A stretch of DNA of 39,417 nucleotides from Flavobacteriaceae bacterium (lineage in GTDB: Bacteria > Bacteroidota > Bacteroidia > Flavobacteriales > Flavobacteriaceae), in assembly GCA_017858055.1 (NCBI GenBank), contig JAFMCA010000021.1, positions 1 to 39,417 on the forward strand. The letters run 5' to 3'. Shown in pieces: positions 1 through 39,417 of the stretch. Each line of letters starts with the position of its first letter. Within the stretch, counting starts at the first letter, position 1. The notes below the pieces were generated by a model, which ran no database searches, was not told the origin of the DNA, and saw nothing but the letters and a program-made list of their open reading frames with translations. The position numbers and the translations under genes were made by a program.

Positions 1-93
1 GTTGTCGCTTTAGAGGGTTCGTCTTATCGCAGACCTGGAGTTCGTATGTTGATTCCTGCAAAGCGGCACAAAGACTTCAAATGCCTATTGTAA
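1..93 (+). pseudogene. XdhC-like fragment joined to foreign sequence
   Basis: The first 54 bases read in frame 1 as 18 residues identical to an internal stretch of the XdhC protein encoded at 8503-8556. The nucleotides differ at 8 of 54 positions, all third codon positions, so this is a real but diverged xdhC homologue. After base 54 the frame leaves the family and reaches a stop at 91-93, inside what is the integrase gene on the other strand. The join falls in or beside the bases gttgatt, which fit both genes. The fragment is either a rearrangement or an assembly junction; the family assignment is firm, the biological reality of the join is not. Confidence 0.75.
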
Positions 94-1118
94 ACTGAGT
101 GAGCTATGGGGCGAAATAAGCCAGTTTTAATGACCTCTAAGACGCTTTCGTCCACTATTGGAATAATGTGCTTCTTCTTAGTTTTATGTGCTGTATAATG
201 GCAGAAAACTTGACCTTTGTTGTCAGTGGTGAAGTTGCTATCTTGCACTGGTTCCCAAATCCATTTCCCCTCTACTTTATATCCCAAGAGGTCTCTAATT
301 CTTGCCGCAATCCCATACTGAATGATTAATGCTCTACGGGCATTTTCCAAACCATCGCTTAGGTCTTTTAGTTGTATGATTGATTGCATTTCCTGTGTAG
401 TTAAAAACAGTATTTGGTCTGCCTCTTTTTTTTCTGCTCTGGGCTTCTTTAACCCCCTGAAAAATCCTGAGACCCCTTTTACTCCATTTTCCATTGCAAA
501 ACTTGCAATTCGTTTGAGATAGGAGACCCGTTTGTTAATTGTAGTTGGAGAAAATCCCTTTTGATTCATCCAAACAACAAACTGATTTAAGGTAGCCATT
601 TCAACGTTCTGTAATGTCATAACCTTAAACTCATTTCTACTGTAAATCCACTCAGCCAATAATTTTCTGAATGACTTATACTGCTTAACTGTATCTGAGG
701 AAAAACCAATGCCTCCATTCTTATTTACTAAGTATGGCATCTGATCTATGTAATAGTCTAAGTAATCAAGTAAAGGTGTTTGTTCCTGCTCTATAACCTC
801 ATCAGAAAAAGCACCGTAAATAACATGTGATAAATCAGACTTTCCTATGTGGGATGTCCCCTTACTTATGTCAGAGAACCTACTTTGAATCCGCAGTAAA
901 GTATTGTTTTTATCCTTCCATTCTGGATCGGTTTTTCTAACCTCCTGCTTTTTGGGATTCCAATTGTCAGGCTGACAAAAAATTCCTGTGGATTGTGAAA
1001 GAAACTTCCGTTTTCCTCCAAGTACTTTAGTCCAAGTGTAAGCGATAATATTTGTCTCTTGATTGGTTAAATCACCTGCCTTATCCCGTTTGGGATGTAT
1101 TCTAAAACTTAAACTCAT
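24..1118 (-). CDS. Tyrosine recombinase/integrase, 3' end missing
   Basis: Site-specific tyrosine recombinase of the Bacteroidota phage-integrase type. An N-terminal arm-binding-like region (about residues 1-100) is followed by a SAM-like core-binding domain (about 110-230, with the segment MATLNQFVVWMNQKGFSPTTI) and the start of the catalytic domain. The first catalytic arginine is visible in GIAARIRDLL and the beta-strand lysine region in HKTKKKHIIPI. The protein reaches AGIN and then ends in six residues that come from antisense xdhC-like sequence, so the HxxR box and the catalytic tyrosine are missing. As it stands it cannot be catalytically active. It overlaps the upstream 108-residue gene by 4 bases, suggesting translational coupling. 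In its own genome the gene may well be intact, because the truncation coincides with the suspect join near base 54. Confidence 0.85.
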   Translation of the reverse strand: MSLSFRIHPKRDKAGDLTNQETNIIAYTWTKVLGGKRKFLSQSTGIFCQPDNWNPKKQEVRKTDPEWKDKNNTLLRIQSRFSDISKGTSHIGKSDLSHVIYGAFSDEVIEQEQTPLLDYLDYYIDQMPYLVNKNGGIGFSSDTVKQYKSFRKLLAEWIYSRNEFKVMTLQNVEMATLNQFVVWMNQKGFSPTTINKRVSYLKRIASFAMENGVKGVSGFFRGLKKPRAEKKEADQILFLTTQEMQSIIQLKDLSDGLENARRALIIQYGIAARIRDLLGYKVEGKWIWEPVQDSNFTTDNKGQVFCHYTAHKTKKKHIIPIVDESVLEVIKTGLFRPIAHSVYNRHLKSLCRFAGINIRTPGLR

Positions 1119-1441
1119 AACAAGTATTTTTCTACTTCGGTTGCATAATCATTCTCAATTTTATCTCCTGCACCAAATGAGTATGAAATAATACTTTCTT
1201 TATTCTCAAAGCACATCCAAGAGTCATTGTTAGGATTGAAATAATACTCGTATGGCACAACCTCTTTTAAAGCCCACAATGCATCTTCTACGTCTGAACC
1301 TTCATAAATCGGAACTTTTTTAAGTAATAAAATACTTCCATCTATAGAGCGTGTGATACTCACATTTACTCTTTCTTTAATCTGTAATTTGGAGTCGCTA
1401 CTGTTATTCACGCCATCCAATTTTTGTAATGATAAATTCAT
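1115..1441 (-). CDS. Small hypothetical protein upstream of integrase
   Basis: A 108-residue protein with no family I recognise. It is acidic toward the C-terminus, has no membrane segment or signal peptide, and contains aromatic clusters such as VPYEYYFNPNNDSWMCF. Its stop codon overlaps the integrase start by 4 bases, so the two are probably co-transcribed and translationally coupled. It could be an excisionase-like or accessory protein of the element, but nothing in the sequence proves this; it lacks an evident helix-turn-helix. The ATG at 1439-1441 is the first in-frame start after the intergenic region. Confidence 0.6.
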   Translation of the reverse strand: MNLSLQKLDGVNNSSDSKLQIKERVNVSITRSIDGSILLLKKVPIYEGSDVEDALWALKEVVPYEYYFNPNNDSWMCFENKESIISYSFGAGDKIENDYATEVEKYLL

Positions 1442-1486
1442 ATCTCAAAATTGATAATAGCGTGTTGTGTATTTACAACAGATTCA

Positions 1487-1516
1487 CCCGTGAAATCCCG
1501 TGAAATCCCGTGAAAA
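1487..1516. repeat. Three tandem 10-bp direct repeats beside integrase operon
   Basis: The unit CCCGTGAAAT occurs three times head to tail (1487-1496, 1497-1506, 1507-1516, the last ending in A). It is preceded by TTCA, so the first copy lies within the inverted repeat TTCAC-CC-GTGAA. The period of 10 bp puts all copies on one face of the helix. The position, about 45 bp upstream of the integrase operon start, suits arm-type recombinase sites or an operator for its promoter. Confidence 0.6.
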
Positions 1517-1624
1517 TTATATTTCCGGAAAATCTGGATGTCAATTAGCCCTCGTAATGCTTGACTTTATGTGATTGTTTGTGTTTTCTGTTTCATGATA
1601 CTTTGTTTCCTTCACCCGCACTCT

Positions 1625-1653
1625 AAAAACCTCTGAAATTTCAGAGGTTTTTT
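1625..1653. terminator. Perfect 28-bp palindrome, bidirectional terminator
   Basis: Arms 1625-1638 (AAAAACCTCTGAAA) and 1639-1652 are perfectly complementary; the GC-containing core is flanked by A and T runs, giving a rho-independent terminator in both directions. No gene reads into it from either side, since the integrase pair and the cytochrome operon diverge from this region. It may have belonged to a lost or displaced gene, plausibly the tRNA whose 3' end seems to lie at 1609-1622. Confidence 0.65.
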
Positions 1654-1757
1654 GTTTTATCAAGCATTTATTGGCAGTTCAAAATGGATTACCCCACAAG
1701 GAATAAATGTGCATTACAAAAATTGTTTCCAAAGGATAAATTATTTTAAATTAGTAA

Positions 1758-1793
1758 CTTAACAACAGAAAGTTGTTAAGGGGATTCCTTAAG
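1758..1793 (+). promoter_or_regulatory. Overlapping alternative hairpins in operon leader
   Basis: CTTAACAAC (1758-1766) and GTTGTTAAG (1772-1780) form a perfect 9-bp stem with a 5-base loop. The 3' arm overlaps a second inverted repeat, TTAAGG (1776-1781) with CCTTAA (1787-1792). The two stems share bases 1776-1780 and cannot coexist. They lie 27 bases or more upstream of the start codon of the cytochrome operon. A regulatory role is inference only. Confidence 0.35.
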
Positions 1794-1819
1794 TGTATTT
1801 TCTAAGGTGATACTATAGT

Positions 1820-4582
1820 ATGGATAAACAGTTCAATGGTTTTATTCTCTCAGGTTTATTTGCCTGTCTTCTGTTTTTTTCTTCCTGTAATCAGGTAGAA
1901 AAAATCGATTTCAATACCCAAATAAAACCCATCCTCAATAAAAAATGTATTAGTTGTCACGGGGGAGTAAAGAAAAATGCTGGTTTTAGTTTCTTATTTG
2001 AAAAAGATGCTCTGGGAAACACAAGTGAAGGTTCTCCAGCAATCCTCCCTGGAAATGCACGTCAAAGTAGAATGATTCAACGACTGCATGAAACGGATTT
2101 AGAACTGAGGATGCCCTATGAGAAGCCCCCCTTAAGTAAAGAGGAAATCGAGCTGTTTACTAAATGGATCGATCAGGGAGCTCAGTGGGGAGTTCATTGG
2201 GCTTATATTCCACCTGTTAAAACAGAATTGCCTGAGGTGAATTCAATTTTTGAGGAAAATAATTTTCTCCAAACCCCAGTGGATTATTTTATTGCAGCAC
2301 GTATGGAGGACAGCCAACTTCAACCCAATGTTGAGGCTTCCCCCAGTATTCTTGCAAGAAGAGCCGCATTCGATCTTACAGGACTTCCACCACAAAAGCC
2401 GCTTTTCGATGCTTATGTTAACAATAAAATATCTTATGAAGGATATATAGATAGCTTGCTCGCACTTTCCAGTTTTGGTGAAAAATGGGCAAGTTGGTGG
2501 CTCGATTTGGCACGCTATTCTGATACAAAAGGTTATGAAGCAGATCGAGGAAGAACAATTTGGCAATACAGAGATTGGGTGATAAACGCCCTAAATAGTG
2601 ATATGAAATTTGATCAATTTACTATTGAACAACTTGCGGGAGATTTACTACCCATGCCTTCTTACGATCAATTACTGGCAACAGCATTTCATCGAAATAC
2701 GATGAATAATGATGAGGGAGGAACTTCGGATGAGGAATATCGGACAGCAGCTGTTATTGATCGTGTAAATACCACTTTCGATGTTTTTCAGAGCACGACA
2801 ATGAGTTGCGTCCAATGTCATGACCATCCCTATGATCCCTTTACTCAAAAAGAATATTATCAGTTACTGTCTTTTTTTAACAATACACGAGATGAGGATT
2901 TGATGGATGAATCTCCCAATCTCCGTCAGTATTCCGAAGAGAATCAGAAAGAAATTGAAACGGTTTTGAAATGGATTTCTGATTATGGAGACTCTAAAAC
3001 ACACGACTTTTACAAGGATTTCTTTCAATTTCTTGAACCCAAATACCAGGCGCATAATAGTGAAGTGTTTAATTCAGATGAAGGCTATGTTTCCGGAGTA
3101 ACCCTATCGTTAAGAAATAAGGGAAAAGCTGTTTTGAGAAATGTAAATAGCCAGAATTACAGAAGCATGTATATCAAGTATAGCCCTACGCGTTTACAAA
3201 CCACCTTGATCTTACGTAAAAATTCTGAGGATGGTGAGATCATTGGGAGTGTGAAGTTAAACAGTTCAGGCTCCCAAGGGTTAACCCATCCCAAAAATCA
3301 ATACGCCCAAATTTCGATCAAAGAGCTAGAAGAGCCCTTTGATCTCCATATTGAAGCTGTTAATCCTTCTCTAAAAACCACATTAAACAACGGGAGTCAA
3401 TATAATGATATCGCAATCTCCTTGCATTGGTTTGCTTTTGTTCCAGAGCTTCCAGGAAAAGAACAAAGCGGTTTTAAAAAGATCGAAAATTCGGTAACTA
3501 CCCTTTTAAATAATCCCGAATTATTAACCCCTATCATGGTCGAAAACAAAGACTTTATGAAAAGGAAAACACATTTGTTTGATCGCGGAAGTTGGCTAAT
3601 CAAAAAGGAAGAAGTTTCTCCAGGAGTTCCCTCAACGTTAAACCCCTGGGATGAAACATATCAAACAAATCGTTTGGGTCTGGCGCAATGGTTGGTGAGT
3701 GAAGACAATCCATTAACGGCAAGGACGATGGTAAATCGAGTTTGGTATCAGATATTCGGAAAAGGTTTGGTAACGACTTTGGAAGATTTAGGTACTCAAT
3801 CCGAACCACCAACCCATCCCGCTTTATTGGATTGGTTGGCAGCAGATTTTATGCATTCAAAAAAATGGAGTTTAAAAGCTTTTTTAAAACTAATACTTAC
3901 TTCAGCTACCTACAGGCAAAGTTCTTCTTTAGATCCTGAAAAATTTGAAGTAGATCCTGAAAATGTTTTTTATGCTCGTGGGCCTAAACTCAGATTGAGT
4001 GCGGAAGAAATTCGGGATCAGGCTTTATTTGTTTCCAATTTATTAAGTGATAAAAAGTATGGCCCTGGGGTGATGCCTCCTCAACCTGAGGGGATCTGGG
4101 AACACGCTTATCTGGGTAATTTATGGAAAGAAAGTAAAGGAGAAGATCGCTACAGAAGGGGTATATATACTTATTTAAAGAGAACCAGTCCCTATCCCTC
4201 ACTCATCTCTTTTGATGCGGGAAGTAGAGAAGTTTGTTTGGTAAGAAGATCTCCCTCGAACACTCCCCTTCAAGCCTTAGTTACATTAAACGACCCAGTA
4301 TTTTTGGAAGCGGCTTTCAATCTTGCAATGATTTATCATGAGGAATCAACTCAAGAGGCAATTAAAAAAATGTATCAAAAAGCAGTTTATCAAGAAATTG
4401 AACCTGAAGTTTTAAGTTTATTGGAGTCCTTGTTTCAAGATGCACTAGTAGAGTTTGGAACTACACCCGAGAAATTGGATGCCTTTTTTGGTCAAGAGAA
4501 TACTGTAGACAAACAAGTGGCAGCATTAGCGATTGTGGCCAATGCCATAATGAACTTAGATGAATTTTTAACCCATGGATGA
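1820..4582 (+). CDS. PSCyt1/DUF1549/DUF1553 cytochrome-like lipoprotein
   Basis: A 920-residue protein of the family common in Planctomycetes and found in some marine Bacteroidota. The N-terminus has a hydrophobic stretch and lipobox (LFFSSC, Cys23), so it should be an exported lipoprotein. A planctomycete-cytochrome domain follows with heme motif CISCH at residues 43-47. A DUF1549 region (about 150-370) contains a second CxxCH motif, CVQCH at 330-334, followed by DHPYDPF. A C-terminal DUF1553 region (about 625-880) contains LTARTMVNRVWYQIFG and SNTPLQALVTLNDP. The biochemical role of these domains is unknown; heme binding at the motifs is inferred. It is the first gene of a four-gene operon and overlaps the next gene by 8 bases. 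Confidence 0.92.
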   Translation: MDKQFNGFILSGLFACLLFFSSCNQVEKIDFNTQIKPILNKKCISCHGGVKKNAGFSFLFEKDALGNTSEGSPAILPGNARQSRMIQRLHETDLELRMPYEKPPLSKEEIELFTKWIDQGAQWGVHWAYIPPVKTELPEVNSIFEENNFLQTPVDYFIAARMEDSQLQPNVEASPSILARRAAFDLTGLPPQKPLFDAYVNNKISYEGYIDSLLALSSFGEKWASWWLDLARYSDTKGYEADRGRTIWQYRDWVINALNSDMKFDQFTIEQLAGDLLPMPSYDQLLATAFHRNTMNNDEGGTSDEEYRTAAVIDRVNTTFDVFQSTTMSCVQCHDHPYDPFTQKEYYQLLSFFNNTRDEDLMDESPNLRQYSEENQKEIETVLKWISDYGDSKTHDFYKDFFQFLEPKYQAHNSEVFNSDEGYVSGVTLSLRNKGKAVLRNVNSQNYRSMYIKYSPTRLQTTLILRKNSEDGEIIGSVKLNSSGSQGLTHPKNQYAQISIKELEEPFDLHIEAVNPSLKTTLNNGSQYNDIAISLHWFAFVPELPGKEQSGFKKIENSVTTLLNNPELLTPIMVENKDFMKRKTHLFDRGSWLIKKEEVSPGVPSTLNPWDETYQTNRLGLAQWLVSEDNPLTARTMVNRVWYQIFGKGLVTTLEDLGTQSEPPTHPALLDWLAADFMHSKKWSLKAFLKLILTSATYRQSSSLDPEKFEVDPENVFYARGPKLRLSAEEIRDQALFVSNLLSDKKYGPGVMPPQPEGIWEHAYLGNLWKESKGEDRYRRGIYTYLKRTSPYPSLISFDAGSREVCLVRRSPSNTPLQALVTLNDPVFLEAAFNLAMIYHEESTQEAIKKMYQKAVYQEIEPEVLSLLESLFQDALVEFGTTPEKLDAFFGQENTVDKQVAALAIVANAIMNLDEFLTHG

Positions 4583-6074
4583 TTTATTAAAAAGGCTTTT
4601 ACTGGAGAATAATGAATTGAATGCCAAGCTTAACAGCCGGCGCCATTTTCTAAAAGAATGTACGTTAGGGCTGGGAGGTATTGCATTGGGGAGCTTGTTA
4701 AACTCATGTGCTAATGATCAAAAAAGAGCCTATGATTACTCAGCAAATCGGGCACTTAATCCTATGGCACCTTTATCGCCTCCATTTTCTCCCAAGGTAA
4801 AAAGCGTAATCTATTTGCATATGGTGGGAGCTCCCTCACAGCTTGAATTATTTGATTACAAACCCGAATTGGCAAAACTTCACAACAAACCCTGTCCAGA
4901 GTCCTTAATCGAAGGAAAAGAGTTTGCCTTTATTGAAGGGGTGCCCAACATGTTAGGACCTCAAGCTACATTTTCAAGAGAGGGGGAATCTGGGAATTGG
5001 CTTTCGAATCATTTACCACATTTTAAAAATGTTATTGACGAAGTCACTTTCTTAAAAGCGGTTCATACGGATCAGTTTAATCACGGTCCTGCCCAGTTAT
5101 TAATGTATACCGGAAGCCCGCGATTTGGAAGACCCTCCCTCGGTTCATGGATAACTTATGGATTAGGTTCAGAGAACAACAACCTTCCTGGATTTGTTGT
5201 TTTAACTTCTGGAGGAACTCCTGATGCCGGGAAAAGTCTTTGGGGAAATGGATTTTTACCTTCGATTTATCAAGGAGTTCATTGTCGTTCTAAAGGAGAT
5301 CCAGTTTTGTATTTAAAAGACCCAAAAGGCGTTTCGAGAGATTTAAAAAAGAAAATCATTGAGTCCATTAATGAAATAAATTACAAGGAGTACACCAAAT
5401 TTAAAGACCCTGAAATCCTCACACGTATCAGTCAATACGAAATGGCTTACCGTATGCAAGTTTCTGTACCTGAAGTAATGGACATAAACAACGAGCCAGA
5501 CTATATCAAAGAAATGTATGGGGTGAAACCTGGGAAAGAATCCTTTGCAAACAATTGTCTGCTAGCCAGAAAAATGGTGGAAAAAGGAGTGCGTTTTGTT
5601 CAGTTATACGATTGGGGATGGGATTCCCATGGTGCGAGTGAATCGGAGGCGCTTAGTAAAGGATTCTTAAATAAATGTAGAGATATGGACCGACCGGTAT
5701 CTGCATTATTATTGGATTTAAAACAACGTGGATTATTAGACGAAACCTTAGTGGTTTGGGGTGGAGAATTTGGAAGAACTCCCATGTGGGAAAACCGAGC
5801 CGGAATTCAAAATTCACTAATTGGAAGAGATCATCAAGGAGAGGCATTCACCATGTGGATGGCGGGCGGTGGATTGAAAAAAGGACATGTCCATGGAAAA
5901 ACAGATGAAATTGGGTTTAGAGGGATAGACGGAAGGGTTTCTGTCCATGATATCCAAGCTACTATTTTGCATTTGCTCGGCTTTGATCATGAACAATTTA
6001 CTTATGATTTTCAGGGGAGACCTTTCCGATTGACCGATGTTGAAGGAAACGTAATCCGTGAAATTTTAGCTTGA
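4575..6074 (+). CDS. DUF1501 family protein, Tat-exported
   Basis: A 499-residue protein of the DUF1501 family, which belongs to the alkaline-phosphatase/sulfatase-like fold superfamily. A twin-arginine motif, SRRHFLK (residues 21-27), precedes a hydrophobic stretch ending in LLNSC (Cys45), suggesting a Tat-exported lipoprotein. Family hallmarks are the segments YDWGWDSHG, LVVWGGEFGRTP and GRDHQGEAFTMWMAGGG. It overlaps the upstream DUF1549/DUF1553 gene by 8 bases; this pair is the characteristic partnership for both families. A hydrolytic role on sulfated or phosphorylated substrates is suggested by the fold, not shown. Confidence 0.92.
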   Translation: MDDLLKRLLLENNELNAKLNSRRHFLKECTLGLGGIALGSLLNSCANDQKRAYDYSANRALNPMAPLSPPFSPKVKSVIYLHMVGAPSQLELFDYKPELAKLHNKPCPESLIEGKEFAFIEGVPNMLGPQATFSREGESGNWLSNHLPHFKNVIDEVTFLKAVHTDQFNHGPAQLLMYTGSPRFGRPSLGSWITYGLGSENNNLPGFVVLTSGGTPDAGKSLWGNGFLPSIYQGVHCRSKGDPVLYLKDPKGVSRDLKKKIIESINEINYKEYTKFKDPEILTRISQYEMAYRMQVSVPEVMDINNEPDYIKEMYGVKPGKESFANNCLLARKMVEKGVRFVQLYDWGWDSHGASESEALSKGFLNKCRDMDRPVSALLLDLKQRGLLDETLVVWGGEFGRTPMWENRAGIQNSLIGRDHQGEAFTMWMAGGGLKKGHVHGKTDEIGFRGIDGRVSVHDIQATILHLLGFDHEQFTYDFQGRPFRLTDVEGNVIREILA

Positions 6075-6075
6075 C

Positions 6076-6963
6076 ATGAACTATCTCAATCCAATTATAC
6101 TTCTAGGACTTGTGTCCTTTCTTTCGGTAAATGCCCAAAACAAAACTTTATTTTTCCAAACCAATTGGGGATATGAAGGCTCATGGGCTGAGTTTTTTGA
6201 AGATGTTAAACAATCCGGATACGAGGGTATTGAGGTTTGGCTTCCCTCAGATCCAAAAATTCAAGACACCCTGATTATGGGCTTAAAAGCCCATGATTTA
6301 AAAGTGATTTATTTGTGCGGAACGAATCGCAGCCAACCTTTTGAACAAAGTCTAATCGACTATCAAAACCAATTGACTCGCGCAATTGCTCAAAAACCCT
6401 ATGCCATAAATTCTCATACAGGGAGTGAGTTTTTTAGTTTTGAACAGAACCAAGCCTTTATTTCAATAGCAAATGAGTTAAGTATCCAACACAAAATCCC
6501 CATTTTTCATGAGACCCATCGGGGACGTTTTAGTTATTCTCTTCCAGAAACCCTTCGTTATCTAGAAAATGATACTCTATTCCGAATCAATTTAGATGTA
6601 AGTCATTGGATGGTGGTTCATGAATCACTTTTAATTGAACAGCAAAAACCCTTGGATGCGGTACTCAATCGGACGGAACATGTACATGCTCGAGTTGGTT
6701 TTGAAGAAGGACCTCAGGTCAATGACCCGCAAGCTCCAGAGTGGAAAAAAGCACTAGAGCGGCATTTAAATCTTTGGGAGACTATAGCCAAGAGGCAATG
6801 GGCCTCTGGGAAGGAAATGACCATAACAACAGAGTTTGGACCTCCTAATTATATGCCAACAACACCTTACACGAGAAAGGCCTTAAGTGATCAATGGAAA
6901 GCGAATGTATTTATTAGGAATGCAATTAAGCTTCGATTCTATTCTAATCAAAATCAAAAATAA
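6076..6963 (+). CDS. Exported sugar phosphate isomerase/epimerase-like TIM barrel
   Basis: A 295-residue protein resembling the xylose-isomerase-like/AP-endonuclease family 2 TIM barrels. A signal peptide of about 20 residues ends near SVNAQ. Barrel segments include GYEGIEVWLPSD near the N-terminus, the acidic/histidine segment IPIFHETHRGR, LDVSHW, and HVHARVGFEEGP; together these supply the usual Glu/His/Asp metal ligands. It begins one base after the DUF1501 stop codon and is followed three bases later by the next gene, so it is in the same operon. The likely role is isomerisation or epimerisation of a sugar or cyclitol outside the cytoplasm; the substrate is unknown. Confidence 0.8.
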   Translation: MNYLNPIILLGLVSFLSVNAQNKTLFFQTNWGYEGSWAEFFEDVKQSGYEGIEVWLPSDPKIQDTLIMGLKAHDLKVIYLCGTNRSQPFEQSLIDYQNQLTRAIAQKPYAINSHTGSEFFSFEQNQAFISIANELSIQHKIPIFHETHRGRFSYSLPETLRYLENDTLFRINLDVSHWMVVHESLLIEQQKPLDAVLNRTEHVHARVGFEEGPQVNDPQAPEWKKALERHLNLWETIAKRQWASGKEMTITTEFGPPNYMPTTPYTRKALSDQWKANVFIRNAIKLRFYSNQNQK

Positions 6964-6966
6964 AAT

Positions 6967-8352
6967 ATGGATGCTTTTTTGACATTTATCGGTCGTTTTC
7001 ATCCGTTGATTGTCCATCTTCCAATTGGATTTATCGTTTTAGGAGTATTGATGGAGGGGAATCGTAAAAAATTCAAATTTACTGATGGCGTTTTGCAATT
7101 CGTCCTATTTTGGATTATTGTTAGTGGACTTTTTTCTCTGGTGACCGGTTATTTTCAATATACTCAAGAGGGTCATTTATGGGAATCCATCAGTGCTCAT
7201 TTATTTGTGGGGTGTATAACAGTACTCCTCGCTATTGCATTTTATGTCTATTTAAATGGGAACAAACGTCTTGCCTCCATTCCTAGACCATTTTTTTCAA
7301 TCGCCTTACTTTTAAGTATTGTAATTACTGGACATCTCGGAGGAAACATTACGCACGGTGAAGCCCATTTAACGGAACCTTTGGAAGTTATGACCGCTCC
7401 AATTTTTGGAATGGAGGAGAAGGAAGCTGAATTTTTGTTAGATGCAGATACGTATAAAGAGCAGGCCTTATATAGTGCTGTGATAGATCCGATTTTATCT
7501 AAAAAATGCGTGAGTTGTCACAATCCCAAAAAAACCAAAGGAGAATTACAAATGCATCAATACGAAGCACTTGTAAAGGGTGGAAAAAACGGCTCCATTC
7601 TCGATTTTGAAAATTCTGAACAGAGTGAACTTTTTATCCGAATTCATCTGCCTTTGTCTGAGGAAAAACACATGCCTCCCAAAGCAAGAAAACAACTCTC
7701 CAAAGCAGAAATTAATGTTATCAGCAATTGGATTGAACGAGGAGCTCCACAAAAAGAAACTATAGCTGAACTGGGTATATCGTATGATTTGATTGTACCT
7801 TTTATGAAGCAAGTAGAATTAAACCCCTATCCCGATGTTGTATTAGACCCTCCAAACCAAAACGCCATAGCTTCTATCCAGGCGAAAAATATTATTATCG
7901 CACCCGTAAACCGTGCGTCCAACTTTTTAACACTAAGCAGTATAAATAATCCTAATTTTTCAACTCAAGATTTATTGCTTTTGGAGTCTCTTTACGCTCA
8001 TATTGTCGAAATAGATTTGAGTTATAGTGCAGTAGATGATACTGTTTTTGAAACTTTGAGTCAGTTTCCAAACCTTGTACAAATAAAGCTGGATCACACC
8101 CAGGTCACTGGAAAGGGGTTAGCCCTACTTCAACAGCTAAAGCATTTAAAAAAGTTACACCTCGTAGACACTAACTTGGAGGCTTCTGCGTTGAATACCC
8201 TTCTTGACTTCCCAATCCTCGAACAGGTTTATATTTTTCAATCCACAAGAGATTTAACTAAAGAAATTGAGTTGCCAATTGAATCGTTGTCCCTCTTTGA
8301 ATTTGGGAACTATTCTCTACCAGAATTACCCTCCGATCAAATAGTCTATTGA
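6967..8352 (+). CDS. Membrane cytochrome (DUF2231-like, PSCyt1) with LRR tail
   Basis: A 461-residue three-part protein. The first ~125 residues hold about four membrane segments beginning with FHPLIVHLPIGF, as in DUF2231-type membrane domains. A planctomycete-cytochrome-like domain follows with CVSCH at residues 181-185 and the downstream segment EEKHMPPKARKQLS, whose Met could be the distal heme ligand. Residues ~325-445 form short leucine-rich repeats (for example LVQIKLDHTQVTGKGLALL). It is the last gene of the operon. The layout suggests an inner-membrane anchored heme protein whose repeat domain binds a partner in the periplasm; electron transfer with the 920-residue lipoprotein is a reasonable guess. 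Confidence 0.8.
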   Translation: MDAFLTFIGRFHPLIVHLPIGFIVLGVLMEGNRKKFKFTDGVLQFVLFWIIVSGLFSLVTGYFQYTQEGHLWESISAHLFVGCITVLLAIAFYVYLNGNKRLASIPRPFFSIALLLSIVITGHLGGNITHGEAHLTEPLEVMTAPIFGMEEKEAEFLLDADTYKEQALYSAVIDPILSKKCVSCHNPKKTKGELQMHQYEALVKGGKNGSILDFENSEQSELFIRIHLPLSEEKHMPPKARKQLSKAEINVISNWIERGAPQKETIAELGISYDLIVPFMKQVELNPYPDVVLDPPNQNAIASIQAKNIIIAPVNRASNFLTLSSINNPNFSTQDLLLLESLYAHIVEIDLSYSAVDDTVFETLSQFPNLVQIKLDHTQVTGKGLALLQQLKHLKKLHLVDTNLEASALNTLLDFPILEQVYIFQSTRDLTKEIELPIESLSLFEFGNYSLPELPSDQIVY

Positions 8353-8424
8353 TTTTCAGGAATTAAGTAGTTCCCACTTCCTTTTTTGAATAATTGAATA
8401 TCTTTATATTCTATTCAGTTGCTC

Positions 8425-9438
8425 ATGACACACGAAATTAAAAACCTGATGGAACACATTTGGGAAGCACAGCAGCAAAACATAAAATCTGTTTTGGCCA
8501 CCGTAGTTGCTTTAGAGGGTTCGTCCTATCGCAGACCGGGTGTCCGAATGTTAATTCAAGACAACGGAACCACCTTTGGAGCCGTCAGTGGAGGTTGTGT
8601 AGAAAAAGAAGTCCAAAGACAAGCCCAATCGGTTTTGGAGTCAGGTGTTCCAAAAGTCATGACCTATGACGGTCGATTTAGACTTGGTTGTGAGGGAATT
8701 ATTTTTATTCTGTTGGAACCCGTGAAATTAACCAAGGAATTGAAAAATCAATTTGATTCAGTTTTTAATGATCGAATCGTTTTTGAAAGTGTATCCTATT
8801 ATTCGAAAGAGGAAGGAACAAATCTTGCTTACGGGACACAATTTATACTATCAGGAAATCGCATCTCATTAAGAGAACCTTTGGATTCTTCTTCTGAAAA
8901 ACTTTTGTGTTTTAAGCAATCATTTCAACCCTTATTTCAGCTTTATCTCTTTGGTGCGGAACACGACACAGTCAGTTTGTGTAAAGCGGCTTCTGAATTA
9001 GGATGGCAAGTTACCGTCATTGCAGCGCCTGATGAAGCAAAAACGAAAGAGCATTTTGTAGGTTCATCTCAGTTTATCACACCAACATTTGAATCCCTAG
9101 AGACTCGTGGAATCGATTCACAAACTGCAGTCATGTTGATGACCCACAGCTTTACTAAGGATGTTCAATATTTACTTGCCCTTGCTCATACCCAACCGGC
9201 ATATTTTGGAATATTAGGACCGAAACATCGAAGAGAACGAATCTTGGAAAAAGTTTTGGATTTTAATTCGGAGCTCTCTATTGAGTTTTTAGAAAATATT
9301 CATGGACCAGCAGGAATCAATATTGGTGCAGAAAGTGCTCAGGAAATTGCGGTATCGATATTAGCTGAAATTCTCAGTGTTCTTCGAAAGCAAAAACCAA
9401 TTCAATTAAAAGAAAAAAAAGGGAGCATTCATGAGTAG
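8425..9438 (+). CDS. xdhC: XdhC/CoxI family Mo-hydroxylase maturation factor
   Basis: A 337-residue XdhC-family protein, which in characterised systems binds molybdopterin cofactor, promotes its sulfuration and delivers it to xanthine-dehydrogenase-family enzymes. The N-terminal XdhC/CoxI domain carries ATVVALEGSSYRRPG and GAVSGGCVEKEV; the C-terminal Rossmann-like domain begins at LYLFGAEHDT and ends with GPAGINIGAESAQEIAVSI. The ATG at 8425 is preferred over an in-frame TTG two codons earlier, because MTHEIKN fits the family start. It overlaps mocA by 8 bases. The client is presumably the IorAB-type enzyme at 15701-18416. Confidence 0.92.
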   Translation: MTHEIKNLMEHIWEAQQQNIKSVLATVVALEGSSYRRPGVRMLIQDNGTTFGAVSGGCVEKEVQRQAQSVLESGVPKVMTYDGRFRLGCEGIIFILLEPVKLTKELKNQFDSVFNDRIVFESVSYYSKEEGTNLAYGTQFILSGNRISLREPLDSSSEKLLCFKQSFQPLFQLYLFGAEHDTVSLCKAASELGWQVTVIAAPDEAKTKEHFVGSSQFITPTFESLETRGIDSQTAVMLMTHSFTKDVQYLLALAHTQPAYFGILGPKHRRERILEKVLDFNSELSIEFLENIHGPAGINIGAESAQEIAVSILAEILSVLRKQKPIQLKEKKGSIHE

Positions 9439-10033
9439 GATTTGCCATGTGCTTTTGGCAGCAGGAAAATCGAAAAGAATGGGTACACCAAAGCAACTTT
9501 TGCCTTGGGGAGCCAAGACTTTAATAGAATTTCAGATTGAGAGGATACTCCCTACAACAGAACAACTTTTTATCATAACGGGTGCATTCGCCGATCAAAT
9601 CGAACCTCTTCTGAAAGGATATAGCCTTGAGGTCCTCCGATGTGAAGACTGGGAAAATGGAATGGGAGATTCTTTAGGGTTCGGTATCCGAACGGTGCTC
9701 AAAATGGATGCCTCTCTAGACGGGGTATTGATTTCTTTGATAGACCAACCCTTAGTGACAAGTGAGCATTATTATAATATGAGAGCGCTTTTCCAAAAAG
9801 GACAAAAACAAATTATTGCATCTGAATCGGATTTTGGATGGAGTGGAGCTCCAGTGCTATTTGATGCTCATTATTTTGGTGCCCTACAAAAATTAAATGG
9901 AGAAGAAGGGGCTAAAAAAATTATAAAAAAAAATTCACAGCAAATCATCTATTTGAATGGAGGCAGCAGTTTAGTGGATATGGATACTCCTGAAGTCTAT
10001 CGCGAATTACTTAAGGAATTTAACCCCCAATAG
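9431..10033 (+). CDS. mocA: Molybdenum cofactor cytidylyltransferase (MocA-like)
   Basis: A 200-residue nucleotidyltransferase of the MobA/MocA group. The signature LLAAGKSKRMGTPKQLLPW near the N-terminus binds the nucleotide, and LISLIDQPLVT contains the metal-binding Asp. Pairing with xdhC (8-base overlap) and the presence of a xanthine-dehydrogenase-type enzyme point to MocA, which transfers CMP to Mo-molybdopterin to give the cytidine dinucleotide cofactor, rather than MobA, which makes the guanine form. Its 3' end overlaps the convergent moaA gene by 14 bases. The MocA versus MobA choice rests on context, since specificity residues were not compared. Confidence 0.85.
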   Translation: MSRICHVLLAAGKSKRMGTPKQLLPWGAKTLIEFQIERILPTTEQLFIITGAFADQIEPLLKGYSLEVLRCEDWENGMGDSLGFGIRTVLKMDASLDGVLISLIDQPLVTSEHYYNMRALFQKGQKQIIASESDFGWSGAPVLFDAHYFGALQKLNGEEGAKKIIKKNSQQIIYLNGGSSLVDMDTPEVYRELLKEFNPQ

Positions 10034-11027
10034 TAATCATACTTCGATTTTGTTCGTGTTGTTTTGGATCCTCAAAACTTTCGGGTCCGTCCAAACCCGA
10101 ACGGACTGCAAATTTACTTGAAATGCTCTGCCGGATAATTGGCTCAATATCTTGATTGCTTCTTAACGCAGAGAGTAAATCATTTTCTTTCTTTGAAAAC
10201 AAACAGTTTTTTAATTGACCATTTGCTGTCAATCGAATACGATTGCATTGATCACAAAAAGGATGAGTTACGGTACTAATAATTGCAAAAGTGCCTTGAT
10301 GCCCTTTTATGGTATAATTCTTAGAGGTGTCATTTGGAGCATCTTGAAGTCGTATAATTTGATCATTGCTGTACTTCCCTTGAATTTGCTCCATGATTTC
10401 CTGATAGGAAACGGTTTTTTCTCTCTTCCATTGATTTCCGTCAAAAGGCATGAATTCAATAAAACGAAAGACGATTGGATGGGTTTTGGTAAACGCAATA
10501 AAATCAAGAATTTCATCATCGTTGATTCCTCGCATGAGAACAGCATTGATTTTCACCAAGAACCCTTCATCAATCAGTTTTAAAATATTTTGATAAACTC
10601 GATCAAAATAATCTCGGAAAGTGATGGTATGAAAGCGTTCCGCACTCAGGGTATCAAGGCTGATATTGATGGTTTTCACCCCTGATTTTTTCAGTAAGTC
10701 AATATGCCGATCGATGGATACGGCATTACTCGTAATCGATAATTCTACGTTAAGAGTGGATAGTAATTCCAGAATTTGAGGAAAATCTTTTCGAACCAGC
10801 GGTTCCCCACCAGTAAGTCTGATTTTATCTACACCAAATTTTACAAAAGTCTTCGCAATGGAATAAATTTCTTCAGCGTTCATTAAATGAGATGCAGGAC
10901 TCAGTTTAACTCCATCTACTGGCATACAATACGAGCATCGTAAATTACATCTTTCAGTAAGTGAAATTCGGAGGTAATTGTGATGCCTTCCGAAAGTGTC
11001 CGTTAAAGGAGAAGGAGTTTGGTTCAT
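10020..11027 (-). CDS. moaA: GTP 3',8-cyclase MoaA
   Basis: A 335-residue radical SAM enzyme for the first step of molybdopterin synthesis, converting GTP to 3',8-cyclo-7,8-dihydro-GTP. The N-terminal radical SAM cluster Cys27-x3-Cys31-x2-Cys34 is in TERCNLRCSYC. The second cluster motif lies near the C-terminus in FCDQCNRIRLTANG followed by LKNC. The protein ends in the Gly-Gly tail typical of MoaA (MITIGG). It is the last gene of the minus-strand Moco operon, overlaps moaCB by 4 bases, and overlaps convergent mocA by 14 bases. All key residues look present. Confidence 0.97.
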   Translation of the reverse strand: MNQTPSPLTDTFGRHHNYLRISLTERCNLRCSYCMPVDGVKLSPASHLMNAEEIYSIAKTFVKFGVDKIRLTGGEPLVRKDFPQILELLSTLNVELSITSNAVSIDRHIDLLKKSGVKTINISLDTLSAERFHTITFRDYFDRVYQNILKLIDEGFLVKINAVLMRGINDDEILDFIAFTKTHPIVFRFIEFMPFDGNQWKREKTVSYQEIMEQIQGKYSNDQIIRLQDAPNDTSKNYTIKGHQGTFAIISTVTHPFCDQCNRIRLTANGQLKNCLFSKKENDLLSALRSNQDIEPIIRQSISSKFAVRSGLDGPESFEDPKQHEQNRSMITIGG

Positions 11028-11935
11028 AATTCGTGTTTAGCTCCTTTAATAATGTCAAATAAATGGAAGGCTTCAGGAAAAACAGCATGAAGCGACTCCA
11101 AAGCTCCTTGAGTTGAACCCGGGAGTGCAATGACCAAACTCTTCCCGATTAGGCCAGCAACACTTCGAGAAAGACTTGCATAGGGAGTTCTATCTTGACC
11201 ATATTTTCGTATGGCTTCTTCGATCCCTGGGATGCGTTTTTCCAATAAAGGTTCTAAAGCATCTGGAGTTTGATCTCTTGGTGAAAGACCTGTTCCGCCA
11301 ACAAAAAGGATTACTGAGGTTTGGGCTGCAATTTGTTTCTCGAGTTGCGATTGAATCTGGTCAATATCGTCTGAAATGACTTGATAGTCGACTACATTGA
11401 TGTCCCAGTTTTCCATTAGTTTGATTACTTCTTTCCCTGCTTTATCTTCTTTTTCCTTTTTAGACGCAGTGTCAGAACAGACAATCACAGCACTAGTTAT
11501 ATTTGTGTTGAGTCTATGTCGATCCGTTTTTCCTCCTTTTTTGGAAACGAGTCTGATATTCGAAATTTCTACGCCTTTGTCTATGGGCTTCAGCATGTCG
11601 TACATATTTAAAGCCACTATACTTGCCCCATGCATAGCCTCTACTTCAACGCCTGTTTTATAGATTGTTTTAAGGGAGCACGAAATTTTAATTTGTAAAC
11701 CATGGATTTCAAAATTAAAACCAGCGTATTCAATGGGCAACGGGTGGCAATCGGGCAAAATTTCGGGTGTTTTTTTAACACCTAGTAATCCAGCAGCACG
11801 ACTCATCTCAAATACATCCCCTTTGGGAACAGTTTTATTTTGTATTGCCTGAATGGTTTCTTTTTTACTTACGGTGAGTAGTGCTTCAGCAGTTGCAATT
11901 CTCAGCGTATTTTTTTTATGTGTAATATCAACCAT
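11024..11935 (-). CDS. moaCB: Bifunctional MoaC / MoaB(MogA) fusion
   Basis: A 303-residue fusion. Residues 1-~145 are MoaC, cyclic pyranopterin monophosphate synthase, with GDVFEMSRAAGLLGVKKT, LPDCHPLPI and VEAMHGASIVALNMYDMLK. Residues ~150-303 are a MoaB/MogA molybdopterin adenylyltransferase domain, with TSAVIVCSDTASKKEKED, GGTGLSPRDQTPDAL and LVIALPGSTQGALE. The fusion thus supplies the second step of pterin synthesis and the adenylylation that precedes molybdate insertion by MoeA. It overlaps moaA by 4 bases and sits 3 bases after moaE. This arrangement is known in Bacteroidota. The MoaC part has HGAS where many homologues have TAVS. Confidence 0.95.
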   Translation of the reverse strand: MVDITHKKNTLRIATAEALLTVSKKETIQAIQNKTVPKGDVFEMSRAAGLLGVKKTPEILPDCHPLPIEYAGFNFEIHGLQIKISCSLKTIYKTGVEVEAMHGASIVALNMYDMLKPIDKGVEISNIRLVSKKGGKTDRHRLNTNITSAVIVCSDTASKKEKEDKAGKEVIKLMENWDINVVDYQVISDDIDQIQSQLEKQIAAQTSVILFVGGTGLSPRDQTPDALEPLLEKRIPGIEEAIRKYGQDRTPYASLSRSVAGLIGKSLVIALPGSTQGALESLHAVFPEAFHLFDIIKGAKHEL

Positions 11936-11938
11936 AAC

Positions 11939-12379
11939 TTATTGATTTACTTTCCATTGGTGAGATTGATCCTCAAAAATTTCTTTTCCAAAAACAGGAA
12001 CTTTTGCCTTGATTTCATTTACGATTGCCGTCAGGCTTTCAAAAACAGGCTTACGGTGTGCACTCGAAACAAAAACAAAAAAACAAACTTCACCTGATTT
12101 TACGGTACCAAGGCTGTGATAGATATGCATACAACTCAAGTCGAATTTAGAAAAGGCAGCCTCCCTAATTTCATGACAAACTTGATTGGCAATTTCAGTT
12201 TGTGCGCTATAGTCTATAGCATGGACTGTTTTTCCTTCAATTTGATCTGCTCGTACTTGTCCTAAAAAAATAGCGTGAGCTCCAATATTTGTTTTGGATT
12301 GATGATGAGCTATAGACGTTGCAATTTTAGTTGGAGATATTGCTCCTTCTACAAATATATTTTTAATGTTTTCTTTCAT
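11939..12379 (-). CDS. moaE: Molybdopterin synthase catalytic subunit MoaE
   Basis: A 146-residue MoaE, the large subunit of molybdopterin synthase, which moves sulfur from MoaD thiocarboxylate into cyclic pyranopterin monophosphate. Visible hallmarks are GAHAIFLGQVRAD near the N-terminus, IYHSLGTVKSGE, SSAHRKPVFES, and the lysine-bearing VPVFGKEIFED near the C-terminus. Length is normal. It abuts the moeB-like gene upstream with no spacer and precedes moaCB by 3 bases, within a single packed operon. Confidence 0.95.
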   Translation of the reverse strand: MKENIKNIFVEGAISPTKIATSIAHHQSKTNIGAHAIFLGQVRADQIEGKTVHAIDYSAQTEIANQVCHEIREAAFSKFDLSCMHIYHSLGTVKSGEVCFFVFVSSAHRKPVFESLTAIVNEIKAKVPVFGKEIFEDQSHQWKVNQ

Positions 12380-13453
12380 CTAATCTTTATTTTTTTCAGC
12401 CCATATTGAAAGTTCTGCTGCTCCTTCTTTCAGGCTAAAACAGTTTTGAATCCCCAACTCTCTTAATTTTTGCACAAAGAGTTTACCTCTTAAACCCGTT
12501 TGACAAAAAACGATAATTTGTTCCTCAGAGTTGTGAAAAGGTTCCAGAGAAAGTTGTTGACTCAAAGGAAATTCCTTTACATTCAAATGAGCAATTCGAG
12601 GTGATTCCTCTTTTTCTCGAACATCGATCCACAGTATCTTTTTCTTTGATGAGAGCTGGTCTAAAGATAATTCAAAATCTACGAAGCAATCTTGATTTTC
12701 TATTGGAATTACTTTTTGCTGCTTTTTTATTGCGTCGATTTCAACACTATTTTTTGGGAAATTAAATGTGGTGTGGTTGTGATTGAGAAGATTTACACAA
12801 AGAAGTTTTCCGCTGAGAATATCGCCAATTTCTAAAATAATTTTTAAAGCCTCTGTGGCTTGATAGATTCCAATGATCCCTGGGACGACCCCCAGTACAC
12901 CAATTTCACTGCAATTGGGGATGGCTCCCATTTTTGGAGGAGACGGAAATAAACACCTGTAACTAGGACCATTTTTATAATTAAATACGGTTACTTGCCC
13001 TTCAAACTTATACAATGCACCATATACCATGACCTTGTCGAGTAAGAGACATTGATCGCTAATTAAATAACGCGTATAGAAATTATCCGTACCATCGATT
13101 ACAAGATCAAATTTGGCAATTTGTTCTTCTGAATTTTCATGGGTTAAAGCAAAGGGGTAGTCGATGATTTCAACCTCAGAGTTGATTTTGCTTAAAAAAG
13201 CTTTTGCACAAGTGGCTTTGTTTTTACCGAGATCATTTTCTGTAAATAGAATTTGTCGTTGTAAGTTGGAGGGGGAAACGACATCAGGATCCATAATTCC
13301 CAAGAGACCTACTCCAGCGGCAGTAAGGTACTGAAGTGCTGGACATCCTAAACCTCCTGCGCCTACCACAAGTACACTTGACTTTCTGATTTTCTCTTGA
13401 CCGGAGGGTCCTACTTCATTGAGCTGAAGATGTCTTTGATATCGATTTTCCAT
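12380..13453 (-). CDS. moeB: MoeB/ThiF-type E1 adenylyltransferase with rhodanese domain
   Basis: A 357-residue protein joining a ThiF/MoeB adenylyltransferase (residues 1-~240, with VVGAGGLGCPALQYL and DGTDNFYTRYLI) to a C-terminal rhodanese-like domain (about 265-357, active-site loop FCQTGLRGK). It should adenylate the MoaD C-terminus and, through the rhodanese cysteine, assist thiocarboxylate formation. The conserved Cys of the adenylyltransferase is seen in PNCSEIGV. Three of the four structural zinc cysteines are absent: the first CxxC is SYRC and the second pair is gone. It lies 2 bases after moaD. ThiS or another ubiquitin-like partner is possible, but the context indicates MoaD. Confidence 0.92.
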   Translation of the reverse strand: MENRYQRHLQLNEVGPSGQEKIRKSSVLVVGAGGLGCPALQYLTAAGVGLLGIMDPDVVSPSNLQRQILFTENDLGKNKATCAKAFLSKINSEVEIIDYPFALTHENSEEQIAKFDLVIDGTDNFYTRYLISDQCLLLDKVMVYGALYKFEGQVTVFNYKNGPSYRCLFPSPPKMGAIPNCSEIGVLGVVPGIIGIYQATEALKIILEIGDILSGKLLCVNLLNHNHTTFNFPKNSVEIDAIKKQQKVIPIENQDCFVDFELSLDQLSSKKKILWIDVREKEESPRIAHLNVKEFPLSQQLSLEPFHNSEEQIIVFCQTGLRGKLFVQKLRELGIQNCFSLKEGAAELSIWAEKNKD

Positions 13454-13455
13454 AC

Positions 13456-13689
13456 TTAACCACCTGAAAAGGGAGGTAATAAATCTATGAGAGTTCCATT
13501 GACCTCACTGGAATCAATATCAATAGTATTGTCTTGGGCAATTTTAAAATGAATCTTTTCCAACCCTGGATAACAACGGATTAGGTGTGCTCTTAGGTTT
13601 CCAATAGTTCCAAATACTCCAGTTAGAGACTCTTCTTTTTTTCCTGTAATTTCTTGCAATTGTCCGAAATAGCGCACTCTAAGTCCCAT
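13456..13689 (-). CDS. moaD: Molybdopterin synthase sulfur carrier MoaD
   Basis: A 77-residue ubiquitin-fold sulfur carrier. The C-terminus ends in PPFSGG, the diglycine that is adenylated and converted to thiocarboxylate. The start MGLRVRYFGQLQEITGK matches the first beta strand of MoaD. Spacing to the neighbours is 1 and 2 bases, between the TauE/SafE-like gene and moeB, so it is fully embedded in the operon. It pairs with MoaE encoded two genes downstream. Confidence 0.93.
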   Translation of the reverse strand: MGLRVRYFGQLQEITGKKEESLTGVFGTIGNLRAHLIRCYPGLEKIHFKIAQDNTIDIDSSEVNGTLIDLLPPFSGG

Positions 13690-13690
13690 A

Positions 13691-14425
13691 TTAATACAAG
13701 ATAAGTTTAATTCCTGCCGAGGTCAATACTAAGGCTAAAAAATATTCTAACAGTCTGTTGTTCCATCGCTGACTTCCAAAATAACTTCCAAAAAGTCCAC
13801 CCACAAGGGCTAAGGTAACTAGAATAAAAGTATTTGATGTAAAGTTAACACCACTACTCATTTGACCAAGTAACCCTGATAAGGAATTTACCCAAATAAA
13901 CAATGCGGACACCGCAGCAGCTTCCTTCATATTACCCCAATGAAAAAGTAAAATTATTGGAGTGAGAATTATACCCCCGCCTATTCCAATTAGCCCAGAG
14001 AAAAATCCAATCCCCATCCCAATAAACAAGGCAAGAGCGACGGGTATTTTTTTAATTTGTTTAGAGGTATTCTCTTTTTTGAAGAGCATTTTTGCTATGG
14101 CAAAAAATAAAATAAAACCCAGTATTTTTTTGTAGAGCCAAGGATCTAAAGACCACATTCCGCCAATAAAGGCAGTGGGTACCGAACCCAAAGCAAAATA
14201 TAAAAACAGCTTTTTGTTGAAATGACCTGCTTTGTAATATTGAAAAAAGGAAATACCAGCAACAAATAAATTTAGGAGTAATGCCGTTTGCTTCATCAAC
14301 TCAGAAGGAAATGAAAAGACAGCCATAAGCGCCAGGTAGCCACTTGCTCCTCCATGTCCAACACTAGAATACAAAAATGCAATCAATGGAATGAATACAT
14401 AAAACAGAGTTGGTTCAATAAACAT
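13691..14425 (-). CDS. TauE/SafE-family membrane transporter
   Basis: A 244-residue membrane protein of the TauE/SafE (sulfite/organosulfonate exporter-like) family. Hallmarks are FLYSSVGHGGASGYLALMA in the first half and GFFSGLIGIGGGIILTPI at the start of the second half, the two family repeats; about seven to eight membrane segments are apparent. It sits between moeA (9 bases) and moaD (1 base) in the Moco operon. Since no modABC-type molybdate transporter occurs in the window, a role in moving molybdate, sulfite or another anion for cofactor synthesis is conceivable, but the family label alone does not fix the substrate. Confidence 0.88.
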   Translation of the reverse strand: MFIEPTLFYVFIPLIAFLYSSVGHGGASGYLALMAVFSFPSELMKQTALLLNLFVAGISFFQYYKAGHFNKKLFLYFALGSVPTAFIGGMWSLDPWLYKKILGFILFFAIAKMLFKKENTSKQIKKIPVALALFIGMGIGFFSGLIGIGGGIILTPIILLFHWGNMKEAAAVSALFIWVNSLSGLLGQMSSGVNFTSNTFILVTLALVGGLFGSYFGSQRWNNRLLEYFLALVLTSAGIKLILY

Positions 14426-14434
14426 AGCTCCTTT

Positions 14435-15625
14435 TTAGGTCAATATAGTATTAGGTAAAAGTAAAACTTCTACTAGATCTCCTCTTTTTAAAAAGACTCC
14501 ATTTTCAGGGATATATACAAGTGCATTTGCTTTTGCAAAGCTGACGAGCATGGAGGAGTGTTGACGATCTAAAATACTCACTGCTTTATTTTCTATGGAT
14601 GCTTTTAAAAACAATGCTCTGGGTTCATCAGATTTAAAATCATGTTGTAACGGGACGAACAAACGGATTAAACCTTCGCTCTGACCACCTTTTAATCGAG
14701 CAATTAGAGGTAAAACATAAACATAAAAGCAACTTAACGTAGAGGCTGGATTACCAGGAAGTGCAAATACAAATCGAGATTCTTTTTTTCCAAAAAAAAG
14801 AGGTTTGCCAGGTCGCTGACGTACTTTATAAAAAAGCTCCTCAACTTTTAAATGGGCTAGAGCATCACGTACAAAATCATAATCACCTACAGAAATTCCT
14901 CCTGAAAGTAGAACAACATCTGAAGACTTAAAAGCGTTTTCAAGCGCTTTTATTGTAGCTTCCAAAGTATCTTCCGCAAAGGAGATGAGTTGGGTTTCAA
15001 TACCTTGTTGTTCCAAAGCTGCTCGAAGTAAAACGCTATTACTTTCATAGATCTTTCCTCTTTCAAGAGGTTCAGAAATAGGAATCAACTCATTTCCAGT
15101 CAAAATCAACGTAACTTTTGGATTGCGATATACTTCCACTTCTTTGATTCCCAAACTTTGTAAAAATGCCAGACCAGAGGCTTGAAGTACTTGTCCCTTT
15201 TCAAGTGGATAAGCCCCTTTATGAACTTGAGAACCTATTGACCGAATGTTTTGCTCCAGGATTACATCGCTCTGCAGCGTAATTTGCTTCCCTTTTAGTT
15301 TAATTTTTTCTTGCATAACTACTGCATTCGCGCTGTCCGGTACAGCTGCACCAGTAAAAATGCGAACACACTCACCAGGTTTTAATTCTGGGTTACTGTT
15401 CTCCCCCGCCTTTACTTCTCCTACAAGGTCATAGTCCATGGAGTTGTGAATGCATATCGCATACCCATCCATAGAGGATTGTCTAAAATGGGGAAGGTTT
15501 ACAGCTGCTTTAATTGCATGTGCAAGATTTCTGTTGAGGCATTTTGCAAGGGGTAGTAGCTCTGTCTCCCTAAGGGGAGAGCTGTTTTGTAAAACCAGTT
15601 GAAGTGCTTCAGCTACTGCTATCAT
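14435..15625 (-). CDS. moeA: Molybdopterin molybdenumtransferase MoeA
   Basis: A 396-residue MoeA, which inserts molybdate into adenylylated molybdopterin. Key segments are FRQSSMDGYAI near residue 50, VRIFTGAAVPDSANAVVMQE, the catalytic GGISVGDYDFVRDAL, KVRQRPGKPLFFG and FALPGNPASTLSCF. Domain order and length are normal. It is the first gene of the seven-gene minus-strand Moco operon moeA-tauE-moaD-moeB-moaE-moaCB-moaA. A terminator hairpin lies just upstream, between it and the oxidoreductase genes, so it probably has its own promoter, which I could not identify with confidence. Confidence 0.96.
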   Translation of the reverse strand: MIAVAEALQLVLQNSSPLRETELLPLAKCLNRNLAHAIKAAVNLPHFRQSSMDGYAICIHNSMDYDLVGEVKAGENSNPELKPGECVRIFTGAAVPDSANAVVMQEKIKLKGKQITLQSDVILEQNIRSIGSQVHKGAYPLEKGQVLQASGLAFLQSLGIKEVEVYRNPKVTLILTGNELIPISEPLERGKIYESNSVLLRAALEQQGIETQLISFAEDTLEATIKALENAFKSSDVVLLSGGISVGDYDFVRDALAHLKVEELFYKVRQRPGKPLFFGKKESRFVFALPGNPASTLSCFYVYVLPLIARLKGGQSEGLIRLFVPLQHDFKSDEPRALFLKASIENKAVSILDRQHSSMLVSFAKANALVYIPENGVFLKRGDLVEVLLLPNTILT

Positions 15626-15639
15626 GATTTGAATAAATA

Positions 15640-15676
15640 AAACAGGAATTTACTTTAAAAAAGCAAATTCCTGTTT
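15640..15676 (-). terminator. Terminator after iorB-like gene
   Basis: AAACAGGAATTT (15640-15651) and AAATTCCTGTTT (15665-15676) form a perfect 12-bp stem with a 13-base loop. On the minus strand the stem is followed by TTATTTATTC, giving a rho-independent terminator for the oxidoreductase large-subunit gene, 25 bases past its stop codon. It separates that gene from the moeA operon. Confidence 0.75.
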
Positions 15677-15700
15677 GTATAATCCGTTAGATAAAATGTA

Positions 15701-17950
15701 TTATCCAGCGAGGGGTTTGTCTGTAATAAAAGGCTGATTGTAGTGTCGCACCCCGGTTGCTTTGTAGAGTGCATTCGCCATGGCTCCCATAATTGGTGGG
15801 AACGGCGGCTCACCTAGCCCAGTAGGGTCAATTTGATTCTCTACAAAATGAACCTCGATTTCTTTGGGAGCTTCACTGTGACGAATAAGTCTGTATTGGT
15901 CAAAATTATTTTGCTCCGGTTTACCGTCTTTAAAAGTGAGGGCACTGTACATAGCATGTCCAATACCGTCAACTACTCCTCCTTCAGCGAGATTGATCGC
16001 TGCATCAGGATTGACAACGATACCACAATCGATAGCACAATACACTTTTTTAACCACAGGATTTCCATTACGCATTTCCAGATCCAATACATTTGCTACA
16101 TAGGAATTGTGGCAAAAATAAGCAGCAGTACCTCGATATACCTCAGGATTTGTTCCTGTCCAATTTGATTTTTCTTTAACGAGTTTTAGCACTCCTGCAT
16201 AGCGAGAGGCATCGTAATCATTTCGTTCACCGACAGGATCTTTCTCTGCGCGCTCTAGGAGTTCCAATCGAAAATCAATTGGATCTTTATCCATAGCTTC
16301 AGCGAGTTCGTCTAGGAAGGCTTGTTCAGCTCCAGCAATAAAGTTGGATCTTGGTGCTCGAAAAGCACCAACTGTAATATTGCTTTTTTCTGTCCATTCC
16401 TCTGCCATATAATGATCTACTGCCCCTGCGGGGAAACGATTTGCTGCGAGAGGACTTTCTGGAATCCCCCCGGTTTTTACATGAAAAGCAATCAAGTTGT
16501 TGTTTTCATCTAAGGCCGCTCTGTAGAGTGCGTGATAAGCCGGGCGATAGGTACCTTGAGTCATATCGTCTTCTCTAGAATAAATCAGTTTAACAGGTTG
16601 TCCCATTTCTTTAGAAATGACTGCAGCTTCTGTCATAAAGTGACCGTATAATCTTCTACCAAAACCACCACCCATTCGGGTCATTTGAATATCAATTTTT
16701 TCTTTATCCATTCCTAAGCGTTTGGAAATACTTCCTTCCATGATTTCAGGAGTTTGGATAGGCCCAACTAAATTTGCTCTTTCAGAAGTAACGTCAGCGA
16801 AAAAGTTCATGGGTTCCATGGTGTTGTGTGCTAAAAATGGGCAAGTATAGCTGCGCTCAATTATCTTGGCAGCCTTACTAAACATTTTTTCAGGATCTCC
16901 GTCTTTTCGGACAATTTTTCCTTTTTTCTTTGGCATTTCATCAAAGATCTTCCGGTGATCATTACTGCTTTCTAATCCAGCAGGGGTTTCTACGGTCATG
17001 GTACTTCCAAAAAAATCGAGATCTTCTTTCTTGTTGGGAGATAATTCCCATTCCGTTTTTAGGGCTTTTTTGGCATTCATAACTTCCCAAGTAGTCGCTC
17101 CAACGATCACGGCTACCTCATTAAATGCATCATTATCAAATGCACCTAAGCTGTAGTTGTCTAAATGGGTCTTGATTTTAAATATTTTTTTAATTCCAGG
17201 CATACCAGCAGCTTGACTGTCATCAATAGATTTGAGTTGCATTCCAAAAGCTGGAGGATGGACGATCATAGCAATAAGCATATTGTCTGCGGAATAATCC
17301 AACCCGTAAAGGGGCTGACCGGTCACGATTTTGGTACCATCTACATTTTTTCTTGAAGTTCCGATAATTTTAAAATCGCTAATGTCTTTTAAAGGGACTT
17401 CCTTAGGAACTTCCATTTGTGCTGCCAAGGAAGCCATTGGTCCATAACCTGATTTCTTCCCAGAAGCTTCATGAATTAATTGACCTTGGCTGGTAGTAAT
17501 TTCACTTGCGTCTACATTCCAAGTTTTGGCTGCGGCTTGAATCAACATCGCACGGGCGGTAGCGCCAGCCATACGCAAACTGTTCCATCCTTGTCGAATG
17601 GATTGACTCCCTCCAGCTAATTGTCGAGTAAACACGCTGGTGTTTAAAGGAGCTTGTTCAACAATGACGTCATTCCAATCGGTATCTAGCTCCTCAGCAA
17701 CGAGCATCGGCATGGATGTTTTTACGTTTTGCCCAATTTCTGGATTGGGGGACATAATGGTAACCAATCCATTTTCTCCGATTTTAAGAAATCCGTTGAT
17801 TTTAAACCACTCTTTTGGAAGTGCTTTAACTTGTTGCGGTGTCATATCACAAGATGCTAACCAATTAAAGCTTAACATGATTCCACCTCCAACAAGGGTG
17901 CTTCTTTTAATAAAAGACCGTCTTCCGATTGTTGTTTTTACCGTTTTCAT
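15701..17950 (-). CDS. Mo-hydroxylase large subunit, IorB type, Tat-exported
   Basis: A 749-residue molybdopterin-binding subunit of the xanthine dehydrogenase family, closest in layout to the beta subunit of isoquinoline 1-oxidoreductase. A twin-arginine signal (RRSFIKR, residues 10-16) is followed by a hydrophobic stretch and the lipobox-like LASC (Cys34), suggesting a Tat-exported, possibly lipid-anchored enzyme. Cofactor and substrate-pocket segments include GGGFGRRLYGHF, TVGAFRAPRSNF and GLGEPPFPPIMGAMANAL, where Glu714 is the expected catalytic base. It follows the 2Fe-2S subunit gene by 10 bases. No FAD subunit is present, so electrons probably leave through a cytochrome. The substrate, a heteroaromatic or aldehyde, cannot be read from sequence. 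Confidence 0.92.
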   Translation of the reverse strand: MKTVKTTIGRRSFIKRSTLVGGGIMLSFNWLASCDMTPQQVKALPKEWFKINGFLKIGENGLVTIMSPNPEIGQNVKTSMPMLVAEELDTDWNDVIVEQAPLNTSVFTRQLAGGSQSIRQGWNSLRMAGATARAMLIQAAAKTWNVDASEITTSQGQLIHEASGKKSGYGPMASLAAQMEVPKEVPLKDISDFKIIGTSRKNVDGTKIVTGQPLYGLDYSADNMLIAMIVHPPAFGMQLKSIDDSQAAGMPGIKKIFKIKTHLDNYSLGAFDNDAFNEVAVIVGATTWEVMNAKKALKTEWELSPNKKEDLDFFGSTMTVETPAGLESSNDHRKIFDEMPKKKGKIVRKDGDPEKMFSKAAKIIERSYTCPFLAHNTMEPMNFFADVTSERANLVGPIQTPEIMEGSISKRLGMDKEKIDIQMTRMGGGFGRRLYGHFMTEAAVISKEMGQPVKLIYSREDDMTQGTYRPAYHALYRAALDENNNLIAFHVKTGGIPESPLAANRFPAGAVDHYMAEEWTEKSNITVGAFRAPRSNFIAGAEQAFLDELAEAMDKDPIDFRLELLERAEKDPVGERNDYDASRYAGVLKLVKEKSNWTGTNPEVYRGTAAYFCHNSYVANVLDLEMRNGNPVVKKVYCAIDCGIVVNPDAAINLAEGGVVDGIGHAMYSALTFKDGKPEQNNFDQYRLIRHSEAPKEIEVHFVENQIDPTGLGEPPFPPIMGAMANALYKATGVRHYNQPFITDKPLAG

Positions 17951-17960
17951 AAATGTTATT

Positions 17961-18416
17961 TTAAGAGTTTGAGGCTGTTTTAATTGCTGCTTTTATTCGG
18001 GTATAAGTTCCGCATCTACAAATATTTCCATTCATTGCAGATTCTATTTCTTCATCCGTTGGATTTGGATTGGCTTCTAAAAGAGCAGAAGCACTCATGA
18101 TTTGACCCGCCTGACAATACCCACATTGAGGTACGTCGTGCGCTATCCAAGCTTTTTGAACGGGATGATCTCCTTTTTCTGACAAACCTTCGATGGTAGT
18201 TAACTTGTTCGTTCCTACAGAGGAAACAGGCAGTTGGCAAGAACGTACTGCGATTCCATTTAGGTGAACTGTACATGCTCCACATTGTGCAATACCACAA
18301 CCGTATTTTGTTCCCACAAGATTCAAATGATCACGAAGCACCCAAAGAATTGGGGTTGTGGGGTCAGCATTTACTTCGTGTATTTCGCCGTTTACATTGA
18401 GTTGAAATTGTGCCAT
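17961..18416 (-). CDS. Mo-hydroxylase 2Fe-2S subunit, IorA type
   Basis: A 151-residue small subunit with two 2Fe-2S clusters. The plant-ferredoxin-type N-terminal cluster uses Cys40, Cys45, Cys48 and Cys60 ([16 protein letters not shown]). The C-terminal four-helix cluster domain has [10 protein letters not shown] and [11 protein letters not shown]. There is no signal peptide; export with the Tat-signal-bearing large subunit is the usual arrangement. It is the first gene of a two-gene operon, with a perfect 16-bp palindrome 23 bases upstream of its start. Confidence 0.95.
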
Positions 18417-18438
18417 TTTAAATTTTATTTTGGTTCAC

Positions 18439-18454
18439 TGATTTCTAGAAATCA
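18439..18454. promoter_or_regulatory. 16-bp perfect palindrome upstream of iorA-like gene
   Basis: TGATTTCTAGAAATCA is a perfect palindrome lying 22 bases upstream of the start codon of the 2Fe-2S subunit gene. Two direct copies of TTCATAAAAA lie just beyond it (18459-18468 and 18488-18497). It could be an operator for a dimeric regulator of the oxidoreductase operon. This is inferred from symmetry and position only; no regulator gene is adjacent. Confidence 0.4.
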
Positions 18455-18535
18455 TATTTTCATAAAAATATAGATTTTTTTCAGATCTTCATAAAAAATA
18501 CTCTTAATACTAAGTAATAAAGCACTTAATTGGAT

Positions 18536-20257
18536 TTAGTTTAAATTAGATTTTTTTAGAGTATTGACGTAATTCACAATTCTAGTCTCCAATAAAGAAA
18601 GTGTTACCGTTCCTTTTTCAAGGATTTTCTCGTGGAATTCACGAATATCAAATTGGCTTCCTAATTCTTTTTCAGCAAAAACGCGTAATTCTCGAATTTT
18701 GAGTTCACCAATTTTATAGGATAGAGCCTGACCAGGCCACGAAATGTATCGGTCAATTTCAGTATTTACCTCATGGAGTGAGAGAGCAGTGTTATCAGCC
18801 ATAAATTCAACAGCCTGCTCACGAGTCCAACCAAAGACATGCATACCGGTATCCACCACAAGACGGCTTGCACGCCACATTTCATAGGTTAATTTACCAA
18901 AATGTTCATAGGGATTGGTGTAGATTCCCATTTCATTTGCTAAAAATTCACAATACAAACCCCAGCCTTCTCCATAAGCGGAGAGGTATAGGTTTCTTCT
19001 GAATTGGGGAATGCTTTCTGGCAGTTCCTGGTTTAATGAACCTTGAAGATGGTGTCCTGGTACGGCTTCATGTGCAGTAAGTGAGGGAATTACATACAAG
19101 GGCCTACTGGGCAGATTGTATGTATTTATCCAGTAATAACCTGGATCGGTACTGTCTGGTGAAGTGCCTATATAACGGCCACCAGTATATTTAGGAGCAA
19201 TGGCATCCGGGACGGGTGCAACTCCATAAGGTTTTCTGGGCAATGTTTTAAAGTAACGTGGAAGTTGTTCGTCCAGTTTTTTTGAAATGTTACGAGCGTG
19301 TTTGAGAAGCTCCTCGGGTGTTTTGGCATAGAACTGGGAATCCGTTCTCAGATATTCAATGAATTCTTTTAGTGTTCCTTTAAAATTAACTTCTTGGACG
19401 ATAGCCTGCATTTGCGCTCGAATTCGCTTTACTTCATCAAGTCCTTTTTGGTGAATTTCTTCAGGGCTCAAATTTTCAGTAGTGTAAAAATTAATCCGAC
19501 TTTGATAGTAGGCTCTACCATTTGGGGTTTCAGACACTCCAATAGTTTGACGTGTATTGGGATAATACTCTTCCTCAAAAAATGTTTTTACAAACTTGAA
19601 AGTGGGGATTACCTCCTCCAAGAGCACTTTTTTTGCAGCTTGCTGGAGTGAATCTTTTTCCTCGGGAGTTAATGGAGCGGGTAAATCTAAAAAAGGACTG
19701 TAATAAAAATTTTCTTCTGCTGTAGAGGTGATATGTTGATCATATGTAGATTCATATCCCTTGAAAATAACAAGAGGTTGACCCATGCCAACTTTAAGCC
19801 CTTTTCGAATGAGTTGGGTTTGTTGATCAATGTAGTCTGGGATGGCTTTTAATTTTTTTAGATAGTTTAATGCCCCTTTTTTACTTGTAATGGGTCTGAC
19901 CTGATAAGTTAAACTTGAATGAAACCCGGCATCCGAAAGAATAGGATTCCAATGGCTTTTAAATTTAAATTTTTCTAGGGTCTCGTTTAATACAAATTTA
20001 AGTAGGGTATAAGATATTAGATCATCCTCGTTGAATAAGGTGGAATCCATTGTATTTAATTCAGTCAACAAGGAATCACAAAAAGTAGCATATTTTTCAA
20101 AACTCAATTCCCGATAATCTCCTAGGGGAAAATCTTGATTTTCATTTTCTTTATGGTTCTGATAGGTTTCGATTATACTGTTGAGGTGTTGTTTCGGAGT
20201 ATTTTTTTGACATCCTATTAAGAGTAAAAAAACACAAACTAAAAGAAAATTTTTCAT
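18536..20257 (-). CDS. DUF885 family lipoprotein, probable metallopeptidase
   Basis: A 573-residue DUF885 protein. The N-terminus is a lipoprotein signal with lipobox LLIGC (Cys16). The metal-binding signature HEAVPGHHLQ begins at His396, matching the HExxxGHH pattern of this family, which is related to M2/M3-like metallopeptidases. The downstream AYGEGWGLYCEFLANEMG supplies the further conserved Glu. Length is typical. It stands alone on the minus strand with 113 bases to the upstream gene. A periplasmic or outer-membrane peptidase role is likely; the substrate is unknown. Confidence 0.9.
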   Translation of the reverse strand: MKNFLLVCVFLLLIGCQKNTPKQHLNSIIETYQNHKENENQDFPLGDYRELSFEKYATFCDSLLTELNTMDSTLFNEDDLISYTLLKFVLNETLEKFKFKSHWNPILSDAGFHSSLTYQVRPITSKKGALNYLKKLKAIPDYIDQQTQLIRKGLKVGMGQPLVIFKGYESTYDQHITSTAEENFYYSPFLDLPAPLTPEEKDSLQQAAKKVLLEEVIPTFKFVKTFFEEEYYPNTRQTIGVSETPNGRAYYQSRINFYTTENLSPEEIHQKGLDEVKRIRAQMQAIVQEVNFKGTLKEFIEYLRTDSQFYAKTPEELLKHARNISKKLDEQLPRYFKTLPRKPYGVAPVPDAIAPKYTGGRYIGTSPDSTDPGYYWINTYNLPSRPLYVIPSLTAHEAVPGHHLQGSLNQELPESIPQFRRNLYLSAYGEGWGLYCEFLANEMGIYTNPYEHFGKLTYEMWRASRLVVDTGMHVFGWTREQAVEFMADNTALSLHEVNTEIDRYISWPGQALSYKIGELKIRELRVFAEKELGSQFDIREFHEKILEKGTVTLSLLETRIVNYVNTLKKSNLN

Positions 20258-20370
20258 AAGATTTAATGTGCAAAAAGTGGGAAGATGAATAGGAATGAAC
20301 CTATAAATCTATTTTATGTAGAACCAATATACTATTTATCAGTAAGATACGATTTTGAAAGTTATCAAAA

Positions 20371-21111
20371 TTATTTTCTGTGAACGTGGAATAGTTTGAA
20401 TTTGATATCATCTAACCCTTCGTCATCAAATGGATACTCCATTTGGTCTTGAATATTGTATAGAGAGATTAATATAAACTCACTGAGCATCACAATAAAA
20501 AAGGTTAGCCAACTGGGATTATCCACTCCAATTTTATTGATAATGGTAGGAGTGTAGATTACCGGAAATATGTAGATAAAAATCAAACAATACGCTTTTA
20601 GACTGATGGGGGTTCGATGTGCATGAATGGCTACAAGATTGTCAGAACTTTCAATGACGTCGCGCAAAAACCGAAAAATTTTCTCTTTACATCCTTTGGG
20701 AATAAACTCCCCGTTGTTCTTGATAAACTCGATCAAATGATTAATAGAAGCATCTAAGTCTGAAGTATCTTCACTTAGGGTGGTTAAATGAAGATATAAC
20801 GAATGGTTGATTTTTTTTATATTTTCTACGGCTTGATTTTTCCCCTCTTCATTGAGTTGGGAGGAATAGAGCATATAATTTTCTACTGTCTTTAATCCCG
20901 CTTTGAATCGACTCAAATGCTCTAATGCTTTTTCTCTTCTTCTAAAGGCACCACGAATAGTAAAAACCAAAGGGAAAATGATTGCAATACTCATTAAGGT
21001 AAGGTCGATATTGTAAACCACTTTAAATTCATAGGCCAGGTAAGTCACGGCAATTGAAAGGAAAAAGGTGATTAAAGTTCGGAAATTGATTATAATCAGA
21101 TATCTGGACAT
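20371..21111 (-). CDS. Bestrophin-like membrane protein
   Basis: A 246-residue protein with two predicted membrane segments near the N-terminus (about 11-28 and 36-52) and two near the C-terminus (about 170-188 and 200-216), separated by a soluble helical region. The segment FRRREKALEHLSRFK after TM2 and the C-terminal QDQMEYPFDDEGLDDI resemble features of bestrophin-type anion channels (the latter the E-PFG-DxDD motif), but the match is partial and the glycine of PFG is replaced by Asp. The start codon is 43 bp from the divergent gene at 21155. An anion channel is my best guess; otherwise it is a conserved hypothetical membrane protein. Confidence 0.55.
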   Translation of the reverse strand: MSRYLIIINFRTLITFFLSIAVTYLAYEFKVVYNIDLTLMSIAIIFPLVFTIRGAFRRREKALEHLSRFKAGLKTVENYMLYSSQLNEEGKNQAVENIKKINHSLYLHLTTLSEDTSDLDASINHLIEFIKNNGEFIPKGCKEKIFRFLRDVIESSDNLVAIHAHRTPISLKAYCLIFIYIFPVIYTPTIINKIGVDNPSWLTFFIVMLSEFILISLYNIQDQMEYPFDDEGLDDIKFKLFHVHRK

Positions 21112-21154
21112 GGAAATAATATTATTATATTTGAGTGAATTTATTAACTATATA

Positions 21155-22174
21155 ATGAATAAACAAACCATAACCGCATTCATTTTGTTCTTAACAGCAA
21201 TGTTACATGCACAAAATGCTCAAAAATCTGATAAATTATTTGAGGACCAGTCACCAATGGAGTTAAAGCTGAGCTACTCCAATAAAGATCTAAATAAAAA
21301 TACGGATGATTCCACATTCATCACTACCTCGATGGGCTATCTTCATGAAGGGAAATGGAATGAGATTGAGGTGAATCTTCGAGCAAGAGGGAACTTTAGA
21401 AGAAATCAGTGTTATTTTCCACCGGTAAAGATGAAAATCAAAAAAAGTCAATACAGCGAGACCATTTTTGATGGAAATAAAACCATGAAATTAGTTCTTC
21501 CTTGTAAAATTGAAAGTGAGAATAATGATAATATTTTACAGGAATTCATCGCCTATAAAATTTATGAGCAAGTATCCCCCTTTCATTTCAAAACGAAAAG
21601 GGTAAACATTGAGTTTACTGAGCCCAAGGGCAATAATGATAAAGTGTTTCAACTCAAAGGATTTTTAATTGAAGATGACAAGCGAGTAGCAGACCGTCAT
21701 GAAGGAAAAGTTATGGAGCGCTTTATTCATCCGATGGCGATGCAGCATACTACTTCTGTACAGAATGCTTTTTTTCAATATTTACTTGGAAATACTGATT
21801 TCTCTGTTGCTTATCAGCATAACGGAAAATTATTATATGTTAAAAAAGAAATCATTCCTTTACCCTATGATTTTGATATGACGGGTTGGGTAAATCCAAG
21901 TTATGCCACGGTAAATTCAACTTTGGGAATACAATCAGTACAAGACCGTGTATATAGAGGGTTTAAGCGAGAGCAACAATATTTTGATGCTGTAAGGGCA
22001 GAGTTTATTGAAAAAAAGACCTCCTTATTAGATCTGGTTGCTTCCTTCGAATCGGAGTTTTCAGACCCAAAAGAATTCGAAAATATGTTTGAGTTTATGA
22101 AAGCCTTTTATGAGGTTTTGGAAGACGACTCAAAGTTTGAGCAAAAAATAGTAGCACAAGCCAGAACAAAATAA
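21155..22174 (+). CDS. Secreted CotH-like protein of unknown role
   Basis: A 339-residue protein starting at ATG 21155, which begins a clear signal peptide (MNKQTITAFILFLTAMLHAQ); a longer in-frame extension to 21068 would overlap the divergent gene and hide the signal. The body resembles CotH-superfamily atypical kinase folds: LRARGNFRRNQCYFPPVKM near the N-terminus resembles the RGN box, FFQYLLGNTDFSVAYQHN resembles the LVGNxDWxxxN region, and IPLPYDFDMTGWVN resembles the YDFD metal-binding segment. The similarity is by eye and moderate. Its stop codon abuts the convergent alkaline phosphatase gene with no gap. Confidence 0.5.
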   Translation: MNKQTITAFILFLTAMLHAQNAQKSDKLFEDQSPMELKLSYSNKDLNKNTDDSTFITTSMGYLHEGKWNEIEVNLRARGNFRRNQCYFPPVKMKIKKSQYSETIFDGNKTMKLVLPCKIESENNDNILQEFIAYKIYEQVSPFHFKTKRVNIEFTEPKGNNDKVFQLKGFLIEDDKRVADRHEGKVMERFIHPMAMQHTTSVQNAFFQYLLGNTDFSVAYQHNGKLLYVKKEIIPLPYDFDMTGWVNPSYATVNSTLGIQSVQDRVYRGFKREQQYFDAVRAEFIEKKTSLLDLVASFESEFSDPKEFENMFEFMKAFYEVLEDDSKFEQKIVAQARTK

Positions 22175-23221
22175 TCAGTTTGATTCTACAGCTTTAAGCA
22201 TTTTATCAAAAATGGCAGTGTTTTCGTAGATTCCTGAAAAGAGTTCTGAGCTTGGTCCGTAACTAAACACGGGGACCATAGAAGCAGAATGTCCCTCTGT
22301 GTTAAATTTTCCTTCCATTTTTCCGTCAGAAATATTCCCACCTAATAAAGAAAGACCACCTGTTTCATGGTCCGCAGTTACGATAACAAGGGTGTTCCCA
22401 TCAGCCTTTGCAAACTCCAATACGGCTTGAATGGTCTTATCAAATTCTTTAAATTCTGAAATAACATACTCCATTTCATTTGCATGGGCACCCCAGTCTA
22501 TTTGAGAGCCTTCTATCATCATAAAAAAGGGCTTTCCTTTTGCCTTCATTTTTTCCAAACCGATTTTGGTAAGCTCATCTAGAGCTGGCTTTCTTCCTTT
22601 TAATAATGCTGGAGGTTCGTCATCATAAGTTATGTATCCAAGTTTGTTAACGTTACTTCTACCAAATTCTCTAATACTATTGACAAAAGTATACTCATCC
22701 ATTTCGTTTAATAGATTGCGTTTGTCTTCACGAGCTATAAAGTGTTTTTTTCCCCCTCCTACAAAAAGATCAACGTAGTGTTCGCTAAGTTGGAGTGCAA
22801 TGTCTTCGTATTGACGTCTGGAATGAACCTTTGCATAAAAGGAGGCAGGGGTTGCATGCACTATACTGGACGTTACGATCAACGCAGTTTTATAATCTTG
22901 TTCTGCACAAATTTCTAATATACTTTTTTGGGGAACATTTTTTGAATCAATTCCGATAACGCCATTAAGTGTTTTCACTCCAGATGCCATAGCCGTTCCA
23001 CTTGCAGCAGAATCGGTAACAAGTTTATCAAAAGCATACGTCTTTGAGAGCCCAACATAGGAAAAATCCTCTAGAGCAGTCTGGTTGTTGTTGGCATACA
23101 TGCCAGTGCTAATTTGAGTGAGTCCCATACCGTCACCAATCATTAAAATTATATTTGGGGATTCTTGGGCTTGAATTAAAATGGTGATGAAGGACAGAGC
23201 AACAAATAGATTTTTTTTCAT
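22175..23221 (-). CDS. Alkaline phosphatase, PhoA family
   Basis: A 348-residue alkaline phosphatase with a signal peptide of about 18 residues ending near QAQ. Motifs include the metal-binding NIILMIGDGMG, the active-site VTDSAASGTAMASG with the nucleophilic Ser after Asp, MIEGSQIDWGAHAN and VTADHETGGLSL, which supply zinc ligands. It should release phosphate from organic phosphates in the periplasm. It is shorter than E. coli PhoA, lacking several insertions, as is common in Bacteroidota. A promoter -7 element matching TAnnTTTG lies just upstream; no Pho-type regulatory site was identified. Confidence 0.93.
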   Translation of the reverse strand: MKKNLFVALSFITILIQAQESPNIILMIGDGMGLTQISTGMYANNNQTALEDFSYVGLSKTYAFDKLVTDSAASGTAMASGVKTLNGVIGIDSKNVPQKSILEICAEQDYKTALIVTSSIVHATPASFYAKVHSRRQYEDIALQLSEHYVDLFVGGGKKHFIAREDKRNLLNEMDEYTFVNSIREFGRSNVNKLGYITYDDEPPALLKGRKPALDELTKIGLEKMKAKGKPFFMMIEGSQIDWGAHANEMEYVISEFKEFDKTIQAVLEFAKADGNTLVIVTADHETGGLSLLGGNISDGKMEGKFNTEGHSASMVPVFSYGPSSELFSGIYENTAIFDKMLKAVESN

Positions 23222-23244
23222 TTATAAAATTTTATCAGACATCC

Positions 23245-23252
23245 CAAATATA
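23245..23252 (-). promoter_or_regulatory. Promoter -7 element for alkaline phosphatase
   Basis: On the minus strand TATATTTG is an exact match to the Bacteroidota -7 consensus TAnnTTTG, 24 bases before the alkaline phosphatase start codon. The expected -33 TTTG is not well conserved at the right distance, so confidence is moderate. Confidence 0.4.
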
Positions 23253-23389
23253 CAATTCCTTTTTTATCACTTTTAAAATATCTTGGGACTTAACAATTTT
23301 TATCCAAAAGACAAATACCTACCTTTAGCGTGTTTTAGAATTTGACACCTAAGTCAGAATAAAATACCTCTTGGATTTTGAACTCCAAA

Positions 23390-24229
23390 ATGAAAGAAAA
23401 AAAAATTGCTGTGGTTTCTATGGTTCGCAATGACTCGTTCTTTGCAGACAAATGGATTACGTATTATGGACAACAATTCGGATTAAAAAACCTCTATCTA
23501 TTTATCGATGGGCTTGACCAGAAATTACCTGTTTTAGCGGATTCCATTAATTGCTATCCAATTCCACATACAAAACTCAGTCGATCAAAGGGGGATCGAA
23601 AACGAGTCCTCCATATTTCAAAATTTTCTCATACTTTATTTAAAACCTATGATGTCGTTTTGGCCATGGATATCGATGAGTTTCTTGTACTAGACCCCTT
23701 ACAAAAAACATCACTACAGGCTTATTTATCCCAAGAATTTAAAAGCAGTTCCTTGTCTGCTCTTGGTCTAGACGTAGGTCAACATCCGTTACACGAAGCT
23801 CCTGTAGATTTAAAACAACCCTTTCTTTCTCAGCGCTCTTTTGCTCAAGTTTCGGATCGTTATACGAAACCCGTAGTAGCACTACAACCCCTACAATGGG
23901 GATCGGGATTTCATCGAGTCAAAGGAAAAAACTTTGCAATTGATCCGCACTTATTCCTTTTCCACTTTGGATTAGTAGATCTTGAACAGGCCAAACAAAA
24001 CGCAACAAATGATCAATTGAGGTCTTCGGGGTGGGAAGGGCATTTTAATAGGAGACACCAACTCTATGAACAATTAAAATCTGTCCCCCCCAAAGAGGGT
24101 GATTCTTTCTTTCGCACAGCACGAAATTATTTTCAAAAAAACAGAAAATGGTATGCTTGGAACAAACCAGCACCATTGAAAGAAAATGGGATTATTTCTA
24201 TACCTAAACGCTTTAAAACTTTGGTTTAA
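23390..24229 (+). CDS. Glycosyltransferase, family 2/92-like
   Basis: A 279-residue glycosyltransferase of the type annotated as glycosyl transferase family 2 (DUF23/GT92-like). The N-terminal segment IAVVSMVRNDSFFADKWI is the first strand of the nucleotide-sugar fold, and VLAMDIDEFLVLDPL carries the acidic DxDE metal-binding motif. The middle contains WGSGFHRVKG, and a histidine-containing FLFHFGLVD follows. The ATG at 23390 is preferred over an in-frame TTG four codons earlier. It lies upstream of a sugar aminotransferase (51-base gap), which supports a role in surface glycan assembly. Confidence 0.8.
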   Translation: MKEKKIAVVSMVRNDSFFADKWITYYGQQFGLKNLYLFIDGLDQKLPVLADSINCYPIPHTKLSRSKGDRKRVLHISKFSHTLFKTYDVVLAMDIDEFLVLDPLQKTSLQAYLSQEFKSSSLSALGLDVGQHPLHEAPVDLKQPFLSQRSFAQVSDRYTKPVVALQPLQWGSGFHRVKGKNFAIDPHLFLFHFGLVDLEQAKQNATNDQLRSSGWEGHFNRRHQLYEQLKSVPPKEGDSFFRTARNYFQKNRKWYAWNKPAPLKENGIISIPKRFKTLV

Positions 24230-24280
24230 AAGCAATTTAGGGCTTATTTTTTTAGTTTATTTGTACTTAAATTAAAGCAC

Positions 24281-25411
24281 ATGAAAAAAATCCAAATGGT
24301 GGATTTAAAAAGTCAGTATGACTTTATTCGGAAGGAAGTAGCGGCTTCAATGGAATCCGTTTTTGAATCAAGTTCATATATCAATGGACCCATGGTTCAG
24401 GAATTTCAAAAAGAATTAGAGTTGTACGTTGGGGTTAAACATGTAATCCCCTGCGCAAATGGGACCGATGCGTTGCAAATTGCATTGATGGGACTTGAAT
24501 TAAAACCAGGGGATGAGATCATTACTGCAGATTTTACTTTTGCAGCTACAGTGGAAGTTATTTCCCTTTTACATTTAAAACCAGTTTTAGTGGATGTTCA
24601 TCCTCGGACTTTCAATATCGATCCTGAAGCGATAGAAAAAGCAATTACCAAAAAAACTAAAGCGATAATACCCGTCCATCTTTTCGGACAATGCGCTGAG
24701 ATGGCCGAAATTTTAAGAATAGCAGAAAAATATAATTTGTATGTCGTGGAAGATAATGCTCAAGGTATTGGAGCTACCTATACTTTTCCTGACGGCATTC
24801 AGGCGAAAACAGGTAGCTTGGGACATGTTGCTGCAACTTCTTTTTTTCCCTCCAAAAATCTTGGAGCGTATGGTGATGGGGGTGCTATTTTTACTAATGA
24901 TGACGACCTAGCACACTTTATAAGAGGGATAGTAAATCACGGAATGTATACACGGTATTACCACGATGTGGTTGGAGTGAATTCCAGATTGGATTCACTT
25001 CAAGCAGCGGTTTTAAAAGTGAAATTAAAATATTTGGATTTTTATAATGAGCGCCGAAAAGAAGCCGCTTTGCGATATAATTCTTTTTTTGAAGGTCATC
25101 CAAATTTGATAACACCTCATCGTCTTGCGGACTGTAATTCGCACGTTTTTCATCAATATACATTGCGACTTATTGATGCAGATCGGGATGGGTTAGTTGC
25201 ACATTTAGGAAAGCACGACATTCCATGTGGGGTGTATTATCCTGTTCCACTTCATGCTCAAAAAGCATATGCAGATCCTAGTGTAAAGGAGCATACTTTT
25301 CCAGTAACGAATCAACTGGTAAAAGATGTCATCTCCTTACCCATGCATTCAGAACTCTCGAGTGATCAAATTGAGTTTATTGCTAAAACAGTCTTGGAGT
25401 TTTTAACCTGA
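24281..25411 (+). CDS. DegT/DnrJ/EryC1/StrS sugar aminotransferase
   Basis: A 376-residue PLP enzyme of the DegT/DnrJ/EryC1/StrS family that aminates nucleotide-linked keto sugars. Visible features are PCANGTDALQIAL (cofactor phosphate region), VEDNAQGIGATY with the conserved Asp, and FFPSKNLGAYGDGG with the Schiff-base lysine. HDVVGVNSRLDSLQAAVL is the substrate-side family segment. Length is normal. It probably makes an amino sugar for lipopolysaccharide, capsule or glycoprotein glycans. No other sugar-nucleotide genes are next to it apart from the glycosyltransferase upstream. Confidence 0.93.
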   Translation: MKKIQMVDLKSQYDFIRKEVAASMESVFESSSYINGPMVQEFQKELELYVGVKHVIPCANGTDALQIALMGLELKPGDEIITADFTFAATVEVISLLHLKPVLVDVHPRTFNIDPEAIEKAITKKTKAIIPVHLFGQCAEMAEILRIAEKYNLYVVEDNAQGIGATYTFPDGIQAKTGSLGHVAATSFFPSKNLGAYGDGGAIFTNDDDLAHFIRGIVNHGMYTRYYHDVVGVNSRLDSLQAAVLKVKLKYLDFYNERRKEAALRYNSFFEGHPNLITPHRLADCNSHVFHQYTLRLIDADRDGLVAHLGKHDIPCGVYYPVPLHAQKAYADPSVKEHTFPVTNQLVKDVISLPMHSELSSDQIEFIAKTVLEFLT

Positions 25412-25473
25412 TTGATTTACAATTGATTTGAATCTAGTCAAAAGTAAATCGGTTAACCTTAAAAAGATAATTT

Positions 25474-26352
25474 TCAAATACCCGTAGCAGTTTCCATACT
25501 GGGATTGATTTTTTTAACCAACCCTTGAAGCACTTTTCCAGGACCTACCTCAGTAAAATGAGTGGCACCATCAGCAATCATTTGTTTGACGCTTTGAGTC
25601 CATCGGACAGGAGCTGTGAGTTGAGCAACTAAATTCTCTTTTATTTCTAGCGGATCCACTGTACCCTTAGCAGTTACATTTTGATATACTGCACATCGAG
25701 GTGTTTTAAAACTAGCATGAGCAATTGCATGAGCAAGTTTTTCTTTAGCAGGCTCCATTAAGGGGGAATGAAAGGCTCCTCCTACTGGAAGAATGAGAGC
25801 TCTCTTTGCACCAGCATCCTTGAGGGCTTCGCAGGCTTTTTCTACTGCCTCTACTGCTCCTGAAATAACCAATTGACCAGGACAATTGTAATTCGCAGGA
25901 ATAACAATCCCAGGGATAGATTCACAAACAGATTCAACAATAGGGTCTTCCAAACCTAAGATAGCAGCCATGGTTCCAGCTTGAACGTTACAAGCAGCCT
26001 GCATTGCCAATGCTCTTTCACTTACGAGATAGAGTCCCTCTTCAAAACTAAGAGCACCACTGGCAACCAAAGCGGAAAACTCACCGAGAGAATGACCAGC
26101 AACCATTTCAGGCTGAAATCGATTTTCCATAACTTCTCCTAATATCGTAGAATGTAGAAAAATCGCAGGCTGAGTTACTTCCGTTTTTTTTAAAGCCTCA
26201 ACGTCCTCGCCAAACATGATCTCTGTGATTTTAAAACCTAAAATTTCATTGGCTTGTGTGAAACGTTTTTGTGCTAAAGGACTGTTCTCAAAAAGTTCTT
26301 TGCCCATACCGGGGAATTGAGCTCCTTGTCCTGGAAATACATATGCATTCAT
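25474..26352 (-). CDS. fabD: Malonyl-CoA:ACP transacylase FabD
   Basis: A 292-residue FabD, which loads malonyl groups onto acyl carrier protein for fatty acid synthesis. It starts with YVFPGQGAQFPGMGKELF, has the nucleophile elbow AGHSLGEFSALVASGA, and the histidine region GGAFHSPLMEPAK. The end EVGPGKVLQGLVKKI is typical. It overlaps the upstream folA by 4 bases, so the two are co-transcribed although their pathways differ. Confidence 0.96.
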   Translation of the reverse strand: MNAYVFPGQGAQFPGMGKELFENSPLAQKRFTQANEILGFKITEIMFGEDVEALKKTEVTQPAIFLHSTILGEVMENRFQPEMVAGHSLGEFSALVASGALSFEEGLYLVSERALAMQAACNVQAGTMAAILGLEDPIVESVCESIPGIVIPANYNCPGQLVISGAVEAVEKACEALKDAGAKRALILPVGGAFHSPLMEPAKEKLAHAIAHASFKTPRCAVYQNVTAKGTVDPLEIKENLVAQLTAPVRWTQSVKQMIADGATHFTEVGPGKVLQGLVKKINPSMETATGI

Positions 26353-26861
26353 GAGTTAATTTTTTTATAGGTCAAATAGGAGTAAGCGTAGGGCTGGTCA
26401 ACGGAACTGAAATGCTTTTCTTCTTCGATTAAATCCCAGTTTTGTAAGTTTATTTCAGGGAAAAAAGTATCCGCTTCAAAAGTGTCGTGTACACGGGTTA
26501 ATTCAATTTTATCTGCAAAAGGGAGTAATAAGGAATAGATTTCTCCTCCACCGATTACGAAGGGTTGTTCGTCACCATCAGTAAGATTGAGTGCTTCCTC
26601 AACGGTATGTGCTACCCAAGCTCCTTCGGCTTGAAACTCTTTATTTCGAGTTAAAATGATGTTTTTTCTATTTGGAAGTGCTTTGGGAAGAGATTCAAAA
26701 GTTTTTCTGCCCATCACTACAGCATGCCCTTGGGTGAGTCTTTTAAAACGCTTGAGATCTTCAGAGAGATGCCAAATAAGCTGATTGTCTTTTCCAAGCG
26801 CATTGTTTTCAGACGTAGCAGCAATTAATGTTATTTCTTTTGAAGATTTTGAATCATCCAT
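26349..26861 (-). CDS. folA: Dihydrofolate reductase FolA
   Basis: A 170-residue dihydrofolate reductase. Family segments are ITLIAATSENNALGKDNQLIW near the start, DLKRFKRLTQGHAVVMGRKT with the NADPH-binding part, LPNRKNIILTRN, and FVIGGGEIYSLLLPFADKI. It regenerates tetrahydrofolate, needed after the thyA reaction; thyA lies nearby at 27948-28802 on the same strand but separated by a plus-strand gene. It overlaps fabD by 4 bases. A minus-strand -7 element TATTTTTG lies at 26886-26893. Confidence 0.95.
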   Translation of the reverse strand: MDDSKSSKEITLIAATSENNALGKDNQLIWHLSEDLKRFKRLTQGHAVVMGRKTFESLPKALPNRKNIILTRNKEFQAEGAWVAHTVEEALNLTDGDEQPFVIGGGEIYSLLLPFADKIELTRVHDTFEADTFFPEINLQNWDLIEEEKHFSSVDQPYAYSYLTYKKINS

Positions 26862-26893
26862 CTTACTAAAAGATTAAATTTGTCGCAAAAATA
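26848..26893. promoter_or_regulatory. Back-to-back promoters for folA and the class V aminotransferase-like gene
   Basis: On the plus strand TTTG (26848-26851), 23 bases, then TAAATTTG (26875-26882) matches the Bacteroidota promoter pattern and points to the gene at 26911. On the minus strand TATTTTTG (26886-26893) is an exact -7 match pointing to folA, without a clear -33 partner. The two -7 boxes are only 3 bases apart and the plus-strand -33 box lies inside folA codons. Confidence 0.5.
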
Positions 26894-26910
26894 CACATTC
26901 TTCTACTCGT

Positions 26911-27951
26911 ATGGAAAACCTTCATTTTCCGTTATTAACAAATACCACCTATCTCAATACGGCATATGTTGGTTTAATGTCAACAGAACTCGCAAATTTT
27001 AGAGCGGAACACGAAGCATTTTATCTTTCCCAAGGTGGGGATCATTACAAGATGAATGCGTATGACAAGTTAACTGAAGTTCATCAAAATTTCGCTTCTT
27101 TTTTTGGTCTTGCCGCAGAACGTTGTTTTGGTGTTTCTAGCTTTTCTTCTGGAATACGAGATTCACTTTCGTTTTTACCGGATAACATGAAAGTTTTACA
27201 AATCGAAGAAGATTATCCTTCTCTTTCCAATGCTTTTAAGGAACGCAATTTTTTTTGTTCCACCATTCCCATGCAACCTCAACTGGAAGATGCGATTGAA
27301 CGGCAGTTGGAAAAAGGAGAAACCGATATTTTGGCACTCAGTATTATCCAATATACTACAGGTTTATTAATAGACTTCGATTTTCTGAAGCGAATGAAAC
27401 TCCTTTACCCAAACTTAATCATCGTAGGGGATGGAACACAATTTTTAGGGGCTCATGAATTTGAATTCGATAATTCTCCATTTGATCTAGTAGTTGCTAG
27501 TGGGTACAAATGGCTTTTGGCAGGTTTTGGAAATGGAATTGTGATGATTTCTTCTTCCTTTTTAAATCGAGCCCAATTAAGTTCTACAGCGATGAGAGAA
27601 CGTTTTTTTCAAGGTCATTTCAATATATTGGGAATGGCAAGTTTAAATTTTGCAATTGACTCCTTACAGAAGCTTAATTTTCCTTCATTAATTCAAAAGA
27701 AAACAGACCTCGGACTCAAAGCGAAAATCCGATTAACAGAGGAAGGATATATACCGAAATGGGTTTCAGAAAGATCCGAACACAGCACCATTTTCAGTTT
27801 ACGGGGAGGAGAAGAACTTCACAAACGTTTAGAAAAGGAGAATATTAGGACTGTACTTCGAGGTTCGGGATTGCGTGTTTCTTTTCATTGGTACAATACC
27901 GATCAAGACCTAGATCATTTAATCTCGACACTTCAAAAATTTAGATCTTAA
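26911..27951 (+). CDS. Class V aminotransferase-like PLP enzyme
   Basis: A 346-residue fold-type I PLP enzyme of the class V aminotransferase/cysteine-desulfurase-like superfamily. The start [18 protein letters not shown] is typical, [14 protein letters not shown] holds the conserved Asp, and [16 protein letters not shown] contains the Schiff-base lysine. No cysteine is evident in the loop where desulfurases have theirs, so a sulfur-mobilising role is less likely. The specific reaction is not known. It is a single gene, divergent from folA, and its stop overlaps the convergent thyA stop by 4 bases. Confidence 0.82.
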
Positions 27952-28802
27952 ATAGCAACCTTCCCTTTGATTAGAGGGTGCGGATCATAATTCAACAACT
28001 CAAAATCGTCATAAGTAAAATCAAAAATATTTTTCACTAAAGGATTGAGTTTCATTAGCGGAAGTGGTTTTGGTGTTCTAGAAAGTTGTTCTTTTATTTG
28101 ATCCTGATGATTGGAATATACATGAACATCTCCAAAAGTGTGGATAAAATCACCAGCTTCATATCCACATACTTGAGCAACCATAAGCGTAAGTAATGCA
28201 TAGGAGGCAATATTAAAAGGAACACCTAAAAAGACATCGGCACTTCTTTGATACAGTTGGCAAGAAAGTTTATTATTTGCTACATAAAATTGAAAAAAAG
28301 CATGGCAAGGCGGGAGTGCCGCTTTGTTGTTTTTTACGTTTTCAGCAAAGGATCTAGCGGTATCTGGGAGGACACTAGGGTTCCAAGCAGAAACAAGCAT
28401 TCTTCTGCTATCTGGATTCGTTTTTAAGGTGTCGATTACAATCTGAATTTGGTCTATTTCTTCACTGTTCCAGTTGCGCCATTGATGTCCATATACAGGG
28501 CCTAAATCGCCATTTTCATCTGCCCATTCGTTCCAAATCCGAACCCCATTTTCTTGTAAATAATCAATATTGGTAGATCCTTTTAAAAACCACAATAATT
28601 CGTGAATTACGGATTTAACATGAATTTTTTTTGTAGTTACCAAAGGGAATCCCTCGGATAGATCAAATCGCATTTGGTATCCAAAAACACTTTTTGTACC
28701 TGTTCCAGTTCGGTCCGTTTTTTCAGCTCCATGAGTGCTTATATGTTGCACTAAATCTAAGTATTGCTTCACAAGAATGAATTTTTTCAAAAATAAACTC
28801 AT
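27948..28802 (-). CDS. thyA: Thymidylate synthase ThyA
   Basis: A 284-residue thymidylate synthase converting dUMP to dTMP with methylene-tetrahydrofolate. Hallmarks are [32 protein letters not shown] with the catalytic Cys, [20 protein letters not shown] and [16 protein letters not shown]. The ATG at 28802 gives an N-terminal extension of 10 residues; an in-frame GTG at 28772, beginning [11 protein letters not shown], fits the usual family start and may be the true one, giving 274 residues. It lies downstream of the bifunctional nuclease gene after a terminator. Confidence 0.96.
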
Positions 28803-28832
28803 TTGAAGGAACGGGAACCGTACACCTCAAAA

Positions 28833-28857
28833 AATTGTTCAAAAAAAATTAACAATT
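28833..28857 (-). terminator. Terminator after bifunctional nuclease gene
   Basis: AATTGTT (28833-28839) and AACAATT (28851-28857) form a 7-bp stem with an 11-base loop. On the minus strand the stem runs into TTTTTGAGG, a short U-run. It lies four bases past the stop of the nuclease gene. The stem is AT-rich, so its strength is uncertain. Confidence 0.5.
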
Positions 28858-28861
28858 CGGA

Positions 28862-29476
28862 TTAACTTTTCCGTTTCGAGAGTTCGTCTCTTACTTGTGC
28901 GGCTTTTTCGTAATTCTCTTGAAGCACCAAAGTACTTAAAAGGTCTCTGAGTTTTTTTACAGAAAGTTCTTTGAGATCCTCATTGCTTGCGGTTTTTTTG
29001 CTTTGTTCCGTCACAAAATTTTGAATCCAATTGTCTTCAGAAAGTTTTTTTTCACCCGAAGAAATGGCTGCTGTAAATCCAGCTTTTTTTAAGATAGAAT
29101 CGTAAGTATAAATTGGAGCATTAAATCGAAGCGCAAGTGCAATGGCGTCTGAAGTTCTGGAATCGATAATCTCTTCAATTTTATCTCGTTCACAAATCAA
29201 GCTTGCATAAAAGATACCATCGACTAACTTATGAATGATCACCTGCTTGACAATGGTATTAAAGCGTTCCCCAAAACTTTTAAACAGGTCATGGGTGAGT
29301 GGTCGAGTGGGCTTCACTTCTTGCTCCAAGGCTATGGCGATGGATTGTGCTTCAAACCCACCAATAATAACGGGCAATTTGCGATCTCCCTCCCGTTCAC
29401 TCAAAATAAGAGCATAAGCACCGGTTTGAGTTTCACTGTAGGAAATTCCCTTGACCGTCATTTGGATTAGCTTCAT
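28862..29476 (-). CDS. Bifunctional nuclease family protein (DUF151) with UVR motif
   Basis: A 204-residue protein. Residues 1-~135 are the bifunctional nuclease (DUF151) domain, with ALILSEREGDRKLPVIIGGFEAQSIA shortened here to its core LPVIIGGFEAQ, and RTSDAIALALRFNAPIY. The C-terminal ~40 residues form a UvrB/C-type helical motif (LQENYEKAAQVRDELSKR). The family is widespread in Bacteroidota; nuclease activity is reported for plant relatives, while the bacterial role is unclear. It is divergent from the pyruvate dehydrogenase subunit gene. Confidence 0.9.
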   Translation of the reverse strand: MKLIQMTVKGISYSETQTGAYALILSEREGDRKLPVIIGGFEAQSIAIALEQEVKPTRPLTHDLFKSFGERFNTIVKQVIIHKLVDGIFYASLICERDKIEEIIDSRTSDAIALALRFNAPIYTYDSILKKAGFTAAISSGEKKLSEDNWIQNFVTEQSKKTASNEDLKELSVKKLRDLLSTLVLQENYEKAAQVRDELSKRKS

Positions 29477-29584
29477 AAAGCAAATTTATATTTTAGATTG
29501 TGGAATTTGAAAAAATCCTCCATGTTTTTTTATAAACGTTCATTTTCAATGTTTATTGAGTCTCGTTAATAGATAATTATTGAT

Positions 29585-29592
29585 TAAATTTG
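29585..29592 (+). promoter_or_regulatory. Promoter -7 element for pdhB
   Basis: TAAATTTG matches TAnnTTTG exactly, 22 bases upstream of the pdhB start. The nearest TTG (29556-29558) is 26 bases away, slightly beyond the usual spacing, so the -33 assignment is weak. Confidence 0.4.
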
Positions 29593-29614
29593 CCGCTCAA
29601 TGATAATGCAATAG

Positions 29615-30592
29615 ATGAAGACCATACAATTTAGACAAGCAATAGCGGAAGCAATGAGTGAAGAAATGCGACGAGATGAGACCATCTACTTGATGGGGGA
29701 GGAAGTTGCAGAGTATAATGGAGCATACAAAGCATCAAAAGGAATGCTGGATGAATTTGGAGCAAAACGAGTCATTGATACTCCTATATCTGAGCTTGGT
29801 TTTTCTGGTATTGGTGTAGGTTCTACGATGACAGGGAACCGACCCATAATTGAATTTATGACCTTTAACTTTGCGTTGGTTGGAATCGATCAGATCATCA
29901 ACAACGCAGCTAAAATTCGACAAATGTCTGGCGGACAATTTCCATGTCCTATTGTGTTTAGAGGACCTACTGGCTCAGCAGGTCAATTGGCCGCAACACA
30001 CTCTCAAGCTTTTGAGAGTTGGTATGCAAACTGTCCAGGGCTGAAAGTCATTGTTCCCTCCAATCCTTATGATGCGAAAGGGCTCTTAAAATCTGCTATT
30101 CGCGATAATGACCCCGTTATTTTTATGGAGTCTGAACAAATGTATGGCGATAAAGGTGAAGTGCCTGAAGGAGAATATACCCTGCCGATTGGTGTGGCGG
30201 ACATTAAACGTCCTGGTAAAGATGTTACCATTGTTTCTTTTGGTAAAATTTTAAAAGAGGCACTACTCGCTGCAGAGGAATTGGCAAAAGAAAATATTGA
30301 TTGTGAAGTAATTGATTTAAGAACAATTCGTCCGATGGACTATCAAACTATTTTTGAATCTGTCAAAAAAACCAATCGATTAGTAATATTAGAGGAATCC
30401 TGGCCTTTTGGAAACATCTCCACGGAAATCACTTATCAAGTTCAAAATGAACTTTTTGATTACCTAGATGCACCCATCGAAAAAATTAATACAGCAGATA
30501 CCCCAGCACCTTATTCACCCGTCCTATTAAAAGAATGGTTACCCGATGCTGAAGATGTAATTAAATCTGTAAAAAAAGTATTGTACAGATAA
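29615..30592 (+). CDS. pdhB: Pyruvate dehydrogenase E1 component, beta subunit
   Basis: A 325-residue transketolase-type beta subunit of a 2-oxo acid dehydrogenase E1, most likely pyruvate dehydrogenase. It shows MGEEVAEYNGAYKASKGML with the ThDP-contacting Glu, FMTFNFALVGIDQIINNAAK, GPTGSAGQLAATHSQ, and the C-terminal transketolase domain with VIDLRTIRPMDYQTI and LEESWPFGN. It forms the heterotetramer with an alpha subunit that is not in this window. It is a single gene with its own upstream -7 element, 127 bases before hppA. Confidence 0.94.
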   Translation: MKTIQFRQAIAEAMSEEMRRDETIYLMGEEVAEYNGAYKASKGMLDEFGAKRVIDTPISELGFSGIGVGSTMTGNRPIIEFMTFNFALVGIDQIINNAAKIRQMSGGQFPCPIVFRGPTGSAGQLAATHSQAFESWYANCPGLKVIVPSNPYDAKGLLKSAIRDNDPVIFMESEQMYGDKGEVPEGEYTLPIGVADIKRPGKDVTIVSFGKILKEALLAAEELAKENIDCEVIDLRTIRPMDYQTIFESVKKTNRLVILEESWPFGNISTEITYQVQNELFDYLDAPIEKINTADTPAPYSPVLLKEWLPDAEDVIKSVKKVLYR

Positions 30593-30653
30593 GATCAATT
30601 GAACAGAAATTAAAATCCCTAAACCTCAGGTTTTCACAATTCAAAAACTTGGT

Positions 30654-30683
30654 TTTGTATTCAGTATTGTTTTACTATTTTTA
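30654..30683 (+). promoter_or_regulatory. Promoter of hppA
   Basis: TTTG (30654-30657), an 18-base spacer and TATTTTTA (30676-30683) fit the Bacteroidota promoter TTTG-N-TAnnTTTG with a single change in the last base. It lies 36 bases upstream of the hppA start codon, so hppA can be transcribed independently of pdhB. Confidence 0.55.
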
Positions 30684-30719
30684 CCGACTAAATAAAAAAA
30701 TTAATCACAAAAACACAAC

Positions 30720-33050
30720 ATGGAATTAATCATTAAATTTTTACCTGCTTTTGGAATTTTAGCACTCCTCTTTGTTTTCTTTAAAAACAATTGGGTGAGT
30801 AAGCAAGAGGTAGGAAGTGAAAAAATGGCAAAAATTGCCAAAAACATTGCAGAAGGGGCAATGTCTTTTCTTAAAGCAGAATATAAAATTTTATCCATTT
30901 TCGTACTTGCGGTCGCGATACTTCTTTATTTCAAGGGAACTAACGAAGTGGGTTCAAACGGAATGGTTGCAATTTCATTTATTGTTGGGGCTATTTGCTC
31001 AGCTTTGGCAGGATTTATCGGAATGAAAGTTGCTACAAAGGCGAATGTAAGAACCACACAAGCAGCTCGAACTTCTCTAGGGAAAGCCTTAGAAGTTGCT
31101 TTTGCTGGTGGATCGGTCATGGGACTAGGAGTAGTAGGTTTAGGGGTATTGGGATTAAGTGGTCTTTTTGCCATTTACCAAAATATCTGGCCGGGAGCTG
31201 ACAATTTAGGAATGGTATTAAATGTATTAACCGGTTTTTCCATGGGTGCCTCATCCATAGCTTTGTTTGCAAGAGTAGGTGGAGGAATTTATACGAAAGC
31301 AGCCGATGTAGGTGCTGACCTTGTAGGTAAAGTTGAAGCAGGCATTCCAGAAGATCACCCCTTAAATCCTGCAACCATTGCAGATAACGTTGGGGACAAC
31401 GTCGGAGATGTGGCGGGTATGGGCGCAGATTTATTTGAATCTTATGTGGGTTCGATTATTGGAACTATGGTATTGGGAGCCTTTATCATTACACCAGAAT
31501 TTAATGGATTAGGAGCGGTTTATTTACCTCTCGTACTAGCAGCGGTAGGCATCGTTATGTCGATCATTGGAACCTTTTTTGTTAGAGTAAAAGAAGGAGG
31601 TGATCCACAAACAGCATTAAATATTGGTGAATTTGGATCAGCAGGACTAATGGTAATTGCTTCCTATTTCATCATCAACCAGATGATTCCTGACGCGGTA
31701 GAAGGATTGCCCTTTGGTGCAATGGGGATTTTTTGGGCAACCATCGCTGGTCTTGTAGCTGGTTTGGGTGTTGGAAAAATCACAGAATATTACACGGGTA
31801 CGGGGACTAAACCCGTTAAATCCATAGTAGCTCAATCTGAAACTGGAGCGGCTACAAATATCATTGCCGGTCTTGGAGTGGGAATGATGTCCACTATGAT
31901 TCCTATTCTTCTAATAGCAGCTGCGATTTTGATTTCTCACCATTTTGCAGGTCTTTATGGAATTGCAATCGCTGCGGTAGGGATGTTAGCAAATACAGGG
32001 ATTCAATTGGCCGTAGATGCTTACGGACCGATTTCGGATAACGCTGGGGGAATTGCAGAAATGGCGGAACTCCCCAATGAGGTTAGAGAACGTACAGATA
32101 AATTAGACGCCGTTGGTAATACTACAGCAGCTATTGGAAAAGGATTTGCAATTGCTTCAGCTGCACTAACTGCTTTAGCGTTATTCTCTGCTTTTATGCA
32201 GGTTGCTAACTTAAGCAGTATTGATGTTTCAAAACCTAGAATAATGGCAGGACTTCTTGTTGGAGGAATGTTGCCTTTTGTTTTTTCAGCACTTTCCATG
32301 AATGCTGTAGGAAGAGCAGCAATGGCAATGATCGAAGAAGTTCGAAGACAATTTAAAAACATTCCTGAGCTAAAAGCCGCTCTGGAGGTCATGAGAAAAT
32401 ACGATTCGGACATGTCCAAAGCTTCAAAAGAAGATCGAGCAATTTTTGATGCAGCAGATGGATGTGCAGATTATGGAAAATGTGTTGAAATTTCAACTCA
32501 AGCTTCTATCAAAGAAATGGTTTTGCCTGGACTTTTGGCTATTGCCGTTCCTGTTGCTATCGGTTTTATTGGGGGCGCTGAAATGCTAGGAGGTTTACTT
32601 GCAGGGGTTACTACTTGTGGTGTTTTAATGGCAATATTTCAGTCTAATGCCGGTGGAGCTTGGGATAATGCCAAGAAAATGATCGAATCTGATGGGAGAA
32701 AAGGATCAGACGCTCACAAAGCTTCTGTTGTAGGGGATACTGTTGGAGATCCTTTTAAGGATACTTCAGGACCGTCTTTAAACATCCTATTAAAGTTAAT
32801 GTCTGTTGTCGCTCTAGTGATAGCGCCAAGTATTGCTTTGCAAAGCGATGCGGTAACTGCTTATGTTGAAGGCCAAATCAATGGGACACAAACCATTGAA
32901 CTTGTGGTGCCAGCTACAGAAACTGAAGAAGCAGTAGCCGTAAAAATTAGCTCTGAAGAAGTTGAAAATCAATGGACTGTTCAGGTTTCAACGAAAGCAG
33001 TAGACTCTCAGGAATTGCATAGAGATGTTCAAGGAACTACTAAAAAGTAA
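30720..33050 (+). CDS. hppA: Membrane-bound ion-pumping pyrophosphatase
   Basis: A 776-residue integral membrane pyrophosphatase that couples PPi hydrolysis to H+ or Na+ export, with about 16 membrane segments. Catalytic segments are [55 protein letters not shown] and [19 protein letters not shown]. The motif [10 protein letters not shown] has Ala where potassium-independent enzymes have Lys, indicating the K+-dependent class. Whether it pumps Na+, H+ or both is not decided here. A hydrophilic C-terminal tail of roughly 65 residues follows the last membrane segment and is longer than in most family members. It is flanked by its own promoter and terminator. Confidence 0.96.
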
Positions 33051-33072
33051 AGTAACAATATAAGAACTACAG

Positions 33073-33096
33073 AAAGGTCGGTTTTACCGGCCTTTT
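33073..33096. terminator. Bidirectional terminator between hppA and dnk
   Basis: AAAGGTCGG (33073-33081) and CCGGCCTTT (33087-33095), with one G-T pair and a 5-base loop, are followed by TTGTGTTTT. It serves hppA on the plus strand and, in mirror image, the convergent deoxynucleoside kinase gene whose stop is at 33102. Confidence 0.85.
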
Positions 33097-33101
33097 GTGT
33101 T

Positions 33102-33716
33102 TTAGGCAATCTTGGCTAAACTTTTGTCAATCTCCGAAATCAAGCTTTCCAAGTCTTTTTTATTTTCAACAAAATCCAAATCATCAACGTCAATAATCAC
33201 CATCTTGTCTTTATCGTAGGTGCTGATCCAAGCTTCGTATCGCTCGTTTAGTCGACTTAGATATTCGATACTGATGCTGTTTTCATAATCTCGACCTCGT
33301 TTGTGTATTTTACTGACCAGGTTGGGAATACTACTACGTAAATAAATCAACATATCTGGACCTTCAACTAGAGACTCCATCAAATTAAACAATTCGATGT
33401 AGTTTTTATAATCTCGCTGGCTCATCAAACCCATGGCATTGAGGTTAGGTGCAAAGATATGGGCATCCTCATATACGGTTCGGTCTTGAACTATGGTTTT
33501 GGGATTGTTTTTAAAAGCCAACAACTGCTGAAATCTACTTCTGAGAAAGTAGATTTGAAGGTTAAAGGACCAACGCTCCATGTGGGTATAAAAATCATCT
33601 AAATAAGGGTTGTCAATAACATCTTCGTAATGGGCTTGCCATCCATAATGTTTTGAAATCAGTTCGGTTAGGCTTGTTTTTCCCGCTCCGATATTTCCTG
33701 CAATCGCAATATGCAT
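33102..33716 (-). CDS. Deoxynucleoside kinase
   Basis: A 204-residue deoxynucleoside kinase of the dGK/dCK type. The P-loop GNIGAGKTSLTELI is at residues 7-20, YEDVIDNPYLDDFYTHMERW is the substrate-side region (Glu and the nearby aromatic residues), DRTVYEDAHIFA holds the catalytic ER/DR-type segment, and RGRDYENSISIEYLSRLNERYE is the lid region. It phosphorylates deoxynucleosides for salvage; base specificity is not assigned. It is a single gene, convergent with hppA and divergent from metK. Confidence 0.93.
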   Translation of the reverse strand: MHIAIAGNIGAGKTSLTELISKHYGWQAHYEDVIDNPYLDDFYTHMERWSFNLQIYFLRSRFQQLLAFKNNPKTIVQDRTVYEDAHIFAPNLNAMGLMSQRDYKNYIELFNLMESLVEGPDMLIYLRSSIPNLVSKIHKRGRDYENSISIEYLSRLNERYEAWISTYDKDKMVIIDVDDLDFVENKKDLESLISEIDKSLAKIA

Positions 33717-33817
33717 TCCTGTTGATATTTAGTGATTACGCAAATTAGTTGCTTTTTTCAAAACAAAAAAGGAATCTGCTTTTTAAAAAGACCGAATTAA
33801 TTTTTTTTTGCGTAAAG

Positions 33818-33847
33818 TTTGCTGTAAAAAAAAAATATGTATTTTTG
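33818..33847 (+). promoter_or_regulatory. Promoter of the metK operon
   Basis: TTTG (33818-33821), an 18-base spacer and TATTTTTG (33840-33847) match the Bacteroidota promoter consensus exactly. Transcription should start near 33852-33855, so the RNA begins within a few bases of the SAM-II aptamer stem. Confidence 0.7.
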
Positions 33848-33856
33848 TCTCGTTAA

Positions 33857-33909
33857 ACGAGGAAGGATTTGACTGATTGCAACCTCGATAAAAAATTGCT
33901 AAAGCAGTG
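33857..33909 (+). ncRNA. SAM-II riboswitch aptamer
   Basis: The segment fits the SAM-II (metA-type) H-pseudoknot aptamer. Stem P1 is CGAGG (33858-33862) with CCTCG (33883-33887). Its loop contains the conserved GATTTGAC and GATTGCAA. P1 is followed by ATAAAAAATTGCTAAAGCAG, the conserved A-rich strand and GCUAAA element. The pseudoknot P2 can use ACTG (33872-33875) with CAGT (33905-33908). SAM-II is known from Alphaproteobacteria and Bacteroidota upstream of methionine genes. Here it precedes metK-metY-metX-osmC-metZ, 50 bases from the metK start, and should reduce expression of the operon when S-adenosylmethionine is plentiful. Confidence 0.88.
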
Positions 33910-33952
33910 TTGCTTTTTAAAACGCACCGTTTGAATCCTTCCGTAAAGCAAC
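33909..33952 (+). promoter_or_regulatory. Expression-platform stem of the metK riboswitch
   Basis: GTTGCTTT (33909-33916) and AAAGCAAC (33945-33952) form a perfect 8-bp stem that ends 6 bases before the metK ATG and is followed by TTTT. It could block translation initiation or act as a weak terminator. Its loop contains AATCCTTCC (33934-33942), which is perfectly complementary to GGAAGGATT (33861-33869) inside the aptamer. That pairing crosses this stem, so the two should be mutually exclusive. Confidence 0.65.
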
Positions 33953-33958
33953 TTTTAA

Positions 33959-35215
33959 ATGTCATATTTTTTTACTTCAGAATCGGTAAGCGAAGGGCAT
34001 CCTGACAAAATTTCCGATCAAATTAGCGATGCTTTATTGGATCATTTCTTAGCATTTGACCCAGAAAGCAAGGTAGCCTGTGAAACCATGGTAACTACTG
34101 GGCAAGTCATTTTAGCCGGTGAAGTGAAGAGCGCAACCTACTTGGATGTGCAATCCATAGCTCGTGAAACCATCAATGCCATTGGCTATACGAAAGGAGC
34201 GTATCAATTTAGTGGAGATTCTTGTGGTGTAATTTCTTTAATTCATGAACAGTCTCAAGATATTAATCGTGGGGTAGATCGAGAAGAAAAGGAATCCCAA
34301 GGGGCAGGTGACCAAGGCATCATGTTTGGTTATGCTACTAAAGAAACCGCATCCTACATTCCTTTAGCTCTTGATCTCTCGCATAAAATATTAATAGAAC
34401 TGGCCGAACTTCGGAGAGAGAATAAGGAACTAAACTATTTGCGTCCCGATGCAAAATCACAAGTCACTATTGAATACGACGATCAAAACAATCCTTTAAG
34501 AATCGATACTATTGTTGTTTCTACTCAACACGATGATTTTGACCCAGATGAGAAAGCCATGCTACACAAAATTAAGTCGGATATCATTTCGATCTTAATT
34601 CCTCGTGTAATCGCTAAATCTGAACCCCGTATTCAAAAGCTTTTTGGAAATGACATTACTTATCATGTCAATCCAACAGGAAAATTTGTTATCGGAGGAC
34701 CACATGGGGATACAGGACTCACAGGAAGAAAAATTATCGTTGATACATACGGCGGTAAAGGGGGCCATGGCGGAGGTGCTTTTAGCGGAAAAGATCCGAG
34801 TAAAGTTGACCGAAGTGCAGCATATGCTGCACGTCATATGGCAAAAAACCTTGTAGCGGCAGGAGTAGCCGACGAAATCCTAGTGCAGTTAAGTTACGCC
34901 ATTGGAGTGGTAGAACCAACTTCGGTTTACATCAATACGTATGGTACTTCAAAAGTAGATTTAACCGATTCCCAAATTGCGAAAAAGGCGAGAACCCTGT
35001 TCAACCTTACACCCTATGCCATAGAGCAACGACTTAAGTTGAGAAACCCGATGTACCTAGAAACGGCATCCTATGGGCATATGGGGCGGACGCCTCTTAC
35101 TGTAACCAAAACGTTTGAGTCCCCGTATAACGGAAAAGTGTCGAAGGAAGTAGAGCTTTTCACCTGGGAAAAATTAGATTATTTAGAAACCATTAAAAAA
35201 GAATTTCAATTATGA
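33959..35215 (+). CDS. metK: S-adenosylmethionine synthase MetK
   Basis: A 418-residue methionine adenosyltransferase making S-adenosylmethionine from methionine and ATP. Hallmarks are [20 protein letters not shown] at the start, [13 protein letters not shown], the P-loop-like [13 protein letters not shown], and [20 protein letters not shown]. Length is usual for Bacteroidota. It is first in a five-gene operon, overlaps metY by 4 bases, and is preceded by a SAM-II riboswitch that senses its product, giving direct feedback. Confidence 0.98.
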
Positions 35216-36483
35216 GCAATCAATTAGCAACACTAGCACTTCATGCAGGTCATGAGGCTTCAAACACGCAGGGAACCCAAGCCGTTCCAATTTATCAAAC
35301 AACTTCTTATGTATTCAATAATTCGGATCATGCAGCCAATTTATTTTCTTTGGCAGAATCAGGATTTATCTATACGCGATTAAATAACCCAACCAACGAT
35401 GTTTTAGAACAACGATTGGCCGCTATGGAAGGTGGGGTAGCTGCAGTAGCGACCGCGTCGGGTACGGCTGCTATCGCAACTACACTGATGGTAATTCTCA
35501 AAACTGGGGATCATATTGTAGCGTCGAATAGTTTGTATGGAGGCACGTATAATTTATTAGCAAACACCCTTCCTAGATTTGGAATTACAACTACGTTTGT
35601 CGATCCCGATGTACCAGAAAATTTTACTAAAGCCGTCCAATCCAATACTCGGGCATTTTTTGCAGAGTCTTTAGGAAATCCAAAATTGGATGTATTGGAT
35701 CTTAAAGCGATCTCGGATACAGCTAAGGCTGCTAAAGTTCCCTTTATTGTAGATAATACGGTAGCTTCACCAGCGTTATTAAACCCTATAGCGCATGGAG
35801 CAAATATTGTTATCCATTCCTTGACAAAATACCTTACTGGAAACGGAACTTCTCTTGGGGGGGTCATCATAGATGCGGGTACCTTTAATTGGGGCAATGG
35901 GAATTTTCCAGAATTTACAGAACCCAATCCAAGTTATCACGGGTTAAACTATCACGAAGCTCTTGGAGCAATAGCTTTTATTGCAAAAGTACGGATAGAA
36001 GGTTTACGAGATTTGGGAAGTGCTCCTAGTCCATTCAACAGTTTTCAGACCATACAGGGAATTGAAACCCTTGATATCAGAATGAAAAAACACTCCGAAA
36101 ATGCACTTAAAATTGCGGCCTGGTTATCCACAAAACCGGAAGTTGCATGGGTAAATTATCCAGGACTTAAGACTTCAAAATACAATGATCTCGCACAAAA
36201 ATACTTACCAAAAGGACAGAGTGGAATTGTCACTTTTGGTCTTAAAAAAGGTTTTGAAGGCGGAAAAGTTGTCGCTGATAGCACCAAGCTTTTTGCACTT
36301 TTAGCAAATATTGGCGATACAAAATCGTTGATTATTCATCCAGCGAGCACCACCCATCAACAACTTGATGAAGTTGCTCAGAAAGCAACGGGGGTTACCC
36401 CAGATCTTATTCGTCTTTCTATTGGTATAGAGGATGTCAATGATCTAATTGCGGACTTAGAAAATGCTTTTGCATTACTTTAA
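35212..36483 (+). CDS. metY: O-acetylhomoserine aminocarboxypropyltransferase (sulfhydrylase) MetY
   Basis: A 423-residue Cys/Met-metabolism PLP enzyme. The start [20 protein letters not shown] and the length near 425 are typical of O-acetylhomoserine sulfhydrylases (MetY) rather than the shorter ~390-residue MetB/C/Z group. The Schiff-base lysine is in [12 protein letters not shown], and the cofactor and substrate region in [17 protein letters not shown]. It makes homocysteine from O-acetylhomoserine and sulfide. It overlaps metK by 4 bases and is followed 6 bases later by metX, which makes its substrate. Confidence 0.93.
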
Positions 36484-36489
36484 ATTCAA

Positions 36490-37476
36490 ATGATTTCAGC
36501 TCAAAGTCTTTCCTTTACTGATTTAAAGACCCTTTCAGGGGTTTCTATTGCCAACCTTAAATTGTATTATCAACATTTTGGTCAGCCTTTAGACAAAGCT
36601 CCTGTAGTGTTAATCAATCATTCCCTTACTGGCAACTCGAATGTTGCCGGTTTTAAGGGGTGGTGGAAAGAACTTGTTGGACCTGAAAAAACAATTGATA
36701 CCAATCAGTACGCTATACTTGCTTTTAATATTCCTGGGAATGGTTTTGAGGGTCAAATCCTTTCCAATCCCAAAGATTTTAACACGGGGGATATTGCTCA
36801 CTTTTTTTTAAAGGGGCTAGAACAATTGGGTGTTTCCAAGCTACATGCGTTAATTGGTGGGTCGATAGGGGGAGGAATTGCTTGGGAAATGGCTGTATTA
36901 GCCCCAAAATTAGCTCGCTATTTGATTCCTATTGCGGCAGATTGGAAAGCGAACGATTGGATTCTTGCGAATACGTTTTTACAAAATAGGATTTTAGAAA
37001 ATTCATCAAATCCACTTGAAGACGCTCGCATTCACGCTATGTTAACTTACAGAACGCCACAGTCCTTCGAACAGCGTTTTGGAAGAACAATTAATGAAGA
37101 ATCGGGGATATATAATGTTGAAAGTTGGTTAATCCACCACGGTAAAAAATTAGCAGAACGATTCCAACTGGATGCCTATATACTTGTAAACCACTTGTTG
37201 TCCTCTATAAATATAGAACGACATGGTAGAAAAGCAATTGAACTTATTCAGCAAATTGAAGGAGAAATACACCTTATTGCTGTGGACAGTGATTTGTTTT
37301 TTACTCCTATAGAGGACCAGAAAACATATGAGATGATTAAACCTGTTAAACCTTCAATTTATTATCACGAGTTGAAATCCATTCATGGTCATGATGCGTT
37401 TTTAATTGAAAACGAATCGGTATCTTCAATTTTAAAACCCCTTTTTCCCAATTCAAATTCAAAAATATGGAAGTAG
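36490..37476 (+). CDS. metX: Homoserine O-acetyltransferase MetX-like
   Basis: A 328-residue alpha/beta hydrolase-fold acyltransferase of the MetX family. It shows VVLINHSLTGNSNVAGFKGW for the oxyanion region, LHALIGGSIGGGIAWEMA with the nucleophilic Ser elbow, AVDSDLFFTPIEDQ with the acidic residue, and SIHGHDAFLIE with the catalytic His. It is shorter than typical MetX (about 370 residues). Acylation of homoserine provides the substrate for MetY and MetZ; acetyl rather than succinyl donor is inferred from family. It overlaps the OsmC-like gene by 10 bases. Confidence 0.9.
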   Translation: MISAQSLSFTDLKTLSGVSIANLKLYYQHFGQPLDKAPVVLINHSLTGNSNVAGFKGWWKELVGPEKTIDTNQYAILAFNIPGNGFEGQILSNPKDFNTGDIAHFFLKGLEQLGVSKLHALIGGSIGGGIAWEMAVLAPKLARYLIPIAADWKANDWILANTFLQNRILENSSNPLEDARIHAMLTYRTPQSFEQRFGRTINEESGIYNVESWLIHHGKKLAERFQLDAYILVNHLLSSINIERHGRKAIELIQQIEGEIHLIAVDSDLFFTPIEDQKTYEMIKPVKPSIYYHELKSIHGHDAFLIENESVSSILKPLFPNSNSKIWK

Positions 37477-37892
37477 TACTAGAGCGAATAAACGATGACT
37501 ATTTGTTTGAAGTTTCCAATTCAAACGGGCATAAAGTCCTCCTCGACAACAAATCTAAAACCAGTGGTGAAGTTCAAGGCGTAAGTCCGATGGAACTCCT
37601 TTTGATGGGAGTGGCTGGCTGCAGCGCCATAGATATTGTTTCCATTTTAAACAAGCAAAAAATAAATCCTACTGTGCTTAAAATGGAAGTGAAGGGACTC
37701 CGTAAAGCAGATGAAGTACCCTCTCTTTTCTACCAAATTGATATCCTGATTCACCTTGAAGGAGATTTTTCCCCTGAAAAGGCTAAACGTGCTGCTCAAT
37801 TGTCCTATGACAAATATTGTTCAGTATCAAAAACGTTAGAGCCTACTGCAAAAATTAATCATAAAGTTATTTTAAATGGAGAAGAAGTCTGA
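37467..37892 (+). CDS. OsmC family protein
   Basis: A 141-residue OsmC/Ohr-family protein. Typical features are the segment SPMELLLMGVAGCSAIDIVSI with the first peroxidatic-type cysteine and YDKYCSVSKTLEPTAKI with the second. Family members reduce organic hydroperoxides with thiols. It overlaps metX by 10 bases and metZ by 17 bases, so it is clearly part of the methionine operon; this location suggests a link to sulfur or thiol metabolism but the substrate is unknown. Confidence 0.9.
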   Translation: MEVVLERINDDYLFEVSNSNGHKVLLDNKSKTSGEVQGVSPMELLLMGVAGCSAIDIVSILNKQKINPTVLKMEVKGLRKADEVPSLFYQIDILIHLEGDFSPEKAKRAAQLSYDKYCSVSKTLEPTAKINHKVILNGEEV

Positions 37893-39054
37893 CCAACATT
37901 TTGAAACAGTTGCAATTAGAACTCAGATGGAGCGCTCCCCTTTTTCTGAGCATTCTACCCCATTACATTTAACTTCAAGTTTTGTTTTTGAAGATGCCGA
38001 GGAAATGCGCGCTTCTTTTGCTGAAGAAAAAGAAAGAAATATTTACAGTCGATTTTCAAATCCCAATACCTCTGAATTTATTCAGAAAGTGGTGCAAATG
38101 GAAGGGGCTGAAGAGGGTGTTGCTTTTGCCAGTGGCATGGGTGCAGTTTTTGCAACATTTGCTACATTTTTAAATACAGGAGATCACATCCTCTCTGCAC
38201 GAGCCGTTTTTGGATCTACACATGCCTTGTTTACAAAGTATTTACCAAAGTGGGGAATAGACACGACTTATTTTGCAGTAGATGAGATTGACCGTTTGGA
38301 AACGATACTTCAGCCCAATACTCGATGTATATATGTTGAATCACCAACCAATCCAGGTGTTGATATTCTCGATTTGGAGGCCATAGGAAAATTCGCAAAA
38401 AAGCATGAGCTTTTATTTATAGTAGATAATTGTTTTGCCACTCCTTACCTCCAGCAACCCATGCGATTTGGTGCGGATTTGGTAATTCATTCGGCTACAA
38501 AACTTATGGACGGTCAAGGACGTGTTTTGGGAGGCATTACGGTTGGAAAAAAAGAACTCATAAGAGAACTCTATTTGTTTGCCCGAAATACGGGTGCTTC
38601 ACTTTCTCCTTTTAATGCCTGGGTTTTATCCAAAAGTCTGGAAACATTAGCCATACGTGTAGATCGACATTGCGAAAGTGCTTTAAAAATTGCTGAAAAA
38701 TTAGAAAAGCACTCAAAAATCAATTGGGTAAAATATCCTTTTTTAAGTTCACACCCCCAATACCATCTTGCTTTAAAACAAATGAAAAAAGGAGGAAATA
38801 TTATTTCGTTTGAGGTCAAAGGGGGAATTGAGGCAGGAAGGAATTTCATCAATGCGATCCAACTGTGTTCCTTATCCGCAAATTTAGGTGATTCAAGATC
38901 CATAATTACTCATCCTTCTTCTACTACTCACAGCAAACTTTCTGAATCAGAACAGTTAGAAGTTGGAATTACTTCAGGAATGATTAGACTCTCCGTAGGG
39001 CTAGAACATAGTGATGATATTTGGAACGATTTGAATACGGCTTTAAGTTCATAA
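37876..39054 (+). CDS. metZ: Trans-sulfuration PLP enzyme, O-succinylhomoserine sulfhydrylase-like
   Basis: A 392-residue Cys/Met-metabolism PLP enzyme. The Schiff-base lysine is in VIHSATKLMDGQGRVLGG, cofactor contacts in FASGMGAVFATF and FVDNCFATPYLQQP, and the C-terminus has SLSANLGDSRSIITHPSSTTH. Segments such as RSPFSEHSTPLHLTSSFVFED near the start resemble O-succinylhomoserine sulfhydrylase (MetZ); cystathionine gamma-synthase or beta-lyase cannot be excluded from sequence alone. It overlaps the osmC-like gene by 17 bases and ends the operon. Confidence 0.88.
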   Translation: MEKKSDQHFETVAIRTQMERSPFSEHSTPLHLTSSFVFEDAEEMRASFAEEKERNIYSRFSNPNTSEFIQKVVQMEGAEEGVAFASGMGAVFATFATFLNTGDHILSARAVFGSTHALFTKYLPKWGIDTTYFAVDEIDRLETILQPNTRCIYVESPTNPGVDILDLEAIGKFAKKHELLFIVDNCFATPYLQQPMRFGADLVIHSATKLMDGQGRVLGGITVGKKELIRELYLFARNTGASLSPFNAWVLSKSLETLAIRVDRHCESALKIAEKLEKHSKINWVKYPFLSSHPQYHLALKQMKKGGNIISFEVKGGIEAGRNFINAIQLCSLSANLGDSRSIITHPSSTTHSKLSESEQLEVGITSGMIRLSVGLEHSDDIWNDLNTALSS

Positions 39055-39060
39055 ACACCG

Positions 39061-39089
39061 CATGATCGTTTTGGCATCAAAATGACATG
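39061..39089 (+). terminator. Imperfect inverted repeat after metZ, possible weak terminator
   Basis: CATGATCGTTTTG (39061-39073) and CAAAATGACATG (39078-39089) pair with one bulge and one mismatch around a 4-base loop. There is no U-run after the stem, so intrinsic termination is doubtful; it could stabilise the mRNA end or allow read-through into the Rrf2 gene. Confidence 0.3.
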
Positions 39090-39209
39090 AGGAATATAGA
39101 TTATAAAAGACAAATAATTTCGTAACTGTAGTTTCCAGTTTTTATTTCAGTTGAAAATCCTATCTTCTGAACAGAAAGATTTGTAAACTTTAATATTTAT
39201 ATTAGCCTT

Positions 39210-39368
39210 ATGCTTTCTAAAAAAACTAAATACGGAATTAAAGCACTTACTTTTATAGCAAGAAACCAAGGAGATGTCCCAGTTCAAGTGGGTGTAATTG
39301 CTAATCATGAGCAAATACCTCAAAAATTTCTTGAAAATATTTTGTTGACACTTCGAAAATCAGGGATA
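39210..39368 (+). CDS. Rrf2 family transcriptional regulator, N-terminal part
   Basis: The first ~53 codons, MLSKKTKYGIKALTFIA onward, match the winged-helix N-terminus of Rrf2-family regulators, through AIANHE-like helix residues (GVIANHEQIPQKFLENILL) to LRKSGI. The family would continue with a Gly-Lys-rich wing, but the frame switches here to reductase-like sequence, so the rest of the gene is not in this window. Rrf2 regulators in this position commonly control sulfur or cysteine assimilation operons, consistent with the adjacent methionine genes. No cluster-binding cysteines can be assessed. Confidence 0.8.
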
Positions 39369-39417
39369 TTTGCAATTGGGGATGTAAATACCTATCCTGA
39401 AAAATTAAAATTAATTT
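39363..39417 (+). pseudogene. Ferredoxin-NADP reductase-like fragment at window end
   Basis: From about 39363 the frame reads GIFAIGDVNTYPEKLKLI, which is the NADP/FAD-domain signature of thioredoxin-reductase-like ferredoxin-NADP reductases (usually GIFAIGDxNTYPGKLKLI). It is joined in frame to the Rrf2 gene at the shared bases GGGAT. Only 18 residues are present. It is more likely a junction product than a real fusion, since nothing links an Rrf2 wing to a reductase core. Confidence 0.7.

Follow-up and report, generated by a model that had tools for sequence, protein, structure and literature searches.

A candidate switch at the metK start site downstream of a SAM-II aptamer in Flavobacteriales

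In the textbook case, a riboswitch that controls translation hides a Shine-Dalgarno site. How might one act on a gene that lacks such a site? The question is raised by metK in a 39,417-nucleotide stretch of DNA from a Flavobacteriaceae bacterium (contig JAFMCA010000021.1; "the window" denotes this whole stretch), where a SAM-II aptamer lies upstream of the gene and no Shine-Dalgarno or GGAGG-like site precedes its AUG, the sequence there being AAAGCAACUUUUAA. Bacteroidota are described as a phylum without Shine-Dalgarno sites, and in Flavobacterium structure and the presence of A at particular positions upstream of the start are reported to tune translation (PMC6847099). Comparison with relatives suggests that an RNA strand ahead of the start codon may compete with the SAM-binding fold. 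Table 1 collects the features concerned; coordinates are window positions on the plus strand unless stated.

Table 1. Features of the metK leader and the met operon, in window positions.
Feature	Position	Strand	Basis
TTTG, -33-like promoter element (assumed)	33818..33821	+	sequence read
TATTTTTG, TAnnTTTG -7 box	33840..33847	+	sequence read and published consensus
SAM-II (long loop) aptamer, RF01726	33853..33912	+	78.5 bits, cut-off 44, model 1-60, E 8.9e-14
P1 5' strand CGAGG	33858..33862	+	sequence read, Rfam match
Predicted aptamer target of anti-aptamer, GGAAGGAUUUGA	33861..33872	+	fold prediction
Conserved element GATTTGAC	33866-33873	+	sequence read
P2 pseudoknot 5' strand ACUG	33872..33875	+	sequence read
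Conserved element GATTGCAA	33875-33882	+	sequence read
P1 3' strand CCTCG	33883..33887	+	sequence read, Rfam match
Conserved element GCTAAA	33898-33903	+	sequence read
P2 pseudoknot 3' strand CAGU	33905..33908	+	sequence read
Predicted H1 5' arm, GUUGCUUU	33909..33916	+	predicted fold, leader pair counts
Small hairpin AAACG-CAC-CGUUU	33920..33932	+	in predicted folds of both states
Candidate anti-aptamer strand UUGAAUCCUUCC	33931..33942	+	fold prediction, shuffles, permutations, second set
Predicted H1 3' arm, AAAGCAAC, -14 to -7 of AUG	33945..33952	+	predicted fold, leader pair counts
metK, methionine adenosyltransferase, 418 aa	33959..35215	+	NCBIfam TIGR01034 above cut-off
metY, O-acetylhomoserine sulfhydrylase	35212..36483	+	TIGR01326 above cut-off
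metX-like acyltransferase, 328 aa	36490..37476	+	under curated cut-off
OsmC-like protein	37467..37892	+	under curated cut-off
metZ-like sulfhydrylase	37876..39054	+	best model PRK08133, under curated cut-off

The intergenic space between metK and a divergent gene (33102-33716) holds a flavobacterial promoter followed by the SAM-II aptamer. Its TTTG we take to be a -33-like promoter element. The second element fits TAnnTTTG, the sigma-A -7 box located at -12 to -5 in Flavobacterium psychrophilum, a species in which five Rfam cis-elements are expressed (PMC9723704). Transcription is expected to start near 33852, six bases ahead of P1, which bears out the earlier note's placement of a promoter directly ahead of the aptamer, and TAnnTTTG occurs no more than 45 bases upstream of the aptamer GG in 64 of 69 genera (raw count). 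metK is the first gene of metK-metY-metX-osmC-metZ, in which neighbours overlap or are separated by a few bases, and one metK and one SAM-II were found in the genome (2.0 Mb, 67 contigs). The divergent gene, on the minus strand, weakly matches dTMP kinase (22 bits against a cut-off of 83).

A cmscan search of the whole 39 kb window returned one Rfam match at the gathering threshold, the SAM-II long loop class RF01726 (Weinberg et al. 2010, PMC2864571), which is listed there for Bacteroidetes and marine samples. The leader matches the covariance model over its full length, and the match ends 46 nt before metK. The conserved SAM-II core elements GAUUUG, CUGAUUGCAA and GCUAAA are all present. Among 33 distinct leaders, P1, which encloses a loop containing the 5' strand of P2, is paired in 97.0% of cells and P2 in 96.2%, three of the four P2 pairs being invariant. 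The identification of a SAM-II-type pseudoknot aptamer in the earlier note is supported by the covariance match, its P1 positions agree exactly with ours, and the conserved sequence elements that it named can all be located in the aptamer. The significant match is to the long-loop family rather than to RF00521, which the note had named and which is not listed for the window.

We surveyed 149 Flavobacteriales genomes, the window's own included, at a hit threshold of E<=0.001. SAM-II hits were obtained in 118 genomes (117 over the cut-off; 120 hits in total), and metK follows 116 of the 120, as identified by tblastn for 114 and from the first codons for L026 and L120. The exceptions are L030, where SAM-II precedes metY-metX; L039 and L041, where a further SAM-II lies ahead of a membrane protein with metH behind; and L119, a 28-bit hit under the cut-off. 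The membrane protein is DUF6580 by Pfam in L039 and similar by eye in L041, where a short ORF comes first after SAM-II and metZ lies between the membrane protein and metH; our guess is a methionine-related transporter. The arrangement with the small membrane protein was noted at 403-954 in L039 and at 902-1456 in L041. No SAM-II hit was obtained in 31 genomes, 20 of which were inspected: nine have no MetK in the assembly and 11 do, and among these 11, five metK leaders are cut by a contig end (one still shows the aptamer end and linker), while the SAM-II core was not seen in the six full leaders (G072, G092, G094, G100, G107 and G115; L234-L236 and L238-L240). A SAM-II placed on metK is therefore the norm in Flavobacteriales, though real exceptions exist.

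The placement on metK and the closeness of promoter and aptamer, both put forward in the earlier note as points of interest, are accordingly not new. Relatives likewise carry the SAM-II element ahead of metK, a 2010 paper already lists the class for Bacteroidetes (PMC2864571), and in 2005 a promoter lying only a few bases ahead of P1 had been described for SAM-II (PMC1273637). In family and location the window's aptamer is unexceptional: the family is known and the place is the usual one in this order. SAM/SAH and SAM-Chlorobi elements also occur in metK leaders, but these are other RNA motifs of other groups, Rhodobacterales and Chlorobi (PMC2864571). SAM is presumably the ligand of the window's aptamer; that a SAM-II-like aptamer here senses something else, such as SAH, is exceedingly improbable in view of the full-length model match and of metK downstream of nearly every hit.

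The alphaproteobacterial SAM-II switches of metA and metZ share with the window the P1 and P2 pseudoknot, a promoter just before P1 and an association with methionine or SAM genes, whereas here metK leads; terminators or Shine-Dalgarno masking have been reported or predicted for them (PMC1273637, PMC9373788), in contrast to the window, which has no Shine-Dalgarno sequence and in which no terminator was seen. Attenuation at an intrinsic terminator, the mechanism predicted for the majority of SAM-II switches in proteobacteria, is very unlikely for metK and was rejected: there is no terminator-like site in 33717-34010, a G+C-rich hairpin with a U run occurs in the linker plus 10 coding bases of none of 69 genera (0.75 expected over 20 shuffle rounds), and the bases following H1, a predicted helix near the start site, are A+T-rich with no U run shared among 36 leaders. 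In a 2007 survey, translation control was assigned by default where a terminator was absent, and the hiding structures were not modelled (PMC2258182). Passages on RF01726 in the 2010 paper describe no expression platform and refer to its supplement for details (PMC2864571); a candidate platform is proposed here. The earlier note had called the switch fully readable and had not spelled it out.

The aptamer is not what the leader is predicted to form at minimum energy. Instead, GGAAGGAUUU pairs with GAAUCCUUCC in a helix extendable to the 12 pairs of the target and anti-aptamer strands. In growing-chain folds (4-nt steps) P1 is kept until 84 nt and the anti-aptamer helix appears from 88 nt. With the anti-aptamer the leader has an energy of -21.9 kcal/mol, against -20.3 with P1 forced, pseudoknot and SAM not being counted, and this difference of 1.6 kcal/mol would leave the leader poised between two folds. 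Its total fold energy is unremarkable (z -0.25).

Complementarity between linker and aptamer was assessed as the duplex that the aptamer 5' half forms with the linker, taken as far as the AUG, in 116 metK leaders, against 200 dinucleotide-preserving shuffles of each linker. The duplex exceeds its shuffles (p<=0.05) at 86 of 116 loci, among them all 31 in the window's genus, and in 48 of 69 genera represented by one locus each. When equal-length stretches were compared with 100 shuffles, 44 of 69 genera passed for the linker, 5 for upstream sequence and 6 for coding sequence. Swapping linkers among the 69 genera shifted the mean from -17.84 for own pairs to -15.06 (sd 0.28), the best of 10,000 permutations being -16.16; because none reaches the own-pair mean, the complementarity in these sequences is specific to each locus.

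A second set comprised 80 metK loci of public genomes, 49 of which contain the motif; one, Sphingobacterium L206, was left out of the group tests, and two linkers are identical to linkers of the first set. Outside the Bacteroidales, 22 of 32 loci (the 32 including two from Sphingobacteriaceae that a looser pattern picked up) reach p<=0.05 and 0 of 5000 permutations attain the own-pair mean; within the Bacteroidales only 4 of 16 loci reach p<=0.05, and the permutations are again 0 of 5000. The two sets together have 52 CAAAT sites in linkers, whose five flanking bases form 165 pairs with the flanks of AUUUG in the same leader's aptamer, against 145 after permutation (0 of 5000), though one of the five positions pairs less often than when permuted (5 against 8.8).

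No single conserved sequence serves as the opposing strand: in the window's genus it is directed at GGAAGGAUU, in many other genera at GAUUUGAC and in others at CUGAUUGCAA. This variety, together with the dinucleotide shuffles, the upstream and coding controls, the linker swaps and the second set, makes it highly improbable that the complementarity merely reflects base composition or the common descent of linkers that do no switching, even though related species do not provide independent linkers and aptamers and 21 of the 69 genera have no significant anti-aptamer. The computations show that aptamer-linker complementarity goes beyond chance across the order. An anti-aptamer aimed at the aptamer 3' half (GCUAAAGCAGU) was rejected as the main switch, as only 8 of 69 genera reach p<=0.05. 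By eye, CUUUAGC-like strands are present in some linkers, and in L216 (Prolixibacteraceae), whose aptamer loop contains the unusual insertion AUUUGUGAAUGAUUGCAA, the linker has a long strand complementary to it.

When the aptamer is held in the fold model, the two arms of H1 pair with each other. The anti-aptamer helix and H1 exclude each other in nested form because the former encloses the first H1 arm and not the second. Given that structure and A positions tune translation in Flavobacterium, H1 is a plausible brake. We compared the free leader with a model of the bound state in which the aptamer is made unavailable. In the bound model, opening -10..+10 around the start costs over 0.5 kcal/mol extra for 28 of the genus's 31 leaders and for 49 of 68 other genera; a difference of this size in the opposite direction occurs in one and three, respectively. 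The bound-minus-free cost exceeds that of shuffled linkers (60 each; p<=0.05) for 30 of the 31 leaders and for 23 of the 68 other genera. Over -20..+15 the result is more mixed: the bound model makes opening easier for 23 of the 31 leaders and harder for 43 of the 68 other genera. For the window itself the sign varies because it depends on the coding length folded: -10..+10 is easier to open in the bound model with 45 nt of coding sequence (1.99 against 2.66) and harder with 30 nt (3.06 against 0.79), where the bound value matches that of its shuffles (2.99).

Covariation was examined in 34 leaders (33 distinct) from the window's genus and three near genera, in an automatic alignment that misplaces the small hairpin in some rows. 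Paired cells make up 98.1% for H1 and 94.5% for the anti-aptamer. Covariation over these 34 leaders is not clearly above shuffles for the bound state (24 to 349 of 500 reach it, depending on the measure) or the free state (65 to 418 of 500), and in a permutation of H1 arms 332 of 5000 reach the observed value (36 leaders yielding 31 distinct arm pairs; L023 left out). H1 is conserved rather than proved by covariation. Within-genus covariation, unclear against shuffles, was therefore set aside as the main proof and we rely on comparison between genera.

The reading that we favour is a SAM-OFF switch acting on translation start without a Shine-Dalgarno sequence. The aptamer (33858-33908) would be made first as RNA polymerase leaves the promoter. 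With SAM bound, P1 and the P2 pseudoknot would hold and the anti-aptamer strand would stay off the aptamer, so that GUUGCUUU could pair with AAAGCAAC in a helix 14 to 7 bases ahead of the AUG. In the absence of SAM, the same strand would invade the aptamer at 33861-33872 and dismantle P1; the first H1 arm would then be enclosed in a new loop, the start-site helix prevented and the initiation region freed. We infer both the OFF logic and translation as the controlled step. That the riboswitch lowers expression of metK and the downstream met genes at high SAM through the anti-aptamer and start-site helix seems to us probable on the modelled folds.

A switch in start-site structure can also feed into Rho or RNases. 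In Sinorhizobium, SAM-II is reported to affect the levels and stability of mRNA and sRNA (PMC9373788). If the metK aptamer acted through Rho or decay, an exposed linker or a block to early ribosomes on SAM binding would leave the mRNA shortened or degraded, which the partly single-stranded linker of the bound model would permit. We regard Rho-dependent termination or mRNA decay as unlikely, though the most serious competitor, since a difference in AUG accessibility beyond shuffles is explained more simply by control of translation.

SAM-I (the S box) also senses SAM. Like SAM-II it controls methionine genes, but its fold differs, and a copy (RF00162, 88.9 bits) lies in the window's genome on another contig (C24 of G000, 338-448; L273), before metH-metH-metF. 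Within the window's genus, SAM-I was hit in this genome only, of 38, under strict filters that may lose weak hits. Across the survey SAM-I hits occur in 70 of 149 genomes, 66 of which also have SAM-II. The two elements lie within 600 bp of each other in 13 genomes, always divergent (head to head), and in seven more SAM-II is followed on the same strand, 1.4-1.5 kb away and behind metK, by SAM-I. All 29 SAM-I loci of relatives that were read precede methionine-synthesis-like genes; the nearest downstream match is metX-like in 13, metH in 11, metZ-like in two, OsmC-like in two and metY in one, and metK in none. The queries were this operon's eight proteins, and the names are loose because some identities are only 26-38%. 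These counts, set beside SAM-II on metK, associate metK mostly with SAM-II and methionine synthesis with SAM-I.

The window's final 55 bases are identical to the first 55 of the SAM-I contig and are found nowhere else in the genome; from this overlap, the order is probably SAM-II-metK-metY-metX-osmC-metZ-(Rrf2/reductase remnant)-SAM-I-metH-metH-metF. An ORF runs across the overlap (window 39210-39417 and L273 1-216); its start resembles an Rrf2 regulator (PF02082, 43 bits) and its end the tail of a ferredoxin-NADP reductase (5ygq, E 1e-15). It is either a deletion scar or an assembly junction. A regular place for such a tail ahead of SAM-I-metH in the family was considered, but among the loci searched (up to 1.5 kb upstream for relatives' SAM-I loci) the 71-residue reductase tail matched the window only. 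The window's genus departs from the split between SAM-II on metK and SAM-I on methionine synthesis: in its other species, metH starts no more than 24 bases from metZ in all 16 loci where both matches were seen, and therefore one SAM-II heads metK through metH there.

A two-tier SAM homeostat in Flavobacteriales is conceivable on these grounds, and we offer it tentatively, as possible rather than probable: SAM-II, with a fast-changing, Shine-Dalgarno-free anti-aptamer, would govern metK and SAM-I, present alongside it, would govern methionine synthesis, in some species from the opposite strand of one intergenic region, with the circuits merged under SAM-II in the window's genus.

Among the matches listed in the open-access literature, supplements aside, we found no paper on a SAM-II expression platform in Bacteroidota or on flavobacteria that combine SAM-I with SAM-II, which does not prove that such reports are absent. 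The interest for specialists would lie in the candidate platform, with its changing anti-aptamers and no Shine-Dalgarno sequence, and in the joint deployment with SAM-I, both of them computational results. The metK leader and more than 100 relatives offer a compact, testable case of possible control of translation start without a Shine-Dalgarno sequence, including natural variants that set different strands against the same aptamer. The presence of SAM-I and SAM-II in one genome likewise allows one to test whether two RNA classes divide the labour for a single metabolite. If the two-tier arrangement holds and the affinities of the two classes differ, methionine synthesis and SAM synthesis would be shut at different SAM levels.
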